DNA of 64,000 bases from Acidobacteriota bacterium (GTDB taxonomy: Bacteria; Acidobacteriota; Thermoanaerobaculia; Multivoradales; Multivoraceae): NCBI GenBank assembly GCA_003388555.1, contig QQVD01000053.1:1-64000 (forward strand), written 5' to 3'. Below the pieces are notes generated by a model that ran no database searches, was not told the origin of the DNA, and saw only the letters and a program-made list of their open reading frames with translations. This document shows positions 1-64,000 of this stretch, piece after piece (position 1 is the stretch's first letter; every line of letters starts with the position of its first letter). Position numbers and translations under genes: made by a program.

Positions 1-149
1 GGCGCACCGAGCTCGCGTCCCTGCCGACTCCGCGCGCCGGTCTGTCTGCGCCTTACCGAGGGATCGCTGCCGAGCGTGAGCACCAGGGCTCACGCGTCCG
101 CCGAGATCCCGATCGGCGCACCGAGCGCGACGAACGAAGTGAGGAGCGA

Positions 150-225
<76 letters not shown>

Positions 226-237
226 ACGAAGCGTCGG

Positions 238-266
238 AGTTTACCGATCCCCTTGGGCAAGCGCAA
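238..266 (-). promoter_or_regulatory. Putative sigma-70-type promoter of tRNA-Ala
   Basis: On the minus strand there is a -35 TTGCGC (266-261), a 17-nt spacer and a -10 TAAACT (243-238), 12 nt upstream of the mature tRNA 5' end at 225. Spacing is ideal and the position fits a tRNA promoter; assignment is by inspection only. Confidence 0.55.
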
Positions 267-341
267 CGCGAACCGGAGACGATTCCGTTCCCGCCAACCC
301 TCAACCCCGCAGCGCTCTCGGCCCCCTGGGCCGCCGCGACC

Positions 342-908
342 TCAGAAGTGGTACGCCAGCCCGAGGTGCGCGAAGGCGAAGAGCTGGGCGTAGTCGAGGT
401 CGGCGGAGTGCACGGAGACCTCGGCCAGGAAGGAGAGCTTGCGGGTCAAGGGGAAGTCGCCGGTGACGCCGAGGTTGATGCCGAGGGAGGAGTCGTCGAC
501 GGAGGCGCCGCCGGCGATGCCCTCGAGCGAGTAGACGCCGAGGCCGAGGAAGACGCCGGACTCGTAGTAGGTCTCGCGGTAGCGGTACTCGCCGCCGATG
601 GTCGCGTAGAGCAGCTCGGGGTCGAACAGGCCCTCGAGCTGCTCGCCGTCCATCGTCACCTGGCCGACGCGCACGCCGACCTGGGTCTTGGGCTGGGTGA
701 GCCAGGCGAAGCCGAGCTGGAAGCCGGTCTGGCCGAGGCCGGGATCGTCTCCGGAGACGTCGAGCGGCCCGCCGACGGTGCCGAACAGGCTGGCGGTGAA
801 GTTGTGCGACTCGGCGGCAGACGCCGGGCCGACAAGCGCCAGGAGGAGGGCGGCGCAGAGGGTGACGGTGACGGGCGCCAGCCGGCGCCGCTGATGGGGT
901 CGTTTCAA
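342..908 (-). CDS. Small predicted outer-membrane beta-barrel protein
   Basis: A 188-residue protein with a basic N-terminus (MKRPHQRRR), a hydrophobic stretch at about 12-28 and a likely signal peptidase site after PASA at about 31. The mature part is rich in alternating hydrophobic/polar segments, Gly and Tyr, and ends in YHF, a C-terminal aromatic residue typical of outer-membrane barrels inserted by the Bam complex. The start is TTG at 908; an AGGAA lies about 10 nt upstream and the signal peptide begins right there. It resembles OmpW/OmpA-like 8-strand barrels in size, but I recognise no specific family. It stands alone on its strand, so its job cannot be inferred from neighbours. Confidence 0.7.
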   Translation of the reverse strand: MKRPHQRRRLAPVTVTLCAALLLALVGPASAAESHNFTASLFGTVGGPLDVSGDDPGLGQTGFQLGFAWLTQPKTQVGVRVGQVTMDGEQLEGLFDPELLYATIGGEYRYRETYYESGVFLGLGVYSLEGIAGGASVDDSSLGINLGVTGDFPLTRKLSFLAEVSVHSADLDYAQLFAFAHLGLAYHF

Positions 909-1327
909 GGCCTGAGGTTCCTCGCAGGGTTGAGATCGGCGCCGGGATCGGTGCGGCGTTGGGCGGGGCCTGGCGGAAGGGTCCGACCGGGATCAGGAGA
1001 GGCGTGCTGCTGGCGCTGCACCAGTCCCCGGCTCGCGACGCGGCGTCAGTATACGGGCCGTGGCGACGTTCTTCCGGGTGCGCGCCCGCAGGACGAGCAC
1101 TGGTTCAGAGGAGCCACGGACCGTGGGCCGCCGGGCGACGGCTGCCGCCGTCGTGCATCGGAGGAGATACGAATGCAGAGGGCGCGGCGTCCAGGCGACG
1201 AGCCCGTCGCCGCCCCATCGCCCCATCGTCCCATCGCCCCATCGTCCCATCGCCTCATCGTCCCATCGCCTCAGCGCCTCAGCACCTCAGTGCTCCGTCC
1301 CGCGTTCCGGCAGGTGGCGCCCAGCCC
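909..1327. other. Intergenic region with an octamer repeat array
   Basis: This 419-nt divergent gap lies between the barrel gene (-) and comF (+). It holds the CCCATCGY octamer array at 1214-1293 described separately. The comF frame stays open through it without stops, but that translation is low-complexity (HRPIAPSSH-type repeats) and unlike any ComF, so I start comF at 1328. No convincing -35/-10 pair was seen. Confidence 0.6.
1214..1293. repeat. Octamer tandem array CCCATCGY, about 10 units
   Basis: Ten consecutive 8-bp units begin at 1214. The first five alternate CCCATCGC and CCCATCGT, then the units decay through CTCATCGT and CTCAGCGC to CTCAGTGC. The decay at the comF-proximal end suggests expansion from the distal side with later mutation. 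Array ends 34 nt before the comF start. Confidence 0.9.
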
Positions 1328-2293
1328 ATGTCCTTCCACGGCCCCCCACTCGGCCTCCCAGGCCGCCGCTCGGCGTATCCGGAAAGCGCATCCCGGCCCT
1401 CGTGGCGGGAGCATCCGCTCCTCGCCAGCGCCCTCGACCTGCTGCTGCCGACGCCCTGCCGCGAGTGCGGCGCACGGCCGGTGGGCCGCCTGCACCTCTG
1501 CCCACGCTGCGCCGCCCGCATCCGCTTCCTGCCGCGTAGCACGTGCCGGGTGTGCGCTCTGCGACCCGGTCGCGTGCCCGGTGCCGCCTGCGCTCCCTGC
1601 GTGCTCGATCCGCCGCCGTGGCGACGCCTGTTCGCGGTGGCCTCGTACGAGCCGCCGCTCGACGGGGTGATCCGCGCCTTCAAGCACGGCGGCGACGCCT
1701 GGCTCGCCGACTGCCTGGCCGACCTCGCCTTCGATGCCTTCGCCGACGAGCTGCGGCGCTGCGACCTGCTGCTGCCGGTGCCGATGCACTGGGCGAGGCG
1801 CTGGCGCCGTGGCTTCGACCAGAGCGCGCGGCTCGCCGAGCGATTGTCGCGCCGCCTGGCGCTGCCCTGCGCCTCGGGGCTGCGATCGCCGCTGCGCAGG
1901 CGCTGGGGGCCGCCCCTGTCGCGGCTGCGCCACGCCGACCGCCAGCGGCAGGCACGTCGGGCCCTGGCGATCCGGCAGCCGGCCGCGACGCCGGCTCGAC
2001 GGTCGCGACCGCGACACTCCTGGTTGGCCTCCTTGCCCTCTTTGCCAGCTCTGCCAGCAGTGCCAGCCGTGCCAGCCGTGCCAGCTCTGCCGGCGCGGTC
2101 GTTGCTGCCGTGGTGGCAGCCGTGCGAAGTCGAGGGGCGGTCGCTGCTGCTCGTCGACGACGTCCTGACCACCGGCGCGACGGCGCGCCAGGCCTGCCGC
2201 CTGCTGCTGCGTCTGGGAGCGAGCGACGTCGCGGTGCTGGTGATCGCCCGCACGCCGGCGGAGCCGGGCGCCGCGCCCGCCCAGCTCTCCTGA
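1328..2293 (+). CDS. comF: ComF family phosphoribosyltransferase-like protein
   Basis: A 321-residue ComF/GntX-type protein, usually a cytosolic DNA-uptake or recombination accessory factor, though its biochemical role is unsettled. The N-terminal third has a zinc-finger-like set of cysteines (CRECGAR, CPRC, CRVC, ACAPC). The middle has the family sequence AFKHGGD, and the C-terminus has the phosphoribosyltransferase PRPP loop LLLVDDVLTTGATARQA at about 275-290. The start at ATG 1328 puts the protein just upstream of the cysteine cluster. Odd: between the RRxGWGP-like region and the PRPP loop sits a proline-rich insert (LPALPAVPAVPAVPALPA) encoded by a 9-bp tandem repeat at about 2031-2096, which is not part of normal ComF. 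Confidence 0.88.
   Translation: MSFHGPPLGLPGRRSAYPESASRPSWREHPLLASALDLLLPTPCRECGARPVGRLHLCPRCAARIRFLPRSTCRVCALRPGRVPGAACAPCVLDPPPWRRLFAVASYEPPLDGVIRAFKHGGDAWLADCLADLAFDAFADELRRCDLLLPVPMHWARRWRRGFDQSARLAERLSRRLALPCASGLRSPLRRRWGPPLSRLRHADRQRQARRALAIRQPAATPARRSRPRHSWLASLPSLPALPAVPAVPAVPALPARSLLPWWQPCEVEGRSLLLVDDVLTTGATARQACRLLLRLGASDVAVLVIARTPAEPGAAPAQLS
2031..2096 (+). repeat. In-frame 9-bp tandem repeat inside comF
   Basis: About seven copies of a 9-mer of the form NNNTGCCAG (for example CCGTGCCAG) lie in the coding frame and translate as repeated LPA/VPA tripeptides. Because the unit is a multiple of three, copy-number change would lengthen or shorten the protein without a frameshift. Confidence 0.85.
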
Positions 2294-2453
2294 ACTCCTG
2301 CTGCTGCGCCCACAGCGGAGCTGCGACCTGACCGGCGGTGCGTCACAACCGCGCCGGCCCGATGCTCGTACTGTCTGCCATGGAGGAGGCACGGCTCCTG
2401 CGCGCCACCGGCGGGTGGGCTGGCGCCCGCGAGGGTGACGCTCTATACTGTAC

Positions 2454-2459
2454 GGTGCT
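2454..2459 (+). promoter_or_regulatory. Possible -10 element upstream of the barrel gene at 2535
   Basis: TATACT at 2454-2459 is a good -10 hexamer in an otherwise GC-rich leader, 75 nt before the next start codon. No matching -35 at 16-18 nt spacing is evident, so the call rests on the hexamer alone. Confidence 0.3.
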
Positions 2460-2534
2460 TCGGCTCAGGTCCGAGTCGCTTCTGCGATGGCCCGCTCCCG
2501 TCTGGACGGATCCGCTACCTTCCGAGGCCACGAC

Positions 2535-4457
2535 ATGAACGCTCTGCTGATCACCGCACTGCTGCTCGCGGCGACCTCACCGGGCACTCCGCCCGTCACA
2601 GAGGATCGTCAGGTCGACCTGCGCAGCGCGGTCGGGGGCTCGTCGATCGCGCCGAGCGTCTCGGGCTTCGTCGCCAACGACGGCGTGCCGCTGGCGTCCG
2701 CTGGGGTCTACGCCTACCGCCTCGCCGATCTCAGCATGCGCAAGGTGGTCACCGACGCGGCAGGGACGTTCTCCTTCGGCGCCCTGCCGAGCGGCATCTA
2801 CAAGATCATCGCCCACAAACCGGGCTTCCTGCCGGCGATGGTCGTGGTGACCCGCGCCAACGCGGCGATCTTCCAGCAGATCGAGTTCGCGCTCTCTCCC
2901 GAGGAGGAGATCGCGGTCGAAGGAGAAGACGACTTCTGGTCGATCCGTGAGCGCATCCCCACCGACGTGCTGCGCGAGATGTCGGTCGCCGGGCTGTCGC
3001 ACTCGCAGCCTGCCACCGCGGCCGAGGAGCTGATGGCGACGCGCATCCGCGCCGAGGTTCAGGCGCTCAGCGGTGCCGGGCAGTTCGCCTCGGCCGAATC
3101 GAGCACCCTGACCGGCGGCGCGGCCAGCGTGGCGGCGCAGATCGGCGCCCTCGAGGTCGGCGTCGAGGGCTCGTTCCGCGACCTGCAGGCGAAGTCCGGT
3201 CGAACCTCGGCGAGCGCGCTGGGCTCGACCAACGGCCTGGCTCTCAATCTGGAGACTGGCGACAGCGATCCGCTGAACTCCAGGCTGCAGGTCAGCGGAC
3301 ACCGCGGCGAGCTCGGAGCGCCGTCGACCAACCCCACCGCCGCACCGCTCGAGGTCGACTACGAGCGCTATGGCGTGCGCTGGGCGGCCGACGTCGGCGG
3401 CGGTACCTCACAGCTGAGGGCCGACTTCACCGAAGAGGCGAACTTCTACCGCGATCCGCGCCTCGCCGAGCTCGGCATCCCGATCGGCTCCAGCACCCTG
3501 AACGTCGTCGGCCAGTATCAGCGCCCCCTCGGCGACCGCACCTCGGTGCGCACGGGCGTGCGCCACTCGAACCGCAGTACCGAGGGGCTCAGTCCCGCCA
3601 GCCGGGGCGGCGAGCTCGAGCGCTTCGAGCTCTTCGGCGTCGCCGACATGAAGCTCGCTGACGATCTCACCATCGAGTACGGCCTGTTCACGACGATGAA
3701 CGACGGCGAGGTGGCCTTCTCGCCGCAGGCCGGAGTCATCGTCGGTCTCGGTTCGCACTGGCGGGCCGGAGCCAGCGTGCGCCAGCGTATCCACCAGGAC
3801 GAGAACGCCTGGCGGGTCGGCTTCGCGCCGCTCTACTTCGGCAGCACCGAACGCTGCTCCTCGGCCGAGGAGGGCTGCTACCGGGTGCACCTGACGCGGA
3901 CCAGCGCCAACGGCGACCAGATCGAGGTCGCCGCCACCCTGCGCGAGTTCGCCGACGTGGCGCGGCTCTACTTCAGCGACGACTTCTTCGATCAGTTCGA
4001 GAGCCTGCTCTTCGTGCCCGGCGATCGCATGCCCGAGGTCAGGCTGAGCATCGACCAGCGCCTCAGCCCGTCGATCAAGACGCGCTTCGAGTCGACCGTC
4101 GCCAGCGGCGGCGGCGGCGTGCTGCTCGGCCCTGTTCCGCGCGAGAATGCCGTCGACTACCTGGTCACCTCGCTCGACACCCGCTTCGAGTCGAGCGAGA
4201 CCGGCCTGCTGGTGGCCTTCCATCGACTGCAGCAGTCGCTGACCGGCCTCACCCGGCTGGAGACGGTCGACAGCTACGACATGGACCGCCTGCAGCTGAT
4301 GGTCACCCAGGGGCTCGGCGGACTGCTCGGCGCTGCCGGTCTGAACTGGGACCTCCTGCTCGACATGCAGGTGAGCCGCGGCTCGGATCCGTTCGAGCTC
4401 GCCGACGCCGACGAGCTCCGTCGCCGCGTCGTCGGTGGCGTCGCGGTCCGCTTCTGA
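2535..4457 (+). CDS. Carboxypeptidase-regulatory-domain outer-membrane barrel protein
   Basis: A 640-residue exported protein. The ATG at 2535 is followed by a signal peptide (MNALLITALLLAATS). Residues about 37-120 form a carboxypeptidase-regulatory-like beta-sandwich (SGFVANDGVPLASAGVYAY, DAAGTFSFGALPSGIYKI), the N-terminal module common on acidobacterial TonB-dependent receptor-like proteins. The rest is a long series of amphipathic strands ending in VAVRF with a terminal Phe, as expected of a Bam-assembled barrel. It is shorter than typical TonB-dependent receptors (700-1100) and I see no clear plug domain or TonB box. The role could be surface binding or transport; the substrate is unknown. 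It is monocistronic by context. Confidence 0.7.
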   Translation: MNALLITALLLAATSPGTPPVTEDRQVDLRSAVGGSSIAPSVSGFVANDGVPLASAGVYAYRLADLSMRKVVTDAAGTFSFGALPSGIYKIIAHKPGFLPAMVVVTRANAAIFQQIEFALSPEEEIAVEGEDDFWSIRERIPTDVLREMSVAGLSHSQPATAAEELMATRIRAEVQALSGAGQFASAESSTLTGGAASVAAQIGALEVGVEGSFRDLQAKSGRTSASALGSTNGLALNLETGDSDPLNSRLQVSGHRGELGAPSTNPTAAPLEVDYERYGVRWAADVGGGTSQLRADFTEEANFYRDPRLAELGIPIGSSTLNVVGQYQRPLGDRTSVRTGVRHSNRSTEGLSPASRGGELERFELFGVADMKLADDLTIEYGLFTTMNDGEVAFSPQAGVIVGLGSHWRAGASVRQRIHQDENAWRVGFAPLYFGSTERCSSAEEGCYRVHLTRTSANGDQIEVAATLREFADVARLYFSDDFFDQFESLLFVPGDRMPEVRLSIDQRLSPSIKTRFESTVASGGGGVLLGPVPRENAVDYLVTSLDTRFESSETGLLVAFHRLQQSLTGLTRLETVDSYDMDRLQLMVTQGLGGLLGAAGLNWDLLLDMQVSRGSDPFELADADELRRRVVGGVAVRF

Positions 4458-4843
4458 GCCCACCGACCGCGGACCACGCGGCGGCCGAGGCACAGAGGGC
4501 AGAGCCCGGGCTCCGTTCCAGGGCGACACGCTGGCGAGGAAGGGCGACGCGGCCGCTGCGGGCCACGGGGCCGAAACTCGTCTTCCTCGGGAACCGTGCG
4601 ACGGTTCCTTGGATCCATTCTGCTGAGCGCGATCCAACAAGCAGGATCAGGAGGGCTCACCTGCACCTCTGGAGGGTCGAAAACTCGTCGAAACCCGGGC
4701 ACGAATCCTGCTTTCAAAGATTTGGACGCCGGTTCGGGAGCCGCGGGGACCAGCCCAACGCCTGCAAGCTCCCCTTCCGGTCCTCCGAACCGCCGCTCCT
4801 GACCTCAGAGCCCCGCTGAACTCAGAGCCCACCGCGAACCCGC
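4458..4843. other. Intergenic region, no gene recognised
   Basis: This 386-nt gap before the sensor kinase contains a less GC-rich patch (about 4660-4725), a 9-bp inverted repeat (4639-4647 with 4705-4713) and two copies of CTCAGAGCCC just ahead of the kinase start. No known riboswitch class or promoter is convincingly recognised. Confidence 0.4.
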
Positions 4844-7735
4844 ATGCTCCTCCACCACGCCGTTCGCCGCCGCCTGGTCCTGGGCGTCCTGCTCGTGGCA
4901 ACGGCACTGGTCGCGGCGGTGGGGAGCTTCTCGTTCGCCCACCGCGTCCAGGGCTTCCGGGAGTCCGGCATCGAGCTGGCACGCGGCGCCGAGGGGTGGC
5001 GCGTCACCGCCGTCGCCGCGCCGCTCTCCGAGCTGAGCCCAGGCGATCTGCTGGTCCTGGTCGACGGGCTCGAGATCCCGCCCCGCGTCCGCGAGGCCGA
5101 GGTGCTCGGGGTCGGCGAGCGCGAAGTGGTGGTGATCCGCAGCGGAGAGCTCGCCTCGGTGCGCCATCTGCCACCGCCGCCGCGGATCGATGTCGCCTAC
5201 CTGCTGCTGGCGGGAATCGCGGTGTTCTACCTCGGCATCGGCATCTACACCCTGCTGCGCACCGTCGACCGCCAGACCTGCCTGTTCCATCTCTGGTGCC
5301 TGGTGTCGGCGACCCTCTACGTGGTCAGCCCCGAGATCCCCTTCCGCGACTCGACCGGGCGCTTCTACTACGGCCTCGACCAGGCGGTGCGTCTGCTGCT
5401 GCCGCCGCTGACCCTGCACTTCTTCCTGGTCTTCCCGCGACCGCTGCGACAGGTGCGCAGCGGTGCCCTGAGGCTGCTCATCCCGGCGCTCTACGCACCG
5501 CCGATGGCGCTGCTCGCGTTCCTGCTCGACCAGATGCTGACCGGCGGATCGCTGTTCGCGGGGCCGGCCACGGCGCTGTCGATCCGGGTGCTGGATCGGG
5601 TCGAGCTGGCGCTCATCGCACTCTACGTGGTGGCCGCGGTCCTGGTGCTGATCGCCCAGGGCCTGCGCTTCGAACCGAAGCGCGAGGAGCGCCAACTGCT
5701 CTGGATCGCTCTCGGCCTGGCGATCGGTTACCTGCCGTTCCTGGCGCTGCACGCGGTGCCCTATGCCGCTGGCATCGAGACCCCGCAGCTGCTGCGCGCC
5801 CTGGCGGTGGCGCCGCTGGTGCTGGTGCCGCTCTCGTTCGCCTGGGCGATCCTGCGCTATCGGCTGTGGGACATCAGCGTCATCCTGCGCGATCTCGCCA
5901 CCTACGCGCTCACCCTCTCGCTCGGCGGCTTCGGCTTCGCCGTGCTCAGCCTGCTGGTGCAGCGCGGCATCCCCGATTCCCTGGCGGTGGCGCGCGGCGT
6001 CACCACCGTCGCCGGCGGCCTGTTGATCGCCGGGCTGCTGCTGCCGACCAAGCAGGGGATCGGCGCCACCCTCGAAAGACTGCACTACCGCGGCGCCCTG
6101 ACCCGTCGCCGCGCGCTCGGCGAGCTGGGTGAGGAGCTGCTGCTCGAGCGCGACCTCGAGCAGCTCTGCCGAGCGCTCCTCTTCCGCCTCGAAGAGGCGC
6201 TGGCGGTCGAGCGCAGCAACCTGTTCCTGGTGCGCGGCGAGGCGATGACGCCGGTGAGCCCGGAGCCTGACCTCGAACCGCTGCGCAGCAGCGAGATCGA
6301 CTCGCGGATCTGGGGCAACGAGTACTTCCATCTCGAAGGCGTCGGGCTGCCGGGCAGCGAGCCCCACGCCGAACGCCGCCTCGCCGCGCTCGGCTACCGC
6401 ACCGCCTTCCCGCTGTCGGTGCGCAGCCGCCGCATCGGGCTGCTGCTGCTCGGCGACAAGGCGAACGGAGCCTCGCTGAGCTCGGACGACGCCATGCTGG
6501 TTCGGCAGCTGCTCAACCAGGCGGCGCTGGCGATCGAGAACGCGCAGCTCATCGAGCACATGCAGCAGCAGCTGCAGGAGGTCGTCGAGCTCAAGCAGTT
6601 CAACGAGGAGATCATCGAGTCGTCTCCCGCCGGCATCGCCGTGCTCGACGGCGACGATCGCGTCCTCACCGCCAACCTCGCCTTCGCGGCGCTGTTCGGT
6701 TTCGAGCGCGCAGCGCTGCGCCGCCGTCGTATCGACGAGGTGCTGCCCGGCCTCGACCTGCCGAGCTCCGAATCGTCGCTGCTCGACACCGAGTACGTCG
6801 ACGGTCACGGCCGGCGACGCCAGCTGCAGATCAGCACCGCCGGCCTGCTCGGCGAGCGCCGGCAGCGGATGAAGGTGGTGGTGGTCAACGACACCACCGA
6901 GATCCGCGAGATGGAGCGGGCGCTGCAGGAGAAGGAACGGCTGGCGACGATCGGCCTGATGGCCGCCGGCGTGGCGCACGAGGTGAACACGCCTCTCACC
7001 GGCATCTCCAGCTACGCCCAGATGCTGCTCGGCTCGACGCCGCCGAGCGATCCGCGCCACGAGCTCCTGCGCAAGGTGGAGCGGCAGACCTTCCGCGCCT
7101 CGAACATCGTCAACCGGCTGCTCGAGTTCTCCCGCTCGGCGCGGCCCGATCCCGAGCCGGTGCCGCTGATCGCCGTCTGGCGCGAGGCGGTCGACCTGCT
7201 CGACACACCGCTGCAGAAGGCGGCGGTCGAGGTGCGCTGGGCGGGCCGCGCCGGTGCAACCGAGGGCTCGCGAGGCGAGCGAGAGGAGATCTACGTCAAC
7301 GCCGGCAGCGAGGAGCTCCAGCAGGTGGCGACGAACCTGGTGCTCAACGCCTGCGAGGCACTCGACGAGCAGCGCAGCTGCCGCGGGCAGGACGAAGACG
7401 GTGCCGGTGAGAGCGCCGGCACCATCACGATCACCGTACAGGCCGACGAGCACACCGCGACGGTCTGGGTCGACGACGACGGACCGGGCATCTCGGACGA
7501 GGTGCTGCCGCGCATCTTCCACCCCTTCGTATCGACCAAGACCGAGCGCGGCGGCACCGGCCTCGGGCTGGCGATCAGCTACGAGATCGTGCGCCGCTAC
7601 GATGGTTCGCTGTCGGCCGAGAACCGGCCGCAGGGCGGATGCCGCTTCGAGCTCCAACTTCCCCTGGCCGCCCGCCGACCCCGCGCCTCCGGGCGACGCG
7701 AGGGGGCGGGCGACGAAGAGGAGGTCGTGCACTGA
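4844..7735 (+). CDS. Membrane sensor histidine kinase with PDZ-like, multi-TM, GAF and PAS domains
   Basis: A 963-residue sensor kinase. After TM1 (about 8-28) comes an extracytoplasmic PDZ-like segment (about 45-110, with LSPGDLLVLVDGLEI), then about 8-9 membrane helices (about 123-395), a GAF-like region (about 420-570), a PAS domain (about 590-690) and the kinase core. The H-box AAGVAHEVNTPL places the phospho-accepting His near residue 712; the N-box NLVLNACEAL lies near 831; the G-boxes are DDDGPGIS and GGTGLGLAIS (about 877-910). It overlaps the response regulator gene by 4 nt, so the two should form one two-component pair. The input signal is unknown; the PDZ segment suggests sensing of an envelope polypeptide. 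Confidence 0.88.
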   Translation: MLLHHAVRRRLVLGVLLVATALVAAVGSFSFAHRVQGFRESGIELARGAEGWRVTAVAAPLSELSPGDLLVLVDGLEIPPRVREAEVLGVGEREVVVIRSGELASVRHLPPPPRIDVAYLLLAGIAVFYLGIGIYTLLRTVDRQTCLFHLWCLVSATLYVVSPEIPFRDSTGRFYYGLDQAVRLLLPPLTLHFFLVFPRPLRQVRSGALRLLIPALYAPPMALLAFLLDQMLTGGSLFAGPATALSIRVLDRVELALIALYVVAAVLVLIAQGLRFEPKREERQLLWIALGLAIGYLPFLALHAVPYAAGIETPQLLRALAVAPLVLVPLSFAWAILRYRLWDISVILRDLATYALTLSLGGFGFAVLSLLVQRGIPDSLAVARGVTTVAGGLLIAGLLLPTKQGIGATLERLHYRGALTRRRALGELGEELLLERDLEQLCRALLFRLEEALAVERSNLFLVRGEAMTPVSPEPDLEPLRSSEIDSRIWGNEYFHLEGVGLPGSEPHAERRLAALGYRTAFPLSVRSRRIGLLLLGDKANGASLSSDDAMLVRQLLNQAALAIENAQLIEHMQQQLQEVVELKQFNEEIIESSPAGIAVLDGDDRVLTANLAFAALFGFERAALRRRRIDEVLPGLDLPSSESSLLDTEYVDGHGRRRQLQISTAGLLGERRQRMKVVVVNDTTEIREMERALQEKERLATIGLMAAGVAHEVNTPLTGISSYAQMLLGSTPPSDPRHELLRKVERQTFRASNIVNRLLEFSRSARPDPEPVPLIAVWREAVDLLDTPLQKAAVEVRWAGRAGATEGSRGEREEIYVNAGSEELQQVATNLVLNACEALDEQRSCRGQDEDGAGESAGTITITVQADEHTATVWVDDDGPGISDEVLPRIFHPFVSTKTERGGTGLGLAISYEIVRRYDGSLSAENRPQGGCRFELQLPLAARRPRASGRREGAGDEEEVVH

Positions 7736-9111
7736 ACATCCTGATCGTCGACGACGAAGAGGTGCTCCAGGACATCCTGACCTCGCTGGTGCGCGAGGAG
7801 GGGCACCACCCGATCCGCGCCTCCACCGGCCGCGAGGCGCTCGACGCCCTCGAGCGCGAAGAGGTCGATCTGGTGCTGCTCGACCTGATGCTGCCCGACA
7901 TGCGCGGACAGGAGGTCCTGCGCCTGATCCGCGAGCGCGACCCGGACCAGGTCGTGGTGGTGATCACCGCCTACTCGTCGATCGAGGGCGCCATCGAGGC
8001 GATGCGCGAGGGCGCCTTCCACTACCTGCCCAAGCCGTTCAAGAACGAAGAGGTCTGCATCACCCTGCGCAAGGGCCTCGAGAAGCGCCACCTGACGCTG
8101 GAGAACCGGCGGCTGCGCGAGCAGCTCGACCACCGACTCGGCTTCGACAGCATCATCGGCAAGAGCAAGCCGATCCAGGAGGTGTTCGAGCTCATCCGGC
8201 TCGCCGCGCCGTCGAAGAGCAACATCCTGATCCTCGGCGACAGCGGCACCGGCAAGGAGCTGGTCGCCAAGTCGATCCACAACCACTCCAAGCGCAAGGA
8301 CGGCCCCTTCGTCACCGTCAACTCGGGCTCGATGCCGCCGGACCTGCTGGAGAGCAACCTCTTCGGTCACGTCAAGGGCGCCTTCACCGGCGCGGTGTCC
8401 CACAAGAAGGGCCTGTTCGAGGCGGCCGACGGCGGCACCATCTTCTTCGACGAGATCGGCAACATCCCGCTCGACACCCAGGCCAAGCTGCTGCGGGTCA
8501 TCCAGGAGAAGGAGTTCATGCGCCTCGGGGGGCTCGAGACGCTGAAGGCGGACACCCGCATCGTGGCGGCGACCAACGCCCACCTCGACGAGCTCGTCGC
8601 CGAGGGCTCCTTCCGCGAGGACCTCTTCTACCGGCTCAACGTGATCACCATCCACCTGCCGCCGCTGCGCGACCGTGCCGAGGACATCCCGCTGCTGGCC
8701 CAGGCGTTCCTGCAGAAGTACGCCAAGGAGAACGACAAGCAGCTCTCGTCGATCTCGCAGGCCGCGATGGAGCTGCTGATGGACCACGCCTGGCCCGGCA
8801 ACGTACGCGAGCTCGAGAACGTCATCGAACGCGCCGTGGTGCTGTCGTCCGGCGAGCAGCTCGGAGTCGACCTCCTGCCCTCGGCGATGCGTCGGCCCGC
8901 CGCCACGGACGCGACCGAGATCCCGCTCCCGGCCGAGGGCGTCTCGCTCAAGGAGGCGGTCACCGAGTACGAGCGGCAGCTGGTGGTGCGGGCGCTGCGC
9001 GCCAGCGGCGGAGTGCAGAAGCGCGCCGCAGAGATGCTGAGCGTCAAGCCGACGACGCTGCACGAGATGATGAAGCGGCTCGGAGTCACCGTCGAGAGCG
9101 TCGCCAGCTAG
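7732..9111 (+). CDS. Sigma-54-dependent response regulator (NtrC family)
   Basis: A 459-residue transcriptional activator: receiver domain with phospho-Asp at about 51 (LVLLDLMLPD), AAA+ domain with Walker A GDSGTGKE (169-176), the sigma-54 contact loop GAFTGA (216-221), Walker B IFFDEIG, and a C-terminal Fis-type helix-turn-helix (VQKRAAEMLSVKPTTLHEMM). It hydrolyses ATP to remodel RNA polymerase-sigma-54. The only ATG upstream (7639) would add 31 Arg/Pro-rich residues that lie wholly inside the kinase gene. I therefore choose CTG 7732, which overlaps the kinase stop as CTGA and has an AGGAGG about 7 nt upstream. CTG starts are rare, so the exact start is less certain than the function. Confidence 0.88.
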   Translation: MNILIVDDEEVLQDILTSLVREEGHHPIRASTGREALDALEREEVDLVLLDLMLPDMRGQEVLRLIRERDPDQVVVVITAYSSIEGAIEAMREGAFHYLPKPFKNEEVCITLRKGLEKRHLTLENRRLREQLDHRLGFDSIIGKSKPIQEVFELIRLAAPSKSNILILGDSGTGKELVAKSIHNHSKRKDGPFVTVNSGSMPPDLLESNLFGHVKGAFTGAVSHKKGLFEAADGGTIFFDEIGNIPLDTQAKLLRVIQEKEFMRLGGLETLKADTRIVAATNAHLDELVAEGSFREDLFYRLNVITIHLPPLRDRAEDIPLLAQAFLQKYAKENDKQLSSISQAAMELLMDHAWPGNVRELENVIERAVVLSSGEQLGVDLLPSAMRRPAATDATEIPLPAEGVSLKEAVTEYERQLVVRALRASGGVQKRAAEMLSVKPTTLHEMMKRLGVTVESVAS

Positions 9112-9264
9112 CAGCCGCTGCCCGCCGCTGCCCGCTTGCCGGCCAGCCGCCGCTTCACTACGCTGATCCTCGGGGTGCCTCGAGGCGCGGCGCGCCGAGC
9201 GTTCGATCGCGAACCGCGGCGCGGCGGCCGGGCGAAGGCATCCCTGCCCCTGCGAGAACCAACC

Positions 9265-10350
9265 ATGAACGAACGCCTGCGAGAGCTCGAGCGCACCCAC
9301 CACGAGCTGATCCTGCGTCTCGCCGATCCGGCGGTGCTCGCCGACCCCAAGGAATACCGCGAGACCAACCAGGCCCTGGCCGAGATCACGCCGGTGGTCA
9401 CTCTCTGGAAGCAGCTGCAGGAGGTGCGCAGCGAGCTCGAGCAGAACGACGAGCTGCTCTCCGAGCTGCAGCGCGGCGACGAGCTCTTCGCCCTGGCTCA
9501 GGAGGAGCGCGAGGCTCTCGAGCAGCGCCTCGGCCCGCTCGAGGAACAGCTGCGCCAGGAGCTCCGCCCGAAGGACCCCAACGACCAGCGCAACGTCGTG
9601 CTCGAGGTGCGCGCTGGCACCGGTGGCGACGAGGCGAGCCTGTTCGCCGCCGAGCTCTTCCGCATGTACGGACGCTACGCCGAGGAGCAGGGCTGGAAGG
9701 TGCAGATCATCGACCTCTCGGAGACCGAGGTGGGCGGCTACAAGGAGGTCTCGGCGATCGTCGAGGGTCGCGGCGCCTACAGCCGGCTGAAGTACGAAGG
9801 CGGCGTGCACCGGGTGCAGCGAGTCCCCGCCACCGAGTCGTCCGGCCGCATCCACACCTCGGCGGTCACCGTCGTGGTGATGCCCGAGGCCAAGGACGTC
9901 GAGGTCGAGGTCGCCGAGAAGGACCTCAGGGTCGACCGTTTCTGTGCCTCGGGGCCAGGCGGACAGGGCGTCAACACGACCTACTCGGCGGTGCGCCTCA
10001 CCCACCTGCCGACCGGGCTGGTGGTGCAGTGCCAGGACGAGCGCTCACAGATCAAGAACCGCGAGAAGGCGCTGCGGGTGCTCAAGAGCCGGCTGCTCGA
10101 GCTCGAGCGCGCCAAGGCCGCCGACGAGGCGTCCGAGGAGCGGCGACGCATGGTCGGCAGCGGCGACCGCTCGGAGAAGATCCGCACCTACAACTTCAAG
10201 GAGAACCGGGTCACCGACCACAGGATCTCCCTGACCCTGCACCGGCTGCAGGCGGTGCTCTCGGGAGAGCTCGATCCGCTGATCGATCCGCTCGAGAGCC
10301 ACTACCAGGCCGAGCGGATGCAGGAACGTGCCTCCGACCAGACGGTTTGA
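9265..10350 (+). CDS. prfA: Peptide chain release factor 1
   Basis: A 361-residue class I release factor that recognises UAA and UAG and triggers peptidyl-tRNA hydrolysis on the ribosome. The codon-recognition tripeptide is PAT (HRVQRVPATESSGRIH), which marks RF1 rather than RF2 (SPF). The catalytic GGQ is in SGPGGQGVN. ATG 9265 gives the standard N-terminus MNERLRELERTH and standard length. The stop overlaps the start of prmC (TTGA), and PrmC methylates the GGQ glutamine of this protein, so translation of enzyme and substrate is likely coupled. Confidence 0.96.
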   Translation: MNERLRELERTHHELILRLADPAVLADPKEYRETNQALAEITPVVTLWKQLQEVRSELEQNDELLSELQRGDELFALAQEEREALEQRLGPLEEQLRQELRPKDPNDQRNVVLEVRAGTGGDEASLFAAELFRMYGRYAEEQGWKVQIIDLSETEVGGYKEVSAIVEGRGAYSRLKYEGGVHRVQRVPATESSGRIHTSAVTVVVMPEAKDVEVEVAEKDLRVDRFCASGPGGQGVNTTYSAVRLTHLPTGLVVQCQDERSQIKNREKALRVLKSRLLELERAKAADEASEERRRMVGSGDRSEKIRTYNFKENRVTDHRISLTLHRLQAVLSGELDPLIDPLESHYQAERMQERASDQTV

Positions 10351-11429
10351 GCACTCCGCCGGGCAGTGCGCCCGACCCCGGCGAGTCGGCGCGAGCAGCC
10401 GCGCAGCGCGGCGAGCCCGAGGCCGGGCAGGGCGACGGAGACGGCGGCGGCGGGCCTCCGACTGACGTCGCCTCCCTGCTCGCCGCTCTGCGGCGCCTGC
10501 TGGAGGACTCGACGGAGGAGATCCAGGCGCGCGAGGCGTCGTGGCTGCTGGCGCACGCCAGCGGCCTCGACGAGAGCCGCCTCATCGCCTTCCCGGAGCG
10601 ACGACTCGATCCTGCGGTGGCCGCACGGGCTGTCGAGCTGGCACGCCGGCGGGCCGCGGCGACTCCGTTCGCCTACCTGGTCGGCGAACGGGAGTTCTAC
10701 GGCCGCACCTTCCGCGTCGACCCGAGGGTCCTGATCCCCCGGCCCGAGACCGAGCACCTGATCGACGCGGTGCTCGAGCTCGATCTCCCCGAGGACGCCC
10801 GGGTGCTCGACGTCGGCGCCGGATCGGGCTGCATCGCCATCACCCTCCAGCTCGAGCGGCCCTCCTGGCGGGTCGTGGCCTGCGATCTCTCGCTCTCGGC
10901 GCTCGCCGTCGCCCGCCACAACGCCCGCAGGCTGGGCGCCCCGGTCGGCTGGTTCGCCGCCGATCTCCTCGCGCCGCTGACCCGCCGCGGCGACACGCTC
11001 GACGTGGTGGTCAGCAATCCGCCCTACGTCGACCCGGCGGATCGCCAGAGCCTGCCGCGGGTGGTCGTCGAGCACGAGCCCCACCTGGCACTGTTCGCTG
11101 ACGGCGGCGGGCTCGAGGTGTACCAGGGACTGCTCTCGGGCGCTGGAATAGCCGCCGCGAGGCACCTCGTTGTCGAGCTCGGAGCCGGACAGCTGGAGGC
11201 CGTCCGGGCGCTGGCCCGAGAGGCCGGGCGGAGTGACGCCGCGAGCGTTGCAGAGTGCGAGACCGAAGACGGGAAGAGAGCCGACCAGCCGCGCTTTCGC
11301 GAACGGTCCGTGCACCGAGATCTCGCCGAGCACGCCAGGGTCTTGGTGCTGGAGGCGCACGCGCCGGGAGCCGGCTGCGAGCCGGTCGACGTAGGGGACC
11401 GCGAGCGCGGTGGAGCGACGAGGCAGTGA
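10347..11429 (+). CDS. prmC: Release factor glutamine methyltransferase PrmC
   Basis: SAM-dependent N5-glutamine methyltransferase for the GGQ motif of release factors. The SAM-binding motif DVGAGSGCIAI and the catalytic NPPY (VVSNPPYVDPAD) are clear, with PRPETE ahead of them. TTG 10347 overlaps the prfA stop by 4 nt and gives 360 residues, longer than the usual 280-300. The excess is a Gly/Pro/Ala-rich N-terminal leader of about 35 residues, a charged insert near 292-318 between the EAG helix and the conserved SVHRDLAEHARVLVLE end, and a tail of about 23 residues. The start could lie further in, but no better codon with a Shine-Dalgarno was seen. Confidence 0.92.
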   Translation: MSTPPGSAPDPGESARAAAQRGEPEAGQGDGDGGGGPPTDVASLLAALRRLLEDSTEEIQAREASWLLAHASGLDESRLIAFPERRLDPAVAARAVELARRRAAATPFAYLVGEREFYGRTFRVDPRVLIPRPETEHLIDAVLELDLPEDARVLDVGAGSGCIAITLQLERPSWRVVACDLSLSALAVARHNARRLGAPVGWFAADLLAPLTRRGDTLDVVVSNPPYVDPADRQSLPRVVVEHEPHLALFADGGGLEVYQGLLSGAGIAAARHLVVELGAGQLEAVRALAREAGRSDAASVAECETEDGKRADQPRFRERSVHRDLAEHARVLVLEAHAPGAGCEPVDVGDRERGGATRQ

Positions 11430-11593
11430 GCGACGAGGCCCGTGAGCATCGGGCCGCGGCGTCCGACCACGCCGTCAGCGCCAGAGCCACCGGGGCGCCG
11501 CCGACCTGCCCGCCGGTTCCACGAGGCCTGCCGACGGGCCGACCCGACCGGCGAGCCGTGGCCTCGCCTCTGCGATCATCCACGAGCCCGGCG

Positions 11594-11641
11594 CCCGTCA
11601 GGCGACCCGTCAGGCGACCCGTCAGGCGACCCGTCAGGCGA
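11594..11641 (+). repeat. 12-bp tandem repeat, 4 exact copies, next to the murA ribosome-binding site
   Basis: Four perfect copies of CCCGTCAGGCGA occupy exactly 48 nt and end immediately before TAGGAG, the murA Shine-Dalgarno. The array lies in the prmC-murA gap, so copy number would alter the length of the murA leader rather than a protein. Confidence 0.92.
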
Positions 11642-11652
11642 TAGGAGTTTCG

Positions 11653-12966
11653 ATGCACAAGTTCAGGATCAACGGCCAACGACGCCTGCGCGGCAGCGTG
11701 CAGATCTCGGGGGCCAAGAACGCGGCACTGCCGGCGCTCGCCGCGACGCTGCTCACCGAGGACCCGGTCATGCTGCGCGGTGTGCCCCCGGTGGCCGACG
11801 TGCGCACGATGTCGAAGCTGCTGGGACACCTCGGCTCCACCGTCCAGGTGCTCGAGGAGACGCCCCAGGGCGGCCTGACCGTCGCGCTGCGTGGCGGCAG
11901 GCCCGACTGGACCGCTCAGGCCCCCTACGAGCTGGTCAAGACGATGCGCGCCTCGGTGCTGGTGCTCGGCCCGGCGCTGGCGCGCACCGGTCAGGCGAGA
12001 GTGTCGCTGCCCGGCGGCTGCGCCATCGGAGTGCGACCGGTCGACCAGCACCTCGCCGGGCTCGAGGCCCTCGGCGCCCAGATCGACCTCGAGCACGGCT
12101 ACGTCACGGCGCGCGCCGATCGGCTCACCGGAGCCAACTTCCGCTTCGCCCAACCGACGGTCGGCGGCACCGAGAACGTGATGATGGCGGCCACCCTGGC
12201 GCGCGGCACAACGCGGCTCGAGAACTGCGCCAGGGAGCCCGAGATCGTCGACCTCGCGGCGTTGCTGGTCGCGATGGGCGCCGAGATCGAGGGCGCCGGC
12301 AGCGCGACGATCGAGATCGAGGGCCGGGAGAGTCTGCACGGAGCCGACCATCGCATCATCCCCGACCGCATCGAGGCCGGCACCTACCTGATCGCCGGGC
12401 TGCTCGGCGACAACGAGGTGCGGGTCGAGGGCGCGCTCGCCGCCGACCTGCTGCCGCTGCTCAACGAGCTCGACGCGATGGGCGCGGACCTCCAGATCCT
12501 CGAAGAGGCGATCGTCGCCCGCGGCTCGGAGCTCGGCCCGCGCGAGGTCACCACCGCGCCCCACCCCGGCTTCCCGACCGACCTCCAGGCCCAGTTCCTG
12601 CTCCTCGGCACCCAGGTCGACGGCGTCTGCAAGGTGCACGAGAAGGTGTTCGAGAACCGCTTCCAGCACGTGCCCGAGCTGAACCGCATGGGGGCGGCGA
12701 TCGAGCTGCGCGAGCGCACCGCGATCACCTCGGGGCGCCGACCCCTGTCGGGTGCGGCGGTGATGGCCACCGACCTGCGCGCCTCGGCCTGCCTGGTGCT
12801 CGCGGGGCTGATCGCCTCGGGCGTCACCGAGGTCGACCGCATCTACCACCTCGACCGCGGCTACCAGGACATGGAACTGAAATTGCAGAAATTGGGTGCT
12901 GAAGTGGAACGGATCGGCAGCAACTCCCGACGCGGCCTCGAGCGCGCCAAACTTGCGCCCGCGTGA
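11653..12966 (+). CDS. murA: UDP-N-acetylglucosamine 1-carboxyvinyltransferase
   Basis: A 437-residue cytosolic enzyme for the first committed step of peptidoglycan synthesis, transferring enolpyruvate from PEP to UDP-GlcNAc. The N-terminus carries the family signature SGAKNAALPALAA, and the active-site loop LPGGCAIGVRPVD contains the catalytic Cys (about residue 123) that fosfomycin alkylates, so this copy should be fosfomycin-sensitive by that criterion. ATG 11653 follows TAGGAG. It sits between prmC and a lytic transglycosylase gene; the 12-mer array directly precedes its ribosome-binding site. Confidence 0.96.
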   Translation: MHKFRINGQRRLRGSVQISGAKNAALPALAATLLTEDPVMLRGVPPVADVRTMSKLLGHLGSTVQVLEETPQGGLTVALRGGRPDWTAQAPYELVKTMRASVLVLGPALARTGQARVSLPGGCAIGVRPVDQHLAGLEALGAQIDLEHGYVTARADRLTGANFRFAQPTVGGTENVMMAATLARGTTRLENCAREPEIVDLAALLVAMGAEIEGAGSATIEIEGRESLHGADHRIIPDRIEAGTYLIAGLLGDNEVRVEGALAADLLPLLNELDAMGADLQILEEAIVARGSELGPREVTTAPHPGFPTDLQAQFLLLGTQVDGVCKVHEKVFENRFQHVPELNRMGAAIELRERTAITSGRRPLSGAAVMATDLRASACLVLAGLIASGVTEVDRIYHLDRGYQDMELKLQKLGAEVERIGSNSRRGLERAKLAPA

Positions 12967-13092
12967 CGTGCCACACTGTCGTTCACTGTCGCGGCGGCGA
13001 CGCCTTCGTCGGCGCCGCGGACGACCCGGCGCCGCCGAACGACTGAGCGCCTGAACCCTCGTCCGCGCGCCGGCCGGCCCCTCCCTTCCATC

Positions 13093-15354
13093 GTGATCCA
13101 GCTCCAGCTCCTCGTCCTGCTCGGCGCCGTCGCCGTCAACGATCCACGGATCGAGCTGGTGGAGCTCCAGGCCGCGGACCACGTCGAGGAGGCCCTGGCG
13201 CTCACCGAACGCCAGCTCGCCGAAGATCCCGAGCTCGCCGCGCGCCGCGGTCTCGCCTACCTGCAGGGCCACCTGTTGGAGAGGCTGGGACGCAACGAGG
13301 AGGCGGTGCAGGCCTTCGCCTCGGTGGTGGCGACGACACCGGCGCTGGCCAACCACGCCCGCTACCGAGTCGCTCGGAACCAGGAGCGCCAGGGTCATCC
13401 CGAGGTCGCGGCGGGACTGACCGCCACGTTGCTCGGGCGGCAGCCGCCCAAGGCGCTCGTCGAGCCCGCCCTCGACCTGCTCGAGAGGACCCTCGAGCAA
13501 GGCGGCGATTGTCGGCTGCTCGGAGGCCTCGCCGAGAGCGGGCTGCCGAAGTCGGCACGAAGACGGGTGATGCTCGCCGACGCCCGCTGCGCCCTGCGCG
13601 GCGGCGAGCGCGACGCCGCGCGGGAGTTGCTGGCGGCACTGGTCGAGGAGCAACGCACCGACCTCACCGGTCTGCTCGCCGCCGAACAGCTCATGGCGCT
13701 GCAGCAGGAGCAGCTGCAGATCGAGCTCGCTCAGCTGCTCGGCGAGGCGTTCCATCACCACCGCCGCTTCGAGCACGCCGAACCGCTGCTGCAGATCGCG
13801 GTCGAGAACAGGCCCGCGATCCGTACCGAGGCCGACTTCCAGACCCACTACCGACTGGTGCGCGGGCGTTTCTGGACCGGGCGATTCGAGCTCGCGGCAG
13901 CAGACTACGGCCAGCTCGCGCGCATCGCCCGCACCCCACAGCAGACCGCTCAGGCTCTCTACCACCGTGGCCGCGCGCTCGAGCTCGCCGGCCACTGGCC
14001 GGCGGCGATCGCCGCCTTCCGTCAGGCCTTCCAGGGCGAGCCGATGGGCAACTTCGCCGGCGCGTCGCTGCTCTCGGCCCTGCGCCTCGAGTGGCGGCTG
14101 GGCAGCGAGGCGACGGCTCTCGAGCTCTACGATCAGCTGCGCCGCATGCCCAGCGCCAGACTCGAGCGAGCGCGCGCCGCCCTCTTCCTCGCCAGCTCCG
14201 AGCTGGTGCGCCAGCGCGAGGAGAACGCGGCGCGGGTGGAGGGCTGGCTCGATGACGCGCTCGCCGCGTCGCGACGCGCCAGCGTCGAGGTCCTCTACTG
14301 GCGCGGCCGGCTGCGCGAGAGCGGCGGCCGCCACGTCGAGGCGCTCGAGGCCTACCTGCAGGCGGTGGAGATCGACTACTACCATCCCCTCGCCGGCGAA
14401 GCGATGGCTCGCATCGATGCACTGCCCGAGAGCGCCGGGCGGCGCCAGCGAGCGCGCCAGGAAGCCGCTGCCGGGCGTGCCTTCCGTGCCTTCGTGCTCT
14501 ACGGCCCGCGCTCCAGCGAGGGAGCCCAGCAGCTCGAGCTGATGCGGCGCGATGTGCGCCGGACCTACGGCCGCGAGATCGCTCCGGTGCGCACCGTGTC
14601 GCCTTCGGCGTGGCCTCTGTGGAACGCGCGGCTGGAGCGGCCGGAGGATCTGCTGCTCGCTCTCGGCCTCTGGCACGACGGCGCTCCGGCGGCGCGTCGT
14701 CACTTTCCGATCCATCAACCCGAGCTCGCCTTCACCGCCGCCCTCGAGCTGCAGAAATCCGACCGTATCCGGGAGTCGCTGCTGATCAGCGAGATCCTCG
14801 CCCGCGCCGTGCCCGACGGCGTTCCGGAGCCGGCGATCGAGGACGTCTTCAGGCGCTCGACACATCCGTTCGCCTACCGCTTCCTGATCGAGCGCTCCGC
14901 CCATCGCTACGGCGTCGACCCGAAACTGCTGGTGGCGTTGATCCGAGAGGAAAGCCGCTTCGATCCACGCGCCGCTTCCGGCGCCGCGGCCCGCGGCCTG
15001 ACCCAGTTCGTGCTGCCGACCGCGACCCGCCTGGCCGCGGAGATCGGACTCGGTCCGATCGGCCCACTCGACCTCCAGGAGCCGGAGACGGCGATCGAGC
15101 TCGGCGCCGCCTACCTCGCCGAGCTCCAGGAGCGCAGCGGCGGCAACCAGCCCGCGATGGTCGCCTCCTACAACGCCGGTGAAGCGCAGGCGGACCTCTG
15201 GCAGCTGCACTGCTTCAGCGAGGAGAGCTCCGAGTACCTGTCGAAGGTCGGCTTCGTCGAGACACGCAACTACGTCGATCGCGTGCTGCGCAGCTACGCC
15301 ATCTACCGCGAGCTCTATCCACCGCCGCGGGACCGTCGCCTCGCCGCCCGCTGA
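13093..15354 (+). CDS. Slt70-like soluble lytic transglycosylase
   Basis: A 753-residue protein: about 600 residues of alpha-helical repeats (superhelical U/L-type domain, TPR-like, many LYHRGRALE-type helices) followed by a C-terminal SLT domain. The catalytic Glu lies in LIREESRF (about residue 620), with downstream motifs ARGLTQFVLPTA and ASYNAGEAQ. It cleaves the MurNAc-GlcNAc bond of peptidoglycan to anhydromuropeptides. Start is GTG 13093; the N-terminus (MIQLQLLVLLGAVAV) is short and hydrophobic and may act as a signal sequence. It follows murA on the same strand, pairing synthesis with turnover. Confidence 0.9.
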   Translation: MIQLQLLVLLGAVAVNDPRIELVELQAADHVEEALALTERQLAEDPELAARRGLAYLQGHLLERLGRNEEAVQAFASVVATTPALANHARYRVARNQERQGHPEVAAGLTATLLGRQPPKALVEPALDLLERTLEQGGDCRLLGGLAESGLPKSARRRVMLADARCALRGGERDAARELLAALVEEQRTDLTGLLAAEQLMALQQEQLQIELAQLLGEAFHHHRRFEHAEPLLQIAVENRPAIRTEADFQTHYRLVRGRFWTGRFELAAADYGQLARIARTPQQTAQALYHRGRALELAGHWPAAIAAFRQAFQGEPMGNFAGASLLSALRLEWRLGSEATALELYDQLRRMPSARLERARAALFLASSELVRQREENAARVEGWLDDALAASRRASVEVLYWRGRLRESGGRHVEALEAYLQAVEIDYYHPLAGEAMARIDALPESAGRRQRARQEAAAGRAFRAFVLYGPRSSEGAQQLELMRRDVRRTYGREIAPVRTVSPSAWPLWNARLERPEDLLLALGLWHDGAPAARRHFPIHQPELAFTAALELQKSDRIRESLLISEILARAVPDGVPEPAIEDVFRRSTHPFAYRFLIERSAHRYGVDPKLLVALIREESRFDPRAASGAAARGLTQFVLPTATRLAAEIGLGPIGPLDLQEPETAIELGAAYLAELQERSGGNQPAMVASYNAGEAQADLWQLHCFSEESSEYLSKVGFVETRNYVDRVLRSYAIYRELYPPPRDRRLAAR

Positions 15355-15409
15355 CGGTGCGCCGACGACACCCCGACGACTCGCCGGTGGCGGCCACCAC
15401 GAGCAGCCG

Positions 15410-16177
15410 ATGACTCCGGCAGACAGATCCGCCGAGCAGGACGGAGAGGCCGCCACGGATCCGACCGACCGCGCCCGCCTGCTCGTCGTCTCGACCCCGA
15501 TCGGCAACCTCGGCGACCTGTCGGCGCGCGCCCGCGAGGCACTCCAGGGGGCCGATCTCGTGGTGTGCGCGGACACCCGCCGCACCGGCCGCCTGCTGGA
15601 GGCGCTCGGTGTCGATCGGCCGCTGCTGTCGCTGCACGAGCACAACGAGCGCTCGCGACTGCCGCGACTGCTGGCGGATCTGGCGGCCGGGCGGCGGCTC
15701 GCCCTGGTCAGCGATGCGGGCACGCCGCTGCTCAGCGACCCGGGCTTCCTGCTGGTGCGCGCCGCAGCAGCAGCGGGAGTGCGCGTCGAGCCGGTTCCCG
15801 GAGCTTCGGCTCTGCTCGCCGCCCTGGTGGTCTCGGGGCTGCCGCCGCAACCGTTCACCTTCCTCGGTTTCCCGCCGCCGAAGCGCGGTCGGCGGCTTCG
15901 CCTGCTGCAGCAGTCCGCCGAGCTCGGCCACACGCTGGTGCTCTACGAGTCGCCGCACCGCCTGCTCGCCACGCTCGGTGACTGCGAGGAGGTGTTCGGC
16001 AAAGAGCGCCTCGCGGTGGTGGCTCGCGAGCTCACCAAGCTGCACGAGGAGGTGGTGCGCGGAGCGCTCGGTGAGCTGCGGGCGCAGTTCGAGGAGAGGG
16101 CCGCCCGCGGCAGCCTCAAGGGGGAGTTCGTGCTGCTGCTCGCCTCGGCCGACTTCTCGCGCCGGGCCGGCTCGTAG
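15410..16177 (+). CDS. rsmI: 16S rRNA (cytidine-1402-2'-O)-methyltransferase
   Basis: A 255-residue tetrapyrrole-methylase-fold enzyme that 2'-O-methylates C1402 in the decoding centre of 16S rRNA. Signature sequences are LLVVSTPIGNLGDLS, VVCADTRRTGRLL, ALVSDAGTPLLSDPG, VPGASALLAAL and FLGFPPPKRGRR. ATG 15410 is preferred to upstream in-frame codons because it starts just before a short linker to the conserved core. It converges with the TetR gene across about 105 nt. Confidence 0.95.
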   Translation: MTPADRSAEQDGEAATDPTDRARLLVVSTPIGNLGDLSARAREALQGADLVVCADTRRTGRLLEALGVDRPLLSLHEHNERSRLPRLLADLAAGRRLALVSDAGTPLLSDPGFLLVRAAAAAGVRVEPVPGASALLAALVVSGLPPQPFTFLGFPPPKRGRRLRLLQQSAELGHTLVLYESPHRLLATLGDCEEVFGKERLAVVARELTKLHEEVVRGALGELRAQFEERAARGSLKGEFVLLLASADFSRRAGS

Positions 16178-16282
16178 CAGCACCCCGGGCGGGCGCTCGT
16201 CGCGCGTGCCGGCGCAGGGATCCGTCGCCTGCACCGCCGGCGGCGCGCGCCACCCCCGAAGGCATCGGCGGATGGCGCCGAC

Positions 16283-16918
16283 TCAGCCGGTCTGTGGAGC
16301 CTCGCGGGCGCTGCGGGTCAACACGCCCTCGAGCAGCACCTTGACGATGGCGTCGAGGTGCTGCTCGTCCGAATCGCCCGTCGGCACGAGGTGGGCGAGA
16401 CCGGTCTTCTTGGCGGTGAACCAGTAGGTGCACAGCGAGATCATCGCCACGATCAGGCTCCTGGGATCGAGGTCGCGCCGGATCCTGCCCGCCTGCTGCT
16501 CCTCGCGCACCCGCTCGACGCCGACCGTCACCAGGTCCGGGTAGTGCATCGTCGAGAGCTTCGGATCCTCGAGGTTCATCCAGGTGTTCAGGCGCACGTA
16601 CTCCGGGTTGTCGCGCAGGAAGTTGAACAGCACCTCGATCGAGCCGCGCAACGCCCGCTCGCCGCTGTCGGCCTCGGCCATCAGCTGGCGCTGCACCTCG
16701 GCGTAGTGCGAGATGCGGCTCTTCTTCACCTCGTTCCACAGCTCCTCCTTGGAGCCGAAGTGGTGGTGGATGAGGCTCTTGGTGACCCGGGCACGGCGGG
16801 CGATGTCGGCCATCGACGTGCCGGCGAACCCGTGCTCGACGAAACACCGCTCCGCGGCGCGGAGGATCGAGGCCTTGGTCGCCTCGGGGTTGCGGCGTCT
16901 GGCTTCTGCGATGGCCAT
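16283..16918 (-). CDS. TetR family transcriptional regulator
   Basis: A 211-residue regulator with an N-terminal TetR helix-turn-helix (KASILRAAERCFVEHGFAGT, then ADIARRARVTKSLIHHHFGS at about 12-55) and a helical ligand-binding domain that I cannot match to a ligand. ATG 16918 gives the standard short N-terminus; an upstream in-frame ATG would add 48 unlikely residues. The next genes upstream are the tRNA-thiolation pair on the same strand, which are improbable targets, so its regulon is unknown. Confidence 0.88.
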   Translation of the reverse strand: MAIAEARRRNPEATKASILRAAERCFVEHGFAGTSMADIARRARVTKSLIHHHFGSKEELWNEVKKSRISHYAEVQRQLMAEADSGERALRGSIEVLFNFLRDNPEYVRLNTWMNLEDPKLSTMHYPDLVTVGVERVREEQQAGRIRRDLDPRSLIVAMISLCTYWFTAKKTGLAHLVPTGDSDEQHLDAIVKVLLEGVLTRSAREAPQTG

Positions 16919-17046
16919 GGGGATCTCGCTGTGTGGTTCGGGCAGTGGGGATGTCGCGAAGCCGCTGAGTGCTGCCGGGGCCATTCGGCCACGGTGCGGT
17001 TGCGAGCGGTGCCCGTCGAAGAGGATAGCGGGTCCGCGCCGCCCGA

Positions 17047-18309
17047 TCAGCCGACGCCCCAACTGGCTGCGCCGGCGGCGAGCTCCGCGCCGCGCGCGGC
17101 GCGCTCGATCCAGCAGCCGCCGAGCACCCGGCTGCCGCGGTAGAAGACCGCCGCCTGGCCCGGCGCGACGGCGGACTGGGGAGAGGCGAAACGCACCGCG
17201 ACCCGCCCATCGCCGAGCGGCCGCACCCGCGCCGCGACGCCTTCGTGACGCGAGCGGATGCGCACCGTCACCTCGTCCCGGGTCGCCGCCTCGAGATCGC
17301 TGCCGATCCAGTGCAGCCGCTCGCCCAGCAGACCTTCGGCGAGCAGATCCTCACGCCCGCCGACGACGACCCGATTCGCCCGCGGCTCGACGCCCAGCAC
17401 GTAGAGCGGCTCCGGCGCGGCGATGCCGAGGCCGCGGCGCTGGCCGACGGTGTAGCGGTAGTAGGGCTCTGCCCGCCCGAGCACCCGACCGTCGCGGGTG
17501 CTCACCTCGGCGCCTTCGTTGGCAGGCTCGGCGCCTTCGCCGGCAGCCGACGCGGCGAGCTCCGGCCGCAGGCGCACCTGCTGCTCGACGAACTCGCGCA
17601 CGCCGGATCCGACGAAGCACACCTCCATGCTCTCCCCCTTGCCGGCGACGACCAGACCGGCCCTCGCCGCCAGCGCTCGCACCTCCGTCTTGGTCAGCTC
17701 GCCGAGCGGGAACTCGACTGCCGCGAGCTGCTGCTGGTCGAGCTCGAACAGGAAGTACGACTGGTCCTTGGAGAGATCGCGGGCGCGGTGCAGCTCGAGC
17801 TCGCCGCGGCGGCTGCCGTCGCCGGGCACGATGCGGGCGTAGTGTCCGGTGGCGACCTTCGCGGCGCCGAGCGCGGCGGCGCGCTCGAGCAGCAGATCGA
17901 ACTTGACGAAGGTGTTGCAGCGCACGCACGGGCTCGGCGTGCGCCCTTCGAGGTAGTCGCGCACGAACGGATCGACGACGCGCTGCCGGAACTCCTCGTC
18001 GAGCCGCAGCGTGTAGTGCGGGATCCCCACCTGCTCGGCGACGACGCGGGCGTCTCCGAGATCGAGGGCGCCGCAGCAACGACCGTTACGCGGCGTCTGC
18101 ACCGCGTCCCAGAGCAGCATCGAGAGCCCGATCGCAGGCCGACCCTGCTCGGCGTAGAGCGCCGCGACGACCGAGGAATCGAGCCCGCCGCTCATCGCGA
18201 TCGCCACCCTGGCCGCGGCCGGGACGCCGGAGACCGCCGCGCCCTCCGGCCGCTCCGCTGCGTGGTCGGCGTCGACGGTCGGCGCCGGGTTCCAGTTCCA
18301 ACGGCTCAC
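17047..18309 (-). CDS. mnmA: tRNA-specific 2-thiouridylase MnmA
   Basis: A 420-residue ATP-pyrophosphatase that thiolates U34 of tRNA-Lys, -Glu and -Gln. The PP-loop SGGLDSS is at 40-46, the first catalytic Cys is in SPCVRCN (about 128), and the second, persulfide-accepting Cys is in MEVCFVG (about 231). GHYAR and DQSYFLF are further family motifs. GTG 18309 overlaps the stop of the upstream cysteine desulfurase by 4 nt (GTGA), so sulfur donor and thiolase are co-translated. It has an extra 35-residue N-terminal leader and a variable loop around 245-262. Confidence 0.95.
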   Translation of the reverse strand: MSRWNWNPAPTVDADHAAERPEGAAVSGVPAAARVAIAMSGGLDSSVVAALYAEQGRPAIGLSMLLWDAVQTPRNGRCCGALDLGDARVVAEQVGIPHYTLRLDEEFRQRVVDPFVRDYLEGRTPSPCVRCNTFVKFDLLLERAAALGAAKVATGHYARIVPGDGSRRGELELHRARDLSKDQSYFLFELDQQQLAAVEFPLGELTKTEVRALAARAGLVVAGKGESMEVCFVGSGVREFVEQQVRLRPELAASAAGEGAEPANEGAEVSTRDGRVLGRAEPYYRYTVGQRRGLGIAAPEPLYVLGVEPRANRVVVGGREDLLAEGLLGERLHWIGSDLEAATRDEVTVRIRSRHEGVAARVRPLGDGRVAVRFASPQSAVAPGQAAVFYRGSRVLGGCWIERAARGAELAAGAASWGVG

Positions 18310-19493
18310 GACGCCACCCGCGCGGTGGCGCGCCGCAGCGCCTCGCTCTCGCGTCCGAGCGCCGCCACCAGGGCATCGACCTCGTCGACGGTGTTGGGCA
18401 GGCCGCAGGAGATACGCAGGGTCGCCAAGGCCTCTTCCTCACTCAGTCCGAGCGCCAGCAGGGTCGGGCTCGCCTCCACTGCTCCCGAGGAACAGGCCGA
18501 CCCCGTCGACACCGCGAAGCCGGCGAGATCGAGCCGGATCAGCAGCTCCTGGGCGCGCACCCCATGGAACCGAACACTGGTGGTGTTGGGGAGGCGGGGA
18601 GTGTCGGTGCAGTGCAGCGTGCACCCCTCGATCGAGGCGAGCAGGCCGCGCTCGAGACGGCGTCGGAGCCGGCTCAGGTGGTCGGCACGATCGTCGAGCT
18701 CCTCGGCCGCCAGGGCACAGGCGACGCCGAGGCCGACGATCGCCGGCACGTTCTCAGTCCCGGCGCGGCGTCGGCGCTCCTGGCTGCCGCCGACCAGCAG
18801 GGGCTCGATCTCGATCCCGCTCCTGATCCAGAGCGCGCCGCTGCCGAGCGGGCCGTGGAACTTGTGACCACCGAGGACCACGAAGTCGGCGCCGAGTGCA
18901 GCGACGTCCACCGGCACCTTGCCGACCGCCTGCACCGCGTCGCAGAGCAGCAGCGCCCGGTGTCGCCGGCAGCGCTCGGCGACCTCGGCCACCGGCTGCA
19001 GCGTGCCGATCTCGTTGTTCGCCAGCATCAGAGCCACCAGCACGCTGCGCTCGGCGCCGCCGCGCGCGCGCAGCCCGGCGAGCTCGGCCTCGACGTCGGC
19101 AGCGGCGACGCGGCCGTCGCTGCGCGGCGGCACCCGCACCACCTCGGCCCCCTGTGTCGCGGCCCGCTCGGCCGCCGCCAGCACCGAGGGGTGTTCGAAC
19201 GACGCGACAACCAGCGCCGGCGGCGCTGACCTCCTCGACGCCTCACCGCTGATCAGCCCGGCGATCACCGCGTTGTTCGCCTCCGAGCCCGACCCGACGA
19301 ACACCACCTCCTCGGGCCGCGCCGCGAGCAGATCGGCGACCTGACGTCGCGCCTGCTCGACGGCTGCGCGCGCCGCCCGCCCGGAAGCGTGCAGCGACGA
19401 CGGGTTGGCGTGTCGCGCGCCGAGCCAGACGTTCATCGCCGCGACGACCCTCGGGTCTGGCGGCGAAGTGGCGTTGTGGTCGAAGTAGGGCAC
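18306..19493 (-). CDS. Cysteine desulfurase (NifS/IscS family)
   Basis: A 395-residue PLP enzyme that converts cysteine to alanine and carries the sulfur as a persulfide. The PLP Lys is in GGHKFHGPLGSG (about 211), and the persulfide Cys is in the loop STGSACSSG (about 334). FDHNATSPPDP and GSGSEANN are group I motifs. GTG 19493. No scaffold (IscU) or regulator (IscR) is adjacent; the partner is mnmA, translationally coupled downstream, so its main local role is likely tRNA thiolation, although Fe-S cluster supply cannot be excluded. Confidence 0.93.
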   Translation of the reverse strand: MPYFDHNATSPPDPRVVAAMNVWLGARHANPSSLHASGRAARAAVEQARRQVADLLAARPEEVVFVGSGSEANNAVIAGLISGEASRRSAPPALVVASFEHPSVLAAAERAATQGAEVVRVPPRSDGRVAAADVEAELAGLRARGGAERSVLVALMLANNEIGTLQPVAEVAERCRRHRALLLCDAVQAVGKVPVDVAALGADFVVLGGHKFHGPLGSGALWIRSGIEIEPLLVGGSQERRRRAGTENVPAIVGLGVACALAAEELDDRADHLSRLRRRLERGLLASIEGCTLHCTDTPRLPNTTSVRFHGVRAQELLIRLDLAGFAVSTGSACSSGAVEASPTLLALGLSEEEALATLRISCGLPNTVDEVDALVAALGRESEALRRATARVAS

Positions 19494-20109
<616 letters not shown>

Positions 20110-22803
20110 ATGCATTCTAGCGACGCCACACCGATCCGGTCCCGCGTGACCATGGCGACCTCGGCGGCCTCCGCCGCCCTCGCACTCGTCGTCTGGCTGG
20201 TTCTGCTGGTGCCCGGCGGAGCGACCGCGCAGCCGGTGCCGGAGGACGCCTCGCCCGAGGAAACCGAGAGCGCCGCACCGGACCGCGAGGACAGCGGCCG
20301 CAACGGCAAGATGGGCCGCCGCGAGATCCAGCGCCGCACCGAAGCGCTGCCGCAGCGCTACCAGGAGTGGCTTCGCGACGTCGAGGTGCTGATCAGCGAC
20401 GAGGAGCGCGTCGCCTTCCTCGAGATCGAGCGCGACCACCAGCGCGACGCCTTCATCGAGCGCTTCTGGTCGATCCGCGACCCCTACGCCGAGAACGCAC
20501 GCAACGAGTTCCGCAAGCGCTGGTACGACCGGCTCGCCGAGGCTCGGCAGCTCTTCGGCAGCGGCGACGACGACCGCCGCCGCTACTACCTGCTGAACGG
20601 CGCTCCCACCGCGCGCCTGCCCTTCCAGTGCACCACCGCCGTCTTCCCGATGGAGCTCTGGTACTACCGCCGCTCCGAGCGGGTCGCCTACGAGTTCACG
20701 CTGCTCTTCGTGCGCAAGTACGGCCGCCCCGAGTACTCGCTTTGGACGCCCTCGGATCGCCTCGACGCCGTGTTCAGCCGCATGAGCGGCCCGATCTCGG
20801 GCGATGCTCCGAGCCTGCAGGAGGCGTTCGAGGACATCTACACCTGCAAGGACGGCCAGCTGGTGCTGCCGACCATCCTGCAGGTGCTGAACCGGCCGAT
20901 GGAGTTCGACATGCTGCTGGCTCGCATCGAGCGACCGTCGGAGAACCCGTCGCCGGAGTGGCTCGCCACCTTCGCCTCGTACTCGACCGACGTGCCGGAG
21001 GCGGCAGCGACCTTCCCGGCCGAGGTCTCGGTGCGTTTCCCGGAGCGCGTCAAGACCCGGGTGGTGGTGGAGACGACGATCGCCGTGCCGCTCAGCGAGC
21101 TGTCGCTCTCCGAGCTCGGTGCCTCGCGCTCCTACAACCTCGCCCTGGTCGGCGAGGTGCTGCGCGACGGCAAGTTGTTCGAGACCTTCCGCTACCGCTT
21201 CGACGTTCCCTTGGCCGGCGACGACGACCCAGAGACCGGCGCCGAGGCCGACGCCGACGAGATCCTGCCGTTGATCTTCGAGCGCCGGTTGCGCCCGGGC
21301 ACCTACCGCTGGGTGATGCGTCTCGAGGACATCCCGGGGCGGCGCTACTTCCGCGATGAACGCGAGGTCGAGGTTCCGCACCTCGACTCCCCGGTTCCCG
21401 ACGAGGCGACCCGCGAGGCTCTCGACGCCGCCGAGGCGGTGCTCAGCGCCGACCGGGTGACCCTCCAGATCGTGCCGCCGATCGCCGAGATGCAGACCGG
21501 CTACACCCGCTTCGACACCCTGGTGACCGGCGCCGACAAGATCGCCGAGGTGCGCTTCTCCCTCGACGACCGGGTGCGGATGCAGAAGCGGTTCGCCCCC
21601 TACTCGGTGGAGCTCGACCTCGGCAGCGTGCCGCGCACCCACCGGCTGCGGGTCAGCGCGCACGACGAGTCCGGCGCCGAGCTCGCCTCCGACGAGTTGG
21701 TGCTCAACCAGGCGCGCAACGCCTTCAGGGTGCGACTGATCCAACCGGCCAAGGGCGCCCGTCACAGCGATCGGCTGCGCGCCATCGCCGAGGTCGACGT
21801 GCCGGACGGCAGCTTCCTGCAGAAGGTCGAGTTCTTCGTCGGTGAGGAGTTGCTGTCGACGGTCTACCAGGAGCCCTGGGAGGCGATCGTCGATCTGCCC
21901 GATCGCGAGGAGCTCACCTACGTGCGGGCGCTGGCGACGCTCTCGGACGGCGCCACCGCCGAGGAGCTCGTGTTCATCAACGCACCCGACTACCTCGAGA
22001 CCGTCGAGATCCAGTACGTCGAGCTCTACGCCAGCGTCGTCGACCAGAGCGGCCGTCCGGTGGAGGGTCTCGCCGAGGACGACTTCCTGGTGCGCGAGGA
22101 CGGCGTGGCGCAGGAGGTGCGTCGTTTCGAGAAGGTCGACTCTCTGCCGATCCACATGCAGGTGATGATCGACACCTCAGCCTCGATGGAGGAGAACCTG
22201 GCGCAGACCCAGCAGGCGGCGCTGGCTTTCTTCGACACCGCGATCAAGCCCAAGGACCGCGGCGCCCTGATCACCTTCAACGACCACCCGCGACTCGCGG
22301 TCGAGGCCACCAACGATCCGCGCACGCTCGCGGGCGGTCTCGCCGGTCTCAAGGCGGAGCGCGGCACGGCGCTCTACGACGCGCTGATCTTCGGCCTCTA
22401 CCATCTCAACGGGATCAAGGGTCAGCGTGCCATCCTGCTGCTCTCGGACGGCAAGGACGAGTCGAGCCGCTTCGAGTTCGAGGACACCCTCGAGTACGCC
22501 CGCCGGGCCGGTGTGGCGATCTATCCGATCGGGCTGGCGATCAAGGGCCGCGACTCCCGGCAGGCGCGCGGCCAGCTGGTGCGCTTCGCCGAGGAGACCG
22601 GCGGCAACGCCTTCTTCATCGACGGGGTGGGCGAGCTCGCCGGCGTCTACGCCCAGATCGAACGCGAGCTGCGATCGCGCTACCTGCTCACCTACCAGTC
22701 GAGCAACGACGGCGACGATCAGGACTTCCGCAGCGTCGAGGTCGAGGTCCCCACGCTCGGCCGCGGCGCCGAGGTCAAGACCATCCGCGGCTACTACCCG
22801 TAG
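20110..22803 (+). CDS. GWxTD-domain and VWFA-related domain exported protein
   Basis: An 897-residue protein with a signal peptide (hydrophobic run ALALVVWLVLLV, cleavage likely after ATA). Residues about 75-240 match the GWxTD-type domain found in Acidobacteria and Bacteroidota (YQEWLRDVEVLISDEER, FIERFWSIRDP, RRYYLLNGAP). A middle region of beta-sandwich-like repeats follows (about 300-650). A C-terminal von Willebrand A domain of the acidobacterial VWFA-related type spans about 680-890: MIDTSASM supplies the MIDAS metal site (Asp about 688), with LLSDGKDES and SRYLLTYQSS, the latter typical of the family end. Function is unknown; an envelope adhesion or protein-binding role is inferred. 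ATG 20110 was preferred over ATG 20152 because it retains the basic n-region. Confidence 0.82.
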   Translation: MHSSDATPIRSRVTMATSAASAALALVVWLVLLVPGGATAQPVPEDASPEETESAAPDREDSGRNGKMGRREIQRRTEALPQRYQEWLRDVEVLISDEERVAFLEIERDHQRDAFIERFWSIRDPYAENARNEFRKRWYDRLAEARQLFGSGDDDRRRYYLLNGAPTARLPFQCTTAVFPMELWYYRRSERVAYEFTLLFVRKYGRPEYSLWTPSDRLDAVFSRMSGPISGDAPSLQEAFEDIYTCKDGQLVLPTILQVLNRPMEFDMLLARIERPSENPSPEWLATFASYSTDVPEAAATFPAEVSVRFPERVKTRVVVETTIAVPLSELSLSELGASRSYNLALVGEVLRDGKLFETFRYRFDVPLAGDDDPETGAEADADEILPLIFERRLRPGTYRWVMRLEDIPGRRYFRDEREVEVPHLDSPVPDEATREALDAAEAVLSADRVTLQIVPPIAEMQTGYTRFDTLVTGADKIAEVRFSLDDRVRMQKRFAPYSVELDLGSVPRTHRLRVSAHDESGAELASDELVLNQARNAFRVRLIQPAKGARHSDRLRAIAEVDVPDGSFLQKVEFFVGEELLSTVYQEPWEAIVDLPDREELTYVRALATLSDGATAEELVFINAPDYLETVEIQYVELYASVVDQSGRPVEGLAEDDFLVREDGVAQEVRRFEKVDSLPIHMQVMIDTSASMEENLAQTQQAALAFFDTAIKPKDRGALITFNDHPRLAVEATNDPRTLAGGLAGLKAERGTALYDALIFGLYHLNGIKGQRAILLLSDGKDESSRFEFEDTLEYARRAGVAIYPIGLAIKGRDSRQARGQLVRFAEETGGNAFFIDGVGELAGVYAQIERELRSRYLLTYQSSNDGDDQDFRSVEVEVPTLGRGAEVKTIRGYYP

Positions 22804-22891
22804 CGTTCCAGCACCCGTCGTTCCCGGGTTCCTCGAGCGTCGGTTCGTCCCCACAGCGTCCCCACGCCCGCAGCCGCCACGCCGGAAGCAA

Positions 22892-23485
22892 CTACTCGAG
22901 GCGTGGGATGTAGTCGCTGCGCAGCAGAGCGTAGAGGTAATGGTCGACGCGCTCGCCGTGCAGCCGGAAGTACTGCCGCAGGGTGCCCTCGCGCACGAAG
23001 CCGAGCTTCTCGAGCACCCGCGAGGAGGCGACGTTGCCGACCGCGCAGCGGGCCTCGATGCGCTCGATCGGCGAGCGCACCAGGAGGTCGGGCATCAGCT
23101 GGGTCAGGGCCTGGCTCATCGTGCCCTTCCCCTGGGCTTCGGGTGCGAGCGCGTAGCCCAGCTCGGCGAGGCCGTGCTCCCAGTTGCCGACCACCAGGGT
23201 GATCCAGCCCACGGCGCGGTCGTTGCGCTCGATCATCCACTGGAAGCGCTCTCCGCGCCCGGCGAAGAGATCGCCGTCGGCGTGCGCCTGGATGTCCGCC
23301 CGGAGCTGCGCCACCGAGACGTCGCGCAGCGGTTGGAAACGGCGCACGCTCTGCGCCCGGCGCCAGCGGTAGAGAAGCGGCGCATCGGCGAGCTCGGCGA
23401 CGCGCAGGCTGACGCGGTCGGTCGCTGCCGCGGTGGCTCCGACCGAGGGCTCGGTACCTCTTCGCCACGGGATCATCGTCGTCAT
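22892..23485 (-). CDS. GNAT family N-acetyltransferase (RimJ/RimL-like)
   Basis: A 197-residue acetyl-CoA-dependent acyltransferase. Motif A with the CoA pyrophosphate loop is at LAPEAQGKGTMSQALTQLM, and motif B has the typical NVASSRVLEKLGFVREGTLR of the RimJ/RimL subgroup, which acetylates N-terminal amines of proteins or small-molecule amines. Substrate cannot be told. It converges with the VWFA-protein gene and lies 26 nt downstream of the glycosyltransferase gene on the same strand. Confidence 0.88.
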   Translation of the reverse strand: MTTMIPWRRGTEPSVGATAAATDRVSLRVAELADAPLLYRWRRAQSVRRFQPLRDVSVAQLRADIQAHADGDLFAGRGERFQWMIERNDRAVGWITLVVGNWEHGLAELGYALAPEAQGKGTMSQALTQLMPDLLVRSPIERIEARCAVGNVASSRVLEKLGFVREGTLRQYFRLHGERVDHYLYALLRSDYIPRLE

Positions 23486-23511
23486 CGTCCAGCGACCCTC
23501 ACTGCTGAATC

Positions 23512-25197
23512 CTACGCGGCCGCCTCGATGCGGCCACGCCGCAGCCGCCGCCCGGCGCGGCGCGCCAGACGACGGCGCATGCCGCGCCCCGAGCCCTCGC
23601 TGACGCAGACCGCGATCAGGCCGAGCGCGAAGAGTGCCTGGAACGGCAGCGCCCAGAGCAGTCCGAGCCTCGCCGCCTGGACGCAGCCCCAGACCAGCTG
23701 CAACCCCAGCGCGAGGCTGAGGCAGCGCCCGGCGTCGAGACGCAGCAGGCCGACTCGACGGGCTCGCGCCTCGGAGCCGACCCAGGTGGCGACCTCGGGG
23801 CGCAGCACCTGGGCTCCGCTACTGCCGACCGGCGTCGATCGACGCCCGGCGCGCTGCGCCGCCTCCGGCCTCGAGGGCTCGTCGGCGACCGGCTCGCGGT
23901 CCCGCCGGCCCGACTTCGGGGTGCGCACGAACTCGCCGCCCGGCGAGATCAGTCCCCGCAGGGCCGCCGCCGCGTTGTGCACGCTCATGCCGACGCCCAG
24001 GGCCACCAGCGCCGGGTGCAGCGCCAGGGCGGAGAGCACCGAGCGGCCGGCGAGACGCTGGCCGACGGCATAGAACACCGCCAGCGCCCCGGTCGCCAGG
24101 AGCAGCAGGGCGAGATCGAGCACGACCAGGGACTCGAGACCGACGCGGACGCGGGCGAAGGCGGCCCACGGCATCAGCCCCGCCACCAGCACCAGGGGCA
24201 CGTAGCCGAGGTTGCTGCCCAGGTGCAGCAGCGCCTCGAGTCGGGCCCGCAGCGACAGCGATCCCTGCCGCAGCAGCGCCGGAAGGAGCTTGCGCAGCGT
24301 CTGGGTCGACCCCTGGGTCCAACGCCGCTGCTGGGTGCGGAAAGAGCGCAGGTCTGCGGGGAGCTCCGCCGGCGCTTCGATCTGCTCGCAGAAGACGAAC
24401 CTCCAGCCGGCGAGCTGGCTGCGGTAGGAGAGATCGAGGTCCTCGGTCAGGGTGTCGTGCTGCCAGCCGCCGGCCTGCTCGATCGCCTGCCGTCTCCACA
24501 CTCCCGCGGTGCCGTTGAAGTTGAAGCAGCATCCGGAGCGGAAACGTCCACGATGCTCGACCAGGAAGTGGGCGTCGAGCAGCACTGCCTGCAGCCGCGT
24601 CAGCAGCGACTGCTCGCGGTTGAGATGAGTCCACCGCGCCTGCACCATGCCGACCCGGGGGTCGCTGAACGGCTGCACGGCGCGGAGCAGGAAGTCCGGC
24701 AACGGCAGGAAGTCGGCGTCGAAGACCGCCAGCATCTCACCGCGCGCTCGGCGGAGTCCCCAGGCGAGGGCGCCGGCCTTGTAGCCGTGCCGGCTGCCGC
24801 GACGCAGATGCTCGATATCGACCCCGCGCGCCGCCGCCGCGCGCACCACGGCCTCGACCTCCCGGCTGGTCGCGTCGTCGGAGTCGTCGAGCACCTGGAT
24901 CTGGAGCAGCTGCGACGGATAGTCCAGCGCCACCACACTCTCGACCAGGCGGGCGGCGACACGGGGCTCGTTGTACAGCGGCAGCTGGACGGTGACGGAT
25001 GGGAGCTCGGCGCCGGCCGACCGACCGCCCTCGGTGCTCAGCGGCTGGATCGCAGCGCCGGCGAGGGTTCGACGCACCAGCAGCAGCCGGTGCACTCCGA
25101 GCACTCCCAGCAGCCCGAGAGCCCCGTAGTAGAGCGCCAGGAGAACACCGTCCCAAGGCTCGAGCAGCAGCCAGACGGGGGGCGTCCAGTCGATCAC
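23512..25197 (-). CDS. Family 2 processive glycosyltransferase (cellulose synthase-like)
   Basis: A 561-residue inner-membrane glycosyltransferase. TM segment about 15-38, then a GT-A catalytic domain with VQLPLYNEP, the substrate Asp in QVLDDSDD, DAD in AVFDADFLP, TED in DTLTEDLDL, and QRRW in TQQRRWTQGS (about 85-320), followed by several membrane helices (about 330-420). These motifs mark CESA/ceramide-glucosyltransferase-like processive enzymes. The C-terminal part has a charged linker (about 425-500) and two more helices. The sugar and polymer are unknown; no BcsB-like partner is present, so mannan, glucan or glycolipid are all possible. GTG 25197. Confidence 0.85.
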   Translation of the reverse strand: MIDWTPPVWLLLEPWDGVLLALYYGALGLLGVLGVHRLLLVRRTLAGAAIQPLSTEGGRSAGAELPSVTVQLPLYNEPRVAARLVESVVALDYPSQLLQIQVLDDSDDATSREVEAVVRAAAARGVDIEHLRRGSRHGYKAGALAWGLRRARGEMLAVFDADFLPLPDFLLRAVQPFSDPRVGMVQARWTHLNREQSLLTRLQAVLLDAHFLVEHRGRFRSGCCFNFNGTAGVWRRQAIEQAGGWQHDTLTEDLDLSYRSQLAGWRFVFCEQIEAPAELPADLRSFRTQQRRWTQGSTQTLRKLLPALLRQGSLSLRARLEALLHLGSNLGYVPLVLVAGLMPWAAFARVRVGLESLVVLDLALLLLATGALAVFYAVGQRLAGRSVLSALALHPALVALGVGMSVHNAAAALRGLISPGGEFVRTPKSGRRDREPVADEPSRPEAAQRAGRRSTPVGSSGAQVLRPEVATWVGSEARARRVGLLRLDAGRCLSLALGLQLVWGCVQAARLGLLWALPFQALFALGLIAVCVSEGSGRGMRRRLARRAGRRLRRGRIEAAA

Positions 25198-25301
25198 GAC
25201 GGCCCTCCGCCGAGCGCTGCCGCACGCTCCACCGCGGCTCGCCCAGACGAGGTTCCCGGCCTTTGCAGGCCTGGCGCTCTGTGCGAGCCTCGCGACAGGC
25301 G

Positions 25302-26918
25302 ATGCACGTCACCGGCAACGAACCCACCGCCCGCGCCGCGACCCACCCGGCAGGGGGCGGCGACGACCACTGCCCGGACAGCGGGCACCCGCCGGGCTGG
25401 CGCCGCATCGCGACGCGCTGCGGCGCGCCGGCGACGCTGCTCGGCTGCTTCCTCGGGCTGGCACTGCTGCGGCACTTCGATCGTTCTCCGGGGCTCTTCT
25501 ACACCGTGCTGTTCGCAGCGTATACGGCCCTGGTTTTCTCCGCCCGGCGCAGGCCGCGACAGGTCTCCTGGCGCGAGATGATCGCGGTGGCGGCGGTAGC
25601 CCGGCTGCTGGTCCTCTGGTTGCCGCTCAGCCTCTCCGACGACCTCTACCGCTACGTCTGGGACGGGCGGGTGCTGGCGGCGGGGGCCGATCCCTATCTC
25701 ACATCGCCGGACGACCCGAGCCTGGCGTCTCTGCGCGACGAGCTCTGGGAGCTCACCGCCCACCGCTCGGTGGAGAGCGTCTATCCGCCGCTCGCCCAGA
25801 CGGCATTCAGGTTCGCGGCGGCGTGGCCCGATCCGATCCTCGCCTTCAAGGCAGTGGTCGCCACCGTCGACCTGCTGGGCTGCCTGCTGCTCTGGCTCTG
25901 CGCCGTGCGCCTGCGGCTGCCGACCGCGAGAGTCCTCTGGTACGCCTGGAATCCGCTGGTGATCCTCGAGGGCGCCGGCATGGGGCACCTGGACCCGATC
26001 GGGGTCGCCGCGGCGATCGCAGCGACCGCGCTGCTGCTCGCGGCGCCCAGGGCCCGCGGCGCAATGGCGGCGACCGGCGCCGCGATCGCGGCCGGAGGAG
26101 CGGCCGCGGCGGGCATCCTGACCAAGCTCGTGCCGGTGGTGGCTGTGCCGGCATGGATGCTGCTCGCCGCCACCCGCCGACACGCCGTCTCCTTCGCCGC
26201 CGCCGCGGGGCTGGTCAGTGCCGCGACGCTGCTCCCGATCGTCCTGCGCAGCGGCGGCCTGCCCCCCGGGCTGGTGCGCTACGGGGTCTCGTGGGAGTTC
26301 AACGGCCCGCTCTTCGAACCGCTCTGGAGGTTCTACGATCGCATCGACCTCACTCAGTTCCTCAAGTCCCAGGTGCCCCGGCTCGGCGCCGAGGCGCTCT
26401 ATCCCTGGATCTACCCCCAGCTGCTCGCCAAGGTGACCCTCGCGGTGCTGCTCTGCGCGCTCCTCCTCCTCGCCCTGCATCGGGCGATGGCGCGAAGCCG
26501 CCCAGCACGCGGTCCGGAGGTCGTGGAGCCGCTGCGCGCAGTGGACCAGGGGCACGAGCGCAGGGCGCTGCTGGCGGTGCACCGCAGCTTCGCCGCGGTG
26601 ATGTTGTGCACGGCGACCCTCTATCCCTGGTACCTGGTCTGGGTGCTGCCGACGGCGGCCCTGCTGCGACGCCACGAGTGGCTGGTCCTCAGCGCCTCGA
26701 TGCAGGCCGCCTACCTCCCGCGGCTGGTCGGGGGCGAGCTCTATCCCTCCTACTTCCTGCTGGTCTGGTCGCCCTTCCTCGCCGCTTTCGCCTGGCGGCT
26801 GTGGCGCCGGCGCAGGCCGAACAGCCCGACGGGCGATCGGCGCGGCGACCAGCCCGGCAACGGACGGAAATCCGCCGTCTCGCCGCACTCGGCGCCGGCC
26901 GGATCGGAGGGGCGGTGA
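25302..26918 (+). CDS. Polytopic membrane glycosyltransferase (GT-C, mannosyltransferase-like)
   Basis: A 538-residue integral membrane protein with about 10-12 hydrophobic helices. Features of polyprenol-phosphate-dependent GT-C enzymes (DUF2029/MptB type) include an early acidic motif SLSDDLYRYVWDGR with the catalytic-type Asp pair, VYPPLAQ, and WNPLVILEGAGMGHLDP. It would transfer a sugar, often mannose, from a lipid carrier on the outer face of the membrane. It is divergent from the processive GT2 gene and overlaps truA by 4 nt. ATG 25302. Confidence 0.78.
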   Translation: MHVTGNEPTARAATHPAGGGDDHCPDSGHPPGWRRIATRCGAPATLLGCFLGLALLRHFDRSPGLFYTVLFAAYTALVFSARRRPRQVSWREMIAVAAVARLLVLWLPLSLSDDLYRYVWDGRVLAAGADPYLTSPDDPSLASLRDELWELTAHRSVESVYPPLAQTAFRFAAAWPDPILAFKAVVATVDLLGCLLLWLCAVRLRLPTARVLWYAWNPLVILEGAGMGHLDPIGVAAAIAATALLLAAPRARGAMAATGAAIAAGGAAAAGILTKLVPVVAVPAWMLLAATRRHAVSFAAAAGLVSAATLLPIVLRSGGLPPGLVRYGVSWEFNGPLFEPLWRFYDRIDLTQFLKSQVPRLGAEALYPWIYPQLLAKVTLAVLLCALLLLALHRAMARSRPARGPEVVEPLRAVDQGHERRALLAVHRSFAAVMLCTATLYPWYLVWVLPTAALLRRHEWLVLSASMQAAYLPRLVGGELYPSYFLLVWSPFLAAFAWRLWRRRRPNSPTGDRRGDQPGNGRKSAVSPHSAPAGSEGR

Positions 26919-27739
26919 GCCAGACCGCGGCGGAGGACCCTGGCGGACAGTACGGCGACGACGCGCCCCCGGTGGTGCGGCTGACCATCGCCTACCTCGG
27001 CACCGCCTACTCCGGCTGGCAGCGCCAGCCCAACGCGAGCACCGTGCAGCAGACGGTCGAGGAGGCGGTGAAGACCTTCTGCGGCAGGTCCCTACGCGTC
27101 GTCGGCGCCGGTCGCACCGACGCAGGAGTGCACGCCGACGGTCAGGAGGCGCATCTGCAAGGCGCCGTTCCGCCGCTGCCGCCGATGGCCTGGGTGCACG
27201 GCGTCAACCGTCTGCTCCCCTCCGTCGTACGGATCCTCCGAGCTCGCTCGATGCCCTGCGGCTTCGACGCCCGCCGCGACGCGCGCTGCAAACGCTACCG
27301 CTACCGCTGGTGGACCGGCGGCGTGATGACGCCGCACGAGGCGCTGGTGCGCGCCCGTCTCGGGCCCGACGTGGCGGTCGAGCACCTGGCCCACCTCGCG
27401 GCGTGCTTCGTCGGCGAGCACGACTTCGCCGCCTTCGCCAAGACCGGCGGCGCTCCGGCGCGCACCCGGCGCACGCTGCGGCGGTGCGAGATCGTGCGGG
27501 TCGACGAGCAGCGCGTCGACCTCGTGGTCGAGGGACGTGGGTTCCTGCGCGGCATGGTGCGAGCGATCGCCGGCACCCTCGAGGACGCGGCCCGCGGTCG
27601 CATCGACGAGGCGAGGTTGTCGGCGCTGCTGGAGGGAGGTGCTCGGGCCTCACGCTCGCAGGCAGGTCCCAACGTGCCCGCTCTCGGTCTCACCCTCGAG
27701 AGAGTCGAGTACGACGAGGACGACGAAGGCGAGGACTGA
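26915..27739 (+). CDS. truA: tRNA pseudouridine(38-40) synthase TruA
   Basis: A 274-residue enzyme that isomerises uridines 38-40 in the anticodon arm of tRNAs. The catalytic Asp lies in GAGRTDAGVHADGQ. Other family stretches are LTIAYLGTAYSGWQRQPN, RRDARCKRYRYRW and VVEGRGFLRGMVRAIAGTL. GTG 26915 overlaps the stop of the membrane glycosyltransferase (GTGA). The acidic tail EYDEDDEGED is unremarkable. Confidence 0.95.
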   Translation: MSQTAAEDPGGQYGDDAPPVVRLTIAYLGTAYSGWQRQPNASTVQQTVEEAVKTFCGRSLRVVGAGRTDAGVHADGQEAHLQGAVPPLPPMAWVHGVNRLLPSVVRILRARSMPCGFDARRDARCKRYRYRWWTGGVMTPHEALVRARLGPDVAVEHLAHLAACFVGEHDFAAFAKTGGAPARTRRTLRRCEIVRVDEQRVDLVVEGRGFLRGMVRAIAGTLEDAARGRIDEARLSALLEGGARASRSQAGPNVPALGLTLERVEYDEDDEGED

Positions 27740-27944
27740 GGTCGAACCCACACGGCCGCCGCGAAGGCGCCCCTGGGGACATGTCGCTGTCGCCGGCGAG
27801 GCCTCCCACGCGTTCGGCGCACGGCGGGGAACCAACCTGCCCTGTGATACGTTGCCGGCGCTTTCGGGATCGCCGCCAGCTCGGCGCGCAGGGAACCGGT
27901 CCCGTCCCGGAGCGATCGCGGGCACCAAGGGAGGCCAGGGAGCG

Positions 27945-28754
27945 TTGCAGCGAGTCGTCACCGGCGTCGTCCTGGCGACTCTGCTGGTCGCGGCAGTCTT
28001 CGTGCTGCCGACTCCGGTCTTCGTCGGCGGCCTGACCGTGATCGCCGGCCTCGCCCTCTACGAGCTGCTGGCGCTGGTGGTCCCCAACTCGCCGAGGGCG
28101 CTGCGCCTCGGGGCGCTGCTCGGGCTCGGCCTCACTCTGGCGCTGCTGCTGGCGCAGGACGCGGCGGCGCTGCCCACGTGGCTGCCGGCCGACCTGCTCG
28201 ACGAGCTGTTGCTGCTGGCGCTCCTCGCCCTGCCACTGATCGCTGCGCTCAGCCTGCGGCGCGAGATCGCCGAGCGCGCCAAGGTCGCCACCACTCTGGG
28301 TTTCGCCTGGATCTACCTCGGTCTGGCGGTGGTCAGCTGCGCGCAGCTGCACCTGCGCGATCCGCGGCTGGTCGTCGTCCTGCTGGCGATCGTCGGGATC
28401 GGCGACACCGCCGCGCTCTACGTCGGCACGCGCTTCGGCCGCCACAAGATGGCCCCCGCGGTGAGTCCGAACAAGAGCTGGCAGGGCGCCGCGGCGTCCC
28501 TCGCGGCGGGAGGCGCGGTAGGCGCGTTCGCGGCCTGGTGGCTGCAGGCGCCAGCCGCCGCCAGCATCGCCGTGTGTCTCGTCGCCTCGACCTTCGGCCA
28601 GCTGGGGGACCTGCTCGAGTCGATGCTCAAGCGGGCGGTCTCGGTGAAGGACTCCGGCAGCCTGCTGCCGGGGCACGGCGGCATCCTCGACCGCGCCGAT
28701 GCGGCGATCCTGGCGGCGCCGGTGTTCCGCGTCGGCTGGGAGTGGTTCGTCTGA
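27945..28754 (+). CDS. cdsA: Phosphatidate cytidylyltransferase
   Basis: A 269-residue integral membrane enzyme making CDP-diacylglycerol from phosphatidate and CTP for phospholipid synthesis. About eight hydrophobic segments and the C-terminal signature are present: SPNKSWQG and VSVKDSGSLLPGHGGILDRADA. TTG 27945 begins the first membrane helix and has GGGAG about 9 nt upstream; longer in-frame extensions run back into truA and look non-coding. Followed by rseP, as in many genomes, but without dxr between them. Confidence 0.92.
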   Translation: MQRVVTGVVLATLLVAAVFVLPTPVFVGGLTVIAGLALYELLALVVPNSPRALRLGALLGLGLTLALLLAQDAAALPTWLPADLLDELLLLALLALPLIAALSLRREIAERAKVATTLGFAWIYLGLAVVSCAQLHLRDPRLVVVLLAIVGIGDTAALYVGTRFGRHKMAPAVSPNKSWQGAAASLAAGGAVGAFAAWWLQAPAAASIAVCLVASTFGQLGDLLESMLKRAVSVKDSGSLLPGHGGILDRADAAILAAPVFRVGWEWFV

Positions 28755-28966
28755 GACCTGCTCAACGCCCCCGGCGGTACGGCCAGGACGGGGAATGAGC
28801 GCCCCGACGCTCCAGTTGAAGCCAGCGCGCGGCGCGCCTTCCGCCGGCTTCGCCGTTTCGCGAGCGGCGACCATCCTCCGCCGTGGCGGCTCGGCTCTCT
28901 GCCGAGCGAGCGACGCCCGGCGCCTACCGTAGAGCTCCCGCGTCGAGCTCCCGACGAGCTCCCACC

Positions 28967-30274
28967 GTGCAGATCCTCTCCAACATCCTCGCCTTCCTGG
29001 TCGCGGCGGGCGTCGTCATCTTCGTGCACGAGGCCGGTCACTACCTCGCCGGCAAACTCTTCGGTGTGCGCGTGCTGGTCTTCTCGCTCGGCTTCGGCAA
29101 GCGGATCTGGGGATTCCGCCGTGGCGACACCGACTACCGGATCGCCCTGATCCCGCTCGGCGGCTACGTCAGTTTCGACGGCCAGGACCCGACTCGCGAG
29201 TCCGACGACCCCGGCTGGTTCCAGAACCATCCGCGCTGGCAACGCATCCTCATCTACCTGGCGGGGCCGGCGATGAACGTGCTGCTGGCGATCCTGCTGG
29301 TGGCGGTCGTGTTCATGTGGGGCACCGACCTGGTGAACCAGAAGGACCAGACGACCGAGATCGGCATGGTCTTCGAGGATCTCCCGGCGCAGCAGGCCGG
29401 GTTGCAGCCCGGCGACCGCATCGTCTCGATCGACGGCGAGCCCACCTCCGACTGGCAGCAGGTCAGCATGGCGTTCCTCACCGCCGCCGGCCGCGAGCTC
29501 GAGGTGGTGTACCAGCGCGGCGACCAGACCGCCTCGACGAAGCTGACGCCGGTAGAGATCCCACGCTACAAGCTCGGCAACGCCGGCGTGATGCCGGCCG
29601 CCCCGGCCCGCGTGCGCGGCGTCATGGCGGGCTCGCCGGCCGATCGCGCCGGGCTGCGCTTCGGCGACAGCCTGCGGGCCGTCGACGGCCATTCTGTCGG
29701 CGGTGTCGAGGACTTCCAGCGGCTGGTGGCGGCGAGACCGGGCGAGGAGATCGCCCTGACCATCGAACGCTCGGGCCGCGAGCTGGTGGTACGCCTGGTG
29801 CCCGAGGAGCAGGACGGCAAGGGGCTGGTGGGGATCTACATCGACCAGTTCCCGTTCCAGCGCTTCCCGCCGGGCGAGGCGCTGGTGCGCTCGGCGCGCT
29901 ACAACTGGGACACCACGATCCAGATCTTCGAGTTCATCGGCAAGGTGTTCGAGCGCGAGATCCCGGCCGAGAGCGCGATCGGCGGGCCGATCGAGATCGC
30001 CAGGCTCAGTGGCGTCGCGGCGCGGCGCGGGCTGCGTGATCTGCTCTACTTCATGGCTCTGATCAGCCTCAACATCGGGATCCTCAACATGGCCCCGATC
30101 CCGATCCTCGACGGCGGGCAGATCGGCGTGCTGCTCGTCGAGAGCACTCTGCGTCGCGATCTCAGCATCGCTCTCAAGGAGCGCATCCTGCAGGCCGGCC
30201 TGCTGGTCATCGTCGCGTTGATGGCGATCGCGCTCTACTTCGACCTGATGAAGAGCTGGCCGACCGGCGGTTGA
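28967..30274 (+). CDS. rseP: Site-2 intramembrane zinc metalloprotease RseP
   Basis: A 435-residue M50 protease of the inner membrane that cuts anti-sigma factors and signal-peptide remnants within the bilayer. The zinc motif HEAGH is at residues 21-25 in TM1; two PDZ domains follow (LQPGDRIVSIDGEP and LRFGDSLRAVDGH, about 130-300); the third zinc ligand motif is NMAPIPILDGGQ near the C-terminus. GTG 28967 gives the usual N-terminus. Its stop lies only 15 nt from the convergent endonuclease IV gene. Confidence 0.94.
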   Translation: MQILSNILAFLVAAGVVIFVHEAGHYLAGKLFGVRVLVFSLGFGKRIWGFRRGDTDYRIALIPLGGYVSFDGQDPTRESDDPGWFQNHPRWQRILIYLAGPAMNVLLAILLVAVVFMWGTDLVNQKDQTTEIGMVFEDLPAQQAGLQPGDRIVSIDGEPTSDWQQVSMAFLTAAGRELEVVYQRGDQTASTKLTPVEIPRYKLGNAGVMPAAPARVRGVMAGSPADRAGLRFGDSLRAVDGHSVGGVEDFQRLVAARPGEEIALTIERSGRELVVRLVPEEQDGKGLVGIYIDQFPFQRFPPGEALVRSARYNWDTTIQIFEFIGKVFEREIPAESAIGGPIEIARLSGVAARRGLRDLLYFMALISLNIGILNMAPIPILDGGQIGVLLVESTLRRDLSIALKERILQAGLLVIVALMAIALYFDLMKSWPTGG

Positions 30275-30289
30275 GTCCGCCGGTCCATC

Positions 30290-31212
30290 TCATCGATCCA
30301 CCGTCAGCGCGAGCCGGCGGCGCATCCGACGCAACCGCGCGAGGTCGTCGCGGTGCCCGGCGCGTTCCTCGCCGGCAGGGGTCTCGATCACCATCGGAAT
30401 CCGGCGCAATCGCGGATCACGCACGATGCGGCCGAAGGCCCGGCTGCCGATGGCGCCTGCGCCGATGTTCGCATGACGGTCGCGCCGCGAGCCGAGTGGC
30501 GCCCGCGAGTCGTTGAGGTGCGCAGGCCGACGCGCTCGAGGCCGATGCCTCGCGACAGCTCGTCGAGCCACTGCTGCAGGCCGCGGGCTCGGTGGATCGG
30601 CACTCCCGCCGCGAAGGCGTGGCAGGTGTCGAGACAGACGCCGAGCCGCGCCACGGGCAGCGCACAGCGCGCCAGCAGGGTCTCGAGCTGCTCGAGGTCG
30701 GCGCCGAGGTGGTTGCCGCCGCCGGCGGTGTTCTCGATCAGCAGGCGCACCGGGGCGCTGCCGCGAGCCGTGGAGGCCTCGACGATCTCCACCACCTCCT
30801 CGATCCCCTGCGCCACCCGCTCCAGGCCGACCGCGACGCCGGCGCCGAGATGAGAGCCCGGATGCACCACGAGTGCGTCGATCCCCAGCTCGCCGCAGCG
30901 CCGCAGCTCTTCGCCGAGCGCCTCCACCGAGCGTCTCCTCAGGGTCCGATCGCCGGCGGCGAGGTTGATCAGGTAGGCGGCGTGGGCGCCGACGAAGCCG
31001 GGGAACCTCCGACGAGCGCGGACGAACGCGCCCCTGCTCCCCTCGTCGACGGGCGGCAGCGCCCAGCGACTGGGGCTCTTGACGAAGACCTGGATCGCCT
31101 CGCAGCCGATGCGGGCGGCACGTTCGAAGGCCAGCTCGAGGCCGCCGGCGACCGAGACGTGGGCGCCGAGCGCCGGGCGCGCCGCAGCCGAGTCCCATCG
31201 GGTGGCCGTCAT
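30290..31212 (-). pseudogene. nfo: Endonuclease IV gene with a frameshift
   Basis: Two overlapping minus-strand frames together encode one AP endonuclease (TIM-barrel, three zinc ions, repair of abasic sites). The first frame from ATG 31212 gives GAHVSVAGGLELAF, VHPGSHLGAG, IENTAGGGNHLGADLE and CLDTCHAFAAG. After ERVGL the sequence needs one extra base at 30521-30522 to continue as HLNDSRAPLGSRRDRHANIG, IGSRAFGRIV and PMVIETPAG, ending at 30290. The span is 923 nt, one short of a multiple of three. Without correction the protein ends in about 40 unrelated residues and loses several metal ligands. It is either a true inactivating deletion or a sequencing error in a GC-rich run. Confidence 0.88.
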
Positions 31213-31471
31213 CCCGTCGACCCGCCGTGCGCTGCGTCTCCCCGACCGCTTCCACGGCATCCTTCCAGCGGCATCCCTTCCGCCTCCACTTCGTCGACGC
31301 CGCGCCGGCGCTTCGCCGTGCAGGGCACTTCGCCCCGCTCGAGCCTGCACTGTAGACGACCAGCCCTCCCGGTACACGTCGGCCGCCGGGGCGGCGACAC
31401 TGCGGGCGGAGCCGCGAAGGAGCGCGTCGAGATCGGCCTCGATCGGCCCGCCGCCGGCGTCGCCGCCTTGC

Positions 31472-31477
31472 TAGAGT
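31472..31477 (+). promoter_or_regulatory. Possible extended -10 promoter close to the PASTA gene start
   Basis: TTGCTAGAGT contains an extended -10 (TGC then TAGAGT at 31472-31477). It ends 11 nt before the ATG at 31488, implying a leader of only a few nucleotides. No -35 is evident. The same TGCTAGA.T pattern occurs upstream of exbB. Confidence 0.35.
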
Positions 31478-31487
31478 CTGCGGCCGG

Positions 31488-32234
31488 ATGCGTGCCTTCT
31501 TCCTGCGCTGGTCGATTCGCGTCGCCTACGTCCTGCTGCTGGCCCTGCTGTTCGGCGCCTCGGGCTACTACGCGTTCAGCAACTTCGTGCGTCGCGGCTC
31601 GATCGCCGCCCCGGACGTCATCGGCCTCGACCTCGCCGAGTCGGCCGAGCTGCTCGGCGAGCGAGGCCTGAAGGCCCGTCACCTCACCGACGAGGACCGC
31701 TTCGACGACGCGGTGCCAGCCGGACGCGTGGTGCAGCAGCGGCCACGGGCCGGCACGTTGATGAAGCGCGGCGGCGAGCTGAGAGTCATCCTCTCGCGCG
31801 GCAAGCAACTCGCCACCGTTCCCGATCTCACCGGCCAGGCGCTGCAGGTCGCGCTCACCGAGCTGGCGGCCGTCGGGCTGCAGCTCGGCCGTCGCGGCAG
31901 CGTGTTCTGGAATGGCGGTGAGCCGGGCACGGTTGTGCACCAGTCACCGTCAGGCGGCGCCGAGGTGGATCGCTCGACTCCGATCGACGTGCTCGTCGCG
32001 GCCGGCGATCCGGACGACACCTTCGTCATGCCGGATCTGGTCTATCGTCGCGCCGACTCGGTGCGGCCGCGTTTCGAGGCGCTCGGATTCCGCTTCGGCA
32101 GCGTCAAGTACGAACCATACGAGGGAGTCGAACCCGGTACGATTCTGCGTCATACTCCGCTCGCTGGGCACCCGTTGAGGCGTCGCGACGCAATCAGTCT
32201 GGTGGTCGCGGTGGCTCCCGACCGCCCCTCCTGA
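31488..32234 (+). CDS. Membrane-anchored protein with three PASTA domains
   Basis: A 248-residue protein with one N-terminal membrane helix (about 12-32) and three extracytoplasmic PASTA repeats (about 40-105, 107-172, 175-243), each with the Pro-Asp-(Val/Leu) start (APDVIGL, VPDLTGQ, MPDLVYR) and a PAG/PSGG turn. PASTA modules bind peptidoglycan stems or muropeptides and normally sit on Ser/Thr kinases or PBPs; here there is no kinase or transpeptidase domain and no such gene nearby. It may be a structural or regulatory peptidoglycan-binding protein. Confidence 0.85.
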   Translation: MRAFFLRWSIRVAYVLLLALLFGASGYYAFSNFVRRGSIAAPDVIGLDLAESAELLGERGLKARHLTDEDRFDDAVPAGRVVQQRPRAGTLMKRGGELRVILSRGKQLATVPDLTGQALQVALTELAAVGLQLGRRGSVFWNGGEPGTVVHQSPSGGAEVDRSTPIDVLVAAGDPDDTFVMPDLVYRRADSVRPRFEALGFRFGSVKYEPYEGVEPGTILRHTPLAGHPLRRRDAISLVVAVAPDRPS

Positions 32235-32547
32235 GCGCGCCGTTTCGTCGGCCCGCGACGCCACGGTCACCCGCGACGTGCGCCCCTCGGGGATCGAGCC
32301 AGGTGTCGGAGCGCGGCGCTCTCACCGCCGGCGCCGCGAGGCCGCGGCCTGGAGCCGAAGGACCCCGGCACGCCTCGGCGGCCGCCGCCGTCACGGCGCA
32401 GGGTCACTCTGCCGATCGCCACGCGCAGCGACCACCCGCACCTCTTCGCCTCCCCGCCGACACGCCGACACCTTCGCCTCAGACGACGCTCTCGCCGCCA
32501 GCTCTCGCGCGCCCGCCTCGCTTCCGTCAAGACCCTCGACGTCCGTC
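32235..32547 (+). other. Intergenic region, nothing recognised
   Basis: This 313-nt stretch between the PASTA and rpe genes has open frames on both strands, but their translations are Arg/Ala/Pro-rich and resemble no protein. No promoter, repeat or RNA structure stood out. Confidence 0.4.
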
Positions 32548-33210
32548 ATGCAGATCGCTCCCTCCGTCTTCGCCGCCGATCTCGGCGACCTCCATGCCGC
32601 CATGCGGCTCTGTGAGCAGGGAGGAGCGGCGATGGCCCATCTCGACGTGATGGACGGCCACTTCGTCCCCAATCTGACCTTCGGCCCGCCGGTGATCGAG
32701 GCGCTCGTGGCGCGCTCGCAGCTGCCGGTCGACATCCACCTGATGGTCGAGGACCCGGATCGGCTGCTCGACCTCTACCTGGCACTGAAGCCACGCTGGG
32801 TCTCGGTGCACTACGAGGCGGCGACCCACCTCGACCGCACCGTGGCGGCGATTCGCGCTGCCGGCAGCGGGCCTGGCGTCGCGCTGAACCCCGCCACCCC
32901 GGTGGAGGTGCTGCACGACATCCTGCCGGCGCTCGACTTCGTGCTCGTGATGTCGGTGAACCCCGGCTTCTCGGGCCAGGGTTTCGTGCCCTACGCGCTC
33001 GACAAGGTACGGCGTCTGCGAAGACTGATCGAGGAGCGCGGACTCCCGGTGCGCATCGAGATCGACGGCGGCGTCACCGCCGCCAACGCGGCAGAGATCC
33101 GCGACGCTGGAGTCGACGTGGCGGTCTCCGGATCGGCGATCTTCGCGGCCGACGAGCCGATCGAGGCGCTGCGCCGGCTCTGCCGCATCGGCGCGGAGCG
33201 GGCCTCGTGA
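32548..33210 (+). CDS. rpe: Ribulose-phosphate 3-epimerase
   Basis: A 220-residue TIM-barrel metal enzyme that interconverts ribulose-5-phosphate and xylulose-5-phosphate in the pentose phosphate pathway. It starts IAPSVFAADLGDL, with metal/catalytic residues in HLDVMDGHFVPN and DIHLMV, the phosphate loop MSVNPGFSGQGF and the second catalytic Asp in IEIDGGV. ATG 32548 gives the standard N-terminus. Its stop overlaps the bamD start (GTGA). Confidence 0.96.
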   Translation: MQIAPSVFAADLGDLHAAMRLCEQGGAAMAHLDVMDGHFVPNLTFGPPVIEALVARSQLPVDIHLMVEDPDRLLDLYLALKPRWVSVHYEAATHLDRTVAAIRAAGSGPGVALNPATPVEVLHDILPALDFVLVMSVNPGFSGQGFVPYALDKVRRLRRLIEERGLPVRIEIDGGVTAANAAEIRDAGVDVAVSGSAIFAADEPIEALRRLCRIGAERAS

Positions 33211-34082
33211 CGCTCTCGGCGACGCGGCGCGATCCGCTGCGCAACCGCCCGGCGCTCGCGTGGTGGCTCCTGTCGCTGCTCACGGTGGCGCTCGCCTGCG
33301 GCGGCAAGAGGGAGGATCCGATCCTCCGGCTCTCCGCCACCGAGGCGCTCGAGCAGGGCAAGGCGCTGCTCGATCAGGAGAAGTACCGCCAGGCACGCAA
33401 GTACCTGATCCACGCCTTCGAGGTCGAGCCGAACTCGGTGGCGGGTCGCGAGGGTCTGCTGCTGGCCGCCGACGCCCTCTTCCTGCAGGACCGCTTCGAC
33501 TCGTACGTCGAAGCCGAGGGTCGCTACCGCGACTTCCTCAACCGGTTTCCGACCAGCGAGTTCGCGGACTACGCCCAGTTCCGCATGGCGGCGAGCCTGG
33601 CGCAGCGGATCGAGAAGCCGAACCGCGACCAGGAGACGACCCGCAAGGCGGTGAGCTCGTTCGAGACGCTGATCCGTGTCTATCCGACCAGCGAGTGGGT
33701 CGACGAGGCGCGGGTCGAGCTCGAACGGGTGCGCAACAACCTCGCCGAGCACGAGTTCGTCGTCGGTCACTTCTACTTCCGACGCTCCGGCCAGAACCGC
33801 GCCGTCGCCCTGGCGCAGGCGGCGGTCGACCGCTTCGAGTACCTGCTCGAGAACTACCCGGCCTACGACCAGAAGGACAAGATCCTCGCCTACCTGTGCG
33901 CCGCGCACCACCGGCTCGAGCAGGTGGAGAAGGCAGCCGAGGTCTGCGCCCGGGTCCAGCGCGAGCATCCGGACAGCAAGCACCTGGACAGGATCCCCAA
34001 GTCGCTGCGCGGTCGCGCCGCCGCCCCGTCGGCGCCAACGCCCGCGTCGACGGCCGCCAGCGACGAGCCGCCCGGCCGCTGA
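33207..34082 (+). CDS. bamD: BamD-like outer membrane assembly lipoprotein
   Basis: A 291-residue lipoprotein. The signal peptide ends in the lipobox LACG (Cys about 31). The mature part has five TPR-like helical hairpins (AFEVEPNSVAGREGLLLAADA, AEGRYRDFLNRFPTSEFADY, FETLIRVYPTSEWVDEARVE, FEYLLENYPAYDQKDKILAY), the arrangement of BamD/ComL, which holds BamA and helps insert outer-membrane barrels. The tail is Ala/Pro-rich. GTG 33207 is translationally coupled to rpe. Followed by a second TPR lipoprotein of the CpoB/YbgF type. Confidence 0.87.
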   Translation: MTLSATRRDPLRNRPALAWWLLSLLTVALACGGKREDPILRLSATEALEQGKALLDQEKYRQARKYLIHAFEVEPNSVAGREGLLLAADALFLQDRFDSYVEAEGRYRDFLNRFPTSEFADYAQFRMAASLAQRIEKPNRDQETTRKAVSSFETLIRVYPTSEWVDEARVELERVRNNLAEHEFVVGHFYFRRSGQNRAVALAQAAVDRFEYLLENYPAYDQKDKILAYLCAAHHRLEQVEKAAEVCARVQREHPDSKHLDRIPKSLRGRAAAPSAPTPASTAASDEPPGR

Positions 34083-34203
34083 GGCGGCCCAGGTCCCGAT
34101 CGGCGGTCGGGAAGATTCCATCGACTGCTACGGTTGCCCTGGCAGCTCCGGCGTCGGCCGGCAGCCGTCGAACCCCACCAGCTCCGGCCATTCGCCGCAC
34201 CGC

Positions 34204-35088
34204 ATGCCGCGTCGCCCCCTCCACCCCCTCCGACCGCGACGAGCGCTCCTCATGGCGTCTCTCGCGGTGATGTGTATCGCACTCCTCACCGGGTGCTCGA
34301 GCACTGCCTTCCAGGACCCCGACGTTCAGCTGCGGCGCCAGATCGACGAGCTGCAACAGCTCATCCTGGGGCTGCAGAAGAAGAGCGTCGTCGCCGAGGT
34401 CGAGATCCTCAGGCTGCGCGAGAAGGTCGCCGAGCTCGAGGCCGCCGGGCAGCGGGCCGCCGCCACTCCGGCGCCGGTTCCGGCGACCCCGCCGCGTCGC
34501 CCCGACACGGCGCAGCCGGTGACCAGCGCTCCGCCTCCGCCGCCGATCGAGACGACGGATCTCGAGCCAGAGCCCTCCTTCGCGCGCCGGTCGGCGGACC
34601 AGCCAACGGCGACCTCGTCTGCAGCGAACGCGGCGCCGTCGCGCGGGCCGGAAGCTCCCGGCGAGTCCGAGCTCGCCGAGTTCGACGAGGAGGAGGCCGT
34701 CGCCGTTCCGATGGCCGCACAGGCGCTCTACGACCGCGGTTTCACCGAGTACCACGAAGGCCGCTACCTCGAGGCGGAAGCCAGCCTGCAGCAGTTCCTC
34801 GAGGGCTTTCCGGACTCCGAGTGGTCGGACAACGCGCTCTACTGGATCGGAGAGGCGCGCTACGCCCGACGCGACTATCGCGGCGCCCTGGCCGCTTTCC
34901 GCGAGACGGTGAATCGCTTCCCGCTCGGCAACAAGGTGCCGGATGCGCTGCTCAAGAGCGGCCAGAGCCTGGAGCAGCTCGGCGACGGCGCCAGCGCGCG
35001 CCAGAGCTATCGTGAGATCGTGCGGCGCTTCCCCGACACCGCCACGGCGCTGATCGCCGAAGAGCGCCTGCAGCAGCTCGACCGCTGA
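34204..35088 (+). CDS. CpoB/YbgF-like TPR lipoprotein
   Basis: A 294-residue predicted lipoprotein: basic n-region (MPRRPLHPLRPRR), hydrophobic core and lipobox LLTGCSS (Cys about 31). Next is a coiled coil (about 38-82, DVQLRRQIDELQQLILGLQ), a Pro/Ala-rich linker (about 83-165) and three C-terminal tetratricopeptide units (LYDRGFTEYHEGRYLEAEAS, ALYWIGEARYARRDYRGAL, DALLKSGQSLEQLGDGAS). This coiled-coil plus TPR layout is that of CpoB/YbgF, which couples peptidoglycan synthesis with outer-membrane constriction. Unlike E. coli CpoB it appears lipid-anchored, and no tol-pal genes adjoin. Confidence 0.83.
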   Translation: MPRRPLHPLRPRRALLMASLAVMCIALLTGCSSTAFQDPDVQLRRQIDELQQLILGLQKKSVVAEVEILRLREKVAELEAAGQRAAATPAPVPATPPRRPDTAQPVTSAPPPPPIETTDLEPEPSFARRSADQPTATSSAANAAPSRGPEAPGESELAEFDEEEAVAVPMAAQALYDRGFTEYHEGRYLEAEASLQQFLEGFPDSEWSDNALYWIGEARYARRDYRGALAAFRETVNRFPLGNKVPDALLKSGQSLEQLGDGASARQSYREIVRRFPDTATALIAEERLQQLDR

Positions 35089-35199
35089 GCCGACCGGCCA
35101 CGGCGCCGGAGCGACGCTGCCCCTGGAACGCGCCCGTTCCGGCGGCGCAACCGGCCTGCATTCAGGCGGTTACGAAGCGCGTGTCTTGCCTGTGCCAGG

Positions 35200-35228
35200 T
35201 TGACAGGGCTACAATCCCTGCATATAAC
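35200..35228 (+). promoter_or_regulatory. Strong consensus sigma-70-type promoter for the LysM gene
   Basis: TTGACA (35200-35205), a 17-nt spacer and TATAAC (35223-35228), in a locally AT-richer patch ahead of the LysM protein gene. Predicted transcription starts near 35235, giving a leader of about 60 nt. One of the best promoter matches in the window. Confidence 0.8.
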
Positions 35229-35296
35229 GTGGAAACTTGCGCAGGTCTCTATATCCTGTCTACGGCTCACCGGCCGACGGCAACGAGGTGGTGTCC

Positions 35297-36508
35297 ATGG
35301 CACACGCATCGCGCACCGATCTCCGCTCGCTGAGCGGAACCGTTCCCTTCCTGCTCGCAGCCTTCGCGATCACGGCGTTGGCGACGAGCGGATCCTTCGC
35401 GCAGCAGCCGCCCAAGGACCTCCGGCTGGTCGGCGACCACTGGACCGCGTGGGATCCGCCGACGGACTTCCCAGAAGGCGCGCAGGTGCACATCATCGAG
35501 CGCGGCGACACGCTGTGGGACCTAGCGCAGCGCTTCCTCGGCAACGCCTACCTCTGGCCGCAGCTGTGGGAGCCGAACCGCTACATCCTCGACGCCCACT
35601 GGATCTACCCGGGCGACCCGCTGCTCGTCGCCATCGAGGTCGCGCCCGCCGAGGCGCTGGAAGAGCTCCCCACCGACATCACCTCGACCGAGGCGGGCGG
35701 ATCTGAGGCAGCTGCGCTGGGCGAGGACGACGACTGGTTCCGCGTCTCCGGTCGGATCGCACAGCTCGGCACCGCCGACGACATCTACTGCAGCGGATAC
35801 ATCGGGCCGGCGGACGAGCCGTTCGACCTCTTCGTCTCCGGTTCCGAGTACGACGTGCAGCTGCCTGTGCTGCGGCGCCGCGGACAGGTGGTGCGTGAGC
35901 GCAGCCGTCACGACGCGGTGAAGCGCCTGCTGAACACCGGTGACATCGTCTATCTCTCCGAAGGGCGCGACGCCGGCCTCAGCCCCGGCGACCTGTTCAC
36001 CGCGGTCCGCGATCTGGGTCCGGTCTTCCATCCCGACGGCGGCGAGGTGTTCGGACACTTCTACGACTACCTCGCGCGCCTGCGGGTGCTCTCGGTGCAG
36101 GAGACCAGCGCCATCGCCGAGGTGCGCCAGAGCTGCAAGCCGCTCGAGATCGGTGCCACCCTGAAACCCTTCGAGCCCGAACCGATCCCGTCGGAGCGCC
36201 GCACCCCGCTGCGACCGGTCAACCAGCCGGTGGCGGCCGATCAGCTCGCCGGGGCGCCGCAGATCATCTATGCCAAGGACCGCGTCGTGACGATCGGCCA
36301 GGACCACGTCGTCTTTCTCGACCAGGGCGAGGATCAGGGCGTCTTCCCGGGCGACATCTTCACCGTCTACCGCCCCTCGCTGAACAACCACCCGCCGGTG
36401 GTCATCGGGGAGGTCGCGGTGCTCTCTGTGCAGCCGGGCTCCGCCACCGCCAAGATCCTCGAGTCGCGCTACCCGGTGTTCCTCGGCGATCTGCTCGATC
36501 TGAAGTAG
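35297..36508 (+). CDS. LysM peptidoglycan-binding protein
   Basis: A 403-residue exported protein. ATG 35297 is followed by a signal peptide (LLAAFAITALATSGSFAQQ). A LysM domain occupies about 55-105 (VHIIERGDTLWDLAQRFLGN, then LWEPNRYILDAHWIYPGDPL), the variant common in acidobacterial and delta-proteobacterial LysM proteins. The remaining 300 residues are beta-rich with two similar sections (VYLSEGRDAGLSPGDLFTAV and VVFLDQGEDQGVFPGDIFTV) that look like an internal repeat. It has its own strong promoter. Function is peptidoglycan binding; no catalytic domain was seen. Confidence 0.88.
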   Translation: MAHASRTDLRSLSGTVPFLLAAFAITALATSGSFAQQPPKDLRLVGDHWTAWDPPTDFPEGAQVHIIERGDTLWDLAQRFLGNAYLWPQLWEPNRYILDAHWIYPGDPLLVAIEVAPAEALEELPTDITSTEAGGSEAAALGEDDDWFRVSGRIAQLGTADDIYCSGYIGPADEPFDLFVSGSEYDVQLPVLRRRGQVVRERSRHDAVKRLLNTGDIVYLSEGRDAGLSPGDLFTAVRDLGPVFHPDGGEVFGHFYDYLARLRVLSVQETSAIAEVRQSCKPLEIGATLKPFEPEPIPSERRTPLRPVNQPVAADQLAGAPQIIYAKDRVVTIGQDHVVFLDQGEDQGVFPGDIFTVYRPSLNNHPPVVIGEVAVLSVQPGSATAKILESRYPVFLGDLLDLK

Positions 36509-36563
36509 GATCGGTGCTCGGGACCGGCGCCGCCCGCAGGCATCGGCCCCCGCCACACCAGCG

Positions 36564-36821
36564 GTGAGTCAACCCCCAGCCCTCCACGCCCAGCTGCAGC
36601 AGCTGGTCGGCCGGCTGGTGGCCGGGGGGCTCACCCTCAGGCAGGCGAAGAACGAGTTCGAACGCCAGTTCCTGATCGCCGCGCTGCGGGCGCACGGCGG
36701 TTCCCTCGGGCGCAGCGCCGAAGCACTCGGCATCCACAGGAATACCCTGCGCAACCGGCTGGGTTCACTCAACATCAAGACGGTCGACTACGCGCCGATC
36801 AGGGCGCGACGCGACGACTGA
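36564..36821 (+). CDS. Small Fis-type DNA-binding protein
   Basis: An 85-residue protein that is essentially a Fis-family helix-turn-helix: FERQFLIAALRAHGGSLGRSAEALGIHRNTLRNRLGSLNI (about 32-72). This is the domain found at the C-terminus of NtrC-type activators, here on its own. GTG 36564. It lies 55 nt downstream of the LysM gene on the same strand and may be co-transcribed. Targets are unknown; it could be a nucleoid-associated or regulatory factor. Confidence 0.82.
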   Translation: MSQPPALHAQLQQLVGRLVAGGLTLRQAKNEFERQFLIAALRAHGGSLGRSAEALGIHRNTLRNRLGSLNIKTVDYAPIRARRDD

Positions 36822-37159
36822 CACCGACCCCCCGAACGGGCTTCCCAACGCCCGAGTTTCAGGTGCGGCCCCCCTCTGCCGCTCCCTTGCGTCCGTCCCA
36901 GCGGCGCGTTCTCGTCTCCTCATAGCAAGACTGCCGGATTCTCGGCCACGCCAGCGGTAGAGCCCGTGGCGCGGCCGCAGGCCATGCACCCGGACCGGGT
37001 GGATGGCCGTGGATCACTCAAGAACGACTCGTGCCCCGAGCCCGCCGCAACCCGTGCGGGCGCCGAGACCAGGCGGCGATCGCCGCTGGTCGACCGAAGC
37101 GGCCATCCACAGCGGCCGCCCGGTGATGGTCCTCGGGCACACCGGAAACTGATTCCACG
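36822..37159 (+). other. Intergenic region with a long inverted repeat
   Basis: A 338-nt gap ahead of a lytic transglycosylase gene. GTGGATGGCCG (36999-37009) is the exact reverse complement of CGGCCATCCAC (37100-37110), so the transcript could fold with an 11-bp closing stem around about 90 nt. No gene or known RNA family recognised. Confidence 0.45.
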
Positions 37160-37900
37160 ATGCGAACCCGTGACCTGCTCCTCGGCGTCCTGGCGGCGCC
37201 GGCCTTCGTCCTCCTACCCAGCGTCGGGCTGGCGCCAGCCGAGCAGCGCGCGGTCGTCGCCGAGGCCCCGGCACCGGAAGAGATCCTCCTGCTCGAGGAG
37301 CTCGACGCCTGGTCCGGCCGCGATCCGATCGCCGACCCCCAGGTCCCCTTCCCCGAGCATCCTCGGCTCACCGATGCGGTGCAGGAGCGTCAGCAGAGCT
37401 TCGAGCTCTTCTGCGCGCCCGCCGGAGGCTCCGAGACGGTGATCTCGTCGCTGCCCTACGGCGCCGAGATCCTCGAGGCGGCCTCCCGCCACGAAGTCGA
37501 CCCCCTGCTCGTCGCATCGATCGTCGAGGCGGAATCCTCGTTCGATCCGCGGGCGGTCTCGCCGGTGGGCGCCGTCGGGCTGATGCAGCTGATGCCGGAG
37601 ACGGCCCTCGAGCTGGGCGCCCCCGACTTCCGCGACCCCAGGATCAACCTCGACGCCGGGTCGCGCTATCTGGGCCAGCTCCTGCGGCGCTACGACGGCA
37701 ACGTGGCGCTCGCCCTCGCCGCCTACAACGCCGGCCCCGGCAACGTCGAGCGCTTCGGCGAGGTGCCTCCCTTCCGCGAGACGCAGCGCTACGTCGAGCG
37801 GGTGTTGAGCCGTTACCTCGAGCGCCGACAGATCGCCTGGCAGCTGCATGCCGAGGACGGTAACCGCGGCGACACGGTCCAGGCCGCCGCAGGTCTCTGA
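37160..37900 (+). CDS. Exported lytic transglycosylase (single SLT domain)
   Basis: A 246-residue protein with an N-terminal signal-like stretch (MRTRDLLLGVLAAPAFVLL) and an SLT catalytic domain at about 98-225. The catalytic Glu is in IVEAESSFDPRAVSPVGAVG (about 125), followed by GLMQLMPETA, NLDAGSRYLGQLLRRY and ALAAYNAGPGNVERFG. It cleaves peptidoglycan glycan strands. It lacks the large helical domain of the other copy at 13093-15354. It converges with tatA. Confidence 0.92.
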   Translation: MRTRDLLLGVLAAPAFVLLPSVGLAPAEQRAVVAEAPAPEEILLLEELDAWSGRDPIADPQVPFPEHPRLTDAVQERQQSFELFCAPAGGSETVISSLPYGAEILEAASRHEVDPLLVASIVEAESSFDPRAVSPVGAVGLMQLMPETALELGAPDFRDPRINLDAGSRYLGQLLRRYDGNVALALAAYNAGPGNVERFGEVPPFRETQRYVERVLSRYLERRQIAWQLHAEDGNRGDTVQAAAGL

Positions 37901-38004
37901 CCGCCGCGCAGCGGGCGGAGCGCGGCGTAGGGGCACCGGACGGACCTCTCGTCGAGCCTGGCCACGGGGAGCGCGAGCTCGCACCGGGCTCGACCGAAGA
38001 GCGC

Positions 38005-38181
38005 CTACTTCGCCTCCTGCTTCTCCTCGATCTCCTTCGGATCGTCGCTCTTCAGGCCGCGCTTGAAGTTGCGGATCCCCTCACCCAGTCCTCGCCCCAG
38101 CTGGGGGATCTTCGAAGAGCCGAAGATCACGAGGATGATGAGGAAGACGATCAGAAGCTCGTTGAAGCCTAGCGAACCCAT
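38005..38181 (-). CDS. tatA: Sec-independent protein translocase TatA
   Basis: A 58-residue protein: MGSLGFNELLIVFLIILVIF forms the N-terminal membrane helix, then GSSKIPQLGRGLGEGIRN gives the FG-type hinge (here FGSSKIPQLG) and amphipathic helix, and a charged tail KSDDPKEIEEKQEAK ends the protein. This is the TatA/TatE pattern of the pore-forming subunit of the twin-arginine translocase, which exports folded proteins. tatB and tatC are not nearby. It is short but complete. Confidence 0.92.
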   Translation of the reverse strand: MGSLGFNELLIVFLIILVIFGSSKIPQLGRGLGEGIRNFKRGLKSDDPKEIEEKQEAK

Positions 38182-38318
38182 GGTTTCCGTTCTCCGGGGA
38201 GTGGCGGCAGTGGACTGGCGTCGGGACCCTCAGATCCGGTTCGCTTCCGGGCGAACTCGAAACGCAGTCGAGAGACCGCTGCGGCAGCCGCGACTGCGGC
38301 CTCTGCGGGGGCGTTGCC

Positions 38319-39380
38319 TCAGGGCAGGCGAGCGCCCCCGAAGTCATCCAGGTTAGCAGACCAGTAGTCGAGCAGCACCGGAGCCAGGTCACGCTCGGCG
38401 CAGGTGTCGATGTTCGCCTCCCGCAGGCCTTCGCAGAGACTCTCGATCGCCGCGGGGATCAGCGGCAGGTGACGACGGCCGCCGCGCAGCGCGAAGCTGC
38501 AGAAGGTGCCGACGATCTTGGCGGTGCGTTGCACGACGCAGGGCCAGTAGCAGGCCGCGGCGCCGCCATCGGGGCCGGTCTCGCTGCCGAGGTCGTCCGG
38601 TTGCCGCTGCGACCCGGCGACCTGCCTCGTCGCACCCTGCTCCAGCAGCCGGCGCTGGCGGGGACTGAGCCTGAGGCTGTCGTGCAGCAGCGAGGCGAGA
38701 TCGTACCCAGGCGGACCCATGCGGAGATCCTGGTGGTCGAGCACCACGACGACGCCGTCGGCGATCTGGAGATTGCGCGCCATGAGGTCACGATGGCAGA
38801 CGATCGGCGCGGCGCTCTCGAGCACGTGCAGGACCCGGTCGAGACTCTGCTGCAGGCGCCGCTGGAGGGACGGTCGGTCGCTCAGAGCCGGACCGAAGAA
38901 GAGCTCCCAGGTCTGATCGAGCTCTCTCTGCAGCAGGGTGCGGTCGAGCGGCGGGTTGATCCGCTCGACCGCCGAGCGGTCGATCGTCTGCAGCCTCGGC
39001 AGCATCTCGACCACCTGGCGATAGAGGCGCTCGGTCTCGCGGGCTCCGACCGGCTCGCCGTACAGCGAACGAGCACCGGCGTCGTCGAGTGCCATGAAGC
39101 GCAGGCCGTCGTCACGAGCGTGGATCCTCGGCACCGGGATCGCTGCCTCCTGCAGCAGCGCAGTGGTCGCCTCGAAGCGCTGGTAGGCGTCCGACATGTC
39201 CTCCGGATAGATCGCCAGCACCAGCGAGGAGCGGCTGTCCGGATCCTCGAGACGGAGGTAGCGCCGGCGCGAGACGTCGCCGACGAGGTGGCGGATCCGG
39301 CCGTCGGCCGGCCCGACACCGGTTGCGCGAAGCCACTGCCTGAGGGCCTCGAAGCCGGGATCTTCGGCCGCGAGCGACAT
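38319..39380 (-). CDS. Aminoglycoside-phosphotransferase-fold sugar kinase, AmgK-like
   Basis: A 353-residue kinase-fold protein. The Brenner motif is CHRDLMARN with catalytic Asp, and the metal motif is LDHQDLRMGPPGYDLASLL, both typical of APH-type kinases. LRLED near the N-terminus and the ERLYRQVVEML region match AmgK-like sugar-1-kinases that phosphorylate N-acetylmuramate/N-acetylglucosamine for cell-wall recycling. The usual partner MurU is not seen next door. An extended -10 (TGCTAACGT, 39395-39387) ends 6 nt before the ATG at 39380, so the transcript may be leaderless. Confidence 0.75.
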   Translation of the reverse strand: MSLAAEDPGFEALRQWLRATGVGPADGRIRHLVGDVSRRRYLRLEDPDSRSSLVLAIYPEDMSDAYQRFEATTALLQEAAIPVPRIHARDDGLRFMALDDAGARSLYGEPVGARETERLYRQVVEMLPRLQTIDRSAVERINPPLDRTLLQRELDQTWELFFGPALSDRPSLQRRLQQSLDRVLHVLESAAPIVCHRDLMARNLQIADGVVVVLDHQDLRMGPPGYDLASLLHDSLRLSPRQRRLLEQGATRQVAGSQRQPDDLGSETGPDGGAAACYWPCVVQRTAKIVGTFCSFALRGGRRHLPLIPAAIESLCEGLREANIDTCAERDLAPVLLDYWSANLDDFGGARLP

Positions 39381-39530
39381 GCCGGGACGTTAGCACCGCG
39401 TGAGAGCTGCTGGCTCGGCGAGCGTCCACGAGGCGAGGGGGGAGCCCCGTCTCCGGCGGCCCCGACTTCGACGACGCGCACCCTCAGGCGAGGGCGGGCG
39501 CGGCGCGGAACAGGGGGGCACCCGCGTTCG

Positions 39531-39559
39531 TTGACACCTCCGTCCGGCACTCCAATAAT
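39531..39559 (+). promoter_or_regulatory. Consensus promoter upstream of hypothetical gene and rlmN
   Basis: TTGACA (39531-39536), 17-nt spacer, AATAAT (39554-39559), in the gap divergent from the AmgK-like gene. Predicted start near 39566 gives a leader of about 100 nt before the ATG at 39668. Confidence 0.7.
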
Positions 39560-39667
39560 GAACGGCGCCACCGTGGCGACACTGCGGCACCGGGTGCAGA
39601 TCCGGGCCAGCCTCGGAAGCGAACCAGGAGCAGCGGTGCCGATCGCGGTCGCGACGAGACGATACGA

Positions 39668-40099
39668 ATGGAAGCCCACCTCAAACGCCTTCTGCTCGAC
39701 CTCCGCGAGCGTCTCTCGGAAGCTCTCGCCGATTCGCCGGAGGTGGGCGAGACGCTCGACGAGCTGCGCAAGAACGGCTACGCCGTGCAGCTGTTGATGG
39801 ACTGCAAGCGCGAGAGCTCGGACTCGACGGAGCTTTCCTCCACCCAGCCGATCGAGACTCCCGCCAAAGCTGCTCCCGAGGCCGCCCTGCAGCGGCGCCT
39901 GCCGGCTCGCTCTCCGGGGTCCTTCCGGATGAGTGGCGACGATCTGCGGTTCCTGCGTTCGGTCGGCATCGATCCGACGCGCACCACCCGCGGCCTGCGC
40001 CAGAGGCCGATCCGCCCCCACGGCGCTGCCCGCAAGGAGCGCGACGCGGAGCAGGGGAGCGACGTCTCGCATCCGCCGGAGCGGCACGACCCCTCCTGA
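39668..40099 (+). CDS. Hypothetical protein upstream of rlmN
   Basis: A 143-residue soluble protein with no recognised domain. The N-terminal 45 residues look helical (HLKRLLLDLRERLSEALADS, VGETLDELRKNGYAVQLLMD); the middle is Ser/Thr/Pro-rich and probably disordered; a short conserved-looking block MSGDDLRFLRSVGIDPTR lies at about 88-107; the end is basic. It has a good promoter and good codon structure, so it is likely real, and is probably co-transcribed with rlmN 50 nt downstream. Confidence 0.7.
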   Translation: MEAHLKRLLLDLRERLSEALADSPEVGETLDELRKNGYAVQLLMDCKRESSDSTELSSTQPIETPAKAAPEAALQRRLPARSPGSFRMSGDDLRFLRSVGIDPTRTTRGLRQRPIRPHGAARKERDAEQGSDVSHPPERHDPS

Positions 40100-40148
40100 G
40101 GAGGCGGGCCGGGCGCCGGGCGCGGCTGCCTCGCTCCACACGATCATC

Positions 40149-41261
40149 ATGGACGAGAGGATCAACCTCCTCGGATGCGGCCTGCCGTCACTGGCGAGGC
40201 TCACTGAAGGTGTGATCGGCCAGCCCTTTCGCCTCCGGCAGCTCCACCACGCGCTCTACCAGCGCGGCGTGCGTCGCTTCGCGGAGATGACCGATCTGCC
40301 GCTGGCTCTGCGCTCCGATCTCGAGGCGGGCTACCGACTCGATCTGCCGGCCATGCCTCGCCTGCAGCGATCGCACGACGGCACCCGCAAGGCTCTGCTG
40401 CGGCTGAACGACGGCCGCGAGGTCGAGGCGGTCGACATCCCTGACGAGGAGCGTCGGACCTTCTGCCTCTCCTCACAGGCAGGCTGTGCGCTGGCCTGCC
40501 GCTTCTGCGTCACCGGCTACTGGGGTGCCGGTCGCGATCTGAGCGCGGCGGAGATCGTCGGCCAGGCGTTCGCCCTGCGCGAGGGCATCACGCCCGAACA
40601 CGACGGATCGCCGGCCGATGCGGCGATCCCGTGGGAACGCATCAACATCGTGCTGATGGGCATGGGCGAGCCGCTGCTCAACATCGAGGCGGTCCACGAG
40701 GCGCTGGAGGTCCTGTCGACCCAGATCGGGTGGCGGCGGATGACACTGTCCACCGCCGGTGTCGTCCCCGGTATCGAGCGCATGCTCGAATGGGAGGAGC
40801 GGCCGAACCTCGCCGTCTCGCTGCACGCGCCGGACGACGAGCGCCGATCCCAGATCATGCCGATCAACCGGCGCTACCCACTCGGCCCTCTGCTCGAGGT
40901 GCTGCGGAGCTACCCGACGTCCCGTCGCTCCGCGCTCACCTTCGAGTACACCTTGATCCGTGGGTTCAACGACTCGACCGCCGACGCCCGGGAGACGGCA
41001 CGACTCATCCGCGGCCTCCGCGCCAAGGTGAACCTGATCCCGATCAATCCCGATCCGGTGCTCGGCGCCGAGATGCGGCCGCCCGACTGGCAGGTGGTCA
41101 AGGCCTTCCAGGCCGCCCTGGTCCAGGCGGGCGTCTCCTGCTCGATCCGGAGACCGAAGGGCGACGACATCGCCGCCGCCTGCGGCCAGCTGCGCGCCGC
41201 CGACCGCGCCGCGAGGGGATTCCCGCAGCCGGTGTCGTTGGGCGCGCCGACAGGGGCCTGA
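40149..41261 (+). CDS. rlmN: Dual-specificity 23S rRNA/tRNA adenine C2-methyltransferase RlmN
   Basis: A 370-residue radical-SAM enzyme that methylates C2 of A2503 in 23S rRNA and A37 of some tRNAs. The cluster motif CxxxCxxC is CALACRFC; GMGEPLLN and LSTAGVVPGI are further SAM/family motifs; the methyl-carrying Cys lies in the C-terminal GDDIAAACGQL. The second Cys preceding it (SCSIRRPKG) is also typical. ATG 40149. Length is normal. It converges with the laccase-domain gene. Confidence 0.94.
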   Translation: MDERINLLGCGLPSLARLTEGVIGQPFRLRQLHHALYQRGVRRFAEMTDLPLALRSDLEAGYRLDLPAMPRLQRSHDGTRKALLRLNDGREVEAVDIPDEERRTFCLSSQAGCALACRFCVTGYWGAGRDLSAAEIVGQAFALREGITPEHDGSPADAAIPWERINIVLMGMGEPLLNIEAVHEALEVLSTQIGWRRMTLSTAGVVPGIERMLEWEERPNLAVSLHAPDDERRSQIMPINRRYPLGPLLEVLRSYPTSRRSALTFEYTLIRGFNDSTADARETARLIRGLRAKVNLIPINPDPVLGAEMRPPDWQVVKAFQAALVQAGVSCSIRRPKGDDIAAACGQLRAADRAARGFPQPVSLGAPTGA

Positions 41262-41266
41262 CGGGA

Positions 41267-41303
41267 AGCGGCGCCGCTCCGGGCGGTCCACCGCCGCGGC
41301 GGT
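41267..41303. terminator. Possible bidirectional terminator (palindromes)
   Basis: Two perfect palindromes fill the short gap between converging genes: AGCGGCGCCGCT (41267-41278) and ACCGCCGCGGCGGT (41290-41303). Both would form GC-only hairpins in either transcript. No U-tract follows, so intrinsic termination is uncertain. Confidence 0.35.
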
Positions 41304-41304
41304 C

Positions 41305-42093
41305 TCAGTCGTCCGCCATCCACACAGCGGCCAGGTTGCGCCCGGCGCCCGGACCGTCGCGTCGGTAGCTGGCCCATCGCCTCTCACAACGGGTGCACAG
41401 CGGCGACAGCCGCACGTCCTCGATCCCGTGTGCACGCAGCAGTGCCATCGCTGCGCCGGCCAGGTCGACGTGTTCGCGTCGCGCGCCCGGACGCACCGCA
41501 CCACAGCCGGCTCGGCGGGCCACCGCGTCGGCGACCTCCGGACCCACCTCGTAGCAGCAGTGGCCGATCGCCGGCCCGATCCAGGCGGTGATCTCGGATC
41601 GAGGCGAACCCCTCCGAGGCGAGAGGATGCGTGCACAGGCCGCCTCGACGATCCCGTCGACCAGTCCACGCCAGCCGGCATGCACCGCCATCACCTCACG
41701 CGGCGAAGCGAGCAGGATCGGCAGGCAGTCCGCAGTCACCACCGTGACGGCCACCTGGCGCTGCGCGCAGACCACGGCGTCGGCGGCGACCAGCTCGGTG
41801 GACTCGCCGAACGGCGCCGCGGCCAGCCTCCACTCGAGGATGCTGCGACCGTGCACCTGGCGGGCCGCGGCGACCTCGACGCGAGCCGGCATGCCCGCAT
41901 CTTGCAGCGCTCGCGCCCGGCTGCGCAGCGGATCGCCTTCGACAGCCGGCCCGTCGCCGCCGTCACCGTCCGCGGGTGCCGCGGCCCCGGATCCGCAACC
42001 GCGGAAGAGGACGTGCACCGGGCCGCGACGGTCCGAGAGCGTCGCGGCTGCCCGGCGACGCGGCGGGTCGGGACTGGTGTTCTCGTTCTCCAC
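41305..42093 (-). CDS. Laccase-domain protein (YfiH/YlmD/LACC1 family)
   Basis: A 262-residue member of the former DUF152 family, enzymes with purine nucleoside phosphorylase/adenosine deaminase activity or, in older usage, polyphenol oxidase. Zinc and active-site residues are in RQVHGRS, VTADCLPILLAS and AVHAGWRGLVDGIVE; the end has SPLCTRCERRWASYRRDGPGAGRNL. GTG 42093 begins just before LSDRRGPVHVLFRG; the frame stays open upstream for about 94 residues, but that part overlaps the opposite gatB start and is Arg/Pro-rich, so I exclude it. Confidence 0.88.
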   Translation of the reverse strand: MENENTSPDPPRRRAAATLSDRRGPVHVLFRGCGSGAAAPADGDGGDGPAVEGDPLRSRARALQDAGMPARVEVAAARQVHGRSILEWRLAAAPFGESTELVAADAVVCAQRQVAVTVVTADCLPILLASPREVMAVHAGWRGLVDGIVEAACARILSPRRGSPRSEITAWIGPAIGHCCYEVGPEVADAVARRAGCGAVRPGARREHVDLAGAAMALLRAHGIEDVRLSPLCTRCERRWASYRRDGPGAGRNLAAVWMADD

Positions 42094-42274
42094 TGGTGAG
42101 CGCAGCGTATCCCGGCGGGGATCGCCGCAGGGCCCTCCGGTAGACTCCGAGACCGCCGCGTGCTGGCGTCGTGATCGCCTGTTCAGAGGCTCCGCAGTCG
42201 GCGCGAGTCCTCGCTCGCCGGCAGGCCGCCGGGAGTCTGTCGTCCAGACACGGCCCGGGAGTAGTCGTCCAGAC

Positions 42275-43738
42275 ATGGAGTACGAAGTCGTCATCGGGCT
42301 CGAGGTGCACGTCCAGCTGCGCACCGCGAGCAAGATCTTCTGCCGCTGTGCGAACCGCTTCGGCGCCGAGCCCAATGCCCTGGTCTGCGCGGTTTGCCTC
42401 GGCTATCCCGGGACCCTGCCGACGCTCAACCGCGAGGCCGTCGACCAGGCGCTCCGCCTCGCCGTCGCCCTCGGCTGCGAGATCCCCAGCCGCTCCGTTT
42501 TCGCGCGCAAGAACTACTTCTACGCCGATCTGCCCAAGGGCTACCAGATCAGCCAGTTCGACCAGCCGCTGGCGCTTCGCGGCCGGTTGGCGCTGCACGA
42601 CGCCGGCGTCGAGGTCCCGATCGCCCGCATGCACCTGGAGGAGGACGCCGGCAAGCTCCTCCACGAGGCGCCGGGAGGCGGTGTGCTGCGCGGCAGCAGC
42701 CTGGTCGACCACAACCGCTGTGGCGTGCCGCTGGTCGAGATCGTCACCGACCCGGCGCTGCGCTCGGCGGCACAGGCGCAGGAGTACCTCCAGGTGCTGC
42801 ACCAGGTGCTCCGCTACACCGACACCAGCGACGCCAACATGGAGGAGGGCAGCCTGCGCTGCGACGCCAACGTCAGCCTGCGGCGGCCCGGCGCCGCGCG
42901 ACTCGGCACCAAGGTCGAGGTCAAGAACCTCAACTCCTTCCGCAACGTGGCGCGTGCGATCGAGCACGAGACGCACCGACAGGCCCTCGTCCTCGACAGC
43001 GGCGCCGAGGTGCAGCAAGAGACACGCAGCTTCGACGCCGCCAGTGGCACCACCCGCACCCTGCGCGGCAAGGAGGAGGCGCACGACTACCGCTACTTCC
43101 CCGAGCCCGACCTGCCGCCGCTGCTGGTCGACGAGGACCGCGTCAGGCGGCTTCGCGGCGAGCTGCCTGAGCTGCCCTGGACGCGGTGGACGCGTTTCGC
43201 CGAGCAGTACGGCCTGCGGGAGGATCTCGCCCGCCAGCTCTGCGCCCAGCGCGAGGTGGCCGACTACTTCGAGGCCGTGGTCGCCGAAGGCGCGGCGACC
43301 GGGGCCGCGGGCGGAGCCTGGGCCCAGAACGCGGCCAACTGGACGATGACCGAGGTGCTCAAGGAGCTCAACGCCCGCGGCGAGGGCATCGAGTCGGCGG
43401 TCGAGCCGACGCGTCTCGCGGCTCTGCTCGGGATGGTCGCGCGAGCCGAGCTCTCGCAGGCGGCGGCGAAGGAGGTGTTGGCGGCGATCTGGGGCAGCGA
43501 GGAGGAGCCTTCGGCAGCCACCCGTCGCCTCGGCCTCGGGCAGGTGCAGGACGCCGACCGGCTCGAGGAGTGGATCGCCGAGGTGCTCGCGGCGAACCCA
43601 GGGCCGGTGGAGCAGCTCGCCGCGGGCGAACAGAAGGTCGCCGGCTTCCTCGTCGGCCAGGTGATGAAGCTCTCGCAGGGACGCGCCGACCCGAAGCTCA
43701 CCCGCGAGCGGTTGCTGAGCTCGGTCGCGCGGACCTGA
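42275..43738 (+). CDS. gatB: Aspartyl/glutamyl-tRNA amidotransferase subunit B
   Basis: A 487-residue subunit of the GatCAB complex that converts misacylated Glu-tRNA-Gln and/or Asp-tRNA-Asn to the amide form. The start MEYEVVIGLEVHVQLRTASK is diagnostic. Zinc-cluster cysteines (CRCANRFG, CAVCLGYPG), the kinase-like core (YADLPKGYQISQFD, LEEDAGKLLHE, GVPLVEIVTDP, EGSLRCDANVS) and the C-terminal YqeY-like helical domain (about 340-487) are all present. GatA and GatC are not adjacent. Its presence implies that the organism lacks GlnRS and/or AsnRS. Confidence 0.96.
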   Translation: MEYEVVIGLEVHVQLRTASKIFCRCANRFGAEPNALVCAVCLGYPGTLPTLNREAVDQALRLAVALGCEIPSRSVFARKNYFYADLPKGYQISQFDQPLALRGRLALHDAGVEVPIARMHLEEDAGKLLHEAPGGGVLRGSSLVDHNRCGVPLVEIVTDPALRSAAQAQEYLQVLHQVLRYTDTSDANMEEGSLRCDANVSLRRPGAARLGTKVEVKNLNSFRNVARAIEHETHRQALVLDSGAEVQQETRSFDAASGTTRTLRGKEEAHDYRYFPEPDLPPLLVDEDRVRRLRGELPELPWTRWTRFAEQYGLREDLARQLCAQREVADYFEAVVAEGAATGAAGGAWAQNAANWTMTEVLKELNARGEGIESAVEPTRLAALLGMVARAELSQAAAKEVLAAIWGSEEEPSAATRRLGLGQVQDADRLEEWIAEVLAANPGPVEQLAAGEQKVAGFLVGQVMKLSQGRADPKLTRERLLSSVART

Positions 43739-43817
43739 GTCGCGTGACGGTCGAGGCCTGAAGGGCTGCGCCAGTGAGCGCGCCGCACGACCCGTTCGAC
43801 AGAAGGAACCACCCGTC

Positions 43818-44636
43818 GTGATCCGCTTCTTCGAAGTCGGCAAGCACTACCCTCCGGCCCAGACCGCGCTCGCCGATCTCTCCTTCGAGATCGAACGCGG
43901 TGAGTTCGTCTTCCTCACCGGCGCCAGCGGCGCCGGCAAGAGCACCCTGCTCAAGCTGATCTACCGCGAAGAGCTGCCGTCGGTGGGACAGATCCTGGTC
44001 AACGGTCGCAGCGTCGCGTCGCTGCCCGAGCGCAAGATCCCCTACCTGCGGCGCACCATCGGCATCGTCTTCCAGAGCTTCCGCCTGATCCCACGCAAGA
44101 CGGTGTTCGAGAACGTCGGCTATCTCCCCCGTATCCAGGGGGCCGGACGCGGTGAGCTCGAACGCACTGTCGAGCGAGCGCTCGAGCGGGTCGGTCTGGT
44201 GGGGCGGGAGCGGGCCTACCCCCGCGAGCTCTCGGGCGGTGAACAGCAGCGCGTCGCGCTCGCCCGCGCCGTGGTGGGAGAGCCTGAGATCCTGCTCGCC
44301 GACGAGCCGACGGGCAATCTCGATCCGCGGCTGTCGATCGAGATCGTCGAGCTCCTGCGCAGCGTGCGCAGCGAGCTCGGCACCACGATCGTCATGGCGA
44401 CACACGACCACGCGGCGGTGCGTCGCTTCGGTGGACGGGTGCTGACCCTGTCACGTGGCCGACTCGCGGCCGATCGCTCACTCGAGGCGGATCCGTCCCA
44501 GGGGGTTCAGGAGTCGAGCGACCTGGCGCCGAACGACGCTCCTGGGCTCTCCACCACCCGCGACGGGGCCAGCCCCGACGCAGTCGCAGCCGACACCCGG
44601 AGCGACGACCAGACCGGGACCGAGGCAGAGCGTTGA
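43818..44636 (+). CDS. ftsE: Cell division ATP-binding protein FtsE
   Basis: A 272-residue ABC ATPase that, with FtsX, controls peptidoglycan hydrolases during division. Walker A GASGAGKST, Q-loop IVFQSFRLIP, signature LSGGEQQR, Walker B ILLADEPTGNLD and H-loop ATHDH are intact. Beyond the usual end (about residue 220) it carries a Ser/Asp/Glu-rich tail of about 50 residues that is not part of the core family. GTG 43818; stop overlaps the ftsX start (TTGA). Confidence 0.92.
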   Translation: MIRFFEVGKHYPPAQTALADLSFEIERGEFVFLTGASGAGKSTLLKLIYREELPSVGQILVNGRSVASLPERKIPYLRRTIGIVFQSFRLIPRKTVFENVGYLPRIQGAGRGELERTVERALERVGLVGRERAYPRELSGGEQQRVALARAVVGEPEILLADEPTGNLDPRLSIEIVELLRSVRSELGTTIVMATHDHAAVRRFGGRVLTLSRGRLAADRSLEADPSQGVQESSDLAPNDAPGLSTTRDGASPDAVAADTRSDDQTGTEAER

Positions 44637-45538
44637 CTCTCCTGCAGGCGATCGGCTACTTCCTCGTCGAAGCAGCGAGGAGCCTTCTCCGGGCCTGGCG
44701 CGCCAGCGCCGTGGCGATCCTGACCATCGCACTCAGCATCTACGTGGGATCCTTCGTCCTCCTGGTGACCGGCAACCTGATCGAGGCGACGTCGGCCTGG
44801 CAGGAGGACGTGAGGATCACCGTCTATCTCGCCGAGACCGCGAGCGAGGAGGACCGCCGACGCGTCGAGCAGGCGCTCGCCGAGCCAGGCTGGACCGGAG
44901 AGATCCGGCGCGTCTCCCGCGAGGAGGCGCTGCAGCGCTTCTCCCGCAGCTTCCCGCGCCTCTCCGATCTCGCCGCATCCGAGGATCTGGCACTGCCCGA
45001 GTCGTTCGAGGCCTCGCTCCTCGTCTCGGCCGATCAGGAGGGTCTCGCCGTGTGGCGCCGGGAGATCGCGGCCCTGCCGGGCGTCGAGCAGGTCGACGAC
45101 GACCGCGAGTGGCTCGACAGCCTGGCCCAGCTGGTGGGGGCGATCCGCAGTCTCGGGCTGGTGATCGGGTTCGGGCTGCTGATCGCCGCCGCCTTCACCA
45201 TCGCCAGCGTGGTCAAGCTGACGGCCTATCTCTATCTCGAGGAGATCACGGTGCTGCGGCTGGTCGGCGCCACCGAGTTCTTCATCCGCGGCCCCTTCTA
45301 CATGGCCGGCCTGCTGCAGGGACTCGCCGGCGGCCTGATCGCATTGGTCGTGTTGTCGCTCACCCGCTGGTCGATCGCGGCGCGCGCCGGCGACGCATTC
45401 TGGCGGCCGCTGCTCGTCGGCGACTTCCTCTCCCCCGCGGCGCAGGCCGGCCTGGTGCTGCTGGCCGGTTCGGCAGGATTCGCCGGCGCGTTCGTGTCCT
45501 TGCGCCGCGAGCGGCTCGAGGCGCCCTCCGACCCCTGA
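44633..45538 (+). CDS. ftsX: Cell division membrane protein FtsX
   Basis: A 301-residue inner-membrane partner of FtsE. TM1 is at about 22-46, followed by the extracytoplasmic domain with VRITVYLAETASEEDRRRVE (about 55-165), then three more TM helices (about 170-195, 220-243, 265-288) and KLTAYLYLEEITVLRLVGAT, a conserved cytoplasmic stretch. Four-helix topology fits FtsX. TTG 44633 overlaps the ftsE stop by 4 nt, so the two are translationally coupled. No cognate EnvC/RipC-type hydrolase adapter gene follows. Confidence 0.93.
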   Translation: MTLLQAIGYFLVEAARSLLRAWRASAVAILTIALSIYVGSFVLLVTGNLIEATSAWQEDVRITVYLAETASEEDRRRVEQALAEPGWTGEIRRVSREEALQRFSRSFPRLSDLAASEDLALPESFEASLLVSADQEGLAVWRREIAALPGVEQVDDDREWLDSLAQLVGAIRSLGLVIGFGLLIAAAFTIASVVKLTAYLYLEEITVLRLVGATEFFIRGPFYMAGLLQGLAGGLIALVVLSLTRWSIAARAGDAFWRPLLVGDFLSPAAQAGLVLLAGSAGFAGAFVSLRRERLEAPSDP

Positions 45539-45626
45539 GCCCGCCGGCATCGTGCCGGCTGCCGGCCGCGCGCCCGACCCCGGGGCGGCAGACCGCGGCG
45601 CCGCGCCCCCCGGGCGACCAAAGCAA

Positions 45627-45665
45627 GAAGACCCGGCAGCCCCTCGAAGGAGCAACCGGGTCTTC
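45627..45665. terminator. Hairpin terminator between convergent ftsX and TPR gene
   Basis: A perfect 10-bp inverted repeat, GAAGACCCGG (45627-45636) and CCGGGTCTTC (45656-45665), with a 19-nt loop. It sits between the 3' ends of two converging genes and can form in both transcripts. On the minus strand a short U-poor tail follows, so termination strength is unclear. Confidence 0.6.
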
Positions 45666-45714
45666 GCGTGGGTACCGGCTCAGCGCTCATCGCGGCGCGC
45701 TGGCCGGCGAGCGA

Positions 45715-46881
45715 TCAGAACGGCGGCGGTCCGCTGCCCGGAGCCGAGTTCTCCATCTCTTCCTGGAGACGCTTCTTCTCCGCCTCGAGGCGGGCGATCT
45801 CTGCGTTGTGGCGCTCCGCCTCCAGATTCTCCGCCGCGATCTGCTGGTTCTCGCGCACGTTGGCCGCCGCGTTGGAGTTGCCGGCCGCGTTGTACGCCGC
45901 GATCGCCTGGTCGAAGTTCTTCAGCTTGGCGTGCACGAAACCGAGCTGGTTGTTGATCTTCTTCTTGTCCTCGGCGCTGCGGGCCAGCGTCAGAGCCTTG
46001 TCGAGCGGCGCCACCGCGCCCTGGTAGTCGGCCACCGAGGCGGAGCTCTTGGCCTGGCCGAGATAGAAGTGCGGCAGCCAGTCGTTGCCCTTCATGCCGA
46101 CGGCGCGGTTCAGGGTGGTGATCGCCTCGCTGTACTGCTTGGCGCCGATCTTCGCCTCAGCGACCTTGAGCACGTTGTCGAATGACGGATCGAGCTGGGC
46201 CAGCTTCTCGGCGGTGCCCACGGCCTTGCGGTAGGCGGAGGCCTTGGCCGAGTCGTTGCTCGTGCTGAGCGCCTGGCTGAGCAGGGCCGCGTAGTGCGAC
46301 TTGCGGATCTTGGGGTCGTTCGGATCGAGCTGCACCGCCTTGTCGAGCGCGGTGACCGCGGTGCCGACCTGCCCGTCGTTGAGGGCGGCGACCCCGTAGG
46401 CGGCCCACGACACGCCGTCGTTCTTGGCCTCGGCGATCTTCTTCAGGTCGTTGATCGAGCCGCCGCCACAGTTCGCCTTGGCGCGCAGCTGGTAGAGCAC
46501 CGTCTTGTTCGCCTCCGGAAGGCTCCCTTCGCTCACCCTCGACAGCACGCCGCAGGCGTCGTTCACCTTGCCGCTCATCAGCAGCGCCTGGCCGAGCGGG
46601 AGCTGGATCGAGGCGTCGCCCGACTTGAGCTCGTTGGCCTTCTGCAGGTGGCCGACCGCCTTCGAGGCCTGGTCGGTGCGCAGCAGCATGTTGCCGAGCA
46701 TCAGGTGGCCCTGATAGGCGTCGGGCACCTTGTCGACGTAGCGCGCGAACGCAGCAGCCGCATCGCCGTACTTCTTCGCCTTCATCGCCGCCACCCCGGC
46801 GTCCCAGTCCTCGTCCGCGAAGGCGGCCGAGACACTCAGGAGTCCGAGCAGCAGCATCCAACTCGTACATTTCTTCAACAT
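45715..46881 (-). CDS. Exported tetratricopeptide-repeat protein
   Basis: A 388-residue protein with a cleavable signal peptide (MLKKCTSWMLLLGLLSVSAAFA, site after AFA) and TPR repeats across most of the mature region (DWDAGVAAMKAKKYGDAAAA, YQGHLMLGNMLLRTDQASKA, VSWAAYGVAALNDGQVGTAV and others). A C-terminal coiled coil (about 350-380, ENLEAERHNAEIARLEAEKK) precedes a Pro-rich end. It is the last gene after the exbB-exbD-exbD-tonB-DUF4388 run, and has an AGGAGA-like site (GGAGAAC) before ATG 46881. Probably a periplasmic scaffold or protein-interaction partner; specific role unknown. Confidence 0.8.
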   Translation of the reverse strand: MLKKCTSWMLLLGLLSVSAAFADEDWDAGVAAMKAKKYGDAAAAFARYVDKVPDAYQGHLMLGNMLLRTDQASKAVGHLQKANELKSGDASIQLPLGQALLMSGKVNDACGVLSRVSEGSLPEANKTVLYQLRAKANCGGGSINDLKKIAEAKNDGVSWAAYGVAALNDGQVGTAVTALDKAVQLDPNDPKIRKSHYAALLSQALSTSNDSAKASAYRKAVGTAEKLAQLDPSFDNVLKVAEAKIGAKQYSEAITTLNRAVGMKGNDWLPHFYLGQAKSSASVADYQGAVAPLDKALTLARSAEDKKKINNQLGFVHAKLKNFDQAIAAYNAAGNSNAAANVRENQQIAAENLEAERHNAEIARLEAEKKRLQEEMENSAPGSGPPPF

Positions 46882-47024
46882 GGTCGCTGTGTTCTCCGTT
46901 TGTCTCAGTTCGCTCGCCGCCGCCATACCCGGCAGGGCTTTGGATGTTCGAATCAATGTCGGATGGGGTCGCGAAATTCCGCCGCCGCGGCAGCGTCGTG
47001 GTTGCTCGCCATCGCCGGGCGGCC

Positions 47025-47873
47025 TCACGAGGCGAGAGCGTTACGACTCGCCTCGTCGAGCAGCAACGTGGCTCGACGGTCGAGCTGCAGCACTTCGTCT
47101 GGGCCACGCAGCACCAGCACGGCCTGCTCCAGCTGGCTCAGCAGATCGGTGACGGCGTCGACCGATCGTCCGGCCTCGACCTGCTTCTCGAACACGGCCC
47201 GTGCGCGCGCCAGCCGGGTCTGGGCGCGAGGATTCTCGCCGGTCAGCTCCGCCGCGGCCGAGATCATCTGCCCTCCGAGACGAGTCGACAGCTCGCGAGG
47301 GAACTCGGCCAGGGCGCGGCGATACGGCTCGACGATGTCCTCGCGCAGGCCGAGCAGCCCGGAGGTGATCAGGCCGTAGAGGGACTTCGCCACGTCGAAC
47401 GGGCTCTGCTCGAGGCCGAGGGCGATCTCTTCGATCGAACGGCGGCCGTCCACCTTGCAGATGATCGCCCACTCGTTGGGAGCGAACGACACAGAGGTGG
47501 TCACGTCGTCCTCGCGGAAGACCGGGATGTGCTGGATGCTCGGGATCCGCTTCGACAGGACGTTCCATTCGTCGATGCGCCGAGCCGCCTCCATGAGGAG
47601 GTTCGTGTTGGTCTTGCGGATCGTGATCTCGGGCGGCTCCGCGCCGCTCTCGAAGACGAACTCACCGTCCGGCCAGGTGGCCAGCTCGTACATCGCTTCC
47701 TCGCCACGCAGACGCTCGCCGCTCTGGGCGTGCACGATCTGCCCGTCCTTGAGGCAGATGGCGCCTTCACGGTGTTCCTGCTTGAGACGGAACACACCGG
47801 TCTTGCCCGACACCGAGACCAGCTGGATGATGTCGGGCAACGGCAGCTCGCGCAGGGAGCCTTGAAACGCCAA
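47025..47873 (-). CDS. DUF4388 (PATAN-like) domain protein
   Basis: A 282-residue cytosolic protein. Residues 1-95 are a DUF4388/PATAN-type domain (FQGSLRELPLPDIIQLVSVS, GKTGVFRLKQEHREGAICLK, GQIVHAQSGERLRGEEAMYE), a family found in two-component and motility contexts in myxobacteria, cyanobacteria and acidobacteria. The next section (about 100-190) has a winged-helix-like pattern (CKVDGRRSIEEIALGLEQSP) and the end is helical. TTG 47873 has GGGAGA upstream. It lies 86 nt after tonB on the same strand, and the TPR gene follows 143 nt later. Role unknown; regulatory. Confidence 0.82.
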   Translation of the reverse strand: MAFQGSLRELPLPDIIQLVSVSGKTGVFRLKQEHREGAICLKDGQIVHAQSGERLRGEEAMYELATWPDGEFVFESGAEPPEITIRKTNTNLLMEAARRIDEWNVLSKRIPSIQHIPVFREDDVTTSVSFAPNEWAIICKVDGRRSIEEIALGLEQSPFDVAKSLYGLITSGLLGLREDIVEPYRRALAEFPRELSTRLGGQMISAAAELTGENPRAQTRLARARAVFEKQVEAGRSVDAVTDLLSQLEQAVLVLRGPDEVLQLDRRATLLLDEASRNALAS

Positions 47874-47958
47874 ACGAACGTCTCCCGCGCCCGGGAGGCC
47901 GGAAGCCGCCGCCGGGCGCGAATCGTGAGCAGATTGCGAACTACTGGTGTTGTGCGGC

Positions 47959-48696
47959 TTACTGGAGCTGGAAGTTGACCGTCAGGTTGAAGTACACGGC
48001 AACCGGCTTGCCGTTCAGCGTCGCCGGCTTGAACTTCCACTGCTTGACCGCGGCCTCTGCGGCCTCGCTGAGCCCCATCGGCAGGCCCTTGAGCACCTGC
48101 ACCTCGGTCACGTTGCCCTGCTCGTCGATGATCGACTGCAGGATCACCACGCCCTGGATGCGGGCCTTGCGCGCGATCTCGGTGTACTGCGGCGGCGGCG
48201 CGTTCAGCTTCTCGGGCTTCTGCACGTCACCGGTGACGTAGATGGGGCCGGTCGGCTCCGGCTCGGGCGGCGCCTCGGGGATGCCGATGACCAGATCGTC
48301 GATCTCGGGGATGTCGAACTGCTCCGGCTCCTCGATGCGGATCGGCTCCGGCTCGTCGGGAGTCGGATCGGGGATCGGCACCTTCTTCGACTTCGGCTTC
48401 GGGATCTGCTGCTCTTCCTTCGGCGGCGGCGGCTTGAAGCGCACCTGCTGGACGACGTAGACCTTGGGCTTCTCGGCCGCAGCGGCCGGGCCCGAGCTCC
48501 ACGACGGGAAGGTGATCAGCAGCAGGCCGACGTGCGCGATGATCGCGACCACGACGGCGATCCTCATCGTGCGGTTGTCCTCGGCCTCCTCGAGCATGAA
48601 GGTCTGGAGCTGGCCTTCGGCCGCCCCCATCTTCTTGTCGGGTCGGTCGGCCGACGCCGGGGCGTCCTTGGTCGGCTTCGGTTTCGCGTCACTCAT
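47959..48696 (-). CDS. tonB: TonB-family energy-transducing protein
   Basis: A 245-residue protein with a cytosolic N-terminus of about 45 residues, one membrane helix (about 46-64, IAVVVAIIAHVGLLLI), a Pro-rich periplasmic spacer (about 80-160, KPPPPKEEQQIPKPKSKKV) and a C-terminal TonB domain (about 165-245) with ARKARIQGVVILQSIIDEQG and AAVKQWKFKPATLNGKPVAV. It transduces proton-motive force to outer-membrane partners. The cytosolic tail is longer than in E. coli TonB. Operonic with exbD and exbB. Confidence 0.92.
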   Translation of the reverse strand: MSDAKPKPTKDAPASADRPDKKMGAAEGQLQTFMLEEAEDNRTMRIAVVVAIIAHVGLLLITFPSWSSGPAAAAEKPKVYVVQQVRFKPPPPKEEQQIPKPKSKKVPIPDPTPDEPEPIRIEEPEQFDIPEIDDLVIGIPEAPPEPEPTGPIYVTGDVQKPEKLNAPPPQYTEIARKARIQGVVILQSIIDEQGNVTEVQVLKGLPMGLSEAAEAAVKQWKFKPATLNGKPVAVYFNLTVNFQLQ

Positions 48697-48795
48697 CGTG
48701 TGCCGTCCTCTCTGAGAGTGCTGTCTGCAGCTTGGTCCGATTGCCGTCTGCAGTGACGGAGGATTGGACTCCTCCGTGCTCTCTCGGGTTCCCGA

Positions 48796-49236
48796 TCAGT
48801 ACCAGAAGCTCTCGATCTCGCGCTGGGTCGGGATGGAGATGCGGATCTCCTCCGCGAACCCCTTGTCCTTGGCCTGGCGCAGCTCGTCGAGCACCTTGAT
48901 CATGTTCTCGTAGGCGGTCTCCGGGTCCGGCCGGATGATCACCGGCTTCTTCGGGTTCACCTCGAGTTTGGGCCGCAGGTAGTCGAGCACGCCGGAGAGC
49001 TCCATCGGCTTCTGGTCGACGACGATGTTGCCGCCGGGCTGGATCTCGATCAGCACCGACTCCTCCTTCTCGACCACCGGCGGAGTGTCGTCGTCCTCCG
49101 GCAGCGCGAAGTCGAGGCCGCGAGTGGCGGTGAAGGTGGTGGTCACCATGAAGTAGATGATCAGCAGGAACGCGATGTCCGCCATCGAGCTGGTCGGGAT
49201 CTCGTCGTCCACCTTGTTGTCGCGAGCTAGCTTCAT
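48796..49236 (-). CDS. ExbD/TolR family protein (second copy)
   Basis: A 146-residue biopolymer-transport protein with one N-terminal membrane helix preceded by PTSSMADIAFLLIIYFMVTT, which contains the conserved proton-path Asp, and a periplasmic domain (about 45-146). It is adjacent to another ExbD homologue and to exbB. The start MKLARDNKVDDEIPTSS at ATG 49236 is the standard one. The two copies are clearly paralogues but differ strongly outside the helix. Confidence 0.92.
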   Translation of the reverse strand: MKLARDNKVDDEIPTSSMADIAFLLIIYFMVTTTFTATRGLDFALPEDDDTPPVVEKEESVLIEIQPGGNIVVDQKPMELSGVLDYLRPKLEVNPKKPVIIRPDPETAYENMIKVLDELRQAKDKGFAEEIRISIPTQREIESFWY

Positions 49237-49341
49237 CGCATCGGACTCCTTCGTTGCTTCCTGACTACCGGCGCTGCGCCGCGCTCTGCCCTCCGTCCCG
49301 CGCCGGTCGGCGACGCTGGCATCGGGGGAGGTCGTCGGGCC

Positions 49342-49770
49342 CTAGCCCGCGCTGTCGACCGTCTTCTGGTCGGAGAGCAGATAGATGATCCGTACCTTGG
49401 CTCGCTTCAGGGAGTCGATGACCTCGTCGACCTGGCGGTACGGAACCCCCGCGTCGGCCTTGAGCACGAACTCCTTGCCGGGATCGGTGGCGACGACGCC
49501 GGCCGCGAAGGCGAACACCTCCGCGGGCGGCACCGAAGCACTGATCTCCTCACCGTTGCTGACCTTGACCTGCCCGGCGGAATCCAGCGAGACGTAGGCC
49601 GCCTTCTTCGGGATCTCCATGCGAAGGGTCGTCTTCGGCAGCACCACCTGGGTCTTGTCGACCTCGATGGTGATGGTGAGCATGAAGAAGATGATCAGCA
49701 GGAAGGCGATGTCCGCCATCGAGGATGTCGGGATCGTCTCCGGCAGCGGCTTCGACGCTTTCATTTTCAT
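49342..49770 (-). CDS. exbD: ExbD/TolR family protein (first copy)
   Basis: A 142-residue paralogue of the downstream ExbD: IPTSSMADIAFLLIIFFMLT has the same membrane helix and Asp, followed by a periplasmic domain with VVLPKTTLRMEIPKKAAYVS and LKADAGVPYRQVDEVIDSLK. ATG 49770; an internal ATG two codons later is also possible. It lies 31 nt downstream of exbB. Confidence 0.92.
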   Translation of the reverse strand: MKMKASKPLPETIPTSSMADIAFLLIIFFMLTITIEVDKTQVVLPKTTLRMEIPKKAAYVSLDSAGQVKVSNGEEISASVPPAEVFAFAAGVVATDPGKEFVLKADAGVPYRQVDEVIDSLKRAKVRIIYLLSDQKTVDSAG

Positions 49771-49801
49771 CGGGGAACTCCGGGCGGATCGGTCGGGCGG
49801 A

Positions 49802-50485
49802 TCAGGGCTTCTTGGGCGCCTCGGCCGGCGGCGCGCCGACCTCGGGCTGGATGCCGCTGCGCTCCATCTCGCCGAAGGTCTCGAGCAGCATGTTCGCCGA
49901 CGTCTCGATGTCGCGCACGAACTTGTTGATCCTGCTCATGAAGTAGTTGTAGGCCAGCTGCGTCGGGATGGCGACGAAGAGGCCGGCCGCGGTGGTGGTC
50001 AGCGCCTCCTTGATGCCGGTGGCGACGAGACCCGGGTTCGACAGGCCGGCCGCGGCAAGGGCGTCGAAGCCCTTGATCATGCCGGTGACGGTGCCGAAGA
50101 AGCCGAGCAGCGGGGCGACGTTGGCGGTGGTCGCGAGGAAGGCGAGGAAACGCTCGAGGCGGCTCATCTCGAACATCGCCGCGTTCTCGATCGTCTTCTC
50201 GACGTCCTCCCTGGGCTGACCGTACTTCAGCAGGCCGGCCTTCATGATCGAGGCGACCGGACCCTTGTACTGCTCGCAGACCTTCACCGCCTCGCGGATC
50301 GAGCGATTGACCACCAGCGCCTTGCGGATCTTGGCCAGGAACTCGTTGACCGGGATGCTGGCCCGCCAGAGAGCGATGAAGCGCTCGATGATCACGGCGA
50401 CCGCGAGCACGGAGAAGATCAGGAGGGGCCACATGACCGGCCCACCTTCGCGCATGAGCTTCCAGAAAGTTCCACCAATTTCCAC
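49802..50485 (-). CDS. exbB: ExbB/TolQ/MotA family proton channel
   Basis: A 227-residue inner-membrane protein: TM1 about 20-40 (VMWPLLIFSVLAVAVIIERF), a cytosolic loop, then TM2 and TM3 (about 115-190) with FLATTANVAPLLGFFGTVTG and TTAAGLFVAIPTQLAYNYF, the MotA/TolQ/ExbB signature. It forms the pentameric stator around ExbD dimers. GTG 50485 has GAGGAGG 5 nt upstream. First gene of the exbB-exbD-exbD-tonB run. Confidence 0.94.
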   Translation of the reverse strand: MEIGGTFWKLMREGGPVMWPLLIFSVLAVAVIIERFIALWRASIPVNEFLAKIRKALVVNRSIREAVKVCEQYKGPVASIMKAGLLKYGQPREDVEKTIENAAMFEMSRLERFLAFLATTANVAPLLGFFGTVTGMIKGFDALAAAGLSNPGLVATGIKEALTTTAAGLFVAIPTQLAYNYFMSRINKFVRDIETSANMLLETFGEMERSGIQPEVGAPPAEAPKKP

Positions 50486-50849
50486 TTCGACCTCCTCTGA
50501 CAGTTAGGGACCCGGTAAGGGCGATCTGAGTTCCGAAATCGTTTCGTGCAAGTCGAGAATCGCGGCGGCTCCGTCCGACCATCGATCCGTTCGTCCACCG
50601 CTGCGATTCGGCTTCACGTCGAGGCTGGAGCGTCGCGCCGGGCGACGCCGCCGACACCAGTAGAGGCCGAAATGACCCGCGAGAAGAACTCCTCTGGCAC
50701 TGGGATCGGGCGGGCAGTCTAGCACACGGTCCGAGGTCCGTCGTCAAACCGCGGATGGCGTCAGCGCCCTTCCACTCGGCGTTTCTTTCGGCCCTCCGAA
50801 CCGCCCGGCGGCCGCACCCGGGAGCCGGCGGGGACCCCACGTCGCGGGC
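50486..50849. other. Leader region of exbB, otherwise nothing recognised
   Basis: A 364-nt gap between ruvC and exbB on the minus strand. It has the candidate promoter at 50716-50747 and a long predicted leader (about 220 nt) before exbB. No gene recognised. Confidence 0.45.
50716..50747 (-). promoter_or_regulatory. Possible promoter of the exbB-exbD-tonB cluster
   Basis: On the minus strand an extended -10 TGCTAGACT (TAGACT at 50721-50716) lies 20 nt from TTGACG (50747-50742). The extended -10 may compensate for the long spacer. The TGCTAGA.T form also occurs before the PASTA gene. Confidence 0.4.
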
Positions 50850-51422
50850 TCATCTCGGCCACTGCGCGTCACCCCGCGAGGAGCCGCGCTCGAGCGCGCG
50901 GTGGCGCGCCGTCTGGCTGGCGCAGAGGGCCACCGCGAGCGCATCCGCCGCGTCGGCAGCGAGACGGCCGCGGATGCCCAGGAGCAGTCGGACCATGCGC
51001 TGCATCTGCTGCTTGTCGGCGCGACCGTTGCCGGCCACCGAGCGCTTGACCTCGGCCGGCGCCAGCTCGTGCAGGTCGACTCCTCGCTGGCCGACGACGG
51101 TGAGGATCGCTCCGCGGGCGTGGGCGAGCACGATCGCCGAGCGCGCGTTGACGCCGCTGAACAGCGTCTCCACCGCCACCAGATCGGGCCGGTACTCCTC
51201 GAGCAGCTCGTCGACCGCCGACGCCAGCAGCGGCAGCCGGCGACTGAGCTCGCCGGCCGAGGCGATGCGCAGGCAGCCCGAACCGAGCGCCGCGCAGCGG
51301 GTGCCGCGCCGCTCGACGACGCCCCAGCCGGTGGTGCGGCTGCCGGGATCGAGACCGAGCACCCTCAACGGCGCGCCCTCGAGCAGCCCGGCGTCGCCAG
51401 GCACCCACCCCGGTGGCGCCAT
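50850..51422 (-). CDS. ruvC: Holliday-junction resolvase RuvC
   Basis: A 190-residue endonuclease that cuts Holliday junctions made in homologous recombination. Catalytic acidic residues are in LRVLGLDPGSRTTGWG, VETLFSGVNARSAIVL and the C-terminal AADAADALAVALC. ATG 51422 gives an extra 18-residue leader before LRVLGLD; longer in-frame extensions contain a tandem repeat and are rejected. RuvA and RuvB are not adjacent; yebC lies directly upstream, a common neighbour. Confidence 0.94.
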   Translation of the reverse strand: MAPPGWVPGDAGLLEGAPLRVLGLDPGSRTTGWGVVERRGTRCAALGSGCLRIASAGELSRRLPLLASAVDELLEEYRPDLVAVETLFSGVNARSAIVLAHARGAILTVVGQRGVDLHELAPAEVKRSVAGNGRADKQQMQRMVRLLLGIRGRLAADAADALAVALCASQTARHRALERGSSRGDAQWPR

Positions 51423-51540
51423 CGCTGTCGCCTCCGGCGGGCCGGCGACGCGGCTGCACGAGCCGCGGCCCACGAGGGTCTCGACCGCGGTGCCGACGGC
51501 GGCGACCCGATCGCGGCCGTCGCGCCGCGACCGCACGACG

Positions 51541-51565
51541 GACCGGACGACGGACCGGACGACGT
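51541..51565 (-). repeat. 12-bp tandem repeat between yebC and ruvC
   Basis: GACGGACCGGAC-type 12-mer units occur about two times in tandem (plus a partial copy) just downstream of the yebC stop and upstream of ruvC. Small and close to random for this composition, but similar in unit length to the array at 11594-11641. Confidence 0.5.
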
Positions 51566-51590
51566 TCTGCCTGCGCCGACCTGGCTCACC

Positions 51591-52343
51591 TCAACCGCCG
51601 TACTGCTCGGCCAGCTCGGGCGGGATGTCGTAGTTCGACCACACGTGCTGCACGTCGTCGTGCTCTTCCAGAGCCTCGACCAGCTGCAGCACCTGCGGCG
51701 CCGTCTGCTCGTCGACGGTCACCGTGTTCTGCGGCAGCAGCGCCAGCTGGCTGCCGAGCATCGAGACCTCCTCGCGCTGCTGCAGTTGCTCGAGCGTGCT
51801 CAGGTAGTCCTCGGGGGCGGTGAGGATCTGGTACCCCTCTTCCTCGGTGGAGAAGTCGGCCGCGCCGACCTCGAGGGCCAGCTCCATGAACTCCTCCTCG
51901 TCGAGACCGGAGGCGTCGACCAGAAACATGCCGCGCTTGTCGAACATCCACGAGACGCAGCCGTTCTCGCCGAGGTTGCCGCCGTACCTGGAGAACAGGT
52001 GGCGCACCTCCCCGACGGTCCGGTTCTTGTTGTCGGTCACCGTCTCGACGAGCACCGCGACGCCGCCCGGTCCGTAGCCCTCGTAGCTCAGCTCCTCGAG
52101 GTTCTGCCCCTCGAGCTCGCCGGTGCCCTTCTTGACCGCACGATCGATGGTGTCGTTCGGCACGTTGTGGTTGCGCGCCTCCTGGATCGCCTGGCGCAGG
52201 CGCGGATTGCCCGCCGGATCGCCGCCGCCGTGGCGGGCCGAGACGGTGATCTCCTTGAGCACCCTGGTGAAGATGCGACTGCGCTTGGCGTCGCTCGCCG
52301 CCTTGCGGTGCTTGATGTTCGCCCACTTGCTGTGACCGGCCAT
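51591..52343 (-). CDS. yebC: YebC/PmpR family transcription/translation factor
   Basis: A 250-residue protein of the universal YebC family (regulator and, in newer work, a factor helping ribosomes through polyproline). The start MAGHSKWANIKHRKAASDAK is diagnostic, followed by ARHGGGDPAGNPRLRQAIQEA, YEGYGPGGVAVLVE and DNKNRTVGEVRHLFS. ATG 52343. It is upstream of ruvC on the same strand. Confidence 0.95.
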   Translation of the reverse strand: MAGHSKWANIKHRKAASDAKRSRIFTRVLKEITVSARHGGGDPAGNPRLRQAIQEARNHNVPNDTIDRAVKKGTGELEGQNLEELSYEGYGPGGVAVLVETVTDNKNRTVGEVRHLFSRYGGNLGENGCVSWMFDKRGMFLVDASGLDEEEFMELALEVGAADFSTEEEGYQILTAPEDYLSTLEQLQQREEVSMLGSQLALLPQNTVTVDEQTAPQVLQLVEALEEHDDVQHVWSNYDIPPELAEQYGG

Positions 52344-53135
52344 AGGGAAGCTGCTCCTCGCGGTTTGGAAGGTGCTGGTTCGAAGGTGCTGGATCGAAGA
52401 CTGGACCGACGTCGGACTGACGGCGAACCGAGGCAGGGCGGAGAGACGGCCACGCGGAGGTGGCGACGGCCTCCGTCGGCTTGCTCTCTGTCGTGTTGGC
52501 TGTCTGTCCTGGTGGCTCTGTTCCTGCTGCGGATCTGCTGCTGTCGTGGCGCGATGCGCTGCCGGCTTCCTGCCACTGGCCGATTGCCGGAAGGGCCTCC
52601 CTCCTCGACGCGGCTTGCGCGGCGTGCCCGCGGCGCCGCGACGCACCGGTGCGCCGGTGCGCCGAGAGGGGGACAGCCGCAGCCCCGGGCGACCGCTCGT
52701 CGCGGCCATCCACCGAAGCGCCGACGACGGCACGCGACCCGCGTCGACGAGGCACCGGCCCGGCGGCGGCAGGGCGGCGCGTGAACGCTCGGGCCCGCCG
52801 ATCGATGCCCGCAGCGCCAGCGCGGCGCAGCCCTCCCAGCATAGCTGCGTTCCCGCCTGCAAGAACAGGGGCGGCAAGCGTCGTGGGGACGCCTCCCGGG
52901 GGCAGCTGGCGGGCATCGGGCCCCGAAGTCCTCGTCCGCTTCCTCGCCACCCGGTCCGCGGCCTGGCTCGTGCCGAGCTTCACAGCGCCGCGGCTCGCGG
53001 CTGCCGGCGCAGTGCACCGCTGGCCGTCCCGGTCCATCGCTCGCTCTGGCGAGCTCAGGCGGCGGCGGGCTCGACGCGCCCGCCCCGCGTTGACAGTGCG
53101 CAGGGCAGGGCCTTAGAGTCCGGCCTTGTGTCGAT
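52344..53135. other. Intergenic region, nothing recognised
   Basis: A 792-nt gap between yebC (-) and tRNA-Pro (+), the longest unexplained stretch. It contains a short duplicated GAAGGTGCTGG unit (about 52367-52390) and at its right end the tRNA-Pro promoter. Open frames on both strands translate to Arg/Ala/Pro-rich nonsense without any recognisable domain; none was accepted. Confidence 0.5.
53090..53119 (+). promoter_or_regulatory. Promoter of tRNA-Pro and probably the tRNA cluster
   Basis: TTGACA (53090-53095), 18-nt spacer, TAGAGT (53114-53119), ending 17 nt before the mature tRNA-Pro. The four tRNAs follow within about 520 nt in the same orientation and could be one transcript. Confidence 0.7.
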
Positions 53136-53209
53136 CGGGGCGTGGCGCAGCCTGGTAGCGCACCTGCCTTGGGCGCAGGGGGTCATCAGTTCAAATCTGA
53201 TCGCCCCGA
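53136..53209 (+). tRNA. tRNA-Pro (anticodon TGG), CCA not encoded
   Basis: Acceptor CGGGGCG (53136-53142) pairs with CGCCCCG (53202-53208), discriminator A at 53209. Anticodon arm CCTGC-CTTGGGC-GCAGG gives anticodon TGG. T-arm with GTTCAAAT. The mature 3' end is followed by TTCC rather than CCA, so CCA must be added by the nucleotidyltransferase, unlike the other tRNAs in this window. Confidence 0.95.
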
Positions 53210-53224
53210 TTCCTGATCCCCCCA

Positions 53225-53301
53225 CTGCCTGTAGCTCAGTTGGATAGAGCGGCGGCCTTCTAAGCCGCGGGTCGGGGGTTCGAATCCCTCCAGGCAGGCC
53301 A
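53225..53301 (+). tRNA. tRNA-Arg (anticodon TCT), CCA encoded
   Basis: Acceptor CTGCCTG (53225-53231) pairs perfectly with CAGGCAG (53291-53297); discriminator G, then CCA at 53299-53301. Anticodon arm GCGGC-CTTCTAA-GCCGC gives TCT, reading AGA/AGG. T-loop GTTCGAAT. Confidence 0.95.
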
Positions 53302-53442
53302 GCCATCCCGGCGACCTGAGCCGCCGACGACACGGAGACCTCGACGAGCGAGGTCGGTTCGATGGGCCGAGAGGGCCTGCGGTCCTCAGCGATCCAGTGG
53401 GTCACCCAGTGGGTCCTCGGCGGATCCGGCGGATCGTGACAT

Positions 53443-53518
53443 GGTGGGCGTAGCTCAATGGTAGAGCCCCTGGTTGTGGTCCAGGTGGTTGGGGGTTCGA
53501 GTCCCCTCGCCCACCCCA
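53443..53518 (+). tRNA. tRNA-His (anticodon GTG), CCA encoded
   Basis: Acceptor GTGGGCG (53444-53450) pairs with CGCCCAC (53508-53514); the extra G-1 at 53443 faces discriminator C at 53515, the tRNA-His identity pair; CCA follows (53516-53518). Anticodon arm CCTGG-TTGTGGT-CCAGG gives GTG. It lies next to a histidine-catabolism operon. Confidence 0.96.
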
Positions 53519-53576
53519 CGCGCGAAACGCCGCTCCACGCGTCGTCGATCGACCGTAGAGAGGTCCGAAGGATCAG

Positions 53577-53653
53577 GCGCCCGTAGCTCAGCTGGATAGA
53601 GCGACAGCCTCCGGAGCTGTAGGTCAGAGGTTCGAATCCTCTCGGGCGCACCA
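53577..53653 (+). tRNA. tRNA-Arg (anticodon CCG), CCA encoded
   Basis: Acceptor GCGCCCG (53577-53583) pairs with CGGGCGC (53643-53649); discriminator A and CCA at 53651-53653. Anticodon arm ACAGC-CTCCGGA-GCTGT gives CCG, reading CGG, a frequent arginine codon in this GC-rich genome. Confidence 0.95.
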
Positions 53654-53704
53654 CTTCCCGCCGCCTCCCGCCAACGATCCCACGCAATCGGCGCAGCGGG
53701 CGGC

Positions 53705-55422
<1,718 letters not shown>

Positions 55423-55426
<4 letters not shown>

Positions 55427-56442
55427 GGTGGCAGCTCCTCGTCGGGCTGGTCGCAGCCGCAGCGGCGCCGCGGCTGCTGGTTCGCGGGGTGGACCGTTCG
55501 ACGGTCCCCGGGCAGGTCCGTGCTCGGGGCCGACGGCGGGTTCCTTCTGCGTTCGCCGAGCCCTTCGGATGCTGCGGCATCCGGGTGCTCCCGGCGCGGG
55601 GCGTCGTGCCCAGGCCGACGCGCCAGCTCGCCACGCAGCAGCTCGTCGAGCGCGACGAGCAGCTCGCCGAGACGAGGTCGCAGGTAGGCGACCTTGCCGG
55701 TGTCGAGCTCCCACGGCGGCTCCTCGTGGCGCAGGTAGGCGCGCTGCGCCAGCTCGAGCTGCAGCGTGTGCACCCCCGCCGCGGGGTCGGCATGGTGGCG
55801 GGTGGTCCAACCGCCACGGAAGCGGCCGTCGAGCACGCAGTCGTCGCGGCCGAACCAGCTAGCGCCGTGGGCGCTCGCCAGCCTGGTGATCGCCGGGTCG
55901 CAGGTGCGGCCGCCGTCGCTGCCGAAGTTGACGATCGGCAGGACCCCCTCGAACAGGAACGGCAGCCGAGAGCGGATCGAGTGCCCGTCGAAGAGCAGCA
56001 CGTGCGGATGCCGACGGCGCAGACGGAGCAGCTGCCGGCGCAGCTCGTCGTGGTAGGGCGTGTGCAGCCGATCGCGCCGACGGGCGATCTCGTCGCCTCC
56101 GGGCGGCTTCGAAGGCTCGTAGATCGAGCGTCCGGCGAAATCGACCTCGGGGCACAATCCCGTGGTGTTCCGGTCCGGATACAACGAGCTCCCGGTCGGG
56201 TCGCGATTGAGGTCGATGTAGTAGCGCGAGTGCGTCGCCACGAGCACGGTGGCGTCGGGCAGCAGCCCTTCGTAGAGCTCGTCGACGTGCCAGTCGGTGT
56301 CGGCGAGAGCCCGGCCGCGAGCATTGAGCGGCGGGGCGAGATCGGGGGGCAGGGCGGTGCCGGCGTGCGGGAAGGCGAGCACGATCGGCCCCTCTCCCGG
56401 GCGCAGTCGGTAACCGGAGTGCCCGGACCGCTCGCCGTTCAC
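55423..56442 (-). CDS. hutG: N-formylglutamate amidohydrolase
   Basis: A 339-residue enzyme of the FGase family that hydrolyses N-formylglutamate to glutamate and formate, the last step of this histidine pathway. Typical sequences are [46 protein letters not shown] and [15 protein letters not shown]. After the domain ends (about residue 275) there is a Pro/Arg-rich tail of about 60 residues that looks disordered. GTG 56442 overlaps the hutH stop (GTGA) and its stop overlaps hutU, so three genes are translationally chained. Confidence 0.92.
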
Positions 56443-57998
56443 GGCGTGCACCCGCCGGAAGGCAGTCGCCGAGGATGGGAGATGGCGGCCTCGAGCTGGG
56501 CCGAACGCACGATCGAGCCGTCGCGGATGCGGCGCGCCGCCAGCTCCAGCTCCGGCGCCAGCAGACGATCGTCCTCGAGCATCGGCACCTCGCGGCGCAG
56601 GGCGGAGTGCGCCCGCTGCAGCAGTGGCGAGGTGCGGTGCGGCGCCCGCAGGTCGATCCCCTGTGCCGCGACCAGGAGCTCGATGCCGAGGATCGCGGCG
56701 AGGTTGCCGGCCATCTCGTGCAGCCGGCGCGCCGCGTGGGTCGCCATCGAGACGTGGTCCTCCTGGTTGGCGGAGGTCGGCGTCGAGTCGATCGAGCACG
56801 GCGCCGCGCGCTGCTTGTTCTCAGCCATCAGCGCCGCCGCGGTCACCTCGGCGATCATGAAGCCGGAGTGCACGCCGGGCTCCGGCGTCAGGAAGGCGGG
56901 CAGGCCGTAGCTAAGCGCCGGATCGACCAGCATCGCGATGCGTCTCTGCGCCAGCGAGCCCACCTCGGCCAGCGCCAGCGCCAGCTGGTCGGCGGCGAAG
57001 GCGACGCATTCGGCGTGGAAGTTGCCACCGGAGAGGATCTCCCCGCTCTCCTCCAGGACCACCGGGTTGTCGGTCACCGCGTTGGCCTCGATCTCGAGGC
57101 AGGCAGCCGACTGGCGCCAGAGGTCGATGCAGGCGCCCATCACCTGCGGCTGACAGCGCAGACAGTACGGGTCCTGCACCCGCTGATCGCCCTCGCGATG
57201 GCTCTCGCGGATCCCCGAGCCGGCCATCAGCGAGCGCAGCCAGCACGCCGCCTCGATCTGACCCGGCTGGCCGCGCAGCTCGTGCAGCTCGGCGCGGAAC
57301 GGCACCGTCGAACCCATCGCCGCGTCGGTGCTCATCGCACCGGTGACCAGGGCCCCCTGCAGCAGGGTGCGGGCCTCGAACAGGGCGGCCAGCGCCAGCG
57401 CGGTCGAGCACTGGGTGCCGTTGATCATCCCGAGCCCCTCCTTGGGGGCGAGCTCGAGCGGCTCGAGCCCCACCGATCGCAGCGCTTCGCCCGCCGGCAG
57501 CAGCCGCCGGCCCACCGTCGCCTCGCCCTCGCCGAGCAGCACTGCCGTCAGGTGCGCCAGCGGCGCCAGGTCGCCGGAGGCACCGACCGATCCCTGCGCC
57601 GGGATCCGCGGCACCACGTCCCGCTCGAGCAGTGCGACGAGACGCTCGATCAGCTCCCAGCGCACGCCGGATGCGCCGCGCGCCAGCGAGATCACCTTGA
57701 GCAGAATCATCAGCCGCACCACCGGCGGCTCGAGCGCAGGGCCGACACCGCAGCAGTGCGAGAGGATCAGGTTGCGCTGCAGTCGGCGGCGGTCGGCGGC
57801 TCCGATACGCGTCTGCTGCAGCTTGCCGAAGCCGGTGTTGACCCCGTAGACCGGGCTCTCGCCGGCCGCCGAGCCGGCGACGATCTCCGCCGCTCGCTCG
57901 ACCCGTCGGCGATCTCCCGCAGCGATCTCGATCGTGCCGCCGTCACGCCAGAAGCTCTCCAGCTGTTCGAGGCTCACCGCGCCCGGGGTCAACTCCAC
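56439..57998 (-). CDS. hutH: Histidine ammonia-lyase
   Basis: A 519-residue enzyme that eliminates ammonia from histidine to give urocanate, the entry step. The MIO prosthetic group forms from Ala-Ser-Gly in [14 protein letters not shown] (residues 140-142). [36 protein letters not shown] and [18 protein letters not shown] are family motifs. I use GTG 57998, which overlaps the end of hutI by 10 nt; a longer upstream extension would be Arg-rich and is rejected. Confidence 0.96.
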
Positions 57999-59314
57999 CG
58001 CACTGCCTCCGCGGCGAGCTCGCCGCAGTCGATCCAGCGGTCGCCGACCAGACGGTGCGGCGTCGGCTGTCCACCGATCCGGTAGCAGAGCTCCACCGGG
58101 TCCTCGAGCGGCCAGCTCAGCAGCTCGGCGCGCCGCCCGACTTCGATCGTCCCCACCTCGTCCTCCAGTCCGAGCACCCGCGCCCCGGCACGGGTGACGC
58201 CGACGAGCGCCTCGTCGGGCAGCGTGCCGAGCAGCGTGCAAGCCATGTTGGCCGCGAGCAGCAGCGAGCCGAGCGGCGAGGAGCCCGGATTCCAGTCGGT
58301 GGCCACGGCGATCTCGACCCCGGCCCGGCGCAGCGACTCGACCGGCGGGCGCCTGGTCTCGCGCAGGGTGTACAGCGCCCCCGGCAGCAGCACGGCCACG
58401 CTGCCGCTCCGGCGCATCGCCTCGACTCCCGCCGGGCCGAGGTACTCGAGGTGGTCGGCGGAGCGCGCACCGAGCCGCGCCGCCAGCTCCGCAGCGCCCG
58501 AGGCCGAGAGCTGCTCGGCGTGCATGCGCAGCGACAGACCCAGGTCGGCCGCCGCCCGCAACACCCGTTCGCTCTGCTCGAGATCGAAGGCGATGTTCTC
58601 GCAGAAGACGTCGGCCTGGTCGGCGAGCCCCTCATCGACCGCGGCGGGGAGGATCTCTTCGCAGATCTCGTCGACGTAGCGCTCCGGGCGATCCCGATGC
58701 TCCGGCGGCACCGCGTGAGCCGCCAGCAGGGTGGTGCGCACCCGCAGACCGGGGAGCAGCTCGCCGAGCTCGCGTGCGGCACGCAGCATCTCGAGCTCGG
58801 AGTCGATCCGCAGGCCGTAGCCCGACTTGATCTCCACCGTGCCGACGCCCTCGCGCAGCAGGTGGGCCGAACGCGCCGCGGCGCTGCGCACCAGCTCCTC
58901 GCGACTCGCCGCCCGGGTCGCCCGCACGGTCGAGAGGATGCCGCCGCCGGCGCGGGCGATCTGCTCGTACGAGACGCCGGAGAGGCGCTGCTCGAACTCG
59001 GCCGCGCGCGAGCCGCCGTAGACGAGGTGGGTGTGGCAGTCGACCAGCGCCGGGGTGACCAGCGGTCCCGGCGCCGGCGAGCGCGGCCAGTCGGCGTAGG
59101 CGCGTGGCAGCCCGTCTGCGACTCCGACCCACTCGATGCGTCCGTCGCGCACCGCCACCGCGGCGGCCTCGATGGCACCGAGGCGTGCGGCTTCGTCATC
59201 GGTGGCCGCGGCGCCGCGGTCGCGCATCGTGGCGAGACGGGCCGCGGTGATCACCCGACCCTCGGCGGAGTCACCCGCGGAGCCGTTCCGGTGCTGGTGG
59301 GGGGATGGGCTCAT
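57989..59314 (-). CDS. hutI: Imidazolonepropionase
   Basis: A 441-residue amidohydrolase that opens the ring of 4-imidazolone-5-propionate to N-formiminoglutamate, the third step. Metal-binding sequences are [20 protein letters not shown] and HAVPPEH, with [20 protein letters not shown] and the catalytic region [14 protein letters not shown]. First gene of the minus-strand hut operon; ATG 59314 faces hutF across a 188-nt divergent region. The N-terminal 20 residues are Ser/His-rich and may be a longer start than used. Confidence 0.95.
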
Positions 59315-59412
59315 GAGGGTTCTCGGGTCCGGGGTTGGCCGCTGCGGTGTTCCGACGGGGAACCGCCGAGCTCCGGCGCTGCCGGATGTTGGCCTGGCTC
59401 ACCGCCCTGCCG

Positions 59413-59425
59413 GGGTCGACGACCC
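59413..59425. promoter_or_regulatory. Candidate HutC operator (dyad) in the hutI-hutF gap
   Basis: GGGTCG-A-CGACCC is a perfect 6+6 dyad in the middle of the divergent promoter region. It is a plausible GntR-type binding site by position and symmetry, but does not match a known HutC consensus that I can recall with certainty. Confidence 0.25.
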
Positions 59426-59502
59426 TCGGGAGCAGGCCGCCGGTCGCGGTCGGCGGCCGAGTCTTCGCGCCAGCGCTCCGGACTCTGACAGCATCGCCGA
59501 TT

Positions 59503-60945
59503 ATGCCTAGGCAATTCAGCAGGATCCAAGCCGAGCGCGCCCTGCTGCCGCAGGGCTGGCGGCGCGACGTCTCGGTGGAGCTCGGCGACGACGGCCGCAT
59601 CGCGAGGATCCGGATCGGAGACGCCGACGCCGCGCTGACGCCGCAGGGCGCAGCGGTGAGGGTCGAGACGCTGGTGCCAGCAGTCTCCAATCTGCACAGT
59701 CACTCGTTCCAGCTCGCCTTCGCCGGTCGCACCGAGGGCGCCGACGCGGTTTCTCCCGAGCAGGCTGGTGGGCAGCCGCCGAGCTTCTGGAGCTGGCGCG
59801 ACGTCATGTACTCCTGGGCGGCGCGGCTCGAGGCCGACGACATCGAGGCGATCGCCGCGCTCGCCTTCGCCACGATGCTCGAGTCGGGCTACGGCTCGGT
59901 CTGCGAGTTCCACTACCTGCACCACGACCGCAGCGGTCACGCCTACGCGGATCCCGCGGAGCTGTCGGCGCGCATCGTCACGGCCGCCGAGACCGCCGGA
60001 ATCGGCCTCACCCTGCTGCCGGTGCTCTACAGCTACGGCGGTCTCGACCAGGAGCCTCTGAAGACGTCCCAGCGCCGCTTCGGCTGCACGCTCGAGCAGT
60101 TCGCCGAGCTGCTCGCCGCGGCCAGCCGTCACGTCGGCTCCGGGTCGCGGGACGGACGTTGCGGCGTCGCCCTGCACTCGCTGCGCGCAGTCTCGCCGCA
60201 ACAGCTCGGCGCGCTGCCGCAGCTCCTGGGCGAGGTCGGCGTCGACGCCCCGGTGCACCTGCACGTCGCCGAGCAACCCGCCGAGGTGGAGGCGGTGCAG
60301 GCGGTGCTCGGGGCGCGACCGGTGGCCTGGCTGCTCGACAACGCCCCGGTGGGACCGAACTGGTGCCTGGTGCACGCCACCCACGTCGATCCGATCGAGG
60401 TGCGCGGCCTCGCCGCCAGCGGCGCCACCATCGGTCTGTGCCCGGTCACCGAGGCCGATCTCGGCGACGGGGTGATGCCGGTGCGCGACCTGCTGGACGC
60501 CGGCGGGCGGTTCGGGGTCGGCACCGACTCCAACGTGCGCATCTCGCTGCGCGAAGAGCTGCGCCTGCTCGAGTACGGCCAACGTCTCGTCAGCCACCGG
60601 CGGCGGGCACTCGCGGACCGGCAGCACGGCACCGGCGAGTCGCTCTTGCGGCACGCCCTCAGCGGCGGCGCGGCGGCCGCGGGCCGTCACTGCGGCGCGA
60701 TCGAGGAGGGTGCGCTGGCCGATCTGGTGGCGCTCGAGCTCACCTCTCCCTGCTACGAGGGTGTGGCCGACGCCCAGCTGCTCGACGCCTGGCTGTTCGC
60801 CGCTCCGGCGCACGGTGTGCGCGAGGTCTGGTCGGCGGGACGGCACGTGGTGCAGGGCGGCCGTCACGTCCGCCGACCAGCGATCGAAGGGGCCGCGCGC
60901 GAGGCGCTGCGCCGGAGCGAAGACCGCTACCGGACCGGCCGTTGA
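59503..60945 (+). CDS. hutF: Formimidoylglutamate deiminase
   Basis: A 480-residue amidohydrolase that removes the imine nitrogen of N-formiminoglutamate as ammonia, giving N-formylglutamate for HutG. Metal ligands are in VSNLHSHSFQLAFAGRTEG, with HLHVAEQPAEVEAV, LVHATHVDPIEV and FGVGTDSNVRISLREELRLL. Length is near the family norm (about 450). ATG 59503 lies inside the palindrome TGCCTAGGCA (59504-59513). Its stop overlaps hutC (TTGA). With hutG this defines the five-step pathway. Confidence 0.95.
   Translation: MPRQFSRIQAERALLPQGWRRDVSVELGDDGRIARIRIGDADAALTPQGAAVRVETLVPAVSNLHSHSFQLAFAGRTEGADAVSPEQAGGQPPSFWSWRDVMYSWAARLEADDIEAIAALAFATMLESGYGSVCEFHYLHHDRSGHAYADPAELSARIVTAAETAGIGLTLLPVLYSYGGLDQEPLKTSQRRFGCTLEQFAELLAAASRHVGSGSRDGRCGVALHSLRAVSPQQLGALPQLLGEVGVDAPVHLHVAEQPAEVEAVQAVLGARPVAWLLDNAPVGPNWCLVHATHVDPIEVRGLAASGATIGLCPVTEADLGDGVMPVRDLLDAGGRFGVGTDSNVRISLREELRLLEYGQRLVSHRRRALADRQHGTGESLLRHALSGGAAAAGRHCGAIEEGALADLVALELTSPCYEGVADAQLLDAWLFAAPAHGVREVWSAGRHVVQGGRHVRRPAIEGAAREALRRSEDRYRTGR
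59504..59513. promoter_or_regulatory. Palindrome over the hutF start codon
   Basis: TGCCTAGGCA is a perfect 10-bp palindrome beginning inside the hutF ATG. CTAG-centred palindromes are unusual in such GC-rich DNA, so a regulator site or translational hairpin is possible; chance is also possible. Confidence 0.25.
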
Positions 60946-61691
60946 GCGACCGCGGCGGACGCCGCTCAGCGGCAGAGTCCGCGGAGAGCACGCCACGCTA
61001 CCTGCAGATCAAGCAGGCGGTGCTCGAGCAGATCCGCAGCGGCGTCTGGCGCCCCGGCGACCCGGTGCCCGGCGACGCCGAGGTGGCGAGGCGCTTCGGC
61101 TGCGCCCGGATGACGGCCCACCGCGCGCTCCGCGAGCTGGCCGACGAGGGGGTCATCGAACGCAGGCGACGCGCCGGATCGCGCGTCGCGCTGCGCACCA
61201 CCCGCAGTCTGCTGGTCGACGTGCCGCGCATCGACCTCGAGATCGAGGCCACCGGAGCCGAGTACGGTTACCGCCTGCTCGCACGGTCGCTCGGCCGCAC
61301 CACCCATTCGGCGCGGGCGCGCCTGCGGCTCGGCCCCGACGGGCGCACCCTGTGGCTGCTCTGCCTGCACCTGGCCGATCAGCGTCCGTACCAGCTCGAG
61401 GAGCGCTGGATCGACCTCGCCGCGGCGCCCGCCGCGGAGCACGAGTCGTTCCGCGACATCGGTCCCAACCGCTGGCTGCTCGAGCACGTGCCCTTCGTCG
61501 GCGCCGAGCACCTGATCCGCGCCGAGGCCGCCTCACGCCGCGCCGCGCGCCACCTCGAGGTCGAGCCGGGAGCGCCACTGCTGGTCCTCGAGCGCCGCAC
61601 CTTCCGCGAGCAACGGGTGGTGACCTGGGTGCGGCTCGCCCATCCCGGAGCCCGCTACGTGCTGCGCACCGCGTCCGGCGAGCACGGATGA
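60942..61691 (+). CDS. hutC: Histidine utilisation repressor HutC (GntR family)
   Basis: A 249-residue GntR/UTRA regulator. The winged helix spans about 18-85 (RYLQIKQAVLEQIRSGVWRP, EVARRFGCARMTAHRALREL), followed by a UTRA ligand domain (about 95-245) with the family sequences YQLEERWIDLAAAP, NRWLLEH and LEVEPGAPLLVLERRTF, as in HutC, which releases DNA on binding urocanate. TTG 60942 overlaps the hutF stop by 4 nt. By position it should control both the hutF-hutC and hutI-hutH-hutG-hutU units. Confidence 0.9.
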   Translation: MSDRGGRRSAAESAESTPRYLQIKQAVLEQIRSGVWRPGDPVPGDAEVARRFGCARMTAHRALRELADEGVIERRRRAGSRVALRTTRSLLVDVPRIDLEIEATGAEYGYRLLARSLGRTTHSARARLRLGPDGRTLWLLCLHLADQRPYQLEERWIDLAAAPAAEHESFRDIGPNRWLLEHVPFVGAEHLIRAEAASRRAARHLEVEPGAPLLVLERRTFREQRVVTWVRLAHPGARYVLRTASGEHG

Positions 61692-61764
61692 CGCGCGGCG
61701 CCGCCGCACCCGGTCCCTCGCCGGCGCAGACTCGCCGGGCCCGATGCCGACGACGGGACGCCGT

Positions 61765-62532
61765 CTACTGCGGCTTCATCTTGCCGCGACGGTCGTACGG
61801 TTCGACCATCGTCGCCCGCAGGTAGTCGCGGTTCATCCGGCCGATGAACTTGATGCTGATGTCCTTCGGGCAGGCAGCCTCGCACTCGCCGTAGTTGCGG
61901 CACGGGCCGAAGCCCTCATCCTCCATCTTCTCGACCATCGAGCGCACCCGCTCCATGCGCTCGGGCTGTCCCTGGGGCAGCAGTCCGAGGTGGGAGATCT
62001 TGGCGGCGGTGAACAGCATCGCGGCGCCGTTCGGGCAGGCGGCGACGCAGGCGCCGCAGCCGATGCAGCTCGCCGCGTCGAGGGCCTCCTCGGCGACCTC
62101 CGGCTCGATCGGCATGGTGTTGGGCTCCGGCTTGGGGCCCGAGTGCACCGTGATGTAGCCGCCGGACTGGATGATGCGGTCGAAGGCGGAGCGGTCGACG
62201 ACGAGATCGCGGACCACCGGGAACGCGGTCGCCCGCCACGGCTCGATGGTGATCGTCTCGCCGTCCGCGAAGTGGCGCATGTAGAGCTGGCAGGTGGTGC
62301 CGCCGCGACCACCGTGCGGCCGGCCGTTGATCACCAGGCAGCAGGTGCCGCAGACACCCTCGCGGCAGTCGGAGTCGAAGGCGACGGGATCGCCGCCGCT
62401 CTCGGTGAGCTGATCGTTGAGCTGGTCGAGCATCTCGAGGAACGACGAGTCGGCCGACACGTCGGAGACCTCGTAGTCCTCGAAGCGGCCCTGCGAGCCG
62501 TCCTGCCGCCAGATCTTGAGTGAGAAGTTCAT
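61765..62532 (-). CDS. sdhB: Succinate dehydrogenase/fumarate reductase iron-sulfur subunit
   Basis: A 255-residue subunit that carries electrons between FAD and the quinone site. The [2Fe-2S] cluster is bound by [20 protein letters not shown] and TTC downstream; the [4Fe-4S]/[3Fe-4S] clusters by [16 protein letters not shown] and [15 protein letters not shown]. The sequence type resembles the Bacteroidota/epsilon-type enzymes that work with a single di-haem cytochrome b. ATG 62532 overlaps the flavoprotein stop (ATGA). The direction (succinate oxidation or fumarate reduction) cannot be told from sequence. Confidence 0.94.
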
Positions 62533-64000
62533 GTCTTGTAGTTCCTCTGCGTCGGCGGGGCGGCGTCGAACTCCAGTGGCTCGACGTGGCGCGAAGGCCG
62601 CTGACCGTCGCCCTCGTACTTCCACACCGCGACGTGGGCGAAGTTCTCGTCGTCGCGCAGCGCTTCGCCCTCCTCGGTCTGGTGTTCTTCGCGGAAGTGG
62701 CAACCGCACGACTCTTCGCGGGTCAGGGCGTCGAGGCACATCGCCTCGGCGAACTCGAGGAAGTCGGCCAGACGGCCGGCGTGCTCGAGGCTCTGATTGA
62801 GCTGCGCTCCATGACCCGGCACCCGCACGTTGTTCCAGAAGCGGTCGGAAAGGGTGGGCAGCTCCTCCAGGGCGCGCTCCAACCCCTGGCGCGAGCGCGA
62901 GATGCCGTTGGTGTCCCAGATCAGGCGACCGAGGTCGCGGTGGATGTCGGCCACCGTCTCGCTGCCGTCGATCGACAGCAGCCGCTCGACCCGCTGCCGG
63001 ACGTCGTTCTCGACCTCGGCGAACGCCGCGTGGCTGGTGTCGACGTCTCCGGCGGTGTTGCTGCTCAGGTAGTCGCCGATGGTGACCGGGATCACGAAGT
63101 AGCCGTCCGCCAGGCACTGCATCAGACTGCTCGCACCGAGGCGGTTGGCGCCGTGATCGGAGAAGTTGGCCTCGCCGATGGCGAACAGGCCGGGCACGGT
63201 CGTCATCAGGTCGTAGTCGACCCACAGCCCACCCATCGAGTAGTGCGGCGCCGGGTAGATCCTCATCGGCGTGTTCCACGGCGAGTCGCCGGTGATCCGC
63301 TCGTACATCGAGAAGAGATTCGAGTAGCGGCCGCCGATCGTCGACTCGCCGTGCTGCTTGATCGCATCGCGGAAGTCGAGGAAGACACCGCGGCCACCCG
63401 GTCCGACGCCGAGTCCCTCGTCGCAGACCTGCTTGGCGTTGCGCGAGGCGACGTCGCGCGGCACCAGGTTGCCGTAGCGCGGATAACGCTCCTCGAGGTA
63501 GTAGTAGCGCTCCTTCTCGGGGATCGAGCTCGGGCTGCGCTCGTCGTTCGCCTGGCGCGGCACCCAGATGCGTCCGTCGTTACGCAGCGACTCGCTCATC
63601 AGGGTGAGCTTCGACTGGTACTTGCCGGCCTCGGGGATCGAGGTCGGGTGGATCTGCTGGAAGCTCGGGTTGGCGTAGCCGGCGCCGCGCTTGTAGGCGC
63701 GCCAGGTCGCGGTGACGTTGCACCCCTTGGCATTGGTCGACAGGTAGTAGACGTTCGAGTATCCGCCGGTGGCCAGGACGACCGCCTCGGCGGCGTGGCT
63801 CTCGACGGCGCCGGTCGACAGGTCGCGGGTGACGATGCCGCGACAGCGACCGTCGACGATCACCAGATCGAGCAGCTCGGCGCGCGTGTGCATCTTCACG
63901 TGACCGCGTCCGATCTCCTGCGCCAGCGCCGAATAGGCGCCGAGCAGCAGCTGCTGGCCGGTCTCGCCGCGGCAGTAGAAGGTGCGCTCCACCAGCACCC
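62529..64000 (-). CDS. sdhA: Succinate dehydrogenase/fumarate reductase flavoprotein subunit (5' end beyond window)
   Basis: At least 490 residues are present; the frame runs off the window end, so the N-terminal FAD dinucleotide motif and the covalent-FAD His region lie outside. Seen here are [16 protein letters not shown], the active-site [24 protein letters not shown], the substrate-loop [32 protein letters not shown] and a C-terminal helical domain with conserved Arg-rich ERVERLLS segments. It forms the catalytic dimer with the downstream iron-sulfur subunit. The membrane cytochrome subunit, if present, would be upstream outside the window. Confidence 0.94.

What the first reader, a model, noticed from the sequence alone, without database searches (positions are those of the whole stretch)
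45715..50485. Six-gene envelope-energy cluster: ExbB, two ExbD paralogues, TonB, DUF4388 and a TPR protein
One ExbB/TolQ-type channel, two TolR/ExbD-type proteins and a TonB protein are followed by a DUF4388/PATAN protein and a periplasmic TPR-coiled-coil protein, all on one strand. One TolQ with two TolR homologues is the stator set-up of the myxobacterial Agl gliding motor, and PATAN/DUF4388 proteins occur near motility and two-component genes. This suggests a proton-driven envelope machine that is more than iron uptake. The comparison with Agl is analogy, not homology proof.
Basis: partly seen in the sequence, partly recalled or inferred. Interest (0 to 1): 0.55.

Follow-up and report, generated by a model that had tools for sequence, protein, structure and literature searches.

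The report
Ton motor with a TPR partner
This is very likely the main outer-membrane "uptake motor" of a little-studied bacterium of the Acidobacteriota; it has two versions of one motor part and a repeat-rich helper protein that stays with the motor in most of its relatives, which suggests the helper is a real, overlooked part of the machine.

Summary
The six genes are real: ExbB, ExbD1, ExbD2, TonB, DUF4388/PATAN and a TPR protein with a signal peptide, all on the minus strand between ruvC and ftsX. Best reading: the genome's only ExbB/ExbD Ton motor (the one other ExbB-like hit is TolQ-like, in a Tol-Pal-type operon), in a genome with 24 receptor plug-domain matches. Gliding is not supported, but could not be tested by tree.

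The six parts are not equal. In the 148 held genomes of the class, TPR and ExbB mark the same genomes (87 have both; one has each alone, both cut by contig ends). DUF4388 is separable: 33 of 88 ExbB genomes lack it, 51 genomes have it without this ExbB. Of 60 genomes without this ExbB, 53 have another ExbB type; the operons read have the same make-up (TPR lipoprotein, TonB, ExbB, two ExbD). Outside the class, 67 loci show two ExbD in all, TPR in 57, TonB in 38, DUF4388 in 8; in one clade TonB is absent but TPR remains.

So the TPR protein looks like a fourth core part of an ExbB/ExbD1/ExbD2 motor. All function is inferred from genomics. New variant of a known kind.

The parts
49802..50485 (-). 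ExbB-type proton channel subunit (227 aa, GTG start)
   Evidence: Pfam MotA_ExbB 117 bits; motor residues T148, E176, T181 (E. coli numbering) kept in 14 of 14 window-type ExbB aligned
49342..49770 (-). ExbD1 (142 aa), with the membrane Asp
   Evidence: Pfam ExbD 63 bits; Asp25 kept in 14 of 14 ExbD1 aligned; own clade
48796..49236 (-). ExbD2 (146 aa), second, different ExbD with the same Asp
   Evidence: Pfam ExbD 89 bits; Asp25 kept in 14 of 14 ExbD2 aligned; own clade
47959..48696 (-). TonB (245 aa): N-tail, one membrane helix with His, Pro-rich spacer, TonB_C domain
   Evidence: Pfam TonB_C 78 bits; TIGR01352 60 bits; a His lies in the helix segment in 40 of 43 window-type TonB, the other 3 being short calls without a clear helix
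47025..47873 (-). DUF4388/PATAN protein (282 aa, TTG start), no signal peptide or membrane helix by eye; PATAN 1-106, winged helix about 109-179, helical bundle about 182-281
   Evidence: Pfam DUF4388 99 bits; AlphaFold2 mean pLDDT 92.4; winged helix Z about 10; separable from the string
45715..46881 (-). TPR protein (388 aa): signal peptide, TPR superhelix, C-terminal long helix and a Gly/Pro-rich tail
   Evidence: Pfam TPR; model mean pLDDT 92.4; same genomes as ExbB in the class
50850..51536 (-). RuvC (flank, not part of the machine; DUF4388 lies near ruvC/yebC in relatives without the motor)
   Evidence: Pfam RuvC 152 bits
44633..45538 (+). FtsX (convergent flank; FtsE-type ABC gene at 43818-44636)
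   Evidence: Pfam FtsX_ECD 42 bits

Best explanation
The cluster encodes the main Ton motor of this Acidobacteriota cell. ExbB pentamers hold a pair of ExbD helices, most likely one ExbD1 and one ExbD2; [quoted passage not shown] The secreted TPR protein is a dedicated periplasmic partner that docks on the periplasmic parts of ExbD/TonB and tunes or couples the motor (to the wall or to receptors). DUF4388 is a cytoplasmic add-on, probably regulatory, that often sits in the same string but also occurs without the motor. Shown here: gene content, motor residues, co-occurrence, joint absence. Inferred: mixed ExbD pair, TPR docking site, DUF4388 role, and the Ton function itself.
For: Own genome: 2 ExbB hits at E<=1e-8; the second lies in a Tol-Pal-type operon (ExbB-, ExbD-like, TonB_2, PD40/TolB-like and OmpA proteins). 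24 Plug matches at E<=1e-5. Motor residues kept in ExbB, both ExbD and the TonB helix. Replacement: of 148 class genomes 87 have only this ExbB, 53 only an alternative ExbB, 1 both, 7 neither (one of the 7, G109, is cut by a contig end), with both states inside families f8, f9 and f14. The alternative operon is TPR lipoprotein-TonB-ExbB-ExbD-ExbD: two ExbD in 22 of 22 loci read, TPR in 16 of the 20 not cut short, the 4 without all from family f10. TPR: same genomes as ExbB (87 of 148 both, 59 neither). Around DUF4388 the motor genes on one side and TPR on the other are present or absent together: of 70 loci with both sides readable 40 both, 27 neither (13 of these beside ruvC/yebC), 3 motor genes only, 0 TPR only. 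TonB-TPR pairs stand in tandem in 4 genomes of genus g2 and TonB-TPR-TPR in 3 (read in L171, L173). Outside the class TPR in 57 of 67 loci, TonB in 38. Distance residuals: TPR with ExbB, ExbD1, ExbD2 and TonB in all four runs, partial r 0.37-0.79, permutation p 0.001-0.007.
Against: No experiment, no expression data, no model of a complex. DUF4388 is not clean in the distance test: with TonB its partial r is 0.07, 0.42, -0.03, -0.11 and with ExbD2 -0.17, 0.33, -0.10, -0.12 over the four runs, but with ExbB it is 0.32, 0.71, 0.29, 0.41 and with TPR 0.23, 0.55, 0.20, 0.19, so it follows the motor in part; the permutations do not allow for relatedness. In 25 of 67 outside-class loci no TonB lies beside the motor, so a Ton role is not shown there. 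6 of 51 outside-class loci with enough sequence lack a TPR gene; family f10 lacks the alternative TPR. Of two outside-class TPR hits without an ExbB hit that I read, one (G150) has the ExbB-ExbD-ExbD-TonB-TPR string with a more distant ExbB, the other (G358) shows none of the parts nearby. Receptor number does not prove that this TonB serves them. NCBIfam's exbB and ExbD equivalog cut-offs are not reached.
Confidence: 0.68

Rival explanations
1. Gliding or other surface-motility motor like Agl-Glt of Myxococcus: ExbB/ExbD1/ExbD2 as AglR/Q/S, TonB as GltG, the TPR protein as GltE, DUF4388 as a motility regulator.
For: Similar general make-up: AglR with AglQ and AglS, GltG with a TonB tail, TPR proteins GltC/D/E (PMC3169522, passages). 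PATAN proteins are linked to type IV pilus motility in cyanobacteria (PMC7690835, passages).
Against: The only Pfam domain in TonB is TonB_C, no FHA, and its tail model is the general TonB one. 53 of 60 class genomes without this ExbB carry another ExbB, and the 22 such operons read are Ton-like. It is the only non-Tol ExbB found in a genome with 24 plug matches. No Agl sequence was at hand for a tree.
Confidence: 0.07
2. A Tol-Pal-like envelope system, with the TPR protein as a CpoB relative.
For: CpoB is a periplasmic TPR/coiled-coil protein at the end of tol-pal that binds TolA (PMC7391070, passages). ExbB scores higher against the TolQ model (110 bits) than the ExbB model (71 bits), both under their cut-offs.
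Against: The genome has a separate Tol-Pal-type operon; a relative's Tol operon (L197) ends in its own CpoB-like TPR lipoprotein. No TolB- or Pal-like gene is in the window cluster. The domain order differs: TPRs first, long helix last.
Confidence: 0.1
3. The TPR gene is only a stable neighbour with no part in the motor.
For: All data are genomic, and gene order in this region (yebC-ruvC ... ftsX-ftsE) is stable in general.
Against: It is present or absent with the motor while DUF4388 between them stays; it follows ExbB-ExbD-ExbD outside the class and stays in a clade without adjacent TonB; a different TPR lipoprotein opens the alternative operon.
Confidence: 0.12

Closest known systems
Ton systems with tandem exbD genes (Sphingobium tonB1-exbB1-exbD1-exbD2; Riemerella exbB2-exbD21-exbD22-tonB2; Xanthomonas tonB-exbB-exbD1-exbD2; Myxococcus Ton-Oar)
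   Same: One ExbB, two different ExbD and one TonB in one cluster (PMC8599685, PMC4446302, PMC3551730, PMC6434023; passages)
   Different: No TPR or DUF4388 gene is mentioned with them in the passages seen; the term TPR does not occur in the text of the Myxococcus, Riemerella and Sphingobium papers
TPR + tolQ-like + paired tolR-like + vWA force transducer cluster of the PVC group
   Same: A TPR gene beside one channel gene and two different TolR-like genes (PMC12204202, passages)
   Different: The force transducer there is a vWA protein, here TonB; other phyla
Fibrobacter succinogenes FSU_2397-2403
   Same: Locus tags in the paper's tables put two TPR proteins (FSU_2397, 2398) close to ExbB (2400), ExbD (2401), ExbD (2402) and TonB (2403) (PMC6851124, passages)
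   Different: Closeness is read from tag numbers only; no DUF4388 listed there; homology of the TPR proteins not tested
Agl-Glt gliding machinery of Myxococcus xanthus
   Same: One TolQ-like and two TolR-like subunits; TonB-tailed and TPR partners (PMC3169522, passages)
   Different: GltG has an FHA domain; the tail model differs; no tree was possible
Tol-Pal with CpoB
   Same: Proton motor, trans-envelope protein, periplasmic TPR/coiled-coil protein last in the operon (PMC7391070, passages)
   Different: No TolB/Pal here; the genome has a separate Tol-Pal-type operon; other domain order in the TPR protein

Membership tests
Ton energiser (ExbB-ExbD-TonB) | ExbB/TolQ-family channel with the proton-path residues | tested here: met
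   MotA_ExbB 117 bits; T148, E176, T181 kept in 14 of 14
Ton energiser (ExbB-ExbD-TonB) | ExbD with the membrane Asp | tested here: met
   Both copies; 14 of 14 each
Ton energiser (ExbB-ExbD-TonB) | TonB with His-bearing membrane helix and TonB_C domain | tested here: met
Ton energiser (ExbB-ExbD-TonB) | TonB-dependent receptors in the same cell | tested here: met
   24 Plug matches at E<=1e-5 in the own genome
Ton energiser (ExbB-ExbD-TonB) | Ton-type rather than Tol-type ExbB/ExbD by curated models | tested here: inconclusive
   Under every equivalog cut-off: exbB 71 of 206, ExbD 30 of 216, TolQ 110 of 221, TolR 49 of 127 bits
Ton energiser (ExbB-ExbD-TonB) | Energises receptor uptake | not testable with these tools
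   needs a mutant
Agl-Glt gliding motor | Falls in the AglR/AglQ/AglS clades | not tested
   no Agl sequence was obtained
Agl-Glt gliding motor | GltG-type partner with FHA domain and AgmX/PglI tail | tested here: not met
   No FHA match in TonB; tail model 20.6 bits, cut-off 40
Tol-Pal | TolB and Pal beside the motor | tested here: not met
   absent here; TolB- and Pal-like proteins lie at another locus, L163
PATAN/DUF4388 family | DUF4388 domain over the cut-off | tested here: met
   98.6 bits, cut-off 25
PATAN response regulators of type IV pili | PATAN joined to a receiver domain | tested here: not met
   DUF4388 is the only Pfam match of the protein

The most novel reading that the evidence does not exclude
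The phylum-wide unit is not ExbB-ExbD-TonB but ExbB-ExbD1-ExbD2-TPR: a proton motor with a mixed ExbD pair and a dedicated periplasmic TPR subunit, to which TonB (and, further out, DUF4388) is an exchangeable addition. In the clade without a neighbouring TonB the same motor would drive another trans-envelope task, or a TonB encoded elsewhere, with the help of the TPR protein.
Probability: 0.3. Interest if true: 0.75.

Novelty: new variant of a known kind. Interest (0 to 1): 0.5.

Why it matters
How Ton motors pass force through the periplasm, and why several lineages keep two ExbD copies, are open questions. A TPR protein that stays beside the motor more often than TonB does outside this class (57 against 38 of 67 loci), and a different TPR lipoprotein in the class's alternative Ton operon, give a concrete candidate for a fourth motor subunit and a direct test for a mixed ExbD1/ExbD2 pair.

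Tried and rejected
Fur box: no match to the 19-base E. coli consensus (recalled, not from a call) with up to 3 mismatches in the window; weak in a GC-rich genome. Promoter-like 0 (shuffles 0.3) and terminator-like 2 (shuffles 3.3) sites. Rfam at gathering scores: only tRNAs. PDB sequence search with DUF4388: no hit up to E 1. Foldseek with the DUF4388 model: none under E 0.001; the second look matched the winged helix (Z about 10, residues 109-179) and helical bundles, common arrangements, so I draw no function from them. The TPR model matches generic TPR superhelices. A recalled idea that Bacteroidota carry ExbB-ExbD-ExbD-TonB-PstS-TPR was not met in the one annotated plasmid read (one ExbD); in Riemerella a phosphate-binding protein gene follows tonB2 (passage). 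Ten further TPR relatives in class genomes were read for their neighbours: none showed ExbB or ExbD beside them, and one (G104) a weak 50-bit TonB match two genes away. My first notes gave genus g2 as 23 genomes; it has 21, 20 with the motor.

Rows dropped, limits, results against: the gene caller missed DUF4388 in 5 of 80 loci (L087, L107, L120, L145, L146), so flanks were scored by tblastn, where 10 of 80 loci had one side unreadable. Of the 3 scored motor genes without TPR, L133 does show a TPR gene, L154 has a different ExbB (30% identity) and L120 is a short contig. 14 of the 27 'neither' loci have DUF4388 at another place, away from ruvC/yebC. On that tree only 4 supported independent pairs exist; TPR went the same way in 3.2 on average and never the other way, which cannot reach significance, and gain cannot be told from loss. 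Distance tests used 15 loci and 24, 25 and 20. The YebC query carried a false N-terminal extension (matches begin near residue 190), so the YebC control is poor. The trees are quick ones with long branches flagged. In one search I set labels by hand (67 rows, 14 class rows from earlier calls); L272 has 11% of columns filled. L326 ends 593 bases after ExbB, its second ExbD being a cut 24-bit match. The TPR profile is generic: it also gives about 40 bits to other TPR proteins, against 41-212 bits for the operon copies (lowest L303 at a contig end, L260 56). First looks were capped: TPR 4 candidates scored per genome and 12, DUF4388 16; the phylum ExbB set is limited to E<=1e-55. Alternative TPR genes in L165, L166 and L168 were recognised by eye, L164 by Pfam, 12 by BLAST. 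Not finding a paper on this set-up rests on searches of an open-access library only.
Full report
What is there. Six genes lie head to tail on the minus strand, from 50485 down to 45715: exbB, exbD1, exbD2, tonB, a DUF4388 gene and a TPR gene. Gaps are 31 to 143 bases. All six pass Pfam cut-offs. The string sits between ruvC/yebC and the convergent ftsX-ftsE-gatB genes. I call its class Thermoanaerobaculia by inference.

The motor is intact. ExbB keeps T148, E176 and T181 and both ExbD keep the membrane Asp in all aligned copies (14 each); a His lies in the TonB helix in 40 of 43, the other 3 being calls without a clear helix. ExbD1 and ExbD2 each form their own clade, so the pair is old. The module's ExbB lies on another branch than TolQ, E. 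coli ExbB and the second ExbB type of this class (long branches flagged).

What it serves. The own genome has two ExbB matches at E up to 1e-8. The second lies in a run of ExbB-like, ExbD-like, TonB_2, PD40/TolB-like and OmpA proteins, a Tol-Pal-type operon. The genome has 24 Plug matches at E up to 1e-5. So this is the only set found that can be the Ton energiser.

The replacement test. I searched the 148 held genomes of the class. The window-type ExbB is in 88, an alternative ExbB in 54, both in 1 (G126) and neither in 7, of which G109 is cut by a contig end. Both states occur inside families f8, f9 and f14, so there were several switches. I read 22 loci of the alternative type (4, 18). All 22 have two ExbD. 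Of 20 not cut short, 16 open with a TPR lipoprotein gene, then TonB-ExbB-ExbD-ExbD; the other 4 are all family f10. So two Ton operons on separate ExbB branches share one parts list. This fits one Ton system standing in for another, and it points to the TPR protein as a wanted part.

The TPR gene. The TPR profile is found in 88 of 148 genomes, 87 of them ExbB genomes. The two mismatches are cut by contig ends: G079's contig ends inside the TPR gene and G109's begins inside TonB. On DUF4388-anchored loci the motor genes on one side and the TPR gene on the other are present or absent together: 40 both, 27 neither, 3 motor genes only, 0 TPR only, of 70 readable. The tree needs 6 changes of the motor label, 4 forced by well-supported branches; TPR never went the other way, but 4 independent pairs are too few for significance, and gain is not told from loss. 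In genus g2 the TonB-TPR pair stands in tandem in G001, G006, G007 and G021, and the TPR gene alone is doubled in G005, G013 and G020.

Outside the class. In an even draw of 396 genomes of the phylum the TPR profile matched 73 and the ExbB 99. Outside the class 41 genomes have the TPR hit and 67 the ExbB hit; 24 have both, and in 23 of these the TPR gene lies 1.0 to 2.9 kb downstream of ExbB on the same strand. I read all 67 ExbB loci: two ExbD follow in all 67 (one cut at a contig end), TPR in 57, TonB in 38, DUF4388 in 8. Of 51 loci with at least 4.2 kb downstream, 45 have TPR and 28 TonB. In 25 loci TPR follows ExbD2 with no TonB match between; in the nine measured the gap runs from a 3-base overlap to 83 bases. 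The 28 loci without TonB are one side of one branch, so this may be a single change, and TPR is there in 25 of them. By eye most of these TPR proteins begin with a cleavable signal peptide, so they are unlikely to replace TonB as an anchored rod. Of two outside-class TPR hits without an ExbB hit, G150 has the whole string with a more distant ExbB and G358 shows none of it.

Rates. After removing a control distance (FtsE; RuvC+FtsE twice; YebC+RuvC), TPR co-varies with TonB, ExbD1, ExbD2 and ExbB in all four runs. DUF4388 does not co-vary with TonB or ExbD2 in three of four runs, but does with ExbB in all four and weakly with TPR. With YebC+RuvC as control all pairs correlate; YebC is a poor control here. 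I treat this as mild support for TPR and as unclear for DUF4388.

DUF4388. The protein has no signal peptide or membrane helix by eye: PATAN domain, winged helix and helical bundle. It is in 106 of 148 genomes, 55 with and 51 without this ExbB. Without the motor it lies near ruvC/yebC in 16 of the 80 named loci or elsewhere, for example behind DUF4013 and DUF2085 genes with a TonB_2 gene nearby. The six-gene order is nevertheless old, as it occurs in families f30 and f77 outside the class. I read it as a regulator that shares the string; what it regulates is unknown. PATAN proteins of cyanobacteria are linked to type IV pili (PMC7690835, passages), a lead and not a test.

Known relatives. Tandem exbD genes are described for several Ton systems (passages). 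[quoted passage not shown] In Xanthomonas exbD2 is not needed for iron uptake but for other tasks (PMC3551730), so two ExbD need not form a mixed pair. A TPR gene beside a tolQ-like gene and two tolR-like genes is reported for the PVC group with a vWA transducer (PMC12204202), and Fibrobacter tags place two TPR genes near exbB-exbD-exbD-tonB (PMC6851124). So the parts list recurs in other phyla; I found no paper that treats the TPR protein as a Ton subunit.

Verdict. A Ton motor with a TPR partner and a paired ExbD: a new variant of a known kind. The gliding reading is not supported but not fully tested, since no Agl sequence was available.

Noticed in passing
L092:3459-6038 (minus) and 24 other loci: A serine/threonine kinase joined to a C-terminal TonB_C domain lies divergent upstream of yebC: by a pattern count 25 of 39 loci with YebC (domains checked by Pfam in L092 only). 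In the window the tRNA genes lie on that side of yebC instead.
   Followed up: partly
L126:7715-10750 and similar loci: DUF4388 sits behind DUF4013 and DUF2085 membrane-protein genes with a TonB_2 protein divergent next to them (Pfam run on one example of each): a second DUF4388-TonB neighbourhood.
   Followed up: partly
window 33207-35088: A YfiO/BamD-like TPR lipoprotein gene is followed by a coiled-coil/TPR lipoprotein gene that looks like YbgF/CpoB, on another contig than the Tol-Pal-type operon.
   Followed up: no
L085:2283-3455, L152:6644-7945: A recurrent pair downstream of DUF4388 or TPR in some relatives: a protein without Pfam match (cluster of 13) and an OmpA-domain protein (cluster of 16). 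In the window FtsX follows TPR directly.
   Followed up: no
window 53135-53653: Four tRNA genes (Pro, Arg, His, Arg) on the plus strand next to yebC.
   Followed up: no
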